Positions 1 through 40,604 of a stretch of DNA of 40,604 nucleotides are shown piece after piece. Numbering within the stretch: the stretch's first letter is position 1; every line of letters starts with the position of its first letter. Source of the DNA: Thermoleophilia bacterium (GTDB lineage Bacteria > Actinomycetota > Thermoleophilia > Gaiellales > Gaiellaceae). Location: contig JAHDVS010000004.1 of assembly GCA_023382435.1 (NCBI GenBank), positions 49,292-89,895 of the forward strand. The letters run 5' to 3'. The translations under genes were made by a program, and so were the position numbers. The notes beneath the pieces were generated by a model. The model did not search any database and was not told the origin of the DNA. It saw only the letters and a program-made list of their open reading frames with translations.

Positions 1-98
1 GCCTCGGCCAGGATCACGCCGGCGAGCACGATCCCCTGCCCGCCGGCGCCCGCGAGGCGCACCTCGAGGCGCTCGCCGCCGCCCGTCTCAGCGCCCAT
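1..98 (-). CDS. korC: 2-oxoacid:ferredoxin oxidoreductase gamma subunit, N-terminal part (cut by window edge)
   Basis: Only the first 32 codons are inside the window. The protein begins MGAETGGGERLEVRLAGAGG and continues with GQGIVLAGVILAEA, the glycine-rich GxGGQG start that is typical of gamma subunits of 2-oxoacid:ferredoxin oxidoreductases (KorC/VorC family). The ATG at 98-96 overlaps the end of korB by 11 bp, so the two are probably translationally coupled. Family knowledge: the gamma subunit contributes to CoA binding and assembly with the alpha and beta subunits. Position as the last gene after korA and korB supports the call; the rest must be read from the neighbouring sequence. Confidence 0.85.
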   Translation of the reverse strand, partial: MGAETGGGERLEVRLAGAGGQGIVLAGVILAE

Positions 99-912
99 TC
101 GCCGGGCGGGTCGTCGCGGCTGTGTACTCGGGCCGCTCGGAGCGGTGGAGGATCCCGGTCTCGACGGCGAGCGGCCGGCCGGGCTGGGCGATGTGCGGGA
201 CGAAGCGCTTCCCGGCGAGCAGGCCGTCGATCGCCGCGTCGGTGCGCTTCATCCCGGCGAGCATCTCCGGACCCTCGCCGAGGCTGTTGTAGCGCCCGTA
301 GTAGACGGGGCAGTCGCTGACGACGTCGATGAACGAGCAGCCCCTGTGGGCGATCGCCTCGGCGATGATGTCGACGAGCTTCGGCGCCTCGTAGGCGACG
401 GCGCGGGCGACGAACGTGGCGCCCGCCGCGGCCATCAGCTTGCAGGCGTCGAAAGCGGGCTCGACGTTCCCGAACGGGGCCGTGCTCGCGACCGCGCCCT
501 CCGGGGTGGTCGGCGCGAGCTGGCCGCCGGTCATACCGTAGATCGCGTTGTTGAAGAGCAGGAACGTCAGGTCGATGTTGCGCCGCGCCGCGTGGATCAA
601 GTGGTTGCCCCCGATCGCGAGCCCGTCGCCGTCGCCGGTGAGGACGACCACGTTCAGGTCGGGCCGAGCGAGCTTGATCCCGGTCGCGAACGCGGGAGCG
701 CGCCCGTGGGTCGAGTGGAGGGTGCAGAAGTCGATGTAGCCGACGAGGCGGCTCGAGCAGCCGATTCCGGCCACGACCGCGACCTCGTCCTTCGAAAGCC
801 CGAGCCGGCCCACCGCCTCGAGGAACGCCCGCAGCACGATCCCGTGCGCGCAGCCCGGGCAGAGCACGTGCGGCATCGTCTCGTCGCGCAGGTAGTCCCG
901 GATGTCGATCAC
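88..912 (-). CDS. korB: 2-oxoglutarate/2-oxoacid:ferredoxin oxidoreductase beta subunit
   Basis: A 274-aa TPP-binding subunit. The start is the GTG at 912-910 (VIDIRDYLRDETMPHVLCPG), which overlaps the korA stop as GTGA; the longer upstream open frame is only a shadow of korA. Visible features are the N-terminal CPGCAHG iron-sulfur/TPP region, GIGCSS, and the TPP motif running from GDGDGLAIGGNH to FNNAIYGMTGGQ. Length and motifs match KorB/OorB. With KorA and KorC it should oxidatively decarboxylate a 2-oxoacid to acyl-CoA and reduce ferredoxin in the cytoplasm. Exact substrate (2-oxoglutarate or a branched or aromatic 2-oxoacid) cannot be read from sequence alone; the kor name follows the overall resemblance. 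Confidence 0.9.
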   Translation of the reverse strand: MIDIRDYLRDETMPHVLCPGCAHGIVLRAFLEAVGRLGLSKDEVAVVAGIGCSSRLVGYIDFCTLHSTHGRAPAFATGIKLARPDLNVVVLTGDGDGLAIGGNHLIHAARRNIDLTFLLFNNAIYGMTGGQLAPTTPEGAVASTAPFGNVEPAFDACKLMAAAGATFVARAVAYEAPKLVDIIAEAIAHRGCSFIDVVSDCPVYYGRYNSLGEGPEMLAGMKRTDAAIDGLLAGKRFVPHIAQPGRPLAVETGILHRSERPEYTAATTRPANGR

Positions 913-2054
913 GTGGCCCTCCCGCCGACCGGGGCGGCCGCGAGCAGGCGCTCGAGCAGCGCGTCCGGGAGGATCGGCTCGCCGTCTGCCCGCAGCACGG
1001 TGTCGATGCCCGCGGCGCCCGCGGCGGCGCGCTCGACCTCGCGGACGAGCTGGCCGCGGTTCATCTCCGCGACGACGATCGTGCCGACGGCCTGCGCCGC
1101 CTCCGCGACGGCGGCGTCGGGGAACGGCCACATCGTGACGGGCCTGAGCATTCCGACGCGGACGCCGCGAGCCCTGGCCTCGTGGATCGCGTCGCGCGCT
1201 GCGGCGGCGACGATCCCGTAGGCGAACACGCACACCTCCGCGTCGTCGAGGAGGTAGCGCTCGACCTCCTCGACCTCGTCGAGGTGCTCCTCGATCTTCG
1301 TGTGCAGGCGCTCGATCAGGGCGCCGGCCTTGCGCGTGTCGTTCGTCGGGTAGCCGGTCTCGTCGTGGGCGAGGCCCGTGACGTGGAAGCGGTAGCCGTC
1401 GCCGAAGGCCGCCAGCGGAGGCACGCCGCCCGGGGCGTTCGCGTAGGGGCGGTACTCGCCCGGCGGACAGCTCGGGCGGACACGCTCGACGAGCTCGACC
1501 GAGTCGGGCAGCTCGACGCGCTCGCGCACGTGCCCCATCACCTCGTCGTACGTGAGGATCACCGGTGTGCGGAAGCGCTCGGCCAGGTTGAACGCCCGCA
1601 CCGTCAGATCGTGGATCTCGCGCACGGACGCGGGCGCGAGCACGATAGCCGGGTGGTCGCCGTGAGTGCCCCACCGTGCCTGCATCACGTCGCCCTGCGC
1701 CGGGGAGGTGGGCAGGCCGGTGCTCGGGCCGCCGCGCATCACGTTGACGACGACCACGGGCAGCTCGGCCATCGCGGCGAAGCCGATGTGCTCCTGCATC
1801 AGGGAGAAGCCGGGGCCGCTCGTCGCCGTCATCGTCTTCGCGCCGGCCGCGGAGGCGCCGATGCACGCGCCGAGCGAGGCGATCTCGTCCTCCATCTGGA
1901 CGTAGGCGCCGCCGAGCGCGGGCAGGCGTCGCGCCATCGTCTCGGCGATCTCCGACGACGGCGTGATCGGGTAGCCGGCGAAGAAGCGACAGCCGGCGGC
2001 GATCGCACCGAGCGCGCAGGCCGCGTTTCCCTGGACGAGCGCCGGCTCAGCCAC
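909..2054 (-). CDS. korA: 2-oxoglutarate/2-oxoacid:ferredoxin oxidoreductase alpha subunit
   Basis: A 381-aa protein beginning MAEPALVQGNAACALGAIAA. It carries the family signature YPITPSSEIAE near residue 30, the conserved ATSGPGFSLM segment and GPSTGLPTSPAQGD followed by ARWGTHGDHP near residues 105-135, all typical of KorA/VorB pyrimidine-binding subunits. It overlaps the upstream iorB-ferredoxin gene by 8 bp and the downstream korB by 4 bp, so all are one transcript. It should pair with KorB to form the TPP active site. No fused gamma domain is present; the gamma subunit is separate (korC). Confidence 0.9.
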   Translation of the reverse strand: MAEPALVQGNAACALGAIAAGCRFFAGYPITPSSEIAETMARRLPALGGAYVQMEDEIASLGACIGASAAGAKTMTATSGPGFSLMQEHIGFAAMAELPVVVVNVMRGGPSTGLPTSPAQGDVMQARWGTHGDHPAIVLAPASVREIHDLTVRAFNLAERFRTPVILTYDEVMGHVRERVELPDSVELVERVRPSCPPGEYRPYANAPGGVPPLAAFGDGYRFHVTGLAHDETGYPTNDTRKAGALIERLHTKIEEHLDEVEEVERYLLDDAEVCVFAYGIVAAAARDAIHEARARGVRVGMLRPVTMWPFPDAAVAEAAQAVGTIVVAEMNRGQLVREVERAAAGAAGIDTVLRADGEPILPDALLERLLAAAPVGGRAT

Positions 2055-2907
2055 CGGCCAGCACCGCCTCGCGGGGCGTGATCGCGATCGCGAAGTCGGG
2101 GCAGAGGAACTCGCAGAGGCGACAGCCGGTGCAGAGCTCGGGCGCGACGGCGATCACCTTCTCGCGCTCGTCGAGCGCGAGGCAGTGCTCCGGGCAGAAG
2201 CGCACGCAGATGTCACAGCCCTTGCACCAGTCCTGGTTCAGCTCGATCACGGGCGGCGTTCTCGGCTCGAGCGGGGGCGGCACGCTGCCGGAGGGCCGGC
2301 CGTGCTCGAACGTCAGCTCCCTGCCGGCGCGAAACCCGGACAGGTTGACGTCGAGGGCCTTCTTCGGCACGTTCGTCCGGATCGCCCGCTCCCACGACTC
2401 GACGCCGACGAAGTCCTCGAGCAGCAGGGAGAGCACCCCGAACAGGACCGCGGAGGCGGCCTTGGGGTTGCCGAGCTCGCCGGCCACCCGGCGGGCCTCG
2501 ACGAGCCGCAGGTTGCCGACGAAGTCGCGCAGCGCCGCCGGGTGCTCGGCCGGGTAGCGGGAGTTCCAGGCGCGCCGGTCCGAGCAGGCGAGCGGCGGCA
2601 CAATCGAGTCGACGCTCGACACGAGCGTGCCCTCCGGCTTCAGGTAGACGAGCCAGCGCAGCGCCTCGGCCCACTCGAACGCGAGCAGGACATCGGCGGT
2701 TCCGAGCGGGATCAGCGGGCTCGCGACCCGCTCGCCGAAGCGCAGGTGGCTCGAGACCATGCCGCCGCGCTGTGCCATCCCGTGCACCTCGCTCGTCTTG
2801 ACGTCGAAGCCCGCGTCGAGCAGCGCCGCGGCGACGACGCTCGAGCCGAGGACGACGCCCTGGCCGCCGACGCCGACGAGCAGTACCCCGCGCGTCTCGC
2901 TAGCCAC
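2047..2907 (-). CDS. iorB: Indolepyruvate ferredoxin oxidoreductase beta subunit fused to a 2[4Fe-4S] ferredoxin domain
   Basis: A 286-aa protein with two parts. Residues 1-200 are an IorB/gamma-type domain (GVGGQGVVLGSSVVAAALL, then SEVHGMAQRGGMVSSHLRFG, the classic IorB MAQRGG motif). Residues about 220-286 form a dicluster ferredoxin with CKGCDICVRFCP and CTGCRLCEFLCP. IorB is normally about 190-200 aa without a ferredoxin, so this is a fusion. In oor/kor operons a separate delta (ferredoxin) subunit often sits just before the alpha gene, and the fused domain occupies exactly that place. IorA already has its own clusters, so I infer that the extra domain may serve as the Kor delta subunit or link both enzymes. 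Overlaps iorA by 8 bp and korA by 8 bp. Confidence 0.88.
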   Translation of the reverse strand: MASETRGVLLVGVGGQGVVLGSSVVAAALLDAGFDVKTSEVHGMAQRGGMVSSHLRFGERVASPLIPLGTADVLLAFEWAEALRWLVYLKPEGTLVSSVDSIVPPLACSDRRAWNSRYPAEHPAALRDFVGNLRLVEARRVAGELGNPKAASAVLFGVLSLLLEDFVGVESWERAIRTNVPKKALDVNLSGFRAGRELTFEHGRPSGSVPPPLEPRTPPVIELNQDWCKGCDICVRFCPEHCLALDEREKVIAVAPELCTGCRLCEFLCPDFAIAITPREAVLAGG

Positions 2908-4711
2908 CGGCGGCCCCCCACGCCGAGACCGGGACGATCGCCCCGCTCGGGCACATCTGGGCGCAGACGGTGCAGCCCGTGCACGTGCCCTCGTCGATCT
3001 GCACCTTGCGCCGCCCGTCGTGGAACTCGTCCGTCCACGTCAGCGAGGGACAGCCGATGTTCATGCAGAGCTGGCAGGCGATGCACGCGTCGAGGTCGAC
3101 CTCGAACGGGTAGTCGCGCACCTTCACGGGCGCCTCGACGCAGGGGCGGTTCGTGATCACGACCGCCGGCCCCGGGTACTTGATCGCCCGCTCGAGCGCC
3201 ACGTGGGTCGCGGCGACGTCGTAGGGGTCGACGACCTCGACGTGCTCGACCCCGAGCGAGCGGCAGAGCGCCTCGAGATCGACGGCGCCGGCCTGGGCGC
3301 CGCTGATCGTCGAGCCCGTTCCGGGGTGGGCCTGGCCGCCGGTCATCGCGGTCGTGCCGTTGTTGAGGATCACGACGGTCACGTCCGTCCCCGAGGTGAC
3401 GGCGTCGATCAGCGCGGGAATCCCGCCGTGCAGGAAGGTCGAGTCGCCGATCGAGGCGACGACCGGGCCGTCGGCGCCGCCCGAGCGGGCGAGCCCGACG
3501 GCCATGCCGACGCTCGAGCCCATCGCCACGCACGTGTCCATCGCCGACAGCGGCTCGAGCGCGGCGAGCGTGTAGCAGCCGATGTCGCCGGCGACGACCG
3601 CTCCAAGCTGGCGCAGCGCCATGAACGGCGTCGCGTGCGAGCAGCCCGGGCAGAGGACGGGCGGCCTCGGGCTCGGCTGAACCGCCAGCTGCGCTCGCGG
3701 CGCCACCGGCTCGGCTTCGGGTGCGAGGACGCCGGCGGCGACGAGGCCGGAGCGCACGAGCTCCGGGGAGAGCTCGCCGAGACGGGGGAAGAACTCCTTG
3801 CCGGAGACCGCGATCCCGGCCGCGAGCAGGATCTCCTCGAGGAACGGCTCGAGCTCCTCGACCACGAGCACTCGCTCGACGCTCGCGGCGAAGCGCCGAA
3901 TCGTCCCGAGCGGCGGCGGGTAGGTCAGTCCGAGCTTGAGCACGCTCGCCCCTGGCAGCGCCTCGCGCACGTACTGGTAGGTGACGCCGGAGGTGACGAT
4001 GCCGACCGTCGGGTCGCCCTCCTCCCAGACGGTGAGCGGGCTCTCTTCGGCGAAGGCGGCGAGCCGCTCGAGGCGTTCGAGCACGACGGGGTGGCGCAGG
4101 CGCGCGTTGCCGGGCAGCATCACGTACTTGCGCGGGTCGCGCGTGAACGGCCGGGCGGGCGAGCCGGCCGGGGGCTCGAGCTCGACGACGCCGCGGCAGT
4201 GCGAGATCCGCGTCGTCGTGCGCAACAGCACGGGGGTGTCGAACTCCTCCGAAAGCCAGAAGGCGAGCCTCGCGTGCTCCTTCGCCTCCCGGCTGTCCGC
4301 GGGCTCGAGCACGGGGACGGCTGCAAAGCGCGCGTAGAGGCGGTTGTCCTGCTCGTTCTGGGAGGAGTGCATGCCGGGGTCGTCGGCGGACACGACCACG
4401 AGTCCGCCGTTGACGCCGGTGTAGGCGGCGGTCAGGAACGTGTCGGCAGCGACGTTGAGGCCCACGTGCTTCATGGTCGCGAGCGCCCGCACGCCGCCGA
4501 TCGAGGCGCCGAGCGCGACGTCGAGGGCAACCTTCTCGTTCGGCGACCAGGAGACGTCGATGCCGTCGTAGCGGGCGAGCGCCTCGAGGATCTCGGTGCT
4601 GGGCGTGCCCGGGTAGCCGACGCCGATCCTGGCGTCGGCCTCGACGGCGCCGCGGGCGATCGCCTCGTTTCCCGAGAGGAGGGCGCGGGTCGACTGCTCC
4701 ACGAGGCTCAT
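2900..4711 (-). CDS. iorA: Indolepyruvate ferredoxin oxidoreductase alpha subunit
   Basis: A 603-aa protein, the usual IorA length. The N-terminal half has GVGYPGTPSTEILEAL and MKHVGLNVAADTFLTAAYTG; the middle has VLCPGCSHATPFMALR and the TPP motif GDSTFLHGGIPALIDAV followed by ILNNGTTAMTGGQ; the C-terminus has two [4Fe-4S] motifs, CIACQLCMNIGCP and CTGCTVCAQMCPSGAI. Family knowledge: IorAB converts arylpyruvates (indole-, phenyl-, hydroxyphenylpyruvate) to aryl-acetyl-CoA with ferredoxin as acceptor. It is the first gene of the operon; the ATG at 4711 lies two bases from a perfect palindromic operator, so regulation directly at the start of transcription and translation is likely. Confidence 0.93.
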   Translation of the reverse strand: MSLVEQSTRALLSGNEAIARGAVEADARIGVGYPGTPSTEILEALARYDGIDVSWSPNEKVALDVALGASIGGVRALATMKHVGLNVAADTFLTAAYTGVNGGLVVVSADDPGMHSSQNEQDNRLYARFAAVPVLEPADSREAKEHARLAFWLSEEFDTPVLLRTTTRISHCRGVVELEPPAGSPARPFTRDPRKYVMLPGNARLRHPVVLERLERLAAFAEESPLTVWEEGDPTVGIVTSGVTYQYVREALPGASVLKLGLTYPPPLGTIRRFAASVERVLVVEELEPFLEEILLAAGIAVSGKEFFPRLGELSPELVRSGLVAAGVLAPEAEPVAPRAQLAVQPSPRPPVLCPGCSHATPFMALRQLGAVVAGDIGCYTLAALEPLSAMDTCVAMGSSVGMAVGLARSGGADGPVVASIGDSTFLHGGIPALIDAVTSGTDVTVVILNNGTTAMTGGQAHPGTGSTISGAQAGAVDLEALCRSLGVEHVEVVDPYDVAATHVALERAIKYPGPAVVITNRPCVEAPVKVRDYPFEVDLDACIACQLCMNIGCPSLTWTDEFHDGRRKVQIDEGTCTGCTVCAQMCPSGAIVPVSAWGAAGG

Positions 4712-4713
4712 CT

Positions 4714-4744
4714 TGACCGATCGGTCAGTTTGACCGCTTGGTCA
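4714..4744. promoter_or_regulatory. Two tandem TetR-type operator palindromes in front of iorA
   Basis: TGACCGATCGGTCA at 4714-4727 is a perfect 14-bp palindrome. TGACCGCTTGGTCA at 4731-4744 has the same TGACC/GGTCA arms with a 4-bp centre. The centres are 17 bp apart, so dimers would bind on neighbouring helical faces. They fill the space between the predicted -10 element and the iorA ATG, the expected place for a repressor. The half-site resembles operators of TetR-family regulators of acyl/aryl-CoA catabolism; that assignment is inference and the repressor gene is not identified here. Confidence 0.72.
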
Positions 4745-4773
4745 AATATACCTCACTTCTCGACGGGTGTCAT
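4745..4773 (-). promoter_or_regulatory. Sigma70-type promoter of the ior-kor operon
   Basis: Read on the minus strand: ATGACA (-35, 4773-4768), a 17-bp spacer, and TATATT (-10, 4750-4745). Spacing is ideal and the region is AT-rich in a GC-rich context. Transcription should begin about 7 bp downstream, inside the first operator palindrome, giving a leader of about 25-30 nt made almost wholly of the second operator. No clear Shine-Dalgarno sequence is seen before the ATG. Confidence 0.65.
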
Positions 4774-6515
4774 CGGCGCGCACGGACGGTGAGCGGCGGG
4801 CTCGCGGCGCTCCGCGAGATAGCCCGGTAGACCGTCCCCTGGCGCTGGGCAACGCGGAGCGACCAGCGCCCATCGGTGCTGACCCGCGCTATTCCGGCGG
4901 CGTGGTACGCGGTCTCACCGGGGCGGCGCGCGTAGACGGTCACGAGCTCGCGTGCGCGCAGGCTTCGGACGCGGCCTGTGAGGAGCACGGCCACGCCGCC
5001 GCGGGTGGCTCGCGCCCTGGCGGCGATCGTGACCGCGGCCGGGGGAAGCGTCAGGGTGGCGACGCGGGAGCCCCAGGCGTGCGGCGCGCGCCCGGGCAGC
5101 TCGTCGCGCAGGCAGACCGCTGTCCGGCGAACGTCGCGCAGGCGGCTGCGCAGCACGACGGCGAGGCTCCGGCTCGAGCCGGCGGCGGCGAGGCCCGCAG
5201 CGAGCGCCTGGCGGCGGAACTGGTCGGCGATGATGCTGCGCGCCAGCGCCCGGTCGAGGCCGCGTGCGGCGAGCTCGCCCTCGTAGGCCGCCGTGTCGTC
5301 GCCGAAGCGGGTGCCGACGAGCCAGCGCTCGGCCCGGTCGAGGTCGGCCGCGGCGACCGCGCCGCCGTCGCGGGCGAGCACGAGGCGGGTCAGGAGCGCG
5401 GTCAGGGCAACGCGCCGGTCGCCGGTCGCAACGGCGAGCGCCTCGACGTCGGTCGTCGCGATCCGGCCGGCCTGCGTGGTGCAGTGGGCGCCGTCGGGGA
5501 GCGCGATCTGCCCGGCGGTGAGGGACGCCGGGAACGCGGGCCCGGCAGCGGCGGGCCCGTCGCAGAGCGACGGGTCGCGCGTCCAGAGGTAGACGCAGGC
5601 GGCGGTGGGCTTGTCCGGGTCGGCGCTGTTCTCAGAGAACGTCCCCCAACCCCAGGACCAGACGCTTGCCAGGCCGAGCTCGGATGCGACCTGGCGGGCC
5701 GACAGGGTCTCCTGCTGGACGATCTCGAGCCAGGCCTCGAGCGGCTCGAGGCCCTCGCGTCCGCCCTTGCCCGGGCCGGACTGGAAGCCGAGTAGGAGCC
5801 CGAGCCGATCGGCGGGGATTCCAAGCGCGAGGAACGGCGCCACGGCGGCGCGCATCGCGATCCGCCGCGCGCGCTGGCTGAGCACGGGACCCTTGCGGTG
5901 GGCGTGCGGTGCGTTGAAGTGCATCTGCCGGACGATCGAGGCGTGGAGAGCGACCTCCCGCCACCAGACCGCGGCGTCGCCGGCGACGAACGGCGCCCCG
6001 CCTCCCGACGGTTTGCCCGGGACAAGCAGGACAGGCTGCGCTCCGCGCTCGGCAAGCGTCGTCACGACCGCGAGCACGTTCGCCCGGTAGCGGTAGATCT
6101 CGGGCGGCCAGGGCGTGGCGCGGGAGGCGCCCGCCAGCTCGTTCAGCGCGATCACCGGCGTCGCGCAGCCGGTCGCTGCGACAGCGAGATCGAAGAGCGC
6201 GTTCGCCCGCTCGACGACGTGCTCGGGCTCGGCGGGGGCCGGCGGCCCGCCGGCGAGGCCTTTCAGGGACATGTGCCAGTAGACGGTGTGGGCGCCGAGG
6301 CTACGCAGCTCGGCCGAGCGCTGGAGCCCGCTCGTCGCGACGACGATGCCGGGCTTGCCGAACAGCGCCTGGCGGAACGACACCGACCCGTCGGCGAACT
6401 CGAACCAGAGCGGCTGCCCCGAGGGGAGCCCGCACGGCCACTCCTGGGCGCGCGCCTGGCCGGCGGCCGTGGCCGCGGCCACGCAGGCGAGCAGGAGAGT
6501 TGCCAGTCGCTTCAT
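4770..6515 (-). CDS. Secreted protein of unknown function, possible TIM-barrel-like domain
   Basis: 581 aa from the ATG at 6515 (MKRLATLLLACVAAATAAGQ), chosen because it opens a clear Sec signal peptide ending near AQARAQ; upstream codons look non-coding. The mature protein is rich in segments such as YWHMSLKGLAGGPP, PVIALNELAG, LLLGFQSGPGKGG and SVWSWGWGTFS, which read like alternating strands and helices of a glycosidase-like barrel with acidic loop residues, but I cannot assign a family. The C-terminal ~90 residues are beta-rich (VTIAARARATRGGVAVLLTG then a run ending in TVRARR) and look like an Ig/carboxypeptidase-regulatory-type sandwich. Role unknown. The ior-kor promoter starts immediately after its stop. 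Confidence 0.75.
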   Translation of the reverse strand: MKRLATLLLACVAAATAAGQARAQEWPCGLPSGQPLWFEFADGSVSFRQALFGKPGIVVATSGLQRSAELRSLGAHTVYWHMSLKGLAGGPPAPAEPEHVVERANALFDLAVAATGCATPVIALNELAGASRATPWPPEIYRYRANVLAVVTTLAERGAQPVLLVPGKPSGGGAPFVAGDAAVWWREVALHASIVRQMHFNAPHAHRKGPVLSQRARRIAMRAAVAPFLALGIPADRLGLLLGFQSGPGKGGREGLEPLEAWLEIVQQETLSARQVASELGLASVWSWGWGTFSENSADPDKPTAACVYLWTRDPSLCDGPAAAGPAFPASLTAGQIALPDGAHCTTQAGRIATTDVEALAVATGDRRVALTALLTRLVLARDGGAVAAADLDRAERWLVGTRFGDDTAAYEGELAARGLDRALARSIIADQFRRQALAAGLAAAGSSRSLAVVLRSRLRDVRRTAVCLRDELPGRAPHAWGSRVATLTLPPAAVTIAARARATRGGVAVLLTGRVRSLRARELVTVYARRPGETAYHAAGIARVSTDGRWSLRVAQRQGTVYRAISRSAASPPLTVRARR

Positions 6516-6585
6516 CGCTCCGGGCGCGATTGCGCCGCGCCGGGGAGGATACCGGCAGGTCGGGCAGCGCCCCCCGGGGGGCCCG

Positions 6586-6690
6586 CTAGCGGCCGCGCGC
6601 GCGCAGGCGCGCGTGGGAGCCTTCGGAGAGGATCGCGAGGAAGACCGCGACGACGCCGACGAGCACCGCAAGGATGGAGAACCACGTCAT
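6586..6690 (-). CDS. 34-aa single-pass membrane peptide
   Basis: A short ORF: MTWFSILAVLVGVVAVFLAI followed by a basic tail ending RARGR. The ATG at 6690 has a strong Shine-Dalgarno (GGAGG with 4-base spacing). It codes for one hydrophobic helix (residues 4-21) and a positively charged cytoplasmic C-terminus. It lies 53 bp downstream of the selenoprotein-like peroxidase and 70 bp before the secreted protein, all on the minus strand, so it may be in one transcript with them. No family recognised; the ribosome-binding site and hydrophobic pattern are the only support. Confidence 0.6.
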   Translation of the reverse strand: MTWFSILAVLVGVVAVFLAILSEGSHARLRARGR

Positions 6691-6743
6691 GGGCCTCCGG
6701 TATCGGCACGTGCCGTGCGTTGCTTTAGGGCCCGGGCTGCGGT

Positions 6744-7325
6744 TCACCGTCCGAGCGAGTGGTACTCCTCGTTCGGCACCCAGCCAAACGCGTTCGCGAG
6801 GCGGTTCGTGAAGTTGAACATCGCCGCGACCTCGCCGATGTCCATGATCTCCTCGTCCGTCCAGCCGGCGTCGCGCAGCAGCTCGAGGTCCGACTCGGCG
6901 CAGGCGGCCGTGCGGGTCGTGACCGTGACGGCGAAGTCGAGCATCGCCCGCTCCTTCGCCGTCAGCCGGGCCGCGTGGCGGTAGTCGGCCATGAGCTGGT
7001 CGGCGAGCACCGCGTCCTCCGTGAGTTGCCGCAACGCGGCAGCGTGGGAGGTCAGTCAGTAGTAGCAGCGGTTCTCGGCGGAGACGACGACGGCGATCAT
7101 CTCCCGCTGGGCCGGGGTCAGTCCGGACTCGCCGCGCAGGAGCTCGTCGTAGTAGGCACGCCAGCGCACCATGTGCGCCGGGCGCAACGCGAAGACCCGA
7201 AACACGTTCGGCACGAACCCGAGTCGCTCGCGGGCCTTCGCGAACAGCTCGCGCAGCTCGGCGGGCAGCTCCCGCTCGTCCGGGACCGGCAGCCAGGAGA
7301 TCCGCTCGCGCTTGCAGCGTGCCAT
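6744..7325 (-). CDS. AhpD-like peroxidase-related enzyme with in-frame TGA (probable selenocysteine)
   Basis: 193 codons in one frame from ATG 7325 to TGA 6744, interrupted at codon 90 by TGA (7058-7056). Before it the protein reads to SAENRCYY; after it the same frame continues LTSHAAALRQLTED and ends in FNFTNRLANAFGWVPNEEYH SLGR, the normal C-terminus of the peroxidase-related (carboxymuconolactone decarboxylase/AhpD) family. Family members have Cys at the TGA position, giving ExxCxxCxxxH; here it is E84, C87, TGA90, H94. Reading TGA as selenocysteine restores a full-length CxxU enzyme. A hairpin 20 nt downstream and selD at 33-34 kb support this. The alternative is a nonsense mutation or sequence error; gene finders would split it in two. 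Likely role: thiol/selenol-dependent peroxide reduction. Confidence 0.8.
7027..7041 (-). promoter_or_regulatory. Candidate bSECIS hairpin downstream of the in-frame TGA
   Basis: On the minus strand TGCCGC (7041-7036) and GCGGCA (7032-7027) form a perfect 6-bp stem with the loop GTT. The loop begins 20 nt after the TGA. Known bacterial SECIS elements are small hairpins with a G at the start of the apical loop, roughly 16-37 nt from the UGA; this one fits. It lies inside the coding sequence, as bacterial SECIS elements do. GC-rich DNA forms such stems by chance, so this is supporting rather than decisive. Confidence 0.5.
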
Positions 7326-7339
7326 GCTCGCCGGCAGGC

Positions 7340-7345
7340 TACAAT
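7340..7345 (+). promoter_or_regulatory. Possible -10 box for tRNA-Asp
   Basis: TACAAT at 7340-7345 lies 12 bp before the mature tRNA 5' end, as expected for a -10 element with a short 5' leader. No good -35 at 16-18 bp is visible (TTGCAG at 7312 is 22 bp away). Confidence 0.4.
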
Positions 7346-7357
7346 GCTCCGGCCCAG

Positions 7358-7431
7358 GGGGGCGTAGTTCAGCTGGTTAGAACGCCGGCCTGTCACGCCG
7401 GAGGTCGCGGGTTCGAGTCCCGTCGCTCCCG
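7358..7431 (+). tRNA. tRNA-Asp (GTC)
   Basis: 74 nt cloverleaf. The acceptor GGGGGCG (7358-7364) pairs with CGCTCCC (7424-7430), discriminator G7431. The D-arm contains AGCTGGTTAGA, the anticodon stem CCGGC/GCCGG encloses loop CTGTCAC with anticodon GTC at 7392-7394, and the T-arm has GTTCGAGTC. CCA is not encoded. A restriction-modification cassette bounded by inverted repeats follows directly, so this tRNA may mark an integration hot spot. Confidence 0.95.
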
Positions 7432-7446
7432 TCCCGTCACTACGGG

Positions 7447-7498
7447 GTCAGGTCTTGCATCGTGCGACCCCGGCCCGTTGCGCGATGCAAGACCTGAC
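7447..7498. repeat. REP-like inverted repeat, left flank of the restriction cassette
   Basis: Arms GTCAGGTCTTGCATCG (7447-7462) and CGATGCAAGACCTGAC (7483-7498) are perfect 16-bp complements around a 20-nt GC-rich loop. A near-identical element lies at 10139-10196 and half copies at about 10787 and 12436. No transposase is visible, so I infer a non-autonomous REP/MITE-like element. As RNA it would fold into a strong hairpin and could act as a terminator behind tRNA-Asp. Confidence 0.85.
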
Positions 7499-7598
7499 TC
7501 CCTGCTGTGCAATCAAGCCGTCGGGCTCCGTCCGGCACGCTCGATACGGTCCCAGAACACATGTTCGTTTCGTCAGCAGCCTCTCATAGGATTGCTCT

Positions 7599-8795
7599 GT
7601 GGCTCTTGAAGTGACCCAGCCCGCGTCGCTCGACACGGGTAGCGAAGCCCCTCTCTCCGTCGCCGGCCTGTTCGCGGGCATCGGGGGAATCGAAGTCGGT
7701 CTTCACCGTGCGGGGCACGAGACCGTCGCTCTCTGCGAGATCGAACCGTCTGCCAACGTGGTGCTGCGATCGCACTTCCCGAGCATCCCGCTCACGGCCG
7801 ACATCCGCGAACTCGAAGCACTCCCCGAGGTCGGTCTCTGTACAGCGGGCTTCCCGTGCCAGGACCTGAGCCAGGCGGGCAAGACGGTGGGAATCCGGGG
7901 ACAGAACTCCGGCCTCGTCGCCGAGGTGTTCAGGTTGATCGAGAAGGCTGACCCGCGCTGGCTCCTGCTCGAGAACGTGCCATTCATGCTCCAGTTGGAC
8001 CGCGGCGAGGCGATGCGCTTCCTCACGCGCTCGTTGGAGAGACTCGGGTTCGCTTGGGCGTATCGGGTCGTGGACACCCGGGCATTCGGCCTTCCGCAAC
8101 GCCGACAGCGTGTGATCCTGCTCGCGTCTCGCTCCCGCGACCCGCGCGAGGTGCTCTTCGTCGGCGACGTGGGCGAGTCAGAGTGGCCCGATCACTCCGA
8201 GGTTGCCTGCGGTTTCTACTGGACAGAGGGTGTACGTGGGCTCGGTTGGGCGATCGACGCCATCCCGACGCTCAAGGGAGGATCGACGATCGGGATTGCG
8301 TCTCCCCCCGCCATCAGGTTCACCGATGGCCTCGTGGGGACTCCCGACATCCGAGACGCAGAGCGCCTACAGGGATTCGACACCGACTGGACTGCACCAG
8401 CTGTCGAAGGCCGCGGGCGCTCTGGCTCCCGATGGAAGCTCGTCGGCAACGCCGTCAGTGTCCCGGTCGCGGAGTGGGTAGGGACGCGGCTCCGAAGCCC
8501 GATGCCATACGACGGCACCAACGACGAGGCGCTTCCCCCGGGCGCGCCGTGGCCGAAGGCGGCTTGGGGCACCGGTGGCGAGGTGCGGAAGGTGGATCTG
8601 TCACCTTGGCCGGTTCGGTACGAGTACCGGTCGCTGGAGAGCTTCCTGGCGTACGAGCCGGCCCCCCTCTCGGAACGAGCGACTCGAGGCTTTCTCGGAC
8701 GTACGCGATCTTCGTCGCTGAGGTTCCCGCCGGGATTCCTCGACGAGGTCGAGGCATACCTGGCAACCGTACGGGTCGAGTCGCTCTTCGTCTAG
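7599..8795 (+). CDS. DNA (cytosine-5) methyltransferase
   Basis: 398 aa from GTG 7599 (MALEVTQPASLDTGSEAPLS), with AGGA nine bases upstream. Motif I is VAGLFAGIGGIEVGL (residues 21-35), motif IV GFPCQDLSQAG with catalytic Cys87, motif VI LLENVP (125), motif VIII QRRQRVIL, and motif X VGNAVSVPVAEWVG near residue 285. It transfers methyl from SAM to C5 of cytosine. A C-terminal extension of about 100 aa follows motif X. Base composition looks lower in GC than neighbouring genes, a sign of transfer. The next two genes are a probable restriction enzyme and Vsr, so this is the modification part of a type II cassette. Recognition sequence cannot be predicted. Confidence 0.93.
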   Translation: MALEVTQPASLDTGSEAPLSVAGLFAGIGGIEVGLHRAGHETVALCEIEPSANVVLRSHFPSIPLTADIRELEALPEVGLCTAGFPCQDLSQAGKTVGIRGQNSGLVAEVFRLIEKADPRWLLLENVPFMLQLDRGEAMRFLTRSLERLGFAWAYRVVDTRAFGLPQRRQRVILLASRSRDPREVLFVGDVGESEWPDHSEVACGFYWTEGVRGLGWAIDAIPTLKGGSTIGIASPPAIRFTDGLVGTPDIRDAERLQGFDTDWTAPAVEGRGRSGSRWKLVGNAVSVPVAEWVGTRLRSPMPYDGTNDEALPPGAPWPKAAWGTGGEVRKVDLSPWPVRYEYRSLESFLAYEPAPLSERATRGFLGRTRSSSLRFPPGFLDEVEAYLATVRVESLFV

Positions 8796-8852
8796 GCGCA
8801 ACGAGCGGCAACATGCAGGAGCAGGACGCTCCGAGTCGTAGAACGTAGAGCC

Positions 8853-9692
8853 GTGGACGGGCCGACAATCATCGTCTCGAGCCTGTCCGTGCCGCACCCG
8901 AGAGGTCGCTCGAAGGCGCTGTGGCAGTACCACTCTCGATCAGACCATCACAGCAAGGTGGCGTGCTGGGCGGTGCTGTTCGACCTCCTGCAGCAGAGCG
9001 CTCTCATGCGCAGCCATGCCACAGCCGGCAAGATCGTCTTCGGCATAAACCACGAACTCCGCGACTTCGCGACCGCGAGGAAGAAGGTTCTCGACCTCGT
9101 GATCGCCCGACCGTCCGGTGCCGTGACCATGGAGACCCTCGCTGACCTCGCAGATCGGTACCGCGTTCTCCTCAACGCCGGACAGGAAGTCAAGCTCGCC
9201 CAGTTGCCGGAACTGAGACGCGCTCCTGTCGGTGCGGTCTTGATGGCGCTCGAGGCGAAGGCGGCGATGACCGAACACGTGAAGGCCCTGCCTCGTCTCT
9301 ACGACGAGTTGAACTCCAGCCACCAGACCGTGCACGGCGCCTCCCGTCAGGCGCTCGCCGTTGGGCTCGTCATGGTGAACGCGGCGCCGACGTTCATCAG
9401 CCCCGATCGCAACAAGAGACCGGGCGCGCCTGTCGTGTTCTCGAAACACTCGCAGCCGGCCGCTGCGGCGGCTGTCGTGTCAAAGGTACGCGAGATCCCG
9501 CGGCGCACGGCCAGTGCGACGGAAGGGTATGACGGGCTGGGCATCGTCGTCATCTCGTCGATCAACGACGGGAGGTCGCCGGCCCGTCTCGTCACGGGCC
9601 TGCCTGCGCCGGCGCCGGGTGACATCTTCCACTACGACAACATGATCACGCGCGTCGCGAACGAGTACGATACGACGTTCAAGTGGATCTGA
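8853..9692 (+). CDS. Probable type II restriction endonuclease (PD-(D/E)xK-like)
   Basis: 279 aa beginning MDGPTIIVSSLSVPHPRGRS. Placed 57 bp after a C5 methyltransferase and 21 bp before vsr, the normal place for the cognate endonuclease. The core segment ALEAKAAMTEHVKALPRLYD (from residue 132) contains E134-x-K136 followed by a conserved-looking PRLYDELNSSH stretch, suggesting a PD-(D/E)xK active site with D81 (KVLDLVIAR) as a possible partner. The C-terminus GDIFHYDNMITRVANEYD is compact and polar. I do not recognise a named enzyme; restriction activity is inferred from context and the ExK motif. Confidence 0.65.
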   Translation: MDGPTIIVSSLSVPHPRGRSKALWQYHSRSDHHSKVACWAVLFDLLQQSALMRSHATAGKIVFGINHELRDFATARKKVLDLVIARPSGAVTMETLADLADRYRVLLNAGQEVKLAQLPELRRAPVGAVLMALEAKAAMTEHVKALPRLYDELNSSHQTVHGASRQALAVGLVMVNAAPTFISPDRNKRPGAPVVFSKHSQPAAAAAVVSKVREIPRRTASATEGYDGLGIVVISSINDGRSPARLVTGLPAPAPGDIFHYDNMITRVANEYDTTFKWI

Positions 9693-9713
9693 CCGCTGCC
9701 TAGACTGGGCGGC

Positions 9714-10193
9714 GTGGCCAACGAGGGCACACCCGTTGCGTCCTCGCCGGATGCGCTTCGGCGGATGAAGGCTCAGCGTCAGCGCGATACAGCCTGCGAG
9801 CTCGAGCTCCGGTCGCGACTCCACAAGAGCGGGCTCCGGTTCCGCGTTCACTACCCGTTACCGGGACTTCGTCGACGGGCCGACATCGCCTTCCCGCGTC
9901 AGCGGGTAGCGGTATTCGTAGACGGGTGCTTCTGGCACGGTTGCCCTGAGCATGGCACCTGGCCGAAGCGAAACGCCGACTGGTGGCGGGAGAAGATCGA
10001 GGCAAACCGTCGTAGAGACGTGGACACGGAGCTGAGACTCAGGAAAGAGGGATGGGTCGTCGTGCGAATCTGGGAGCACGAGGATCCCCAATCGGGAGTT
10101 CGCGCCGTCGAGGAAGCCTTGCACCGCATAGGCGCTCCGGGTCAGGTCTTGCATCATGCAGACCCCCGACCCGTTGCACGATGCAAGACCTGA
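9714..10193 (+). CDS. vsr: Very short patch repair endonuclease Vsr
   Basis: 159 aa from GTG 9714. The Vsr signature is complete: DALRRMKAQRQRDTACELEL, then FRVHYPLPGLRRRADIAFP with the catalytic Asp, VFVDGCFWHGCPEH with the zinc/catalytic His and Cys, and WWREKIEANRRRD. Vsr nicks 5' of T in T:G mismatches made by deamination of 5-methylcytosine, which explains its link to the methyltransferase gene. The last ~17 residues (GQVLHHADPRPVARCKT) are encoded by the inverted repeat at 10139-10196, so the natural C-terminus was probably about APG and has been extended by the repeat. Confidence 0.93.
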   Translation: MANEGTPVASSPDALRRMKAQRQRDTACELELRSRLHKSGLRFRVHYPLPGLRRRADIAFPRQRVAVFVDGCFWHGCPEHGTWPKRNADWWREKIEANRRRDVDTELRLRKEGWVVVRIWEHEDPQSGVRAVEEALHRIGAPGQVLHHADPRPVARCKT

Positions 10194-10196
10194 CCC
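10139..10196. repeat. REP-like inverted repeat, right flank of the restriction cassette
   Basis: Arms GGGTCAGGTCTTGCATC (10139-10155) and GATGCAAGACCTGACCC (10180-10196) are perfect 17-bp complements around 24 nt. Same element as 7447-7498. It overlaps the 3' end of vsr and supplies its stop codon. The hairpin could also end transcription of the cassette. Confidence 0.85.
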
Positions 10197-10225
10197 TCGC
10201 CGCCCGCCGCTAAGCTCCTCACCCG

Positions 10226-10702
10226 ATGAGCGTGGAGCGTGAAGGCGGTTGCGCCTGCGGGGCGGTCCGCTACCGGCTCGCTTCCGAACCGCTCTTCGTC
10301 CACTGCTGCCACTGCCTCAACTGCCAGCGGCAGACGGGCAGCGCCTTCGTGATCAACCTCGTGATCGAGGCCGACCGCGTGCGGCTGCTGCAAGGCGAGC
10401 CGCGGCCGGTCGACGTCCCGCGCGACGACGGCTCGAGCCAGCGCATCTACCGCTGCCCCGACTGCCAGGTCGCGATCTACAGCGACTACGGCTGGCCGGG
10501 GATCCTGTTCGTCCGCGGCGGAACGCTCGACGATCCCGGCACCGTCGCACCGGGCGTCCACATCTTCACGCGCTCGAAGCTGCCGTGGCTCACGCTGCCG
10601 GAATCGGTTCCCGCGTTCGAGGTCTACTACGACCGGAGGGCGTTGTGGCCCGCCGCCAGCCTCGAGCGGCTCGAGGCCGTCGTGGCCGCACGCGGCGCCT
10701 GA
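10226..10702 (+). CDS. GFA/CENP-V family zinc-binding protein
   Basis: 158 aa beginning MSVEREGGCACGAVRYRLAS. Zinc-ligand cysteines are arranged as in the glutathione-dependent formaldehyde-activating (GFA) family: GCACG, then HCCHCLNCQRQTGSAF, then YRCPDCQVAIYSDYG. The TGSAFVINLVIEADRV stretch and the C-terminal SKLPWLTLPESVPAFEVYYD are also typical. Despite the family name, most members are not proven formaldehyde enzymes, so only zinc binding and fold are safe. It stands alone between the restriction cassette and the debris zone. Confidence 0.88.
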   Translation: MSVEREGGCACGAVRYRLASEPLFVHCCHCLNCQRQTGSAFVINLVIEADRVRLLQGEPRPVDVPRDDGSSQRIYRCPDCQVAIYSDYGWPGILFVRGGTLDDPGTVAPGVHIFTRSKLPWLTLPESVPAFEVYYDRRALWPAASLERLEAVVAARGA

Positions 10703-10786
10703 GCGTCGCGCCGCCTACCGGCGTGAACTGCTGCCTGGCGCTTCTCGCGTCGAGGGTAAGCGGGCCCGCTGGGCGGGGTTCGTGAC

Positions 10787-10836
10787 GCGATGCAAGGCCG
10801 GCCTGATTCCCCTGCGCAGCCGATCTGACCCCGTCC
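10787..10836. repeat. Degenerate half copy of the REP-like element
   Basis: CGCGATGCAAGGCCGG followed by CCTGATTCCCCTGCGCAG and later CTGACCCCGTCC resembles the right arm and outer flank of the elements at 7483 and 12436, with a few extra bases inside the arm. It abuts the SDR remnant that follows, which suggests that insertion of the element cut that gene. Confidence 0.45.
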
Positions 10837-10920
10837 AACCTGGCGACCCCGCCGCTCGACGCAAACGTGCAGTTCCTGAGGGTGATGGCGACGAAGATGC
10901 CGTTCGTCGGGCGCGGCTGA
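10837..10920 (+). pseudogene. 3' remnant of a short-chain dehydrogenase gene
   Basis: The frame ending at TGA 10918 reads NLATPPLDANVQFLRVMATK then MPFVGRG. This matches the very C-terminus of the intact SDR at 15091-15834 ([20 protein letters not shown] then PFIGRG) at about 80% of positions. No N-terminal or central SDR sequence precedes it. It is therefore the broken end of a paralogue, probably truncated by the adjoining repeat. Not expected to be translated as a functional product. Confidence 0.75.
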
Positions 10921-10948
10921 AGCGCCGCCGACGCGCCGCCGGGGCTCC

Positions 10949-11371
10949 TCACCCGCCGAGCAGCCGCGCCAGCGCGCGCCGGTCGAGCGGATCGACGCGC
11001 CGGAGGCCTCGCACCGCGTCGAAGTCGGCGTCGGCGCTGACGATCGTGCCGATCCCGTTCTCGAGACAGGTGGCAACGTGGATACGGTCGTTTGCGCCGA
11101 GCGTCTCCGCGTCGAGCGCGAGCGCCCGTGCGACCACCTCGTCTGTGACCGCGAGGAGCGGCGTGAAAACCGTGTAGGCGGTACGCGTGAGCCCCGCGAG
11201 CTCGCCGATGCGCCCGGAGAGCTCGAGGTGCCACACCTCCTCGAGCGCGGCGGTCGACGTTCGGCCTTCGGCACCCTCGCCGATCGCATCCATCAGCTCT
11301 GCGCATGCCGACCGCATGGCCCCGCCGGTCGCCGTGTAGACGACGACGTTCGCATCGACGAAGAACGCCAT
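10949..11371 (-). CDS. vapC: VapC-family PIN-domain toxin
   Basis: 140 aa beginning MAFFVDANVVVYTATGGAMR. PIN-domain acidic residues are in place: D6 (FVDAN), E near residue 44 (ALEEVWHLE), D in LGANDRIHVATCLENG and D in IVSADADFD. PIN toxins are Mg-dependent ribonucleases that cut tRNA, rRNA or mRNA. The gene starts two bases after the stop of a ribbon-helix-helix antitoxin, the usual antitoxin-first order. Confidence 0.9.
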   Translation of the reverse strand: MAFFVDANVVVYTATGGAMRSACAELMDAIGEGAEGRTSTAALEEVWHLELSGRIGELAGLTRTAYTVFTPLLAVTDEVVARALALDAETLGANDRIHVATCLENGIGTIVSADADFDAVRGLRRVDPLDRRALARLLGG

Positions 11372-11373
11372 CG

Positions 11374-11637
11374 TCAGCCAGGCCGGACGAGCGGGAAGTC
11401 GCGCTCCCGTTCCTCCTCGACGATCGCCTCGAGCTCCTCGACCGGAAGGTACTTCCCCTTCATCGCCTTCATCGCCTTGACGGCGTCACGACGCTCGTCT
11501 CGAGTCGGTCCGGCGAGCGTCGTGTCGATGGCTTCGCGGACGACCGTGGCGACGGAGCTCCCGCGACGCCTGGCCTCCGTCTCGAGCCGCCGACGCTGCT
11601 CGGGTGAGATGAGGATCTGCAGACGCTCCGTAAGCAT
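11374..11637 (-). CDS. Ribbon-helix-helix antitoxin partner of VapC
   Basis: 87 aa from ATG 11637. The N-terminus MLTERLQILISPEQRRRLET and the following EARRRGSSVATVVREAID have the beta-strand plus two-helix pattern of CopG/Arc DNA-binding antitoxins; the acidic C-terminus (VEELEAIVEEERERDFPLVR) fits a toxin-neutralising tail. The open frame extends far upstream but into unrelated debris, so the ATG is chosen. It likely represses its own promoter; TATGCT just upstream could be a -10. Confidence 0.85.
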   Translation of the reverse strand: MLTERLQILISPEQRRRLETEARRRGSSVATVVREAIDTTLAGPTRDERRDAVKAMKAMKGKYLPVEELEAIVEEERERDFPLVRPG

Positions 11638-11649
11638 GCTCACAGCATA

Positions 11650-11770
11650 CACATCTAAGCCCGAAGCAGCCGAGTCGTCGACCGTGAACGTCTTCGTCAC
11701 AGCCGCCGCCTGCTGGCCGCCCGCCTCGTAGACGACAATCGTCTTCGTGTGGTCACCCGCCTGTCGCGCG
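11650..11770 (-). pseudogene. Remnant of an Ig-like repeat domain
   Basis: In frame with the antitoxin but upstream of its start, the minus strand reads AGDHTKTIVVYEAGGQQAAA then VTKTFTVDD. This resembles the last strands of bacterial Ig-like/PKD-type extracellular repeats (pattern AGxHTxTVxxxDxAGNxA followed by VTRTFTVD). There is no start codon, signal or further repeat, so it is gene debris now sitting in the antitoxin promoter region. Confidence 0.4.
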
Positions 11771-11795
11771 CGACGCCCACCCTGCGGAGACCGTC

Positions 11796-12192
11796 TCAGT
11801 TGAGCTCCGGCGGCGCCGACCGGAGCCGGTCGCGAGCAAGCCTCGCCGCGCGCAACTCGATGCGCGTTCGCCGGTGAAGATCCTCGGCCAGCCGCCTGAC
11901 GATCGCTCGTGCGACCGAGCTCCTCCCGCCGCGCCCCTCGAGGTCGGCGAGCGCGGCCTCCGCGTCGGCCACGCCCAGCTCGCACCGCGCCGAGCGCCGG
12001 TGCCGCGAGCCCCTCGTCCCAGAGGTATGGCGTCATCCGCCGTGTCTCCCGCTCAACCTCCCTGGGATCCCCGCCGGCGAGTGCCAGCGAGACGAAGCTC
12101 AGACACGCGTGGCAGATGTCCACGTCGAGACCGAGGTCGAGCAGCTTCGCGAGCGCGTCGGCCCGAGCCTGCGAAAGCGGACGGGCCGTCAC
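11796..12192 (-). pseudogene. Frameshifted gene of unknown function
   Basis: From GTG 12192 the minus strand reads VTARPLSQARADALAKLLDL, then GLDVDICHACLSFVSLALAG, then REVERETRRMTPYLWDEG, clearly protein-like with a C-H-A-C motif. Near 11985 the sense moves to another frame, continuing CELGVADAEAALADLEGRGG, then SSVARAIVRRLAEDLHRRTR, and ending APPELN at stop 11798. A one-base shift has split the gene, unless it is a sequencing error. Joined, the product would be about 130 aa, largely helical. No family recognised. Confidence 0.5.
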
Positions 12193-12435
12193 CACACCTC
12201 CGGCATGGGCCTGGAATCCGCCACAACCCCAGGGAAGCACAGGCGGTGTGACGTGTCCGTTCCGGCGGTGGAACGAAAGGGAACTCTCGACACGGTCGTC
12301 CTCGCGCCGGCGCCCGACGGTCCGATCGCGGTCGCCCAGGCGCGCTTGCCGAGGAGCTCGGTCGCCTCGACCTCGGGAGGCTCCGACGTCAGATCCGTCA
12401 GGACGGGCGAATCGCCGAGTCACGACGGGGCCGAC

Positions 12436-12466
12436 GCGATGCAAGACCTGATTCCCTGCTGCGCCG
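12436..12466. repeat. Half copy of the REP-like element
   Basis: CGATGCAAGACCTGATTCCC followed by TGCTGCGC repeats the right arm and outer flank of the element at 7483 almost base for base (there CGATGCAAGACCTGACTCCC then TGCTGTGC). The left arm is absent. The remaining 12193-12435 shows only weak protein-like traces on both strands and nothing I can assign. Confidence 0.6.
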
Positions 12467-12538
12467 TCGATCCGGCTCGGGGGTGTCGCGGCGGAACGTG
12501 GAGTACCTGACCCCCTCCAGGGCAGGTCGAACGTACGG

Positions 12539-12649
12539 CTAGCCCGGGAGCAGGCGACGCCAGAGCGGCCGCTCGCGCCGCACCCGCTCCTCGGCGATCT
12601 TCCGCCGGTGATAGGCCATGCGCTGCAGTAGGCGCTCGCTGCTCGACAT
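12539..12649 (-). CDS. 36-aa basic peptide coupled to the serpin gene
   Basis: Starts at ATG 12649, two bases after the serpin TAG, and ends at 12539. The product (MSSSERLLQRMAYHRRKIAE, then ERVRRERPLWRRLLPG) is a strongly basic amphipathic helix with no membrane segment. The tight spacing suggests translational coupling with the serpin. No family recognised; it could also be chance, but the frame is compact and coding-like. Confidence 0.5.
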   Translation of the reverse strand: MSSSERLLQRMAYHRRKIAEERVRRERPLWRRLLPG

Positions 12650-12651
12650 CG

Positions 12652-13989
12652 CTAGCCCGCCGGGTTCGTGACGCGGCCGAGGAAGAGGACGGCGCCGGTC
12701 TCGCGGTCGCGCAGCGCGTAGAGGAACGGCCGGTCAACGGTGACAGAGATCGGCTCGGGCTTCGGCTCGGGGGCGGCGGTCGCCTCCATGCCGACGGCGG
12801 TTGCCGCGGCCGCCTCGGTGCCGGCCTCGTCGACCGTGATGTTCGCCTGGTGGATGACGAAGCCGATCCGCAGCGGCTCGTCGGCGGTCATGCCGGTGAA
12901 GTCGGCCCCGTCCGTGAACGCGGTCGGCATGCCGAGCGCGGCCAGCGCGGCCGATAGCTCGACCCGGGTCTCGATGTCCCACTTCGGCAGCAGCAGCACG
13001 ACGTCGGTCGGGCCGACCGCGCCCGCCGCCTCGTCGATCAGGCCGGCGGCGAGCCCGCTCTCGACGGTGGCCAGCTCGCCCTCGTCGGGGAGGAGCACCA
13101 GCATCGCGAGTGCCTCGCCGGCGTAGGGCAGTTCGACCGCCTGCCAGCCGCTGCCGCGCGCGTAAGCCATTGTCTCGTCGTGTCGCGCCATGACCGGCAA
13201 CTCGACGGTGGAGCCGTCGAGCAGCGTGAACGGCTCGGGTCGGGTCGCGTCGACCGCGAACGGGGTCGCCCACGGCGCTTTCAGGTAGATCGCGTTCACG
13301 AGGACGAGGCGTGTCAGGGCGTTGACCATTCCGGGGCCGAGGAGCTCGGGGATGCGACCGCGCGTCTCCTCGCCGACCCAGCCGTTCACCACGATCCGGG
13401 CGGCCTCCGGGTCGGCGACGAAGTCGGCGAGTCGCACGCCCACTCCGTACTCGCGCGCGAGCACGTCGAGGAAGGCCTCCTGCCACGTGAGCGTCCGCTG
13501 TCCCCAGACCGCGTTGGCGATCGACAGCTCGACGCTGGCCGGCTCGCCGAGCACGTCGACCGTGCCGCTACGCGCCTCGAGCGCCCGCGTGAGCCCGTTC
13601 AGCGCGTGGTGGATCGCGTCCGGGTCGTCCAGGTGCAGGACGGCGTCCAGCTCCGAGGCGGTCGTGCCCGCGGCGCCCGCCCGCGTCATGGCGAGCGCGA
13701 CGAGGATGCTGGCCGGCGAGAAGACGAGGTTGTCGTCGCTCGCGGCGGCGAGCGACGCGTAGAGGTCGGCGCCGAACGCGCCGATCGAGCGGGCACCGGG
13801 TGCGGCGTCGCCGGCGGCGGCAGGAGCCCGCTCGACGCTCGCGATCGCGAGGACATCGCCGTCGGAGGGCGTGGGCCCCGGCTCGGTGGACGGCGCCGGC
13901 GACGGCTCATCCGGCCCGCCGCAGCCGCCGAGTAGCCACACTCCGGCAGGTGCGGCGAGGCAGAGCAGGAAGTCTCGGCGGCTCAGCAT
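12652..13989 (-). CDS. Serpin-family protease inhibitor, Tat-exported lipoprotein
   Basis: 445 aa from ATG 13989. Residues 1-25 contain a twin-arginine motif (SRRDFL) and a lipobox (LGGC, Cys23), so the protein is probably exported folded and lipid-anchored. The rest is a full serpin: NLVFSPASILVALAMTRAGA, ANAVWGQ, LVLVNAIYLKAPWATPF, and the C-terminal DRPFLYALRDRETGAVLFLG then RVTNP. The reactive-loop hinge EAGTEAAAAT has the small residues needed for loop insertion, so it should be an inhibitor. Counting from the hinge puts P1-P1' near MEAT-AA, suggesting elastase- or subtilisin-like targets (inference). Confidence 0.93.
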   Translation of the reverse strand: MLSRRDFLLCLAAPAGVWLLGGCGGPDEPSPAPSTEPGPTPSDGDVLAIASVERAPAAAGDAAPGARSIGAFGADLYASLAAASDDNLVFSPASILVALAMTRAGAAGTTASELDAVLHLDDPDAIHHALNGLTRALEARSGTVDVLGEPASVELSIANAVWGQRTLTWQEAFLDVLAREYGVGVRLADFVADPEAARIVVNGWVGEETRGRIPELLGPGMVNALTRLVLVNAIYLKAPWATPFAVDATRPEPFTLLDGSTVELPVMARHDETMAYARGSGWQAVELPYAGEALAMLVLLPDEGELATVESGLAAGLIDEAAGAVGPTDVVLLLPKWDIETRVELSAALAALGMPTAFTDGADFTGMTADEPLRIGFVIHQANITVDEAGTEAAAATAVGMEATAAPEPKPEPISVTVDRPFLYALRDRETGAVLFLGRVTNPAG

Positions 13990-14116
13990 GCTGGTTGGAC
14001 GGCCGACGGGACGCACCGGTTCCCGCCGGCGCCACGCCCCGAGTGTCCGGAGTGCAGTCTGGCACCGCGCGAGGATGGGACGGCAGCTCCCGCCACGCCG
14101 ACTACGATTCACCGCC

Positions 14117-15094
14117 GTGCGCATCCTCGTCACCGGTGGCGCGGGCATGCTCGGGCGCAAGCTCGCCGAGCGTCTCGCGCGTGACGGCGAGCTCGGGGGC
14201 GAGCGGATCTCGCGCCTCGTGCTTGCCGACCTGGCCACGCCCGGCGCGCCCGAGGGGGCGGGGCCCGAGGTCGCCGCGGTCGCCTGCGACCTTGCCGCTC
14301 CGGGCGTCGCGGAGAAGCTGCTGGCGGATCGCCCCGAGGTGGTCTTCCACCTGGCCGCGGTCGTCTCGGGCGAGGCCGAGACCGACTTCGAGAAGGGCTA
14401 CCGCGTCAACCTGGACGGGACGCGCCTCCTGCTCGACGCGATCCGGGCTGACCCCGGGTACCGCCCGCGGCTCGTCTTCGCCTCGTCGATCGCCGTCTTC
14501 GGGGCGCCGTTCCCGGACGTGATCGGCGACGACTTCCACACGGCGCCGCTGACGAGCTACGGGACGCAGAAGGCGATCGGGGAGCTGCTCGTCTCCGACT
14601 ACTCGCGCCGCGGTTTCCTCGACGGGGTCGCGATCCGGCTGCCGACGATCTGCGTGCGGCCGGGCGGGCCGAACCGGGCGGCGTCAGGCTTCTTCTCGTC
14701 GATCATCCGCGAGCCTCTGAGCGGCCAGGTGGCGCTCTTGCCGGTCGCGGACGATGTACGCCACACCCACGCCTCGCCGCGGGCTGCGGTCGGCTTCTTC
14801 CTGCGCGCCGCGACCGTCGAGGAGGGCGCGCTGCGCGAGCGCCGCTGCCTGACGATGCCGGGCGTCTCCGCGACCGTCGGCGAGCAGCTCGAGGCGCTAC
14901 GCCGCGTCGCGGGAGACGGGGCCGTCTCTCTCGTCCGGCGCGAGCCCGACGAGCTCGTCGCGCGGATCGTCGCCGGCTGGCCGCAGCGCGTCGACGCAGG
15001 GCGCGCCCGCGAGCTCGGCTTCCGGGCGGAGACGAGCTTCGAGGAGATCGTGCGCGTCCACGTCGAGGACGAGCTCGGCGGGCGGATCCCGTGA
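14117..15094 (+). CDS. denD: D-erythronate dehydrogenase (NAD-dependent epimerase/dehydratase family)
   Basis: 325 aa from GTG 14117; the open frame further upstream is the shadow of the serpin leader. Extended SDR with Rossmann motif [16 protein letters not shown], then [20 protein letters not shown], the catalytic SSIAVFG and [20 protein letters not shown], and [13 protein letters not shown]. [14 protein letters not shown] and [12 protein letters not shown] are characteristic of DenD, which oxidises D-erythronate to 2-oxo-tetronate in four-carbon acid sugar catabolism. No denK/otnK-type kinase or aldolase is adjacent in the window. Its stop overlaps the next gene as GTGA. Confidence 0.82.
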
Positions 15095-15834
15095 GCGGGA
15101 TCGCGCTCGTCACGGGTGCGGGCAGCGGCATCGGCCGCGCCGTCTCGCTCGCGCTCGCCGAGGCGGGCTTCACAGTCGCGCTGGCCGGGCGGCGCCGGGA
15201 GCCGCTCGAGGAGGCGGCCGCGGCCGCGGGCGGCGGGAGCGTTGCCCTCGCCTACGACGTCCGCGACCCCTCCGCCGTCGCCGCGCTCTTCGCCGAGGTC
15301 GAAGCGCGCTTCGGGCGCCTCGACCTGCTCTTCAACAACGCCGGCGTGGGCGCCCCGGCGGTCCCGCTCGAGGACATCACGCTCGAGCAATGGACGGCGG
15401 TGGTCGAGACGAACCTGACCGGAGCGTTTCTCTGCACGCAGGAGGCCTTCCGCCTGATGAAGCGCCAGACGCCGCGAGGCGGGCGGATCATCAACAACGG
15501 CTCGCTCTCCGCCAGCGTGCCCAGACCGCTGTCGGCCCCGTACACGGCGACCAAGCACGCGATCACCGGCCTGACCCGCTCGACGTCGCTCGACGGGCGA
15601 CCCTATGACATCGCCTGCGGGCAGATCGACGTCGGCAACGCCGCCACCGATCTGACCGAGGCGATGAGCACGACAGGCGTGCTTCAGCCCGACGGTCGGG
15701 TGGCGCTCGAGCCGACGATCGACCCCGCGCACGTCGCCCGCGCCGTCGTGTACATGGCGACCCTGCCGCTCGACACCAATGTCCAGTTCCTGACCGTGAT
15801 GGCTACGGCGATGCCGTTCATCGGCCGCGGCTGA
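15091..15834 (+). CDS. Short-chain dehydrogenase/reductase
   Basis: 247 aa from GTG 15091, overlapping denD by 4 bp. Classical [22 protein letters not shown] (cofactor), [12 protein letters not shown], and the catalytic set S ([10 protein letters not shown]) with [15 protein letters not shown]-terminal [20 protein letters not shown] then PFIGRG. Acidic-residue placement after strand two (AGRRRE) suggests NADP preference (inference). Coupling to denD suggests a role in sugar-acid or related oxidation. A 3' fragment of a paralogue lies at 10837-10920 and a deleted SDR at 16500-16729. Confidence 0.9.
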
Positions 15835-15924
15835 CTCGCCGAGCTCACAGCCGGCTACGAAACCCATCTCGGCCAGTGGGAGAGCCAGATCGGCGAGGCG
15901 CTCGCAGCCGGGCGCCTGGGCTGA
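15835..15924 (+). other. Coding-like 29-codon stretch in frame after the SDR stop
   Basis: Directly after the SDR TGA the same frame continues without stop as LAELTAGYETHLGQWESQIG then EALAAGRLG before TGA 15922. The composition is protein-like (amphipathic helix). There is no start codon or ribosome-binding site. It may be the tail of a lost gene or of an ancestral longer SDR. No function assigned. Confidence 0.3.
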
Positions 15925-15938
15925 CGGTAGTCCTCCCC

Positions 15939-16151
15939 TCAGCCCCCCACGCCGGGCATCTGCTCGACCGGCCAGGGCTTCCCGCCGACGCCCCAGTTCT
16001 TCGGGTCATGGCCCTCGACGATCACCCAGGTGTGGTCGCGCAGCCCCTCGTGGGTCGCTGCGCAGAGCGCGTCCGTCAGGCCCGCGATCAGCTTGCGGCT
16101 CGTCTCCTCGTCGACGCGGAAGTCGAAGAGCTTGACCTCGATCAGCGGCAC
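15939..16151 (-). CDS. 4-oxalocrotonate tautomerase family protein
   Basis: 70 aa, the size of the small tautomerase family. It begins MPLIEVKLFDFRVDEETSRK; removal of Met leaves the catalytic N-terminal Pro1. Then LIAGLTDALCAATHEGLRDH and TWVIVEGHDPKNWGVGGKPW follow the beta-alpha-beta pattern. Members ketonise dienols in meta-cleavage of aromatics, or act promiscuously. It lies 13 bp after the small stress-type gene upstream on the same strand. Substrate unknown. Confidence 0.9.
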   Translation of the reverse strand: MPLIEVKLFDFRVDEETSRKLIAGLTDALCAATHEGLRDHTWVIVEGHDPKNWGVGGKPWPVEQMPGVGG

Positions 16152-16164
16152 AGCCGCCTCCCCG

Positions 16165-16428
16165 CTAGCCGGCCCCGCCGCCGCCGCCCGAGCTCGCGGG
16201 CGGCTCGCCGTCCTCGCCGCGCACCCGGTCGATCGCGTCGCCAGCCGCCTCGCGCCCCCGCGACGCGAGGTCGCCCGCCTCGTCCGCCACGCGGCCCGCC
16301 AGCTCGGTGCCCTTGTGTGCCGCCTGCTCGGCCGCTCCGAGCCCGGCCTCGGCGACGTCGCCCGCCTTCTCCGCGACGCCGCTGGCCATCTGCTTACCGC
16401 GCCCGAGCAACTTGTCCAGGAACCCCAT
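16165..16428 (-). CDS. Small Ala-rich helical protein (LEA/CsbD-like or antitoxin-like)
   Basis: 87 aa from ATG 16428 with a very good Shine-Dalgarno (GGGAGG, 6-base spacing). Starts MGFLDKLLGRGKQMASGVAE and continues as repeated 11-residue-like Ala/Gly/Glu/Lys units (EKAGDVAEAGLGAAEQAAHK) to a Gly-rich tail. Low complexity, no hydrophobic core. This resembles LEA/CsbD-type stress proteins and the actinobacterial MGFLDK 'antitoxin' family, but the repeats make assignment weak. Confidence 0.75.
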   Translation of the reverse strand: MGFLDKLLGRGKQMASGVAEKAGDVAEAGLGAAEQAAHKGTELAGRVADEAGDLASRGREAAGDAIDRVRGEDGEPPASSGGGGGAG

Positions 16429-16499
16429 ACTCGCCTCCCTTGTGATCGAGGAAACGTGAGTATCGCGGATCGAGGTGGCGAAAACCAGGGGCCGGCGGG

Positions 16500-16729
16500 T
16501 CAGGCAACGAGCAGCTCGCCTCCGTCGGCGACGAAGGCGTGCCCCGTGACGTAGGCGGCATCGTCCGAGAGCAGGAAGGCCGCGAGCCTCGCGATCTCGG
16601 GCGGCCTCGAGATGCGCCCGAGCGGGACGAGCCCGGGCATCGCCTCGAGGAACTTCTCGCGCCCGCCGAAGTTGGCCCCCCGGCGTTGCCGATCCCGGTC
16701 GCACAGCCCGAAACGAGCGTCTGTCGCAT
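16500..16729 (-). pseudogene. Short-chain dehydrogenase with large internal deletion
   Basis: A strong ribosome-binding site (AGGAGGAGACG) and ATG 16729 open MRQTLVSGCATGIGN, the N-terminal glycine motif of an SDR. Without the ~200-residue middle, the sequence jumps out of frame to ANFGGREKFLEAMPGLVPLG, RISRPPEIARLAAFLLSDDA and AYVTGHAFVADGGELLVA, the C-terminal quarter of an SDR, ending at 16500. Catalytic Ser/Tyr/Lys are gone. A single deletion explains the structure. Confidence 0.8.
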
Positions 16730-16753
16730 CGTCTCCTCCTTCCTCGTGCGCGG

Positions 16754-17476
16754 TCAGGTGTCCCGGTGCCGAGAGACCTCGGCGCAGAACGCGTCGAAAA
16801 TGCCCTCCCGGAAGCTGCGCGACGGCCCCGGCGCCTCGCCGCGCGTGACGCCCGCGCGGAGGTCGCGCTCGTCGACGCCGTAGTGCGCCGCCCCGCCCGG
16901 GTGGTTCGCGGCCCAGAGCTCGTACGTGGCGAGGTCGACTTCCGGGTGAAACTGGACACCCCACGCCGACCCGTAGCGGAAGGCCTGGTTCGGGTAGCGC
17001 TCGCTGTGAGCGAGGCGCGTGGCACCGCGCGGCAGGTCGAAGCCGTCCACGTGCCACTGATAGACGCTCGCGGGCCCGGCCAGGTGGGCGAAGAGCGGAT
17101 CGTGCGCCGCCTCCGGCGTCGGCGCAACAGCGAGCCAGCCGACCTCGTGCGCCGGGCCGGGCGTGACCTCGGCCCCGAGCGTCCTCGCAAGCACCTGGGC
17201 GCCCAGGCAGATCCCGAGCACCGGCACGCCCGCGTCGAGCGCCTCGCCCAGCAACCGGCGCTCCTCGCGCAGGTGCGGGTGGCGATCCTCTTCCCAGGCG
17301 TGGGCGCTGCCGCCGAGCGGGACGATCCCGGAGAAGTCCCGGGCCCGGAGCCCCGCCAGGTTTTCAGACCAGGCGCGCAGCCGGCGCCACGGCAGGCCCG
17401 AAGCGTCGAGGCGCGCCCCGAGCAGGCCAACGCCCTCGAGGAGGAGCTCCTGCTCGATCACGAGGACCGGCTTCAC
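16754..17476 (-). CDS. Class I glutamine amidotransferase-like protein
   Basis: 240 aa from ATG 17476. Nucleophile elbow GVPVLGICLGAQVLARTLGA (Cys near residue 91) and the His-Glu pair in GVQFHPEVDLATYELW are complete. SGIVPLGGSAHAWEEDRHPH and YQWHVDGFDLPRGATRLA fit the stand-alone GuaA-type amidotransferase/gamma-glutamyl hydrolase group. Without a synthetase partner nearby the substrate is unknown; members often hydrolyse gamma-glutamyl compounds. Confidence 0.88.
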   Translation of the reverse strand: MKPVLVIEQELLLEGVGLLGARLDASGLPWRRLRAWSENLAGLRARDFSGIVPLGGSAHAWEEDRHPHLREERRLLGEALDAGVPVLGICLGAQVLARTLGAEVTPGPAHEVGWLAVAPTPEAAHDPLFAHLAGPASVYQWHVDGFDLPRGATRLAHSERYPNQAFRYGSAWGVQFHPEVDLATYELWAANHPGGAAHYGVDERDLRAGVTRGEAPGPSRSFREGIFDAFCAEVSRHRDT

Positions 17477-17516
17477 GCGCTACACGCTAGCCGCGGCCCC
17501 GGCGCGTGGTACTGTG

Positions 17517-17534
17517 CATCGATAAAGCTCGATG
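17517..17534 (+). promoter_or_regulatory. Palindrome before arsM, possible ArsR-type operator
   Basis: CATCGA, six bases TAAAGC, then TCGATG form an 18-bp inverted repeat 11 bp before the arsM start, with TACTGT (a possible -10) just upstream. Arsenic-responsive ArsR/SmtB operators are imperfect palindromes of this size placed over promoters. The assignment is inference. Confidence 0.45.
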
Positions 17535-17545
17535 AAGGAGGGGAC

Positions 17546-18295
17546 GTGAGCACGCTCGACGACGTCAGGGACGAGGTCAGGGATCGGTACGCGGCGCTCG
17601 CGCGTTTGGCGGACGGGGCCGGCTGCTGCGGCGGCGACTCCTGTTGCGGCAGCGAGGCGGACGCGCGCTTCGGCGCGGCGCTGTACGCGGCGGGCGAGCG
17701 TGGCGAGCTGCCCGACGCGGCCGTGCTCGCGAGCCTCGGCTGCGGCAACCCCACGGCTGTCGCCGAGCTCCGCGAGGGGGAGGTCGTGCTCGATCTCGGC
17801 TCCGGCGGCGGCATCGACGTGCTCCTCTCCGCGCGGCGGGTCGGCCCGGAGGGGACGGTCTACGGGCTCGACATGACCGAGGAGATGCTCGCGCTCGCAC
17901 GCCGCAACGCCGCCGAGGCGGGAGCGACGAACGTTCACTTCCTCAAGGGCCACATCGAGGCGATTCCGCTGCCGGCCGGGTCGGTCGACGTCGTGATCTC
18001 GAACTGCGTCGTCAACCTCTCTCCGGACAAGCCGGCGGTGCTCGCGGAGGCGTTTCGGGTGCTCGCGCCCGGCGGACGGCTCGGGGTCAGCGACGTCGTC
18101 GCAGAGGATCGCCTGGACGAGGCCGCGCGCGCGGAGCGCGGGAGCTACGTCGGCTGTGTCGCGGGCGCGCTCTCGAACGGCGAGTACGAGCGGCTGCTCA
18201 GCGAGGCCGGATTCGAGGACGCGGCGGTCACGTTCACCCACGAGGTCGCCGACGGGGTGCACGCGGCGATCGTGAAGGCGGCGAAGCCCCGCTGA
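17546..18295 (+). CDS. arsM: Arsenite S-adenosylmethionine methyltransferase
   Basis: 249 aa from GTG 17546, preceded by GAAGGAGGGG. N-terminal cysteine cluster GCCGGDSCCGSE, SAM motif VVLDLGSGGGIDVLLSARRV, DMTEEMLALARRNAAEAG, the conserved cysteine in VISNCVVNLSPDK and another in YVGCVAGALSNGEY. These are the As(III)-binding cysteines of ArsM. The enzyme methylates arsenite stepwise to volatile or less reactive species, using SAM. An inverted repeat over the promoter suggests metalloid control. No other ars gene is adjacent. Confidence 0.92.
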   Translation: MSTLDDVRDEVRDRYAALARLADGAGCCGGDSCCGSEADARFGAALYAAGERGELPDAAVLASLGCGNPTAVAELREGEVVLDLGSGGGIDVLLSARRVGPEGTVYGLDMTEEMLALARRNAAEAGATNVHFLKGHIEAIPLPAGSVDVVISNCVVNLSPDKPAVLAEAFRVLAPGGRLGVSDVVAEDRLDEAARAERGSYVGCVAGALSNGEYERLLSEAGFEDAAVTFTHEVADGVHAAIVKAAKPR

Positions 18296-18349
18296 GCCGG
18301 GCCGCCCGGCCGCTACGCTGACCGTCAGGAAGCTCGTCTGGGAGGGCGC

Positions 18350-19279
18350 ATGCAGCTCGAGGGACTCCATCACGTCACGCTGATCACCGGCGACGCGCGC
18401 CGCAACCTCGACTTCTACACCCGGTTGCTCGGTCTTCGGCTCGTCAAGAAGACGGTCAACCAGGACGACCCGACCGTCTACCACCTCTTCTACGCCGACG
18501 AGCTCGGGAGCCCGGGTGCGGACATCACGTTCTTCGAGTACCCGGGCGCGCGTCCGGGGCGGGCCGGGGCCGGCATGGTGCATCGGATCACGTGGCGCGT
18601 CGGCTCGGAGGAGGCGCTGGCCTTCTGGGCCGCGAGACTGGGGACGGAGGGGATCCCGGTCACGTGGGTCGATGGGCGTCTGCGTTTCCACGACCCCGAG
18701 GGGCTCGAGCTCGAGCTCGCAGTCACGGGGACGGGTGACGAGCCCCTCGTCGCGGCTCACCCGCAGATCCCGGCGGCGCTCGCGCTCCAGGGCTTCGACG
18801 GCGTTCGCGCGTACGCGGCCGATCCCGAGGCGGGCCGGGACTTCATGGAGGGAACGCTCGGCTTCGCGCCGGCTGGCCCCGATGCGGCCTGGGATGTCCG
18901 CGGCGAGGCTCGCGGCGGCCACTACGAGCTTGACGAGGCGCCGGCCGAGCCTGGCGCCGGGGGCGCGGGCACGGTGCACCACGTGGCCTGGGCCTCGACG
19001 ATGGAGGATCACGAGCGTTGGCGCGGGCGGGTGGTCCTGGCCGGGCGCTCCCCGACACCGATCGTCGACCGCTTCTGGTTTCGCTCGATCTACTTCCGCG
19101 AGCCGGGCGGCGTCCTCTTCGAGATCGCGACGCTCGGTCCGGGCTTCACCGTCGACGAGCCACTCGAGCAGCTGGGCCAGTCGCTCGTGCTCCCGCCGGC
19201 CTTCGAGCACCTGCGCGAGCGCATCGAGCGCACGCTGACGCCCCTGCCGGGCCCGGCCTCGCCCGCCCAGCACGGGTAG
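18350..19279 (+). CDS. VOC-family ring-cleaving dioxygenase-like protein
   Basis: 309 aa from ATG 18350 with GGGAGGGCGC upstream. Two glyoxalase/VOC modules: first MQLEGLHHVTLITGDARRNL, then LGLRLVKKTVNQDDPTVYHL; second begins LQGFDGVRAYAADPEAGRDF. Likely metal ligands are His in LHHVTL, His in TVHHVAWAS and Glu in GVLFEIATLGPGF, the pattern of PcpA/LinE/MhqA-type hydroquinone dioxygenases. The substrate is unknown and many homologues are uncharacterised. The stop codon TAG is part of a palindromic repeat. Confidence 0.85.
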   Translation: MQLEGLHHVTLITGDARRNLDFYTRLLGLRLVKKTVNQDDPTVYHLFYADELGSPGADITFFEYPGARPGRAGAGMVHRITWRVGSEEALAFWAARLGTEGIPVTWVDGRLRFHDPEGLELELAVTGTGDEPLVAAHPQIPAALALQGFDGVRAYAADPEAGRDFMEGTLGFAPAGPDAAWDVRGEARGGHYELDEAPAEPGAGGAGTVHHVAWASTMEDHERWRGRVVLAGRSPTPIVDRFWFRSIYFREPGGVLFEIATLGPGFTVDEPLEQLGQSLVLPPAFEHLRERIERTLTPLPGPASPAQHG

Positions 19280-19303
19280 GGGCGGGTCATCACCCGCCCC
19301 TAC
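19276..19303. repeat. GGGGCGGG-family palindrome, possible bidirectional terminator
   Basis: Perfect 12-bp arms GTAGGGGCGGGT and ACCCGCCCCTAC around loop CATC. It includes the stop codon of the VOC gene (19277-19279) and lies between convergent genes, so it could act as a two-way terminator although no T-tract follows. Related palindromes are at 20042 and 26402. Confidence 0.8.
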
Positions 19304-19331
19304 GACCATCTGCGCGCGGCAGCAGGCTCGG

Positions 19332-19991
19332 TCAGCGCGGCTGCGGGACGATCCGGAGGTAGGGCTTCGGCTCCTTCCAGCCGTCGGGCCAGATCTCCCT
19401 CGCCCGCTCGTTCGAAACCGAGCCGGCGATGATCACGTCCTCGCCGTCACGCCAGTTCACCGGGGTCGACACCTCGTGCTTCGCGCTCAGCTGCAGCGAG
19501 TCGATCACCCGCAGCACCTCGTCGAAGTTGCGGCCCGTCGTCATCGGGTAGACGAGGATCAGCTTCACCTTCTTGTCCGGGTCGATCACGAACACGTTGC
19601 GCACGGTCTGGTTGTCGGCCGGCGTGCGCTCCCGCGCGTCCCCGCCGACCTCCGCGGGCAGCATCCCGTACAGCTTCGAGACGTGGAAGTCCGCGTCGCC
19701 GATCACCGGGTAGTTCGGGGCGTGTCCCTGCGTCTCCTCGATGTCCCTGGCCCAGCGTTCGTGGTCGTCCGTCGAGTCGACGGAGAGCCCGATGATCTTG
19801 GCGTCTCTGCGGTCGAACTCGGGCTTGATCTTCGCCATGTAGCCGAGCTCGGTCGTGCAGACCGGCGTGAAGTCCTTCGGGTGCGAGAAGAGCACCGCCC
19901 ACGAGTCGCCGATCCAGTCGTGGAACCGGATCGGTCCGTCCGTCGTCTCCGCCGAGAAATCCGGCGCCGTGTCCCCGATTCGCAGGGCCAT
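19332..19991 (-). CDS. Peroxiredoxin, 1-Cys Prx6 type
   Basis: 219 aa from ATG 19991 (MALRIGDTAPDFSAETTDGP); an ATG two codons upstream sits too close to the AGGAGG. Peroxidatic Cys45 is in PKDFTPVCTTELG, followed by KIIGLSVDSTDDHERWARDI. The long C-terminal arm (VNWRDGEDVIIAGSVSNERA, then WPDGWKEPKPYLRIVPQ) is typical of Prx6, and no resolving cysteine is visible. It reduces peroxides with an external thiol donor in the cytoplasm. Confidence 0.95.
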   Translation of the reverse strand: MALRIGDTAPDFSAETTDGPIRFHDWIGDSWAVLFSHPKDFTPVCTTELGYMAKIKPEFDRRDAKIIGLSVDSTDDHERWARDIEETQGHAPNYPVIGDADFHVSKLYGMLPAEVGGDARERTPADNQTVRNVFVIDPDKKVKLILVYPMTTGRNFDEVLRVIDSLQLSAKHEVSTPVNWRDGEDVIIAGSVSNERAREIWPDGWKEPKPYLRIVPQPR

Positions 19992-20041
19992 CGTCATCCT
20001 CCTCCTGTAGCTCCCCGGTACCGAGAGCCAGCCTAGCGCGA

Positions 20042-20077
20042 CCCGCCCCCACATGGAGGGGCGGGCCTGTCCCGCCC
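20042..20077. repeat. GGGGCGGG-family nested palindromes
   Basis: CCCGCCCC (20042-20049) pairs with GGGGCGGG (20058-20065); the latter can alternatively pair through GGGCGGG with CCCGCCC (20071-20077). The two hairpins are mutually exclusive. The element ends at the marP stop codon and lies in front of the Prx gene (its start at 19991 is 50 bp away). Confidence 0.65.
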
Positions 20078-21204
20078 TACGGGCAGGGCCCGGCGTCCAC
20101 CGGGCCGGGAGTGGCCTCGAGCGCCTGCTCGAGCTCGGACACGGGGATTCCGTAGCCGCCGTCGCCGGCCTTGGCGGCGGCGAACACCATCGCGAGGACG
20201 CGGCCGGCTGCGTCGACGACTGGGCCGCCGCTGGCGCCGCGCTCGACCTCGCCGCGGAGCGGGACGACGGTGCGCAGCCGCACCCTGCCGCCGTACGCGC
20301 CGGGCGCGAACACCTTCGTCGGCACCCCGGCGGTCGCGGGGCTCGCGATGAGTGGCCCGTCTCCCGGGTAGCCGAGGATGACGGCCTCCTCGCCCGCCTC
20401 TCGCCCGCCCGCGAGCCGCAGGGGCCTCGCCAGCATGCCGTCGACCGCGAGCAGGGCGACGTCGTCCGCCGCATCGACGTAGACGAGCTCCGCCTCGAGG
20501 AACTGCCCGTTCGGCACGACCACCCGGGTTTCGTCCTCGCCGGCGACGACGTGGGCGTTCGTCACGACGAGCTCGCGGCCGATCACCCAGCCCGACCCCT
20601 GGACGCCGGTGCCGCACGCGACGGTCAGCACCTTGACGACGCTCGCTCCGGCTCGTCGTGCGACCGGGCTGTCGAGCACGCTCCCGTCCGGCGGGGGCAG
20701 CTCGACTCCGGGGGAGGCCGCGATCAGGGGCAGCGGGTCGAAGCGGGCCAGCGTCCGCAGGACCGAGCGCGGCGGCACCACCTCGACGAGGCCGGTCAGG
20801 ATCGGCGAGTCGCGCACCGTATGTCGCAGCCCGGAGCCCTGCACCTGGAGCGCGGCGGCGGCTGCGAGCCAGGCGACGGCGACCCCGACGGCCGCCCCGA
20901 GCACGATGCCGCCGACGCTGTCCGCCAGCCTGGGGCCGCCGCGGGGCAGCAGCCGCCGCAGACGGCCTCCGAGCAGACCGGCTGCCGTCTGAAGGGCGAT
21001 CGCGCCGAGCACTGCGCCGACGAGGCTGGCGAACGGCACCCACTCCGAGCCGACGCCGACGAGCAGCGGCGCGATCCGGGATCCGGCCAGCGCGCCGAGC
21101 ACGAGGCCGACGAGGGAGAACGCCTGGGCTGCGAAACCGCGCTGGTAGCCGAGCAGCGCCGAGAGGGCGACCCAGAGGAGGACGAGGGGGTCGACCCAGC
21201 TCAA
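20077..21204 (-). CDS. marP: MarP-like membrane-anchored trypsin-type serine protease with CvpA domain
   Basis: 375 aa. Residues 1-120 form about four membrane helices of the colicin-V-production (CvpA) type; residues 180-370 are a trypsin-like protease with His218 (VVTNAHVVAG), Asp248 (DAADDVALLAV) and Ser325 (ERGASGGPVVD). Cys197 and Cys374 could form the disulfide described for mycobacterial MarP, a periplasmic protease needed for acid and oxidative stress survival. It begins 10 bp after the stop of the molybdenum-hydroxylase small subunit, so it is probably co-transcribed with it, an unusual partner. Confidence 0.88.
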   Translation of the reverse strand: MSWVDPLVLLWVALSALLGYQRGFAAQAFSLVGLVLGALAGSRIAPLLVGVGSEWVPFASLVGAVLGAIALQTAAGLLGGRLRRLLPRGGPRLADSVGGIVLGAAVGVAVAWLAAAAALQVQGSGLRHTVRDSPILTGLVEVVPPRSVLRTLARFDPLPLIAASPGVELPPPDGSVLDSPVARRAGASVVKVLTVACGTGVQGSGWVIGRELVVTNAHVVAGEDETRVVVPNGQFLEAELVYVDAADDVALLAVDGMLARPLRLAGGREAGEEAVILGYPGDGPLIASPATAGVPTKVFAPGAYGGRVRLRTVVPLRGEVERGASGGPVVDAAGRVLAMVFAAAKAGDGGYGIPVSELEQALEATPGPVDAGPCP

Positions 21205-21214
21205 GCGGCCGGGT

Positions 21215-21697
21215 CTACCCCGGCGTTCCGGCGGGGTGCCCCTCCGACGCCCGCAGGACCGCGCTGACGATGTTGGTGTAGCCCGTGCAGCGGCAGAGGT
21301 TGCCGGCGAGCGCGACCCGCACCTCGTCCTCGCTCGGCCGCGGGTTCGAGGAGAGCAGAGCGGTCGCGGAGATCAACATCCCCGGGGTGCAGTAGCCGCA
21401 CTGCACGCCGCCAGCCTCGAGCAGCGCCTGCTGGAGCGGGGCGAGCCCGTCGCCGGGGGCGAGCCCCTCGACGGTCGTGATCTCGCGCCCGTCGGCCTGC
21501 AGCGCGAGGTAGGAGCAGGAGTTCACGGGCCTGCCGTCGAGCAGCATCATGCAGGCGCCGCACTCGGAGTCGTCGCAGCCCTCCTTCGACCCGGTCAGGC
21601 CGATCACGTCGCGAACGACGCGAAGGAGGCTCGCGGTCGCCTCCACCTCGACCGGATAGGGGATTCCGTTGACGGTGAGCGTGGCCTGGTATCTCAT
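21215..21697 (-). CDS. Molybdenum hydroxylase small subunit, 2x[2Fe-2S]
   Basis: 160 aa beginning MRYQATLTVNGIPYPVEVEA. N-terminal plant-type cluster KEGCDDSECGACMMLLDGRP with a fourth Cys in VNSCSYLALQ; C-terminal cluster GGVQCGYCTPGMLISA and GNLCRCTGYTNIVSAV. This is the CoxS/XdhC-type electron-transfer subunit. It lies 8 bp after the FAD subunit and 10 bp before marP. Confidence 0.95.
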   Translation of the reverse strand: MRYQATLTVNGIPYPVEVEATASLLRVVRDVIGLTGSKEGCDDSECGACMMLLDGRPVNSCSYLALQADGREITTVEGLAPGDGLAPLQQALLEAGGVQCGYCTPGMLISATALLSSNPRPSEDEVRVALAGNLCRCTGYTNIVSAVLRASEGHPAGTPG

Positions 21698-21705
21698 GGC
21701 GATCC

Positions 21706-22599
21706 TCAGACGGCGCCGTGAAGCGCGGGGCTGGCAGGGACAGGAACGTTCTCGCCGCGGGCGCGGGCGACCGCGGCCTCGATCGCGCGGCGCGCGATCA
21801 CCGCCGCCATCGCGCGCCGGTAGTCGGCGGACGCGCGAACGTCGGAGATCGGAGCCGACGCGGCGGCTGCCGCCTCGGCTGCGGCCTCGGCTGCGGCCCT
21901 GCCGCCGTCGGTGCCCCGGAGCGCCTCCTCCGCCTCCGCGACCCGGCGGATCGTCGGGGCGAGCGCCGTGATCGCGATGCGGGCGTCGGTGACGAGGCCG
22001 CCGTCGAGGACGATCACCGCGGTCGCGCCCACGACGGCGATCTCCATCTGGCGGCGGTACTCGAGCCGCGCGTAGCAGGACCCGGCGCCGGGAAGCGCCG
22101 GCACCTCGATCGCCGTCAGGAGCTCGTCGGCGCGGGCTGTGGTCTCCCCCGGACCGGCCAGCAGCTCGGCAACCGCGAGCTGTCGCGACCCGGCCACGGA
22201 CTCGAGCGTTGCCGACGCGTCGAAGCAGAGGAGCGGGCCGCCGGTCTCCATCGCCGGCGAGGCGTTCATCACGTTGCCGCCGATCGTCCCGTGCACGCGG
22301 GTTGCATGCGAGCCGACGATCGCGCTCGCGTCGGCGAGCGCCGTGAACCCCTCCAGGACGCCGGGGTGCGCGACGATCTCCGCGTGGGTGACGAGCGCGC
22401 CCAGCCGCAGCCTGCCTCCGGAGAGCTCGATGCCGCGGAGCGGGTCGAGCCGGTCGATCGCGACGATGCTCTCGGGCAGCGGCGCCTTGCCCTGGCGGGC
22501 GCCGACGACGAGGTCGGTCCCGCCGGCGACGGGCCGCGCGCCCCCGCTCATGGCTCCGACCGCCTCCGCCACCGTGGTGGCCTGGACGAAGGTGCTCAC
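21706..22599 (-). CDS. Molybdenum hydroxylase FAD-binding medium subunit
   Basis: 297 aa from GTG 22599, overlapping the large subunit by 4 bp. The CoxM-type FAD motifs are VAGGTDLVVGARQG (residue 24 on) and GSHATRVHGTIGGNVMNASP, followed by RLEYRRQMEIAVVGATAV. The Ala-rich C-terminus ends ENVPVPASPALHGAV. It passes electrons from the iron-sulfur subunit to the final acceptor. Gene order large-medium-small differs from the common coxMSL order. Confidence 0.94.
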   Translation of the reverse strand: MSTFVQATTVAEAVGAMSGGARPVAGGTDLVVGARQGKAPLPESIVAIDRLDPLRGIELSGGRLRLGALVTHAEIVAHPGVLEGFTALADASAIVGSHATRVHGTIGGNVMNASPAMETGGPLLCFDASATLESVAGSRQLAVAELLAGPGETTARADELLTAIEVPALPGAGSCYARLEYRRQMEIAVVGATAVIVLDGGLVTDARIAITALAPTIRRVAEAEEALRGTDGGRAAAEAAAEAAAAASAPISDVRASADYRRAMAAVIARRAIEAAVARARGENVPVPASPALHGAV

Positions 22600-24875
22600 T
22601 GGTTCCCCTCCCGGGTCGCCGTCCACACGCGTTCCGGCGTCATCGGTAGTTGCCGGACCGGCGTGCCGATCACGTTGCGGATCGCATTCGCGATCGCCCC
22701 CGAGGTGGCCACGCACGGCGGCTCCCCGATCCCCTTCGATCCCTTCGGGCCGGCGTTCGCGGTCGGCGTCTCGACCCAGGCGATCTCGATCTCCGGGGCG
22801 TCCGCGGCTGTCGTCAGCTTGTAGTCGAGCAGGTACGGGTTGCGCTGCCTGCCCTCCGCGTCGATCTGCGTGCCCTCGGTCAGGGCCTGGCCGATCCCCA
22901 TCACGACGCCTCCCGTCACCTGCCCGTTGGCGCCCATCGGGTTGACGATCACGCCGGAGTCGTGGGCCGCGGCAACCTTGAGGACCCGCACGACGCCGGT
23001 CTCGCGGTCGACCTTGACGTGCGCTGCCTGGGTGATCAGCTGCGGCGCGAGGAACGACTCCATGCCGAGTCGCCCGACGCAGCCCTCCGCGTCGCACTCG
23101 GGCGCCTCCGGAACGTCGCCCGAGCCCTTGCCGTGGAAGGGGCCGCCCTCGCCGACCAGGTCGACGATCGTCACGGATGTTTCAGGCGCGCCCTTGACGC
23201 GCGCCTCCCCGTCGACGAGCTCGACGTCCTCCCGGTCGACCTCGAGCTTCGCCGCCGCCGCGTCCAGGAGCTGCTCTCTCACCTCGACCGCGGCCGCGAT
23301 CGCCGCCCGGCCGCTGTTGAACGTCGTCTGGGAGCCGCAGGAGCCCATGTCCCACGGGGCCGCGTCGGTGTCCTGGTAGAGCAGGGAGAAGTCGCCGGGG
23401 CTCATCCCGAGCTGCTCGGCCACGAGGATCGGAAACGCCATCACCGCGCCGGTCCCGTTCTCTTGCGCGCCGGTGATGATCGTGCCGGTCCCGTCGCTGT
23501 GCAGCTGGACGTACGCTCCCGACGGGGCGCCGAAGCAGGGCCACCAGCCGCACGCGACGCCGATCGCCTCGTCCTCGGGGAGCTCGCGGCCGTAGCCGAT
23601 CATCTCGACAGCCCGCTCGAGCGTCTCCTTCATGCCGAGCTTCTCGAACACCTGGCGCGTCGGCCCCTCCGCCCCCTCCTCGATCAGGGTGCGGCGGCGC
23701 AGCTCGACCGGGTCGAGCCCGAGCGCGTGAGCCAGCTCGTCGATCTGCTGCTCGAGCGCCCAGCAGGTCTGCGGCGCCGTCGGGGCCCGGATCGAGCTCG
23801 ACGGCTGCGTGTTCGAGTAGTTCAGGGACGCCTCGACGAAGATGTTCTCCATCCGGTAGGGCCCGCACGCGTGCATCGCCGCCATCTGCGCGAAGAAGCC
23901 GCCCTCGCCGCAGTAGGCGCCCTTGTCGAGGACGAGCCGGCCGCGGTGGGCGACGATCGTGCCGTCTGCCTTCGCGCCGGTCTCGAGCTCGATCACCATC
24001 CCCTCGCGGCGGTGGTCGACCGCCACGAACTCCTCGCGGCGCGAGAAGACGAGCTTGACGGGACGGCGGGCCGCGCGGGCGAGCGCCGCAACGTGGCCCT
24101 CGAAGTGGAAGTCGCACTTGGCGCCGAAGCCGCCGCCCAGGAGCGGCACGACGATGCGCACGCTCGACTCGGGGATCTCGAGCACGGTCGCGACGCCGGC
24201 ACGGGCGGCGTAGGGCACCTGCGTCGAGGACCACACGGTCACCCGGTCGCCGTGCCACTCGGCGATCACGGCGCGCGGCTCGATCGGCACGCCCTGCGAG
24301 CAGTCGGTCGTGTAGCGCCCCTTGACGACGACGTCGGCTTCGGCCATGGCCGCGTCGGCGTCGCCCTTGACGATCGTGGAGTAGCCGATCCGGTTGCCGT
24401 CACGCCCCATCGTGTCGTCGCCCGAGTCGGACTCCCAGTCCTCGTGGACGAGCGGGGCGCCCTCCGCGGCCGCGAAGTCGACGACCGGCTCGAGCCGCTC
24501 GTACTCGACGTCGATCAGGGACACCGCTTGCTCGGCCAGCTCGGCCGTCAGCGCGGCCACGCCGGCGATGACGTCTCCCTCCCACAGCACCTTGTCCTTC
24601 GCGAACAGGCGGCGATCCTGCACCATGCCGCCGTACTTGACGTCCGGGACGTCCTCGTGCGTGAGGACGGCGAGCACGCCCGGGAGCGCCCGGGCCTTCG
24701 AGACGTCGACGCGCGTGATCCGCGCGTGCGCGTGATCCGCGTAGCGGAGCTTAGCGTGCGCCTGACCGGTCAGGTTCAGGTCGGCCGTGTAGCGGCCGAG
24801 GCCCGTGACTTTCTCCTTCCCGTCGGGCCGGATGAACAGCGCCTCGGCGGCGCGTGGCTCCTCTACCGTCGCCAC
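22596..24875 (-). CDS. Xanthine dehydrogenase-family molybdopterin-binding large subunit
   Basis: 759 aa from GTG 24875 (VATVEEPRAAEALFIRPDGK), chosen for the AGGAGG just upstream; an upstream ATG would add 21 unlikely residues. Signatures: VTGLGRYTADLNLTGQAHAK, PLLGGGFGAKCDFHFEGHVA, the substrate-side SIRAPTAPQTCWALEQQID, MGSCGSQTTFNSGRAA, and the catalytic Glu in GSKGIGEPPCVATSGAIANA. It lacks the AYxCSFR motif of form I CO dehydrogenase, so it is not coxL form I. It hydroxylates an unknown heterocycle, aldehyde or similar substrate using Mo-cofactor. Confidence 0.93.
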   Translation of the reverse strand: MATVEEPRAAEALFIRPDGKEKVTGLGRYTADLNLTGQAHAKLRYADHAHARITRVDVSKARALPGVLAVLTHEDVPDVKYGGMVQDRRLFAKDKVLWEGDVIAGVAALTAELAEQAVSLIDVEYERLEPVVDFAAAEGAPLVHEDWESDSGDDTMGRDGNRIGYSTIVKGDADAAMAEADVVVKGRYTTDCSQGVPIEPRAVIAEWHGDRVTVWSSTQVPYAARAGVATVLEIPESSVRIVVPLLGGGFGAKCDFHFEGHVAALARAARRPVKLVFSRREEFVAVDHRREGMVIELETGAKADGTIVAHRGRLVLDKGAYCGEGGFFAQMAAMHACGPYRMENIFVEASLNYSNTQPSSSIRAPTAPQTCWALEQQIDELAHALGLDPVELRRRTLIEEGAEGPTRQVFEKLGMKETLERAVEMIGYGRELPEDEAIGVACGWWPCFGAPSGAYVQLHSDGTGTIITGAQENGTGAVMAFPILVAEQLGMSPGDFSLLYQDTDAAPWDMGSCGSQTTFNSGRAAIAAAVEVREQLLDAAAAKLEVDREDVELVDGEARVKGAPETSVTIVDLVGEGGPFHGKGSGDVPEAPECDAEGCVGRLGMESFLAPQLITQAAHVKVDRETGVVRVLKVAAAHDSGVIVNPMGANGQVTGGVVMGIGQALTEGTQIDAEGRQRNPYLLDYKLTTAADAPEIEIAWVETPTANAGPKGSKGIGEPPCVATSGAIANAIRNVIGTPVRQLPMTPERVWTATREGNQ

Positions 24876-24976
24876 TGTGCCTCCTCCTTGCCTCGGACTC
24901 GTGGGCCCAGCAATCGTGACCGCTGCGGGCGCGCCCATACTAACCGAGTGCTACGGCGTCCGGCTCGCCCTCCACG

Positions 24977-26065
24977 TTACGCGGCGCGGACGAGCAGCGC
25001 GAGATCGCCGCGCTCGAGCATGACCCGCCAGATCCCGGCGTTTGCCTCCTCGGCGAGCTCGCCCTGGATCAGGATCGCCCGTTCCCCGACGAGCCGCACG
25101 CTGAGGTCGGTGAAGATCTCCCCGAACGTCGTCTCCGGGTCGCCGGCGAGGGCGGCTCCGGGGAGGCCGCCGGCGACGGCGTCCAGGTCGGCCTCCGCAT
25201 CGGCGGCCTGCTGGTAGACGAGCACGATCCGCACGGTGCGACCGTCGTTGCCGCCGTCGTCGAGACCGACCGCGATCGTGGCGGCCACCCGCTCGACCAG
25301 GGGCTCGGCGCCGCCCGATCGGGGCCGGGCGAGCTCGGCCGGCCGGATCGCCGCTGCGGTCACGACGCCGAGCGAGCGCGCCGCGAGCATGATGTTGTCG
25401 TCGCCAGCGAACGTCTCGGCCGGCTCGACCGCCGCTTTCGCCAGCTTCGTGGTCGACGCCGCGATCAGCCGGGTCGGGGTCACGATCACGCGGGCCAGCG
25501 AGCTTCGTGCGAGCTCCCCGACGGGGCTCTCCAGGTCGACCGCGCCGTCCTTGCCCCGCCGCAGCAGGTCGCCTTGCCGCTTGTAGCCGCGGTCGAGGAG
25601 CCGGCTCTGGATGTTCGCGGGCTTGAACGTCCCCGTGATCACCGCGATCTCGACCGGGTGGTAGCCGCCGGCGACGAAGCGGTCGGCGCCTCCGAGCCCG
25701 AACCCGTACGCCCTCCGCCACAGGGGCCCGTTGGCGCCGGCGAGGGCATCCGGAAGCCAGACCCCCTGAAGGGCGAGGCCGAACGCCTCGGCGCGCGGGT
25801 AGGCGGAGCGCAGCCGGTCGAGGTCACCGAACAGGACCTGCTGGGCGACCGCGTCGTCGACCGGAAGCAGCGCGAGCGCGTTCTCGAGCGGCGTGGCGAC
25901 CGGCTCGGGAATCGCGGACTCGGCCGGCGTCGGCTCCTCGCTGCCCCCGCAGCCCGTGACGAGTCCGCCGAGCAGGATCGCCGCCAGGGCGAGCATGGCG
26001 AGCCTGGGGCTTGCGGCCCGGCTTCTGAGCCGGTAGAAGAGGGACACCGTGACCATTCTGCTCAT
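24977..26065 (-). CDS. Lipoprotein of unknown function
   Basis: 362 aa if started at ATG 26065, which has AGGAGG four bases upstream; ATG 26056 or GTG 26047 are possible too. Signal RLAMLALAAILLGGLVTGCG ends in a clear lipobox. The mature part begins GGSEEPTPAESAIPEPVATP and continues with a mixed alpha/beta domain (LPVDDAVAQQVLFGDLDRLR, EIAVITGTFKPANIQSRLLD). No family recognised. It precedes the molybdenum hydroxylase operon by 101 bp on the same strand. Its 5' end overlaps a divergent small ORF, see the TatA-like peptide. Confidence 0.8.
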   Translation of the reverse strand: MSRMVTVSLFYRLRSRAASPRLAMLALAAILLGGLVTGCGGSEEPTPAESAIPEPVATPLENALALLPVDDAVAQQVLFGDLDRLRSAYPRAEAFGLALQGVWLPDALAGANGPLWRRAYGFGLGGADRFVAGGYHPVEIAVITGTFKPANIQSRLLDRGYKRQGDLLRRGKDGAVDLESPVGELARSSLARVIVTPTRLIAASTTKLAKAAVEPAETFAGDDNIMLAARSLGVVTAAAIRPAELARPRSGGAEPLVERVAATIAVGLDDGGNDGRTVRIVLVYQQAADAEADLDAVAGGLPGAALAGDPETTFGEIFTDLSVRLVGERAILIQGELAEEANAGIWRVMLERGDLALLVRAA

Positions 26066-26189
26066 TTTCCTCCTCGTGGTCGTCCTCCTGCTCGTTCTCC
26101 TGAACACGAAGCGCTGGGCCGGGCTCGCGCGGGGCGCGAAGGCGGCGCGCAAGGGCCTCGAGGAGGAGATCAAGCCCGGCGAGGACTAG
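26049..26189 (+). CDS. 46-aa TatA-like small membrane protein
   Basis: GTG 26049 with AGAGGGAC six bases upstream. Product: one hydrophobic helix (VTILLIFLLVVVLLLVLLNT) followed by an amphipathic basic helix (KRWAGLARGAKAARKGLEEE) and an acidic end. That is the TatA plan of helix, hinge and amphipathic helix, but the FG hinge is replaced by NT, so a Tat function is uncertain. It overlaps the divergent lipoprotein start by 17 bp, so the start of one of the two may be further in. Confidence 0.6.
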   Translation: MTILLIFLLVVVLLLVLLNTKRWAGLARGAKAARKGLEEEIKPGED

Positions 26190-26310
26190 CCTCGCTTCGA
26201 GGCTCGATCGAACGTCGCCAGGGAGGTCTCGAGCGCGGCCGCGTCGAGCCCTCGCCCGATCAGGAAGCGCCCGGCGTCGCGGGGGCGGATCCTGGCCAGT
26301 CCGAGGGGGG
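26186..26310 (-). pseudogene. C-terminal fragment of an unidentified protein
   Basis: The minus strand reads LARIRPRDAGRFLIGRGLDA then AALETSLATFDRASKRG and stops at TAG 26188-26186, which overlaps the stop of the TatA-like ORF in CTAG. It is protein-like, but no start codon precedes it, and palindromic repeats begin about 40 bp upstream. Probably the end of a gene lost by repeat insertion. Confidence 0.35.
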
Positions 26311-26351
26311 CTGGGCGCGTGGGGGCGGGGGCGTGCTGGTGTCGGGTTCCC

Positions 26352-26423
26352 GGGCCGGACAGGTCCGGCCCCTACGGGTTCGGGGTGTGCTCGTCGGCGT
26401 AGGGGCGGGTCATGACCCGCCCC
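26352..26423. repeat. Pair of GC-rich palindromes (GGGGCGGG family)
   Basis: GGGCCGGAC (26352-26360) and GTCCGGCCC (26363-26371) form one hairpin. At 26402-26423 an 11-bp arm GGGGCGGGTCA is followed at once by its complement TGACCCGCCCC, preceded by GTA as at 19276. The 26311-26438 stretch holds these elements and no gene that I can see. Confidence 0.75.
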
Positions 26424-26438
26424 GGGCGGCCCCGGTAC

Positions 26439-26531
26439 CTACCGGGCCTTGAGCTTGCGCTTCTCGCGGGCCTTCTTCTTGCGCTGGCGGTCGGCCCGCC
26501 AGCGGCGAATGGATCTGGAGCCTCTGGCCAC
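26439..26531 (-). CDS. 30-aa extremely basic peptide, ribosomal-protein-like
   Basis: GTG 26531 to TAG 26439. The product is VARGSRSIRRWRADRQRKKK then AREKRKLKAR: 16 Arg/Lys in 30 residues. Such short polybasic peptides resemble small ribosome-associated proteins (for example bS22/Thx-type), but I cannot name one and no Shine-Dalgarno is visible. It is divergent from the hydrolase at 26568 with 36 bp between. Confidence 0.45.
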   Translation of the reverse strand: MARGSRSIRRWRADRQRKKKAREKRKLKAR

Positions 26532-26567
26532 GAAGGGGACTCTAGCGAAGGCTGGTACGTTTCGGTC

Positions 26568-27827
26568 GTGCCGCTCGAGCCGAGCCGGACCGTGGCCGAG
26601 CTCCGGGAGCTCCGGGAGCTGACCGGGGACGCGGAGGGCGCCCAGCGCGTCTGCTGGACGGACACGTGGGCTCGCGCCCGCGCGTGGATGCGCGAGAAGC
26701 TGGGGGAGCTGCCCGTCGAGGTCGAGATCGACGAGGCGGGGAACCAGTGGGCGACGCTGCGCGGCGGGTCGGAGCGGGCGGTGCTGATCGGGGGTCACAT
26801 TGACTCGGTTCCGAACGGCGGGTGGCTCGACGGCGCGTTGAATGTCCTGGCGGGGCTCGAGGTGCTGCGCCGGCTCGCCGGGGAGGGCACCCCTCCCGTG
26901 AGCGTCCGTCTCGTCGACTGGGCCGACGAGGAGGGCGCGCGATTCGGGCGCAGCCTGCTGGGCTCGAGCGCGTGCTCTGGCACGATGGCCGACCAGGAGC
27001 ACCTGCGCACGCTCACGGACCGCGATGGGATCGCGCTTCCCGACGCCCTCGTCGAGCACGGGGTCGAGCTCGACCGGATGCTCGAGGCAGGGCGGCAACT
27101 CGACTCGGCCGCGGCGTACCTCGAGCTGCACATCGAGCAGGGGCCAGTGCTCGAGTCGCTCGGCTTGCCGCTGGGCGCGGTGTTGGGGACGTTCGGCGTC
27201 GAGCGCCACCGGATCGTGTTCCGTGGTCAGGCCGCGCACGCGGGCTCGACGCCGATGGAGCAGCGCCGTGATGCGCTCGCCGGGGCGGCTCGGCTCGAGC
27301 TCGAGCTGCGGGAGATCGCCCGGCGGGCCGGCGGAGGCGCCGTCTGCACCATGGGCGGCGTCGTCACGAAGCCCGGGATCGCGACGTCCGTCGTCGAGGA
27401 GGCTACCTGCCTGCTCGACCAGCGCCACCTCGACGCCGGAACGCTCGCCACGATGCTCGGCGAGGCCCGGGCGGCGAGCGAGCGGTTCGCAGTGGAGGAA
27501 GGACTCGAGGTGGAATGGGAGCCGATCTGGGGGATCCAGCCGATCCTGTTCGACGAGACGCTGTTCGGGTTCTGCGACGATGCGATCCGGGAGGTCGTGG
27601 GGGCCTCCCATCGTCTTTCGAGCGGCCCGCTGCACGACGCTGCCGAGACTGCTCGGGCCGGAGTCCCGACGGTCATGATGTTCGCCCAGAGCCTCCGCGG
27701 GCTCTCGCACACCAAAGCGGAGGACACGCGCCCGGAGCACATCGAGCTGTCCGTCCGCGCGCTCGATCGGCTCGCTGACCGTGCCATTGCCTGGGTCGCC
27801 GGCGGCGGCGGGCGCTCCTCCACCTGA
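26568..27827 (+). CDS. M20-family allantoate/N-carbamoyl-L-amino-acid amidohydrolase
   Basis: 419 aa from GTG 26568 (VPLEPSRTVAELRELRELTG); the frame is open upstream but that part overlaps the palindromes and the basic peptide. Metal-binding motifs of the hydantoinase/carbamoylase M20 group: IGGHIDSVPNGGWLDGALNV, DWADEEGARFG, ELHIEQGPVLESLGLPLGAV, the dimer-domain GQAAHAGSTPMEQRRDAL, and a C-terminal SGPLHDAAE then SLRGLSHTKAEDT. It removes a carbamoyl or ureido group from an L-amino acid or allantoate. Exact substrate not decidable. Confidence 0.92.
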   Translation: MPLEPSRTVAELRELRELTGDAEGAQRVCWTDTWARARAWMREKLGELPVEVEIDEAGNQWATLRGGSERAVLIGGHIDSVPNGGWLDGALNVLAGLEVLRRLAGEGTPPVSVRLVDWADEEGARFGRSLLGSSACSGTMADQEHLRTLTDRDGIALPDALVEHGVELDRMLEAGRQLDSAAAYLELHIEQGPVLESLGLPLGAVLGTFGVERHRIVFRGQAAHAGSTPMEQRRDALAGAARLELELREIARRAGGGAVCTMGGVVTKPGIATSVVEEATCLLDQRHLDAGTLATMLGEARAASERFAVEEGLEVEWEPIWGIQPILFDETLFGFCDDAIREVVGASHRLSSGPLHDAAETARAGVPTVMMFAQSLRGLSHTKAEDTRPEHIELSVRALDRLADRAIAWVAGGGGRSST

Positions 27828-27971
27828 GCGCGGTACCGTCACTCGCCCGGGGGAGGCCGCTCGCGGGGATTCCGCTTACTCTTGTACACGATGGATCGCC
27901 GCTGCCACGACAGAAACTGACGGCGTTTCGCAGTCGCGTAACGGAGGTAAGCGGGGGCCGGTCGCGAACTC

Positions 27972-28007
27972 CACGCGGTGGCGGGTCTCCGGCCCCGCCA
28001 CCGCGTG
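27972..28007. terminator. 14-bp perfect hairpin downstream of the hydrolase
   Basis: CACGCGGTGGCGGG (27972-27985) and CCCGCCACCGCGTG (27994-28007) pair fully around the loop TCTCCGGC. It lies 145 bp after the hydrolase stop and before the convergent 27-aa peptide ORF. No T-tract follows, so a factor-assisted terminator or a structured element is possible. The rest of 27828-27971 shows nothing I can assign. Confidence 0.5.
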
Positions 28008-28046
28008 CGAGCGTTGACAGAACGTGCTAGGTTCCGACCTCTCGAC

Positions 28047-28130
28047 CTACGGGCCCCACGGGGCCTTGCCGAGAAAAGCCGCAAGCATCCCAAGGGACGC
28101 TGCAAGCGTCAGAAGACGAATCCTGAACAT
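28047..28130 (-). CDS. 27-aa hydrophobic signal-like peptide, candidate pheromone precursor
   Basis: ATG 28130 to TAG 28047, divergent from and 81 bp upstream of the XRE/TPR regulator. The peptide starts MFRIR, continues as a hydrophobic core (LLTLAASLGMLAAFLG) and ends KAPWGP. The basic start, hydrophobic middle and short polar tail resemble Firmicutes pheromone precursors exported by Sec or PptAB-like routes. AAAGGA lies 11-16 bases upstream and TATACT (28197-28192) is a possible -10. Its position beside a TPR receptor is the main argument; it may also be a plain small membrane peptide or chance. Confidence 0.45.
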   Translation of the reverse strand: MFRIRLLTLAASLGMLAAFLGKAPWGP

Positions 28131-28169
28131 ACCGGGACCATCCTTTTGTCCGAAGTGGCAACGGGATAG

Positions 28170-28199
28170 CCCCGGGCCCGGGGAATAACCGAGTATAGA
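28170..28199. promoter_or_regulatory. Divergent promoter region with 14-bp palindrome
   Basis: CCCCGGGCCCGGGG (28170-28183) is a perfect palindrome. Next to it AGTATAGA gives TATAGA (28194-28199) as a possible -10 for the regulator on the plus strand, and TATACT (28197-28192) as a -10 toward the small peptide on the minus strand. Regulator translation starts at 28212 behind AGGGGGG. Possible operator; unproven. Confidence 0.4.
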
Positions 28200-28211
28200 C
28201 CAGGGGGGCAG

Positions 28212-29516
28212 ATGCCGCGACAAAAGTCAACACACGTCGACAGCCCCGAAGCGGTCGGGCGGCGGCTTCGGGCAGCACGTGAGCGGGTCGGTCTCAGCCA
28301 GCGGCAGCTCTCGTTCCAGGGCTGCTCCCCCGCCTACATCTCGCGGATCGAGGCCGGCGAGCGGATTCCGTCGCTCCAGCTGTTGCGCGAGCTCGGCCGC
28401 CGCCTGGGCGTCAGCGAGGACTTCCTCGCCACCGGCGAGGAGCGGCCGCGGGGTCGGTCGCCCCTGCTCGTGGACGCCGAGCTGGCGCTGCGCCTCGACG
28501 ACGTCGAGTCGGCGCGGCCGCTGTACGAGCGGCTGCTCGCCGAGGCGACAGCCGACACCGAGCGCGCGGACGCCCTCGAGGGGCTTGGGCGGATCGCCGT
28601 ACGCGACGGTCGCGAGGCGGAGGCGATCGAGCTGCTCGAGCGCGCGCTCGAGCTCGCCGGCGGCGATCCCGCCGCGCGGCCGTCGCTCGCCGAGACGCTC
28701 GGGCGCGCGTACGGGACGCTGGGTGAGCTGGCGCCGGCGATCGCGATCTTCCACCACTGCGTCGAGCGCTTCGAGGGAGACGGCGACCCCGTGCGCTACG
28801 TGCGCTTTGCCTGCCTGCTCGGCTACGCCCTCACGGACAGCGGCAGCTTCGCCGAGGCCGAGCGCGTCGTCGCCCGCGCGCTCGAGGTGGGGCGCGAGGT
28901 CGAGGATCCGTACACCCGTGCGCGCCTCTACTGGTCGCGCTCGCGGCTCCTCGTCGAGCAGGGCCAGGCTGGCCAGGCGCAGAGCTATGCGTTGCGCGCG
29001 CTCGAGACGCTGCGGGCGACCGAGGACACCTACGCGCTTGCGCGTGCGCACCAGCTGCTCGCGGGTATCTACCTGGACGCCGGACGCGCGTCGGAGGCGG
29101 CCGACCTCCTGCGCGACGGCTGGCCGCTGATCACGGCGACCGCCTCACCGGTCGAGGTCGCGCACTACCGCGTCGAGGAGGCCCGGGCACTTGCCGCGCT
29201 CGGCCGGCAGGAGGAGGCGGCGGCGCTCGCGATGGAGATCACCCCCCGGCTCGGCGAGGCCGAGCCGCTCGAGGGAGGCCGCGCGTTCGTGATCCTCGGC
29301 GGTATCTTCGGCGATCTCGGCGACCCGGCCCGGGCGCGCGAGCTCTACGAGCTCGCGATCGAGCTGCTCGAGGCGCAGCCGCCGACCCGGCATCTCGTCG
29401 AGGCCTACAAGGGCCTCGCGCAGCTGCTCGAGGCAGAGGGGCGGCCGGACGAGGCGCTCGGGACCCTCAAGAGGGCGCTCGGGGTTCAGGAGCGGGCCGG
29501 CAGGGCCCTGACGTAG
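28212..29516 (+). CDS. XRE-family HTH regulator with TPR domain (RRNPP-like architecture), copy 1
   Basis: 434 aa from ATG 28212. Residues 12-75 form an XRE helix-turn-helix (VGRRLRAARERVGLSQRQLS, CSPAYISRIEAGERIPSLQL, LGVSEDFLATG). Residues 85-430 are about eight TPR-type helical pairs (ARPLYERLLAEATADTERAD, GREAEAIELLERALELAG and so on). This is the layout of RRNPP peptide receptors, in which the TPR superhelix binds a short peptide and changes DNA binding, but similar proteins in actinobacteria are mostly uncharacterised. A 27-aa signal-like peptide is encoded divergently. A second copy of similar layout is at 36346-37665. Confidence 0.88.
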   Translation: MPRQKSTHVDSPEAVGRRLRAARERVGLSQRQLSFQGCSPAYISRIEAGERIPSLQLLRELGRRLGVSEDFLATGEERPRGRSPLLVDAELALRLDDVESARPLYERLLAEATADTERADALEGLGRIAVRDGREAEAIELLERALELAGGDPAARPSLAETLGRAYGTLGELAPAIAIFHHCVERFEGDGDPVRYVRFACLLGYALTDSGSFAEAERVVARALEVGREVEDPYTRARLYWSRSRLLVEQGQAGQAQSYALRALETLRATEDTYALARAHQLLAGIYLDAGRASEAADLLRDGWPLITATASPVEVAHYRVEEARALAALGRQEEAAALAMEITPRLGEAEPLEGGRAFVILGGIFGDLGDPARARELYELAIELLEAQPPTRHLVEAYKGLAQLLEAEGRPDEALGTLKRALGVQERAGRALT

Positions 29517-29628
29517 CACGCCGCGACGGTCGACGCCGCGGCGTCGGGTATGATTGCGGCGGGCAGGGGGTCTGCCCGCTGCGCGCCTCACCCATCTGAT
29601 TCCTGGCGGCGCGCCTGCCTTGCGTCAC

Positions 29629-32073
29629 ATGCAAGAAGCGACATCGCACTCGACCGTTGCGTCGCATCAGCTCGACGAGCTGGTCGCGGGTGCCCGGGCG
29701 GCCGCGGAATGGGCCGGTGAGCCGTTCCTCCGCCCGGACGAGGACGCGGCCTCCGCGCTGGCGCCGGGCCAGGCACGTCGGCGGGCGCTCGACGCCGCCC
29801 TGGCCGAGATGGCGGCCGGCCGGCGTTTTCCGTCGCCCGAGTGGAGGGTCGAGTTCGCCCTGATGCTCGGCCTCGAGCGGGTGCTCGCCGAGGAGGCGCC
29901 CGGCCTCGCGTCCGGGACCGAGCTTCGCCGCCACCAGATCGACGCGCTGGCGGGGATGCTGACCGAGCTGATTGCCCGCAACGAGAGCGCGGGCTCGGTG
30001 AACGAGGACGCGAACGGCGCGCTCACGGATGTCGAGGCCGACGCCGACGAGGACGAGGAGGAGCTCGACGAGCTGGAGCCGGACGTCGAGGACGAGCCGC
30101 CCGCGCCGGAGGATCCCGGCGCCGAGCGCCGCTTCCGCTTTCGCCACCCCACCGCTTCGGGGAAGACGATCGCCGCCGCGGGCTTCGTCGAGGCGGCGCG
30201 AACGATGGGAGTCCTCATCCTCACCCACCGCCGCCTGCTCGTCGACCAGTTCAATCGTGACCTCACGACCGAGGGCTACGGTGCGCGCTTCTCCGAGCCT
30301 GTCCTCCGCGGCACCGAGCCGCTGCGGCCGAACCCGATCACGATCCAGACGTACGCGTGGTTCGCGCGGCACGTCGGCTCGCTCAGCCACACCGCCTACC
30401 AGCTCGTCATCTGCGACGAGGCGCACACGGCGCTGGGCGAGAAGACGAGCGCGGCCATCCGCACGCTCCCCGAGCCGATCTTCATCGGGATGACGGCGAC
30501 CGAGCAGCTGATCGCCAAGCAGGTCTCCGACGTCTTCCCCGCCTCGGTCGACGACCTCCCGCTCGGCGACGCGGCCAGGCGCGGCCTGATCGCGCCGCTG
30601 CGCTGCCTGCGGGTGCCGCCGGCGACCGCGATCTCCTCGGTCCCGATCGTCGGCGGCGACTACGACCAGGATGCGCTCGCCCGGATCCTCGACCACGAGC
30701 TGATCAACCAGGCGGCTGCCAGCCTCTACCGCGCCCGCTTCGACGCCACGCCGGGGATCGTCTACGCGGCGGGTGTCGACCACGCCTACAACCTCGCGCG
30801 CGAGTTCAGGGCAGTCGGCCTGAAGGCGGAGGCTGTCAGCGGCCGGACGCCTCCGCTTCGTCTCGCGGAGACGCTCGCGGCGTACGAGCGTGGCGAGATC
30901 AACGTGCTGATCAACGCCCAGCTCCTCGCCGAGGGGTGGAACTCCCCGCGGGCTACGGTCTGCATGCACCTCGCACCGACCGCGAGCCGCCGCGTCTACC
31001 AGCAGCGGATCGGCCGCGTGATGCGCACGCATCCCCGCAAGGAAGCGGGGATCATCGTGGACTTCGTCGATCCGGGGGCGACGCACACCGAGCGAACGGT
31101 GACCCTGCACAGCCTCCTCGACTCCGACTTCTACCGTCCCGGCGCGAGGGTGACGCCCGCCCCGCGCCGGCGGGTACAGCGTCGCGCCCGGCGCAAGCTC
31201 TCTCCGGCCACGTGGCTGGTGCCTGTCACGCCGGATGCCCGGCGGCGGCTGGCCGTGATCGCACGCGAGTGGCAGCGGGTCGACGCGTCCCGCCTCGCCG
31301 GGGACGAGCAGGAGTTGTGGGCGCGCCTGGCCGGGCGCCAGCTTCGCTTCGACGAGCGCCAGGCGTTTGCCGAGAAGCTCGCGCGTGCGAGCCGCGAGTG
31401 CCGGGAGCTGTTCCTGATGAGCTGCGCCGCCGAGAACCCGAACCGACGGCTACGGCTTGCGGCCCTCGGCGACCGCGTGGCGACCACCGTCGACCGGGCG
31501 AGCTTCGACGACCTGGTCACGATCGCGACGTTGGCCCCCACGTGGGAGAAGGACCGCACCGCCGGCGTCCGCGTGCTCCTGCGCGCGCTCGCTGACGGAA
31601 AGGTCGACGCGCCCGAGGACATTCTCGTGCGCTGGACGTGGAAGCTCGCCCGGTCGATGCGGAAGCTTCAGGATCGCCGAGCGAGCGCGGAGCTGCCCGA
31701 CGCGAAGAGGCTGCTCGGCGCGCTTGCGAACTCCCGGGGGCACCGGCACGAGGAGAACGCCGCGCGCCTCGTCAACGTCGCGCTCGAGCAGCCGCTGCCG
31801 GTGGCGGTCGCGCTGCTCGTCTCGGCGGAGGGGTACACGCCGACAGCCCAGCAGCTGATCGAGCGGGCCCGGGCTCGGCTAGGGACGATCTCCGAGATCG
31901 CCGACGCGCTCGCCGAGAACCTGCCGGCGCCGAAGGCACCCAACGCCAAGTCCCGCCGCCGCCGGCGGCGGCGCAAGCGCGACCCGCAGGTCGCCGAGGC
32001 CTCCGCCGGCGAGGCCGGGGACGGCGTGTCGCAGAGCGCGGTGGAGACAGCCGAGCCGATCCAGGCCGCGTAG
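29629..32073 (+). CDS. DEAD/DEAH-box (SF2) helicase with acidic insert
   Basis: 814 aa from ATG 29629; TATGAT at 29549 may be its -10. After a Q-motif-like LRRHQIDALAGMLTELIARN there is a very acidic stretch (VEADADEDEEELDELEPDVE), then motif I HPTASGKTIAAAGF, Ia LILTHRRLLVDQF, II VICDEAHTALGE, III GMTATEQ, and the C-terminal lobe with YAAGVDHAYNLAREF, NAQLLAEGWNSPRATVCMHL and QQRIGRVMRTHPRKEAG. An additional ~330-residue C-terminal part ends in a basic RRRRRRRKRDPQ segment. Nucleic-acid unwinding or remodelling is expected; exact role unknown. Confidence 0.9.
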   Translation: MQEATSHSTVASHQLDELVAGARAAAEWAGEPFLRPDEDAASALAPGQARRRALDAALAEMAAGRRFPSPEWRVEFALMLGLERVLAEEAPGLASGTELRRHQIDALAGMLTELIARNESAGSVNEDANGALTDVEADADEDEEELDELEPDVEDEPPAPEDPGAERRFRFRHPTASGKTIAAAGFVEAARTMGVLILTHRRLLVDQFNRDLTTEGYGARFSEPVLRGTEPLRPNPITIQTYAWFARHVGSLSHTAYQLVICDEAHTALGEKTSAAIRTLPEPIFIGMTATEQLIAKQVSDVFPASVDDLPLGDAARRGLIAPLRCLRVPPATAISSVPIVGGDYDQDALARILDHELINQAAASLYRARFDATPGIVYAAGVDHAYNLAREFRAVGLKAEAVSGRTPPLRLAETLAAYERGEINVLINAQLLAEGWNSPRATVCMHLAPTASRRVYQQRIGRVMRTHPRKEAGIIVDFVDPGATHTERTVTLHSLLDSDFYRPGARVTPAPRRRVQRRARRKLSPATWLVPVTPDARRRLAVIAREWQRVDASRLAGDEQELWARLAGRQLRFDERQAFAEKLARASRECRELFLMSCAAENPNRRLRLAALGDRVATTVDRASFDDLVTIATLAPTWEKDRTAGVRVLLRALADGKVDAPEDILVRWTWKLARSMRKLQDRRASAELPDAKRLLGALANSRGHRHEENAARLVNVALEQPLPVAVALLVSAEGYTPTAQQLIERARARLGTISEIADALAENLPAPKAPNAKSRRRRRRRKRDPQVAEASAGEAGDGVSQSAVETAEPIQAA

Positions 32074-32088
32074 CGTGCTAGCCCGCCG

Positions 32089-33000
32089 CTAGCCGTCGTC
32101 GTCCTCTGCCTCGCGGCGCCGGCTCTCCTCGTGCTCGCGCAGGAACCGTGTCAGCTCCGCCGCAAGCGTGTCTCCGGTCGGCAGGCCCTCTTCCGCCTCG
32201 AGCTCGTCAGCGCGGTGCTCGAGCTCGCGCACGTAGGCGGCAGTCTCCTCGTCGGCGGCCACCGCGGTGCTCACTTGCCGCTCGTACGTGTCGCCCGCGA
32301 CCTCGAGCTCGTCGAGGTCGAGCTCGGCGTCGATCAGCTCGGCGAGCCGCTTGCAGAGCGCGAGCGCGGCCCTCGGGCTGGGGGCGAGCGAAGCGTAGTG
32401 AGGGACCGCCGCCCAGAGGCTGACGGACGCGAGCGAGGCCTCGCGGCACGCGTCGTGGAGGACGCCGACGATCCCGGTCGGGCCCTCGTAGCGGGAGGTG
32501 GCGAGGCCGAGCTCCTCGACCAGCTTCGCGTCGGTGGCGGAGCCGGTAACGGGGCACGGGCGCGTGTGCGGAACGTCCGCGAGCAGCGCGCCCAGCGTGA
32601 TCACGAGCTCGACTCCGAGGTCGCGCGCGAGCCCGACGATCTCCCCGGTGAACGTTCGCCAGCGCGTGTTCGGCTCCACCCCGATCAGAAGCACCGCGTC
32701 GCGCTCGGCAGTCGGCGGCAGGACCGGGACACCCGCTGCGAGTAACGCGTTCTCCGGCCAGTCGATGTGCCGTGTGAGACCCTCGTCGAGCGAGACGTGC
32801 GGGCGCACGGCCTGGAAATCGAAGAACTCCTCCGGGTCGATGTCGGCGAAGCGGGTCGCGTTCCAGGCGCGGGACAGGAAGCCGGCAGCCAGCGTCGCTC
32901 CCTGGGCGCCATCGTTCCAGCCGCGAAACGCGGCGATCAGGACCGGGCTGCGAAGCTCCGGCCGGTCTGCGATGCGGACATGGGCGCCGATGCGGTGCAG
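32089..33000 (-). CDS. PAC2-family protein (proteasome assembly chaperone-like)
   Basis: About 303 aa. LRSPVLIAAFRGWNDGAQGA, EEFFDFQAVRPHVSLDEG, PVTGSATDAKLVEELGLATS and the acidic coiled end (EHRADELEAEEGLPTGDTLA) identify the actinobacterial PAC2 family. No ATG, GTG or TTG is found in frame between the conserved N-terminus and the selD overlap; CTG at 33000-32998 is used here as the nearest candidate, and the true start is uncertain. It lies 56 bp after selD on the same strand. Confidence 0.8.
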   Translation of the reverse strand: MHRIGAHVRIADRPELRSPVLIAAFRGWNDGAQGATLAAGFLSRAWNATRFADIDPEEFFDFQAVRPHVSLDEGLTRHIDWPENALLAAGVPVLPPTAERDAVLLIGVEPNTRWRTFTGEIVGLARDLGVELVITLGALLADVPHTRPCPVTGSATDAKLVEELGLATSRYEGPTGIVGVLHDACREASLASVSLWAAVPHYASLAPSPRAALALCKRLAELIDAELDLDELEVAGDTYERQVSTAVAADEETAAYVRELEHRADELEAEEGLPTGDTLAAELTRFLREHEESRRREAEDDDG

Positions 33001-33056
33001 TCTACGTGCGGGGCATGCCTCCCCGGACCACGTCGGCGACCGGCGCCCACACCCTG

Positions 33057-34085
33057 TCAGACGACGGCCACGCCGCTTCCGGCCTCGACCCGGCCGATCC
33101 GCGCGAGGAAGAGCCCGCGCGAGCGAAATGCCGCCTCGAGCACGGCGACCCGCTCCCCCGGGAGGCACACGAGCAGGCCGCCGGCGGTCTGCGGGTCGTA
33201 CCCGAGCGCGGCCACCTCCGCACTGTCGGGCGTGGTGTCGAGCGCGCGGGCGGCGAAGTCGCGGTTGCGGCCGGCTCCGCCGGTCGCGATGCCCGCCCGC
33301 GCTGCCGTGCGCGCACCCGGGAGTGCGGGAAGCCGCTCGCCCTCGATGATCAGGCGCACGCCGCTTCGCTCCGCCACCTCGCGCCCGTGCCCGAACAGCC
33401 CGAAGCCGGTCACGTCCGTGACGGCGCTCGGCTCGAACGGCCGCAACGCCTCAGCGGCAGCGCCGTCGAGCGTCGACATCGACGCGACGGCGGCGGCGAG
33501 CTCGGTCTCCCCGAGCAGGCCGTCCCGTACGGCCGACAGGACGAGCCCCGTCCCGAGGCGCTTCGTCAGCAGGAGCGTGTCGCCCGGCCGGGCGCCGCTC
33601 TTTCGCCAGATCGCGTCCGGGTGCACCGTGCCGACCACGGCGAGCCCGTACTTGGGCTCGCTGTCGCGAATCGTGTGCCCGCCCGCGAGGATCGCACCGG
33701 CCTCCGCGACCTTGGCGGCGGCCGCGTCGAGAATGGACCGGACCGTGGCGAGCGCAAGCTCCTCCGGGAACGCCGCGATCGAGAGCGCGACGAGCGGCCT
33801 GCCGCCCATCGCGAACACGTCGTTCAGGGCGTTCGCCGCCGCGATCGCCCCGTAGGCCCGCGGGTCGTCGACCATCGGGGGGAAGAAGTCGGTCGTGAGC
33901 ACGACCGCTCGCTCGGCGTCGAGCCGGTAGACGGCCGCATCGTCGGGAGGGTCGAGGCCGACGAGCAGGTCAGCGGGCGCCGCGGGCGCGTACCCGGCCA
34001 GCAGCTTCTCGAGCAGGGCCGCGGAGTACTTCGCCGCGCAGCCGCCGCCGGCTTCGAGGCCCGCGAGGCCCGTGCCCGTGCCCAC
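33057..34085 (-). CDS. selD: Selenophosphate synthase
   Basis: 342 aa from GTG 34085, 14 bp after the rhodanese stop. The active-site segment EAGGGCAAKYSAALLEKLL carries Cys16 and Lys19, equivalents of E. coli Cys17 and Lys20. Next come LLVGLDPPDDAAVYRL, LTTDFFPPMVDDPRAYGAIA with NALNDVFAMGGRPLVALSIA, GHTIRDSEPKYGLAVVGTVH, and DVTGFGLFGHGREVAERSG. SelD makes selenophosphate from selenide and ATP, the Se donor for selenocysteine and for tRNA 2-selenouridine. It supports the reading of TGA as Sec at 7058. selA, selB and selC are not in the window. Confidence 0.95.
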   Translation of the reverse strand: MGTGTGLAGLEAGGGCAAKYSAALLEKLLAGYAPAAPADLLVGLDPPDDAAVYRLDAERAVVLTTDFFPPMVDDPRAYGAIAAANALNDVFAMGGRPLVALSIAAFPEELALATVRSILDAAAAKVAEAGAILAGGHTIRDSEPKYGLAVVGTVHPDAIWRKSGARPGDTLLLTKRLGTGLVLSAVRDGLLGETELAAAVASMSTLDGAAAEALRPFEPSAVTDVTGFGLFGHGREVAERSGVRLIIEGERLPALPGARTAARAGIATGGAGRNRDFAARALDTTPDSAEVAALGYDPQTAGGLLVCLPGERVAVLEAAFRSRGLFLARIGRVEAGSGVAVV

Positions 34086-34099
34086 GGTCCGCCGCGGAG

Positions 34100-34951
34100 C
34101 TACGGGCCCCTCGCGATCGGGACGTCGACGAGGTTGCCCCATTCGGTCCACGAGCCGTCGTAGTTACGCACGCTCTCGAAGCCGAGCAACTCGCGCAGCA
34201 CGAACCAGGTGTGCGCGCTGCGCTCGCCGATACGGCAGTACGCGACGATCTCCTTGCCCGCCGTGATGCCTTTGCTGGCGTAGATGTCGCGCAGCTCCTC
34301 CGCGGGCCTGAAGGTGCCGTCGTCCTTGACCGCGAGCGCCCACGGGATCGAGGCGGCTGTCGGGATGTGGCCGGCCCGTTGCGCGCCCTCCTGCTCGTAG
34401 CCGGGAGGAGCGATCAGGTCGCCCGCGTACTCGCCGGGGCTGCGGACGTCGACGAGGCCCCGGCCGTCGTCGCCGATCCACGCTCGCACCTGATCGCGGT
34501 ACGCCCGGATCGACTCGTCCCGCTCTCCGGCCGTGTACGCACGGGGCTGCGGCTCGGGCGCCCGCACGGTCAGCTCGCGACCCTCGTCAACCCACTTCTG
34601 ACGGCCCCCGTTCAGGATCCGCACGTCCGCGTGCCCGTAGATCTTCAGGTACCAGTACGCGTACGCGGCGAACCAGTTGTTCTTGTCGCCGTAGAGGACG
34701 ACGGTGGTGTCGTTCGCAACGCCGCGCGCGCCGAGCAAGCGCTCGAACGTCTCGCGATCGACCAGGTCGCGCTCGACGGGGTCCTGGAGGTCGTCGCGCC
34801 AGTGCAGCTTGACGGCACCGCGGATGTGCCCCTCGTCGTAGAGGTCGGGGTTCTCGTCGACCTCCGCGACGACCACGCCGGGATTGTCCAGGCGGGTCGC
34901 CAACCAGTCGGTCGAGACGAGGACGGGCTTCGCGTAACCCTTCTCGGCCAT
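34100..34951 (-). CDS. Two-domain thiosulfate sulfurtransferase (rhodanese)
   Basis: 283 aa from ATG 34951 (GGAGG five bases upstream); a GTG two codons earlier is inside the ribosome-binding site. Two rhodanese domains: inactive N-terminal (VVVAEVDENPDLYDEGHIRG, VVLYGDKNNWFAAYAYWYLK) and active C-terminal with VAYCRIGERSAHTWFVLREL, Cys239. CRIGERS is the loop of CysA/SseA thiosulfate sulfurtransferases. It directly precedes selD, so it may supply persulfide-like selenium to SelD (inference). An inverted repeat CTTCA-N5-TGAAG lies 15 bp upstream of the ATG. Confidence 0.93.
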   Translation of the reverse strand: MAEKGYAKPVLVSTDWLATRLDNPGVVVAEVDENPDLYDEGHIRGAVKLHWRDDLQDPVERDLVDRETFERLLGARGVANDTTVVLYGDKNNWFAAYAYWYLKIYGHADVRILNGGRQKWVDEGRELTVRAPEPQPRAYTAGERDESIRAYRDQVRAWIGDDGRGLVDVRSPGEYAGDLIAPPGYEQEGAQRAGHIPTAASIPWALAVKDDGTFRPAEELRDIYASKGITAGKEIVAYCRIGERSAHTWFVLRELLGFESVRNYDGSWTEWGNLVDVPIARGP

Positions 34952-34965
34952 CGGCACCTCCCATA

Positions 34966-34980
34966 CTTCAAAGAGTGAAG
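34966..34980. promoter_or_regulatory. CTTCA/TGAAG inverted repeat before the rhodanese-selD pair
   Basis: CTTCA (34966-34970), five bases AAGAG, TGAAG (34976-34980). The overlapping sequence TGAAGTATGG, read on the minus strand from 34970, recurs as TGAAGTATAGG at 37672 in front of the second XRE/TPR regulator. A shared operator is possible. Confidence 0.4.
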
Positions 34981-35050
34981 CGTTGCAGTCGGATCCAGCT
35001 TAGGCACGGCGTCGCTTTGTCGCAAGGGCGCGCCGCCGCGGGACAGCGGG

Positions 35051-36016
35051 TCAGAGCAGCAGCTCTCGCACCGCCCGCTCGAGCTCTCCGACGGTGACGA
35101 GCCCCTCGAAGCGGGCCGCGACGAGCCCGTCGGCTCCCACGAGAAACGTGTACGGCTCGGTCGGCAGTTCCCATTCCCGCACCCAGCGGTTGAAGCCGCG
35201 GCCGGGATCGTTGCCCTCGTAGATCTCGACGTGGATGAAGCGGACGCGATCGGTCGCGAGGCGCCGCTGCACCTCTTCCACGACGGCGACTGCCGGGCCG
35301 CACACCCGGCTCGCGCAGTACCGGGGCGTGGCGAAGACGACCACGAACGGCACGCCATCCTCGAGCGTCCCCTTGACGGAGTGGCGCAGGAGCTCCACAT
35401 CGGGCGGGCTCGCGGTCGTGATGTCCTCCGCGAAGCCATCTGCGAGGGTCGGCGTGTCGGAGGGGAACGCCGGGTCGCCGACCGCCGGGGCGGCGGAGCG
35501 CTCCCGTACCTCGATCTGCCCGATCGCCTGCAGGTCGGTTCCCTCGGGCTCGACGAGGAGCGTGTAGAGCCCGGGCGCGGGCAGATCGAGGTTCGTCACC
35601 CAGACCGACGGCGCCGCGAGCTCGTCGTTGCCCTCGCCGGGGGTGCCGACGTCGAGATCCTCGGCCGTCCCCTCGAGGGTCGGGACAGCGTCGAGGTCGC
35701 CCTGCGCTCCGACGACACGGGCACCGGGCGCGTGCACTACCTGCCCGTCGGAGTGGAGGACGAGGAAGCTGATCCGGTTCTGCCCGACCGCGAAGTCGGA
35801 GCTGCCGAGAACGAGCGCCACGTCCTCGCCCGGCCGCTCCGCGAGCAGCGCGCGGATCGAGCCCGCCGGCGCCGGCATCGTGTCCGTCACCGCGGCGATC
35901 GTCTCGATCACGGCAGCGCCCGCGTCGCCCTCGCCGGCGTCTTCGTTCCGGGAGCCGCACGCCGCCGCGAGGACGGCGAGCGCCGAGACGAGGGCGACGA
36001 GGCCGAGCACGCGCAC
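35051..36016 (-). CDS. Thioredoxin-fold lipoprotein
   Basis: 321 aa from GTG 36016. Signal VRVLGLVALVSALAVLAAAC ends in a lipobox, so the protein is membrane-anchored outside the cell. The C-terminal ~120 residues are thioredoxin-like: VPFVVVFATPRYCASRVCGP with a CxxxxC pair, RVRFIHVEIYEGNDPGRGFN, and EPYTFLVGADGLVAARFEGL. The N-terminal part is a beta-rich domain (LVLGSSDFAVGQNRISFLVL, GLYTLLVEPEGTDLQ). The overall shape resembles SCO1/TlpA-type proteins; a role in metal delivery or disulfide chemistry is plausible but not shown. Confidence 0.82.
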   Translation of the reverse strand: MRVLGLVALVSALAVLAAACGSRNEDAGEGDAGAAVIETIAAVTDTMPAPAGSIRALLAERPGEDVALVLGSSDFAVGQNRISFLVLHSDGQVVHAPGARVVGAQGDLDAVPTLEGTAEDLDVGTPGEGNDELAAPSVWVTNLDLPAPGLYTLLVEPEGTDLQAIGQIEVRERSAAPAVGDPAFPSDTPTLADGFAEDITTASPPDVELLRHSVKGTLEDGVPFVVVFATPRYCASRVCGPAVAVVEEVQRRLATDRVRFIHVEIYEGNDPGRGFNRWVREWELPTEPYTFLVGADGLVAARFEGLVTVGELERAVRELLL

Positions 36017-36053
36017 GCGTTCCGAGTGTAGCCAGAGCGCCGCGCGACCCCCG

Positions 36054-36155
36054 CTAGGCGAGCTTGGCGAGAATGAGCCCGAGCGCCGTGAGCCACAGCG
36101 CAACGAGCGTGACGAGCACGAAGGCCAGGGGGCGGAGCGAGGGACGCTGCTCCAT
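36054..36155 (-). CDS. 33-aa single-pass membrane peptide
   Basis: ATG 36155 to TAG 36054; MEQRPSLRPLAFVLVTLVAL then WLTALGLILAKLA, one transmembrane helix. A GTG nine codons earlier (36182) opens a near-duplicate start (VEQSPSV, compared with MEQRPSL). It is in the same frame as, and 28 codons after the stop of, the 28-aa peptide at 36240. No good Shine-Dalgarno. Function unknown. Confidence 0.5.
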   Translation of the reverse strand: MEQRPSLRPLAFVLVTLVALWLTALGLILAKLA

Positions 36156-36239
36156 GGTCGAGACCGACGGCGACTGCTCCACGGCGTGTGGACTTCGCCG
36201 CCGGGGCCGCGACTCCTGCCGCAGCGCCGCGTCGCGCGC

Positions 36240-36326
36240 CTAGCGGCCGTCTGCCATGCCGGCGCCGAGGACGGCGACGACGAGGGCGAGCGTCACGAGC
36301 AGGATGAGGACGCGAGCCTTGGTCAC
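36240..36326 (-). CDS. 28-aa hydrophobic peptide directly downstream of XRE/TPR regulator 2, candidate pheromone precursor
   Basis: GTG 36326 follows a perfect AAGGAGGTGA Shine-Dalgarno eight bases upstream, 19 bp after the regulator's stop, so it is certainly well placed for translation from the same mRNA. The peptide begins MTKAR, has the core VLILLVTLALVVAVLG and ends AGMADGR. Layout (basic start, hydrophobic core ending LG, short polar tail) matches the peptide at 28047. Alternative: a small membrane protein unrelated to signalling. Confidence 0.6.
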   Translation of the reverse strand: MTKARVLILLVTLALVVAVLGAGMADGR

Positions 36327-36345
36327 GATGGTCACCTCCTTCCCC

Positions 36346-37665
36346 CTAGAAGCGAACGTCCTGGAGCGCCTCGGCGGCGCGCTTGTAGAGGCGAGCGGCA
36401 GCGCGGTCGTCGCCCTTTCGGGTCGCGAGGTCGCCCTGCGCGATCCAGGCCATGGCACGGTGGCTCGCCGAGGAGAGCTGCTCGAAGCGGGCTTCGGCGT
36501 CGCGGAGGGCGATCTCCGCCTCGTCGAGCCGGCCCTGCTCGAGGAGGGCGCGGCCGAGCACGACGTACGCATTGCCGATCTCGTCGAGGAAGTCGACGCG
36601 CCCGGCCAGCAACTCGAGCGCCTGGCGGGCCTGCTGCTCCGCGAGCTCCGTCTCGCCGGTGCGCAGGTGCACCTGCGCGAGCGAGGAGATCGCCTGCGCG
36701 GCGTCCGCGTCGCTGCCCACCTCGAGCGCGGTCGCGAACGCTTTCGTCAGATAGCCGATCGCCCGCTCGGGGCGGCCGAGCAGCACGGAGAGGCCGCCCA
36801 GGTTGTTGAGCAGCCGCCCGACGCTCTGGCGGTCGGCGAGCTCCTCGTAGATCGCTTTCGCTCGCTCGGCGTAGGACCGGGCGAGCACGTACTGCCCGAA
36901 GCGCTCGGCAACGAGGGAGGCCTGGAAGAACACGTGGGCGACCGTGTGCCGGTCGTTCAGCCCCTCGGCCAGCTCGAGCGCTCGCTCGATGTCCTCCCGG
37001 GCCGCTTCGTAGTCCCGCTCGCGCCGGTAGCAGCGCGAGCGCCACTCGAGAATGTGCGCGCGCAGGCGGTCGCACGGGAGGCCCGAGCGCTCGGCGAGGG
37101 TGAGTGCCTCTGCGAGCAGGGCCGACGCGGTCGAGACAGACGAGAGCTTGTAGCGGCAGACGCCGATCCGGTACAGCACCTCGGCCCGGTCGATGTCGGT
37201 GAACTGCTGCGCTGCCGCAACGGTGCGCCCACGCTCGAGCTGTGCGAGCGCCTGGCGGAGCTCGCCACGATACGTGCGGGCCCACGACTCGGCGAGAAGA
37301 CCGCGCAGCTCGAGGTCCGCAGCCGGGTAGGCGACCCCCTCGAGGAGCTCGACCGTCTCGTCCCAGAGGCCGGCCTCGCTTGCAGCCTCGGCGCGCGCGA
37401 TCGCCCCCTCGACTCTGAGCCGCTCCGATTCGGCGACGCCGGTCGCGAGGTAGCCGGGATCGGTGCCCAGCCGCCCGGCGAGCCACTCGAGCGTGTGGGC
37501 GGTCGGCCGCGTCTTGCCGCGCTCGATCTGGCTCACGTACTCCTTCGTGAAGCGCTTGCCCGCGAGGTCCGCCTGGCTGAGACCGAGGCCGAGTCTCAGC
37601 GCCCGCACCCGCTCGCCGAGTGTGGGGGGCGCCTCCGCCGTCTGCGTGCTCGTGATCATCGCCAC
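36346..37665 (-). CDS. XRE-family HTH regulator with TPR domain (RRNPP-like architecture), copy 2
   Basis: 439 aa from GTG 37665 (ATG two codons in is the alternative). HTH at residues 15-75: LGERVRALRLGLGLSQADLA, KRFTKEYVSQIERGKTRPTA, RLGTDPGYLATGV. The rest is a chain of TPR pairs (GLWDETVELLEGVAYPAADL, RDYEAAREDIERALELAEGL, GRPERAIGYLTKAFATALEV, GRLDEAEIALRDAEARFEQL). The predicted -10 TATACT (37680-37675) is so close to the GTG that the transcript is probably leaderless. Similar to copy 1 in layout but not closely in sequence. Confidence 0.88.
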   Translation of the reverse strand: MAMITSTQTAEAPPTLGERVRALRLGLGLSQADLAGKRFTKEYVSQIERGKTRPTAHTLEWLAGRLGTDPGYLATGVAESERLRVEGAIARAEAASEAGLWDETVELLEGVAYPAADLELRGLLAESWARTYRGELRQALAQLERGRTVAAAQQFTDIDRAEVLYRIGVCRYKLSSVSTASALLAEALTLAERSGLPCDRLRAHILEWRSRCYRRERDYEAAREDIERALELAEGLNDRHTVAHVFFQASLVAERFGQYVLARSYAERAKAIYEELADRQSVGRLLNNLGGLSVLLGRPERAIGYLTKAFATALEVGSDADAAQAISSLAQVHLRTGETELAEQQARQALELLAGRVDFLDEIGNAYVVLGRALLEQGRLDEAEIALRDAEARFEQLSSASHRAMAWIAQGDLATRKGDDRAAARLYKRAAEALQDVRF

Positions 37666-37670
37666 CCGGA

Positions 37671-37700
37671 GTGAAGTATAGGTGCTGTGCTTCGCTTCAC
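37671..37700. promoter_or_regulatory. Promoter and GTGAAG/CTTCAC inverted repeat of XRE/TPR regulator 2
   Basis: On the minus strand TATACT (37680-37675) is a good -10. It is embedded in an inverted repeat GTGAAG (37671-37676) and CTTCAC (37695-37700), 18 bp apart. The left box continues TGAAGTATAGG, shared with the rhodanese promoter (TGAAGTATGG). Autoregulation is the simplest reading. Confidence 0.45.
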
Positions 37701-37708
37701 CTAATTAC

Positions 37709-37840
37709 TTGACTTCTTCGGACACGGCGATATAGTCCGGTTCTCTTCGCATCCGAACGGGACGCCAGGTCGGGTGCGGGGATCCGTGGCGACACCATGG
37801 CCCGGAGACGCGGCTGGGCCGCAGAGCCGCTCTCCGGGCC
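37709..37840 (+). ncRNA. Possible small structured RNA (promoter plus strong hairpin)
   Basis: On the plus strand TTGACT (37709-37714), a 16-bp spacer and TATAGT (37731-37736) make a good promoter, divergent from regulator 2. The predicted transcript starts near 37743. GGCCCGGAGA (37799-37808) pairs with TCTCCGGGCC (37831-37840), and the nested GCGGCT (37810-37815) with AGCCGC (37825-37830), giving 16 bp with one bulge. No convincing ORF. It could instead be the terminator of the TetR gene, which ends at 37935 on the other strand. The remaining 37841-37934 shows nothing assignable. Confidence 0.35.
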
Positions 37841-37934
37841 GTCGCCCTGCGCGCGTACTTTCCACGCTCGGTCCATCGGCGCGGTCGGGCGCGGCGCCCT
37901 CCTGCGAACGGGGGATCCGTCAGACTGGGTGCGC

Positions 37935-38555
37935 TCAGGCCTGGCCGGTCAGCCAGCGCCGCCGCGAGGCGGCGATCCCCGGGATGTCCGCGTCGAGCAG
38001 CCCTCCTCCGAGCCAGCCGCCAACCGCGTTCAGGAACCCGATCGCAAGGAATACCCACGCCTCCGCCGATGCGTCGCGGTCGGCCGGGATCGCGCCGGCG
38101 GCCTGCGCGCGGCGGACGACGTCCGCGATGAAGGCGTGCACGCCGCGCATGTGCTCGAGCATGTAGGCGCGAATGTCGGGGTCTTCGCTGGCCTCGGCGA
38201 TCGCCTGCACCCAGAGGCAGTGCACGACCACCCGGTCGTCCGACTCCCGGAATGCGCGTCCCATCGCGGCGAGCCAGCCGGCCGGATCGGGCTCGTCGGT
38301 CACCGCCTGCTCCCAGAGCTCGCGCACGCCGCTCCAGCTCTCCCGAAGGCAGGCGATGTAGAGATCGCGCTTGGAGTCGAAGTGGCGGTAGAGGATCGGC
38401 TCGGTGACTCCGGCGGCGCGGGCGATCTCGGCGGTCGTCGTTCCTCGGTAACTGCCCTGCGAGAACGCGCGGCTGGCGCACGAGAGCAGGTCGGCGCGCC
38501 GCTCGGGTGCGGGCAGGCGCTTGCGGGAGTGCTGCCCCGAGCTCGGAGCTGTCAT
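37935..38555 (-). CDS. TetR-family transcriptional regulator
   Basis: 206 aa. N-terminal TetR helix-turn-helix: RRADLLSCASRAFSQGSYRG, TTTAEIARAAGVTEPILYRH, FDSKRDLYIACL. The C-terminal ligand domain is helical with FLNAVGGWLGGGLLDADI. The ATG overlaps the MFS exporter stop by 4 bp, so it is co-transcribed with it and likely represses it. Its ligand is unknown. Confidence 0.93.
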   Translation of the reverse strand: MTAPSSGQHSRKRLPAPERRADLLSCASRAFSQGSYRGTTTAEIARAAGVTEPILYRHFDSKRDLYIACLRESWSGVRELWEQAVTDEPDPAGWLAAMGRAFRESDDRVVVHCLWVQAIAEASEDPDIRAYMLEHMRGVHAFIADVVRRAQAAGAIPADRDASAEAWVFLAIGFLNAVGGWLGGGLLDADIPGIAASRRRWLTGQA

Positions 38556-39994
38556 CTCGCGACTCCGCCGAGGGAGGACGCGACCTCCGCGACCGGGCTG
38601 TGGCGGATCAGGGCGGCCGCGATCAGCGCTCCGCCGAACGCGATCGCCGCTGCGACGAGCAGAGCGAGCTGGAAGCCGTCGACGAATGCCTGCTCAGGGC
38701 TGGCACCGGCGGCGATCGAGCTCGTTTGCCGAGAGGAGAGGATCGCCCCCATGAGCGCGATTCCCAGCGCGCCGCCGATCTGGCGCGACGTGTTCAGGGC
38801 GCCCGAGGCGATCCCGGCCTTCGCCACCGGCGCGGCGCCCATCACGGCGGCGCTCATCGGGGTCATCACGGACGCCATGCCCGAGCCGCCGATCACGAGG
38901 GCCGGAACCATGTCCCAGAAGCCCGAGGACACGCCGAGTCGCGAGAAGAGGACGAGCGAGATGCCGACGAGCGTCAGCCCGCCGACCATCAACCAGCGGG
39001 AGCCGACGCTGTCGGACAGCTTCCCCGCCGGCGGCGCGATCAGGATGATCAGCACGGTCATCGGCAGGAAGATGGCGCCGGCCTGGACGGGCGAGTAGTC
39101 GAGGACCTGCTGCACGAACAGGGACATGAAGAAGAACACCCCGAACATCGCGAGCGTGACGAGGAAGGCGACGATATTGCCGCCGGTGAACGTCGTGGAG
39201 CGAAATAGCGACAGGTCGAGCATCGGCGCCCGCTGTCGGTGCTCGATCAGGGCGAATGCGAGCAGGCCGACAGCCGAGGCGGCGAACAGGCCGACGATCA
39301 CGGGCGAGGTCCAGCCGTAGCGGTTCGCCTCGATCAGTGCGAACGTGAGCGCGAAGAGGCTCGCTCCGGAGGTCAGTAGACCGGGCAGGTCCAGGCTCTG
39401 CTCGTGCGAGGTGTCGCGCGACTCCTCGATGATGATCCGGCCCGCGAGCACGCCGATCGTGCCGACCGGTACGTTGACGAAGAAGATCCAACTCCAGTCG
39501 GCGTGCTCGGTCAGGAGGCCGCCCACGAGCGGGCCGATCGCCAGCGCCATCGCGGACACCCCGGCCCAGATCCCGATCGCGAGCCCGCGCTCCTCCGGGG
39601 GGAAGGTCGCACTGATGATCGCGAGGGTCGCCGGCATCATCAGTGCCGCGCCGACGCCCTGGAAGGCGCGAGCGGCGATCAGCATCTCGGCACTGGTGGC
39701 CAGCCCGCACGCGAGCGAGGCGGCGGCGAAGACGGCCAGCCCGAGCAGGAAGATGCGCCGCCGGCCGAACAGGTCGGCGAGCTTGCCGCCGGAGAGCAGC
39801 AGCACGGCGAACGTGAGGGCGTAAGCGCTCACCACCCATTCGAGTTCGGAGATCCCGGCGTTCAGGCTACGCTGGATCGACGGCAGCGCGACGTTCACGA
39901 TCGTGTTGTCGAGCATGATCATGAACAGCGGGAACGAGACGGCTCCCAGGGTCCACCACTTGCGTCTCTCGCTGTTGAGAATCCTCGCGCGCAT
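38552..39994 (-). CDS. MFS drug exporter, DHA2 (EmrB/QacA-like) family
   Basis: 480 aa from ATG 39994 (a TTG two codons earlier is possible). Fourteen hydrophobic segments; motif LDNTIVNVALPSIQRSLNAG in TM1, the DHA2 loop motif GGKLADLFGRRRIFLLGLAV, and the motif C-type stretch in TM5 (GVSAMALAIGPLVGGLLTEH with DWSWIFFVNVPVG). Expected to export hydrophobic toxic compounds with proton antiport. First gene of an operon with the TetR regulator. Confidence 0.94.
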   Translation of the reverse strand: MRARILNSERRKWWTLGAVSFPLFMIMLDNTIVNVALPSIQRSLNAGISELEWVVSAYALTFAVLLLSGGKLADLFGRRRIFLLGLAVFAAASLACGLATSAEMLIAARAFQGVGAALMMPATLAIISATFPPEERGLAIGIWAGVSAMALAIGPLVGGLLTEHADWSWIFFVNVPVGTIGVLAGRIIIEESRDTSHEQSLDLPGLLTSGASLFALTFALIEANRYGWTSPVIVGLFAASAVGLLAFALIEHRQRAPMLDLSLFRSTTFTGGNIVAFLVTLAMFGVFFFMSLFVQQVLDYSPVQAGAIFLPMTVLIILIAPPAGKLSDSVGSRWLMVGGLTLVGISLVLFSRLGVSSGFWDMVPALVIGGSGMASVMTPMSAAVMGAAPVAKAGIASGALNTSRQIGGALGIALMGAILSSRQTSSIAAGASPEQAFVDGFQLALLVAAAIAFGGALIAAALIRHSPVAEVASSLGGVAR

Positions 39995-40002
39995 GATCAA
40001 AG

Positions 40003-40016
40003 TTAGTCTGCACTAG
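40003..40016. promoter_or_regulatory. Possible TetR operator before the exporter gene
   Basis: TTAGTCTGCACTAG at 40003-40016: TAGT and ACTA arms around CTGC, within the short AT-rich segment just upstream of the exporter start, the expected place for the operon's own TetR repressor. Short arms make this tentative. Confidence 0.4.
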
Positions 40017-40059
40017 GTTAACGGCGCGTGGGTGGGCGCGTCAAGGCCGCGAGTAGGGT

Positions 40060-40214
40060 GTTGTCGTACTCGACCGGCTGGGCGAGGTCGATCCCTGGCT
40101 CGCGGGTTGGAAGTCGATCGGCGAGGCGTACGAGCGCTACTACGGGCCGTCGCTGGGCCTGACGTCCGACGCTCCGCGGCTCGGCGCATCTCTGCCCTGG
40201 CTCCTCGCCCCGGG
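40060..40214 (+). pseudogene. Fragment of an unidentified protein
   Basis: One plus-strand frame reads VVVLDRLGEVDPWLAGWKSI, then GEAYERYYGPSLGLTSDAPR and LGASLPWLLAPG, protein-like, then loses sense. There is no clear start or ribosome-binding site, and neither end joins a complete gene. Possibly the remains of a gene between the exporter and the RTX gene. The 40215-40300 stretch holds nothing I can assign. Confidence 0.3.
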
Positions 40215-40300
40215 CGGGCGAGCCGGACGAGGCCGACGTCGATCGCACCGTCGAGGCGACCAGCGGTGTGCGGTCATCCGGATCGCGCCTCGGGCGCCTC

Positions 40301-40604
40301 TCACGGGGCGGGCTCGCGTGGCGCGTCCGGGCCGTCGAGATCGATCTCGTCCCACTCCTCCACGGTGCCGCTCACCCGGTCATTGCCCGAGCCGCCGAAG
40401 AACTTGTCGACCGCGCCGGCCTTCGTGTAGTAGATGTCGTCCCCCGCGCCACCGTACGCGACGGTGCCGCTGTCGCTCCCGTAGAGCTTGTCGTTGCCCG
40501 GGCCGCCGATCAGGACGTCGTTGCCTGCTCCGCCCTTGAGCGTGTCGTCGCCGTCGCCGCCGTCGAGGGTGTCGTTACCGGCTTCGCCGTAGAGCTTGTC
40601 GTTG
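40301..40604 (-). CDS. RTX/hemolysin-type calcium-binding repeat protein, C-terminal part (cut by window edge)
   Basis: The last 100 codons of a longer gene. Nonapeptide repeats of the GGxGxDxLx type are plain: GEAGNDTLDGGDGDDTLKGG, AGNDVLIGGPGNDKLYG, then GGAGDDIYYTKAG and GGSGNDRVSG. These bind Ca2+ in parallel beta-rolls of secreted or surface proteins. The end EIDLDGPDAPREPAP is short and acidic. The first complete codon in the window begins at 40603; the N-terminal activity domain is outside, so the function is unknown. Confidence 0.9.
   Translation of the reverse strand, partial: NDKLYGEAGNDTLDGGDGDDTLKGGAGNDVLIGGPGNDKLYGSDSGTVAYGGAGDDIYYTKAGAVDKFFGGSGNDRVSGTVEEWDEIDLDGPDAPREPAP

What the first reader, a model, noticed from the sequence alone, without database searches (positions are those of the whole stretch)
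6744..7325. Unannotated selenoprotein: AhpD-like enzyme with CxxU active site
Seen: two adjoining minus-strand open frames (7325-7059 and 7055-6744) are in the same phase, separated only by TGA at 7058-7056. Together they give a complete peroxidase-related protein. The TGA falls exactly on the second cysteine of the family motif ExxCxxCxxxH (E84, C87, TGA90, H94). Known: this cysteine is catalytic or resolving in AhpD-type enzymes, AhpD-like selenoproteins have been reported from other bacteria, and selD at 33057-34085 provides selenophosphate. Standard gene callers would report two truncated genes. Inference: this lineage uses Sec here for peroxide defence.
Basis: partly seen in the sequence, partly recalled or inferred. 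Interest (0 to 1): 0.86.

Follow-up and report, generated by a model that had tools for sequence, protein, structure and literature searches.

The report
AhpD-like selenoprotein gene, UGA-recoded
The gene really does appear to read an internal UGA "stop" as the rare amino acid selenocysteine at the active site of a peroxide-detoxifying enzyme, in a bacterium with the full selenocysteine machinery; this kind of selenoprotein is already catalogued, so it is a well-supported new example and not a new phenomenon.

Summary
On the minus strand, one frame of 193 codons (7325-6744) is broken only by TGA at 7058-7056. Read through, it is a full-length TIGR01926 "peroxidase-related" AhpD/CMD protein, and the TGA falls on the second Cys of CxxC (C87-Y-Y-U90, E75, H94). 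Read-through as selenocysteine is well supported. The same genome encodes selA, selB, tRNA-Sec (UCA), selD (in the window) and a second gene, formate dehydrogenase, with TGA at its usual Sec site. Three relatives from other genera (55-66% identity) carry TGA at the same codon; all 19 other related genes of the same type carry TGC there. About 20 more distant TGA-bearing relatives occur in the same bacterial family. Sequence after the TGA stays under coding constraint. A bSECIS-type hairpin with a GUU loop lies 20 nt downstream; all four Sec genes spell it with the rare Leu codon TTG, none of 15 Cys genes with Leu there do. AhpD-like CxxU selenoproteins of exactly this family (TIGR01926) are already listed in the literature, so this is a new member of a known kind, of modest interest. 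Peroxide-defence function is inferred from Cys homologues; Sec insertion was not shown experimentally.

The parts
6744..7325 (-). AhpD-like (TIGR01926 peroxidase-related) selenoprotein gene, 193 aa with one in-frame TGA
7056..7058 (-). In-frame TGA, codon 90, read as selenocysteine (second residue of CxxU)
   Evidence: TGA at the same codon in G033, G004, G086 and TGC in Cys orthologues
7065..7067 (-). Cys87 codon, first Cys of the CxxU motif
   Evidence: alignment to Cys homologues
7027..7041 (-). Candidate bSECIS upper hairpin UGCCGC-GUU-GCGGCA: 6 bp stem, 3-nt loop starting with GU, 20 nt between the UGA and the loop, -9.7 kcal/mol
   Evidence: meets the published bSECIS criteria (PMC13188914); GCCGCGTTGCG invariant in four Sec orthologues
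33057..34151 (-). selD, selenide water dikinase (selenophosphate supply)
   Evidence: TIGR00476 324.9 bits against a cut-off of 125
7358..7431 (+). tRNA-Asp (gtc), divergent neighbour upstream of the gene; not part of the system

Best explanation
The locus is one complete gene for an AhpD-like peroxidase-related enzyme of family TIGR01926, in which the second active-site residue (position 90) is selenocysteine encoded by UGA. A bSECIS hairpin just after the UGA recruits SelB with Sec-tRNA (made by SelA from SelD's selenophosphate), so ribosomes insert Sec instead of stopping. The Sec most likely attacks peroxide, or takes part in thiol/selenol exchange, as the peroxidatic residue. Cys87 would resolve the selenenic acid as a Se-S bond, with E75, Y89 and H94 as the proton relay. 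Shown here by sequence: the frame, the family, the site, the genomic Sec machinery and the comparative conservation. Inferred: actual Sec insertion, SECIS function and the enzymatic reaction.
For: Full-length family match only when the TGA is read through. selA (529.6 bits), selB (315.4 bits, with SelB winged-helix and beta-barrel domains) and tRNA-Sec (63.8 bits, ARAGORN TCA) in the same genome; selD in the window. Own genome also has formate dehydrogenase alpha with its single TGA in NRTUHAPSVVGL, the usual Sec position. TGA at the same codon in G033 (66% identity), G004 (65%) and G086 (55%), and TGC in the other 19 related genes of the same type, never another residue. About 20 more distant same-family relatives also carry TGA at this codon. 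Divergence downstream of the TGA is mostly highest at third codon positions, with 55-70% amino-acid identity and no frameshift. bSECIS-like hairpin at the right distance (model). Leu codon in the loop is TTG in 4 of 4 Sec genes and in 0 of 15 Cys genes with Leu there, against 3.7% TTG among Leu codons in a sample of the genome's genes. TGA is a normal stop here (selD, vsr and selB end in it).
Against: Hairpin stability alone is not significant: 264 of 1000 synonymous recodings fold at least as well as the window gene. In G033 the exact hairpin is ambiguous. Of the four Sec-type genomes, G033 (82% complete) showed neither selA nor tRNA-Sec, and G086 (63% complete) had tRNA-Sec but no selA found; both are fragmentary genomes. 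No conserved operon partner. No expression or protein data.
Confidence: 0.95

Rival explanations
1. Pseudogene or assembly error: a nonsense change or base-call error of TGC to TGA split a former Cys enzyme.
For: A single base separates TGC and TGA, and Cys orthologues exist in close relatives.
Against: The same codon is TGA in three other genera and in about 20 more distant relatives. Downstream half remains constrained. SECIS-loop TTG codon is restricted to the Sec forms.
Confidence: 0.02
2. Genome-wide reassignment of UGA to another amino acid (such as Trp or Gly).
For: None beyond the in-frame TGA itself.
Against: Family-supported genes in the window have no internal TGA, and several end in TGA. 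The tRNA with anticodon TCA is a structured tRNA-Sec with SelA and SelB alongside. The TGA sits at a Cys/Sec site, not at a Trp or Gly position.
Confidence: 0.01
3. Sec-type gene, but the product acts mainly as something other than a peroxidase, for example as reductant of AhpC/Prx or Ohr-type partners, or with another CMD-fold activity.
For: TIGR01926 is named only 'peroxidase-related'. AhpD of M. tuberculosis feeds electrons to AhpC and C. glutamicum AhpD to Ohr/OsmC (PMC8945050). No operon context to narrow the role.
Against: A D. radiodurans AhpD-like protein protects against H2O2 and its CxxC matters (PMC8945050); 6k40, a close hit, is by my reading that protein.
Confidence: 0.3

Closest known systems
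AhpD-like selenoprotein family, TIGR01926, CxxU (listed in PMC13188914 with MCB9421940.1; first reported from the Sargasso Sea, PMC1088965)
   Same: Same curated family, same CxxU motif, Sec at the second active-site position, bacterial SECIS downstream.
   Different: A new sequence from an unnamed high-GC bacterium; its identity to MCB9421940.1 was not measured, since that sequence is not in the tools.
Deinococcus AhpD-like proteins: 6k40 (by my reading DR_1765 of D. radiodurans, PMC8945050) and 2oyo of D. geothermalis
   Same: Closest solved structures (E 2.2e-47 and 5.1e-48, aligned over about 185 residues); same motif; the D. radiodurans mutant is H2O2-sensitive.
   Different: They use Cys where this protein has Sec.
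M. tuberculosis AhpD
   Same: Same active-site layout: E118, C130, C133, H137 correspond to E75, C87, U90, H94.
   Different: Different family (TIGR00777, 27.2 bits against a cut-off of 191.95); His132 is Tyr89 here; Cys instead of Sec.
NF041238 AhpD_rel_CFYUT and NF041047 GSU3128 (seleno)proteins
   Same: AhpD-type selenoproteins with CxxU.
   Different: Scores far below the cut-offs (65.4 against 175; 29.3 against 110), so not members.

Membership tests
TIGR01926 peroxidase-related enzyme (CMD/AhpD superfamily) | Full-length profile match above the curated cut-off | tested here: met
   196.2 bits against 81.8, profile 1-178 of 178
TIGR01926 peroxidase-related enzyme (CMD/AhpD superfamily) | CxxC/CxxU-xxx-H active site with the relay Glu 12 residues upstream | tested here: met
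   E75, C87, Y89, U90, H94; layout in PMC3141380
Bacterial selenoprotein | In-frame UGA at a site that is Cys in homologues | tested here: met
Bacterial selenoprotein | selA, selB, selC, selD present in the genome | tested here: met
[quoted passage not shown]
   Loop GUU, 6 bp, 20 nt, -9.7 kcal/mol; stability alone not above synonymous recodings
Bacterial selenoprotein | Selenocysteine present in the protein | not testable with these tools
   Needs mass spectrometry or 75Se labelling
AhpD sensu stricto (TIGR00777) | Profile match above the cut-off | tested here: not met
   27.2 bits against 191.95
NF041238 AhpD_rel_CFYUT (seleno)protein | Profile match above the cut-off | tested here: not met
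   65.4 bits against 175

The most novel reading that the evidence does not exclude
This bacterial family has an expanded set of AhpD-like selenoproteins, some sitting beside selA/selB/selC, which together could serve selenium or redox homeostasis as well as plain peroxide removal, with several Sec/Cys switches inside one enzyme family.
Probability: 0.15. Interest if true: 0.45.

Novelty: new member of a known kind. Interest (0 to 1): 0.27.

Why it matters
Standard gene callers would report two fragments and miss an intact redox enzyme; proper calling corrects the annotation here and in related genomes. The set of four Sec and 19 Cys genes of the same type, with the SECIS loop visible as a forced rare Leu codon, is a neat comparative test case for Sec/Cys exchange. 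It does not change what is known about selenoproteins.

Tried and rejected
Scan of genome contigs with the single protein gave only Cys homologues. Hairpin stability as stand-alone proof of SECIS was rejected: 264/1000 synonymous recodings are as stable; a stricter count of contiguous hairpins gave 0.086 (made with a codon table that included selA in the wrong frame; one search corrects the table). First folds of three relatives used wrong coordinates, starting after the TGA, and were redone. Conserved neighbourhood: none shared by the window gene and its orthologues except the gene itself. Promoter scan: none found. Pseudogene and UGA-reassignment readings rejected as above. The tree places Sec and Cys forms interleaved (fewest changes 4, starred branches force 2), but the deep forks are open, so the direction of change is not claimed. 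Taxonomic name of the genome was not established. No structure prediction was run, since close solved homologues exist.

Full report
Observation. On the minus strand of the window, 7325-6744 is one frame of 193 sense or recoded codons plus a terminal TGA, with a single internal stop, TGA at 7058-7056. Read through, the protein is MARCKRERIS...AENRCYYULTSHAAALRQL...GWVPNEEYHSLGR. It matches NCBIfam TIGR01926 over the whole profile (196.2 bits, cut-off 81.8) and Pfam CMD. The TGA lies exactly at the second residue of the CxxC active site. By the layout of M. tuberculosis AhpD (Glu118, Cys130, His132, Cys133, His137) and PA0269 (Glu36, Cys48, Tyr50, Cys51, His55; PMC3141380), the equivalents here are E75, C87, Y89, U90 and H94. 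The glutamate of the relay is therefore E75 and not E84.

Machinery. The window's genome (G000, 2.73 Mb, 79 contigs, 96% complete) holds one copy of this gene. On contig C17 it holds selA (529.6 bits), selB (315.4 bits), whose C-terminal SelB winged helix and beta-barrel are recognised, and a tRNA-Sec (63.8 bits; ARAGORN anticodon TCA). selD is in the window at 33057-34151 (324.9 bits). A second gene of the genome, formate dehydrogenase alpha on C25, has its only in-frame TGA in NRTUHAPSVVGL, the usual Sec position by established knowledge of that enzyme. TGA is also an ordinary terminator (selD, vsr, selB), so general reassignment is not supported.

Comparison. Among 151 related genomes, same-family orthologues at 55-66% identity fall into two kinds: TGA at this codon in G033, G004 and G086, and TGC in G021, G056, G045, G062 and G079. 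Ten further genomes of the class, G106 and three Pseudomonadota loci have TGC. No other codon occurs. About 20 more distant relatives (about 32-39% identity) from the same family carry TGA at the same place. Across the four Sec orthologues the part after the TGA changes most at third codon positions and stays 55-70% identical in protein, without frameshifts. Of the four genomes with the Sec form, two (G000, G004) have both selA and tRNA-Sec. G086 (63% complete) has tRNA-Sec without a detected selA, and G033 (82% complete) has neither detected; incompleteness is the likely reason, but this is not shown.

SECIS. Twenty nucleotides after the TGA begins the loop of a hairpin UGCCGC-GUU-GCGGCA (7041-7027; -9.7 kcal/mol). 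[quoted passage not shown] stem 4-16 bp; spacing 16-37 nt; MFE at or below -7.5; PMC13188914). The 11-nt run GCCGCGTTGCG is invariant in the four Sec genes. Its loop forces the Leu codon TTG, used in 4 of 4 Sec genes and in 0 of 15 Cys genes that have Leu there. TTG is 3.7% of Leu codons in a sample of this genome's genes, so four independent draws would give about 2e-6. The genes are related, so this is an indication and not a strict probability. By contrast, hairpin stability alone is not unusual for the encoded peptide in this GC-rich genome (264 of 1000 synonymous recodings are as stable), except in G086 (18 of 1000).

Mechanism. The closest solved relatives are 2oyo and 6k40 (E 5.1e-48 and 2.2e-47). 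PMC8945050 reports that a D. radiodurans mutant lacking its AhpD-like protein is sensitive to H2O2 and that changes of the CxxC weaken complementation; that 6k40 is that protein is my reading, not something the tools stated. By analogy, Sec90 would be the attacking residue and Cys87 the resolving one. This is inference; a role as electron donor to another peroxidase is a live alternative. The gene has no conserved neighbours, so context does not help.

Known or new. AhpD-like selenoproteins were found in the Sargasso Sea data (27 sequences; PMC1088965), were among the frequent families in the GOS survey (AhpD-like 1 and 2, CxxU; PMC2398784), and a 2026 review lists "AhpD-like protein, TIGR01926, CxxU" (PMC13188914). 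The present gene is a member of that kind.

Noticed in passing
G029:C1, G038:C118, G062:C66, G068:C35, G090:C29 (about 2-4 kb apart), G054:C73 (about 12 kb): In several same-family genomes a distant AhpD-like gene with in-frame TGA lies near selA on the opposite strand; in G062 a tRNA-Sec lies there too. A selenoprotein gene linked to the Sec machinery.
   Followed up: no
window 7444-7501 and about 10138-10197, also about 12438: Inverted repeat GGGGTCAGGTCTTGCATCG...CGATGCAAGACCTGACTCC occurs beside the tRNA-Asp and again after vsr, so two copies flank a dcm-like methyltransferase and vsr region (7599-10193). Only 6 matches in the whole genome; no transposase was found among the ORFs scanned.
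   Followed up: partly
G021:C4:18183-18692 and 18855-19253: Two tandem AhpD-like genes, each with one in-frame TGA.
   Followed up: no
G000:C25:20758-22629 (L080): Second likely selenoprotein of the genome: formate dehydrogenase alpha with TGA in NRTUHAPSVVGL.
   Followed up: partly
window 12652-14238, minus strand: Serpin (PF00079, 336.7 bits), a protease inhibitor family less usual in bacteria.
   Followed up: no
G062 and G106: Two matches above the tRNA-Sec cut-off in each of these genomes; whether both are true tRNA-Sec genes was not checked.
   Followed up: no
window 34100-34957, minus strand: A rhodanese/3-mercaptopyruvate sulfurtransferase-like gene directly next to and overlapping the selD frame; possible link to selenium supply.
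   Followed up: no

Follow-up and report, generated by a model that had tools for sequence, protein, structure and literature searches.

An XRE/TPR receptor and a divergent Trp-tailed propeptide gene as a probable RRNPP-like signalling pair in Actinomycetota

We propose, with a probability of about 0.8, that an XRE/TPR regulator and a 27-codon gene divergent from it constitute an RRNPP-like peptide-receptor signalling pair, which is probably the actinobacteria's own version of the peptide signalling of Firmicutes. The locus lies in the window, as we call the whole stretch of 40,604 nucleotides that was analyzed, and its features are collected in Table 1. The small gene shows conservation, a translation signature and a conserved tail unit, the peptide gene is linked to a hairpin and an operator-like site, and the receptor has the architecture expected of its class. 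A first-pass annotation of this DNA had described an HTH plus TPR protein of 434 residues and, with the two starts 81 bp apart on opposite strands, the 27-codon ORF; the former was borne out by its coding sequence and Pfam matches, the latter was found where it had been placed, and the interpretation of the two as peptide signalling is supported by the conservation of the ORF beside orthologous receptors and the family's pN/pS of about 0.32. New beyond that annotation are the leaderless forms, the operator-like palindrome and a second pair in the window.

Table 1. Features of the two receptor-peptide loci, with positions in the window
Feature	Position	Strand	Evidence or remarks
Putative terminator, 14-bp hairpin CACGCGGTGGCGGG...CCCGCCACCGCGTG	27972..28007	-	Behind propeptide gene; no T-run
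Propeptide gene, 27 aa MFRIRLLTLAASLGMLAAFLGKAPWGP	28047..28130	-	Conserved family at same place; purifying selection in relatives
Propeptide Shine-Dalgarno (SD) AAAAGGA	28141..28147	-	Sequence; relatives likewise have a purine-rich SD before the start
Perfect palindrome CCCCGGGCCCGGGG, putative operator	28170..28183		Centred 46 bp before propeptide start
Putative receptor promoter -10, GAGTATA	28191..28197	+	Found ahead of the receptor start, after the palindrome, in several orthologs
Receptor, 434 aa	28212..29516	+	XRE HTH and nine TPR-like helix pairs; Pfam, AlphaFold model
Second propeptide gene, 28 aa MTKARVLILLVTLALVVAVLGAGMADGR, GTG start	36240..36326	-	19 nt downstream of second receptor
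Second XRE/TPR receptor, 439 aa	36346..37665	-	~28% identical to first receptor

Pfam placed HTH_3/HTH_31 at residues 15-72 of the receptor and TPRs at residues ~89-427, and in the AlphaFold model (pLDDT 88.3, pTM 0.70, built from six sequences) an HTH at residues ~12-74 is followed by helix pairs spanning residues 84-431. The protein is, as the receptors of RRNPP systems are, a cytosolic TPR receptor, a class which occurs with or without an N-terminal HTH. Among the solved folds near the model are apo NprR, with Z 23.1 across 346 residues, and Rap in complex with CSF (Z 22.4) or Phr (Z 21.5), and since many unrelated TPR proteins reach the same or higher Z, the fold is consistent with a peptide receptor and is no proof of one. 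Similarly, a profile match to PlcR spans both the HTH and the TPR part (E 4e-11), and generic TPR proteins score as well. In TPR proteins the first helix of each pair faces the groove, and the polar and aromatic residues conserved in the TPR part, R198, R238, W241, S242 and R245, lie largely on first helices; at a guess, they might hold the Trp of the peptide tail or its free C-terminus. The closest relative of the receptor is ~59% identical, and a search of plasmids with the receptor as query gave zero matches and hence no sign of plasmid carriage.

The propeptide ORF runs from ATG to TAG with its SD 10 nt ahead of the ATG, so that the receptor is adjoined, as in RRNPP loci, by an SD-preceded small ORF coding for a propeptide. 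The frame could be extended to an upstream TTG (58 aa); the relatives keep the SD and begin at the position of the ATG. By hydropathy most members of the family have a basic N-region and a hydrophobic segment, which are missing from the leaderless members described below; in 54 of 56 members this basic and hydrophobic stretch is nearly free of acidic residues.

Receptor relatives were gathered from the class, family and phylum of the window and their flanks were read; the named ones come from Thermoleophilia/Actinomycetota metagenome assemblies. The nearest orthologs carry MKLRLAFLCVGMGSLASILGGTWGLPWS, MKVRFIMLAISSAAAASMLGFFGLPWGP, MKIRMALLCLGLGTFAALVGGTPWS and others at the same divergent position, more distant relatives have the tails SLPWGP, EPWGPW, DPWGPH, LFWGP, DWGP and YWP, and in other classes of Actinomycetota divergent ORFs ending in FPWPK, KWPWG, NWPHVP and NWPKH stand beside the receptors. 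In the first survey, for which both strands of whole loci were scanned, all peptides kept were upstream of the receptor, and all were divergent except at four co-oriented loci. We scanned 118 distinct receptors for SD-preceded ORFs of 4-70 aa with Trp within the last six residues and took dinucleotide shuffles as control. A divergent ORF of this kind was present at 74 of the 118 receptors against 3.2 expected from the shuffles, a co-oriented one at 5/118 against 3.0, and none (0/118) in the 450 bp downstream of the receptors. As the conservation of Trp is partly imposed by a scan that requires Trp, a W-free scan was made for SD-preceded hydrophobic ORFs of 20-36 aa, which found one at 58/118 receptors against 0.1 in the shuffles and 0 downstream. 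The Trp tail is present on 54 of these 58 ORFs and so was not created by the search criteria.

The nearest relatives of the window pair are too distant for a dN/dS of its own, and the test of selection therefore used closer pairs from other parts of the family. Thirteen independent pairs of related copies gave pN 0.109 and pS 0.344 for the peptide genes, that is pN/pS 0.32 (Fisher p ~2e-18, with sites treated as independent). The ratio was lower in the last 7-8 codons (0.24) than in the remainder (0.43), two figures that still include the pair L023/L024, which was left out of the 13 on account of indel misalignment. The first-pass annotation had suggested looking for a conserved short ORF and tail beside orthologous receptors, and this is what both scans found; nor was the pair refuted on the points named there as fatal to it, namely a small ORF unconserved, interrupted or without purifying selection. 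About 20 of the 100 receptors in our tree are without a detectable peptide gene, two of these having peptides with a TTG start, and a recognisable peptide gene is absent at L009, L013, L015, L060, L152 and others. A scan that required a hydrophobic leader and W overlooked leaderless and TTG-start ORFs, which were found on reading the upstream sequence. At L027 the receptor is kept and a glyoxalase-like gene occupies the place which the peptide gene has in its sisters L028-L030, so that L027 may possibly be a listener without a signal of its own. A related XRE/TPR receptor with a divergent small ORF was also seen in apparently Streptomyces-like genomes (L112-L117, L122), where the ORFs share a conserved AANxGP-like stretch and have a variable tail without Trp.

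Furthermore, it is the tail that is conserved as a unit. Several lineages of receptors have lost the leader and have at the same spot an ORF of 6-12 codons with a strong SD, as in ATG GCG CCG TGG GGT AGC TGA (MAPWGS), ATG TTG CCG TGG GGT AGC TGA (MLPWGS), ATG GCG CCC TGG GGC TGC TAA (MAPWGC) and ATG TAT CCA TGG GGT TGC TAA (MYPWGC), where P-W-G is constant while third codon positions and stop codons vary. Further leaderless products are MWPWGE, MHPWGS, MYGGRIWP, MYAGRLWP, MRSKLPWW, MRSKTQWW, MREKWPIW and MRDKWPWW. The tail is duplicated at L050 (ETRSGVWPWGS). At L074 GSAGWGP occurs four times in one leaderless ORF, a bacterial signal precursor with several copies; the sister locus L159 carries a pair of leader genes whose products end in GGSAGWGP and GSTGWGP. 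Peptide genes also occur in tandem, three at L042 and two each at L066 and L079; the receptor frame at L066 extends to 855 aa, which may mean a fusion of the XRE/TPR part with a further domain. The 100-receptor tree requires five changes for the leaderless state, at least four of them forced by well-supported branches, which means that leaders were lost or gained repeatedly, and because the leaderless forms are without an export signal some members may act only inside the producing cell. As leaderless relatives and concatemers keep the tail alone, the predicted signal of the window is most likely KAPWGP or APWGP; the earlier proposal of KAPWGP or a slightly longer tail thus comes close to the best available guess, in view of MAPWGS, MLPWGS and the tail-repeating concatemers. 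The window propeptide itself has a leader and is not of the RopB-type leaderless kind, which is represented by L032, L033, L051 and L076.

Six-codon MxPWGx genes were noticed at nine loci (L032, L033, L051, L059, L065, L062, L071, L158 and L161). All have a strong SD and the conserved upstream element GTCAATCGGCGCTTCCTC, and a hairpin stands behind most of them. Such genes are candidates for the shortest functional protein-coding genes.

An exact-pattern search of the 2.73-Mb genome assembly found the palindrome before the propeptide gene at this one place. Most or nearly all members of the window's clade have a GC-rich palindrome whose centre lies at -34 to -47 relative to the peptide start, and as it stays with the peptide gene in both the divergent and the co-oriented layout, it belongs to the peptide gene. 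Other clades have fixed elements of their own, TTGACAACAAATG and GTCAATCGGCGCTTCCTC, at a similar distance from the peptide start, and the receptor may well bind the palindrome and these clade-specific elements. Behind most peptide genes there is a stable hairpin (median z -1.48 versus -0.16 in control stretches). Among the neighbours, an M20 peptidase gene (26412-27827) lies behind the propeptide gene on the opposite strand; it was sought beside the relatives and found at the window locus only, and the gene behind the peptide varies among relatives. A DEAD/ResIII-type helicase gene (29554-32073, +) stands directly behind the receptor and is conserved, mostly at 74-79% identity, only in the window's subclade. 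Since the helicase is limited to the subclade and the peptidase to the window locus, no target gene is proposed, and the neighbour-based search pointed to none beyond the locus itself. The genome encodes three OppA-like (SBP_bac_5) proteins and M50 membrane proteases, both of them general families. The only Rfam match of the window is a tRNA gene (7358-7431, +).

These observations bear on four other explanations. The peptide could be a private intracellular ligand, never passed to other cells and sensed in the producer as a gauge of translation or peptidase activity or as a timer, which we consider unlikely. The leaderless 6-12-codon forms and the concatemers, having no export segment, could work in this way inside the cell, but leaderless peptides of Firmicutes have been shown to act between cells (PMC10518010), and the basic start followed by a hydrophobic segment with hardly an acidic residue, which most members keep, is hard to account for unless the peptide enters the membrane or is exported. 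A small membrane protein, or a hydrophobic toxin held down by the XRE regulator, is a highly improbable product of the ORF. XRE proteins often repress small hydrophobic toxin or membrane-protein genes, and many members are indeed a single hydrophobic segment with a basic start; this segment, which a toxin under XRE control would require, is however dispensable, as several lineages keep the tail alone and others repeat it, and a peptide of six residues cannot be a membrane toxin. Still harder to credit is a leader or attenuator (arrest peptide) governing the gene behind. A short SD-preceded ORF with Trp and Pro followed by a hairpin is what such a device would look like, yet the gene behind differs among relatives and in the window is on the other strand, the peptide gene is read away from the receptor, and neither the tandem copies nor the concatemers fit. 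Lastly, a chance ORF in a region that does hold conserved promoter and palindrome elements is contradicted by the shuffle and downstream controls, by the pN/pS of the family and by the synonymous and stop-codon variation of the six-codon ORFs, and has next to no probability. We rejected the toxin, attenuator and chance readings on the leaderless and tail-repeat forms, the neighbouring genes, and the shuffle and selection results.

The window harbours a second receptor-peptide pair, 8 kb from the first, and in many genomes the two are ~8-25 kb apart. The second propeptide ends in MADGR, a code different from PWGP. Of the genomes of the window's family that were sampled, most contain relatives of this pair, and most of these relatives have a small ORF at the same place with a tail that is typically xDG followed by H, R or G, examples being TWPEGH, SWPDGN and FSDGRD. 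Some show tail repeats, as in SAFDGHSAFDGH and SAFDGHSAFDGHSAFDGNSAFDG, and SAFDGH is found repeated. Three pairs of the second-system peptide genes gave pN 0.13 versus pS 0.42.

As an RRNPP-like pair, the first locus would work in the following manner. The divergent gene would be transcribed as its own unit, giving a precursor in which a basic start is followed by a hydrophobic segment for export and then by the short tail; once exported, the precursor would be cleaved by a membrane protease or signal peptidase, and the tail, most likely as KAPWGP or APWGP, would be re-imported by an Opp-type importer. It would then bind the inner groove of the TPR domain and alter the action of the HTH on the palindrome before the propeptide gene, and the outcome would be a self-regulated density or self-sensing circuit. 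More broadly, we think it fairly likely that Actinomycetota possess their own large and old class of peptide-receptor systems with a Trp-Pro/Gly code, in which one receptor family switches between secreted-leader, bare 6-12-codon and multi-copy precursors, in which unrelated PWGP-like and xDGH-like codes adjoin each other in the window genome, and whose six-codon genes would rank with the smallest functional protein genes on record. The window locus supplies a defined receptor together with a predicted signal, which is quick to synthesise and test. Since the ORFs of some relatives hardly exceed the tail, the signal has been delimited by evolution, and much guesswork about the cleavage site is removed. 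Leader loss, tail repetition and flips of orientation within one receptor lineage make the family useful for studying how such codes evolve. Furthermore, the hosts are mostly metagenome-derived bacteria, and a signal peptide might help in their cultivation.

To our knowledge, no peptide ligand is known for the NsdA-family or other actinobacterial XRE/TPR regulators. The window receptor scores 70.7 bits against the NsdA-family TPR regulators (NCBIfam NF053720), below the curated cut-off of 75, and in the TPR part only. The surveys of RRNPP systems that were consulted looked at Firmicutes and viruses (PMC10075063, PMC9765709, PMC12700828), the signals described for Actinomycetota are mainly small molecules (PMC10075063), and we found no report of an actinobacterial RRNPP-like system in the open literature, most subscription journals lying outside the scope of that search. 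The RRNPP(A) systems of Firmicutes (PlcR-PapR, NprR-NprX, PrgX-cCF10, Rap-Phr, AimR-AimP) resemble the window in their receptors with an N-terminal HTH and C-terminal TPRs, except that Rap, unlike the window receptor and the other RRNPP receptors, is without an HTH; the window receptor is predicted to have a fold close to those of NprR and Rap. Both have an adjoining SD-preceded propeptide gene which encodes a basic-hydrophobic leader and a short tail. The window family differs in its host phylum, in the Trp-Pro/Gly code of its tails (PWGP, WP, WW), in the presence of leader, leaderless and concatemer precursors within one receptor family, and in the palindrome before the peptide gene. From the sequences, the window pair would work as RRNPP pairs do, and its receptor may share descent with the Firmicutes receptors or may have converged on them. 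The Rgg-SHP and ComR-ComS systems of streptococci likewise have a short hydrophobic precursor beside, and often divergent from, an XRE/TPR receptor, and ComS signals have a WW motif; on the other hand, no close sequence relationship of the receptors was seen, the window has a GC-rich palindrome, and the phyla differ. In the RopB-LCP systems, peptides of 8-10 residues are translated leaderless beside an Rgg-type receptor while sister clades use leader-bearing SHPs, and LCP families are reported from Firmicutes (PMC10518010). The window family departs from them in that its ORFs go down to six codons and its leaderless lineages are nested among leader-bearing ones with the same PWG core.
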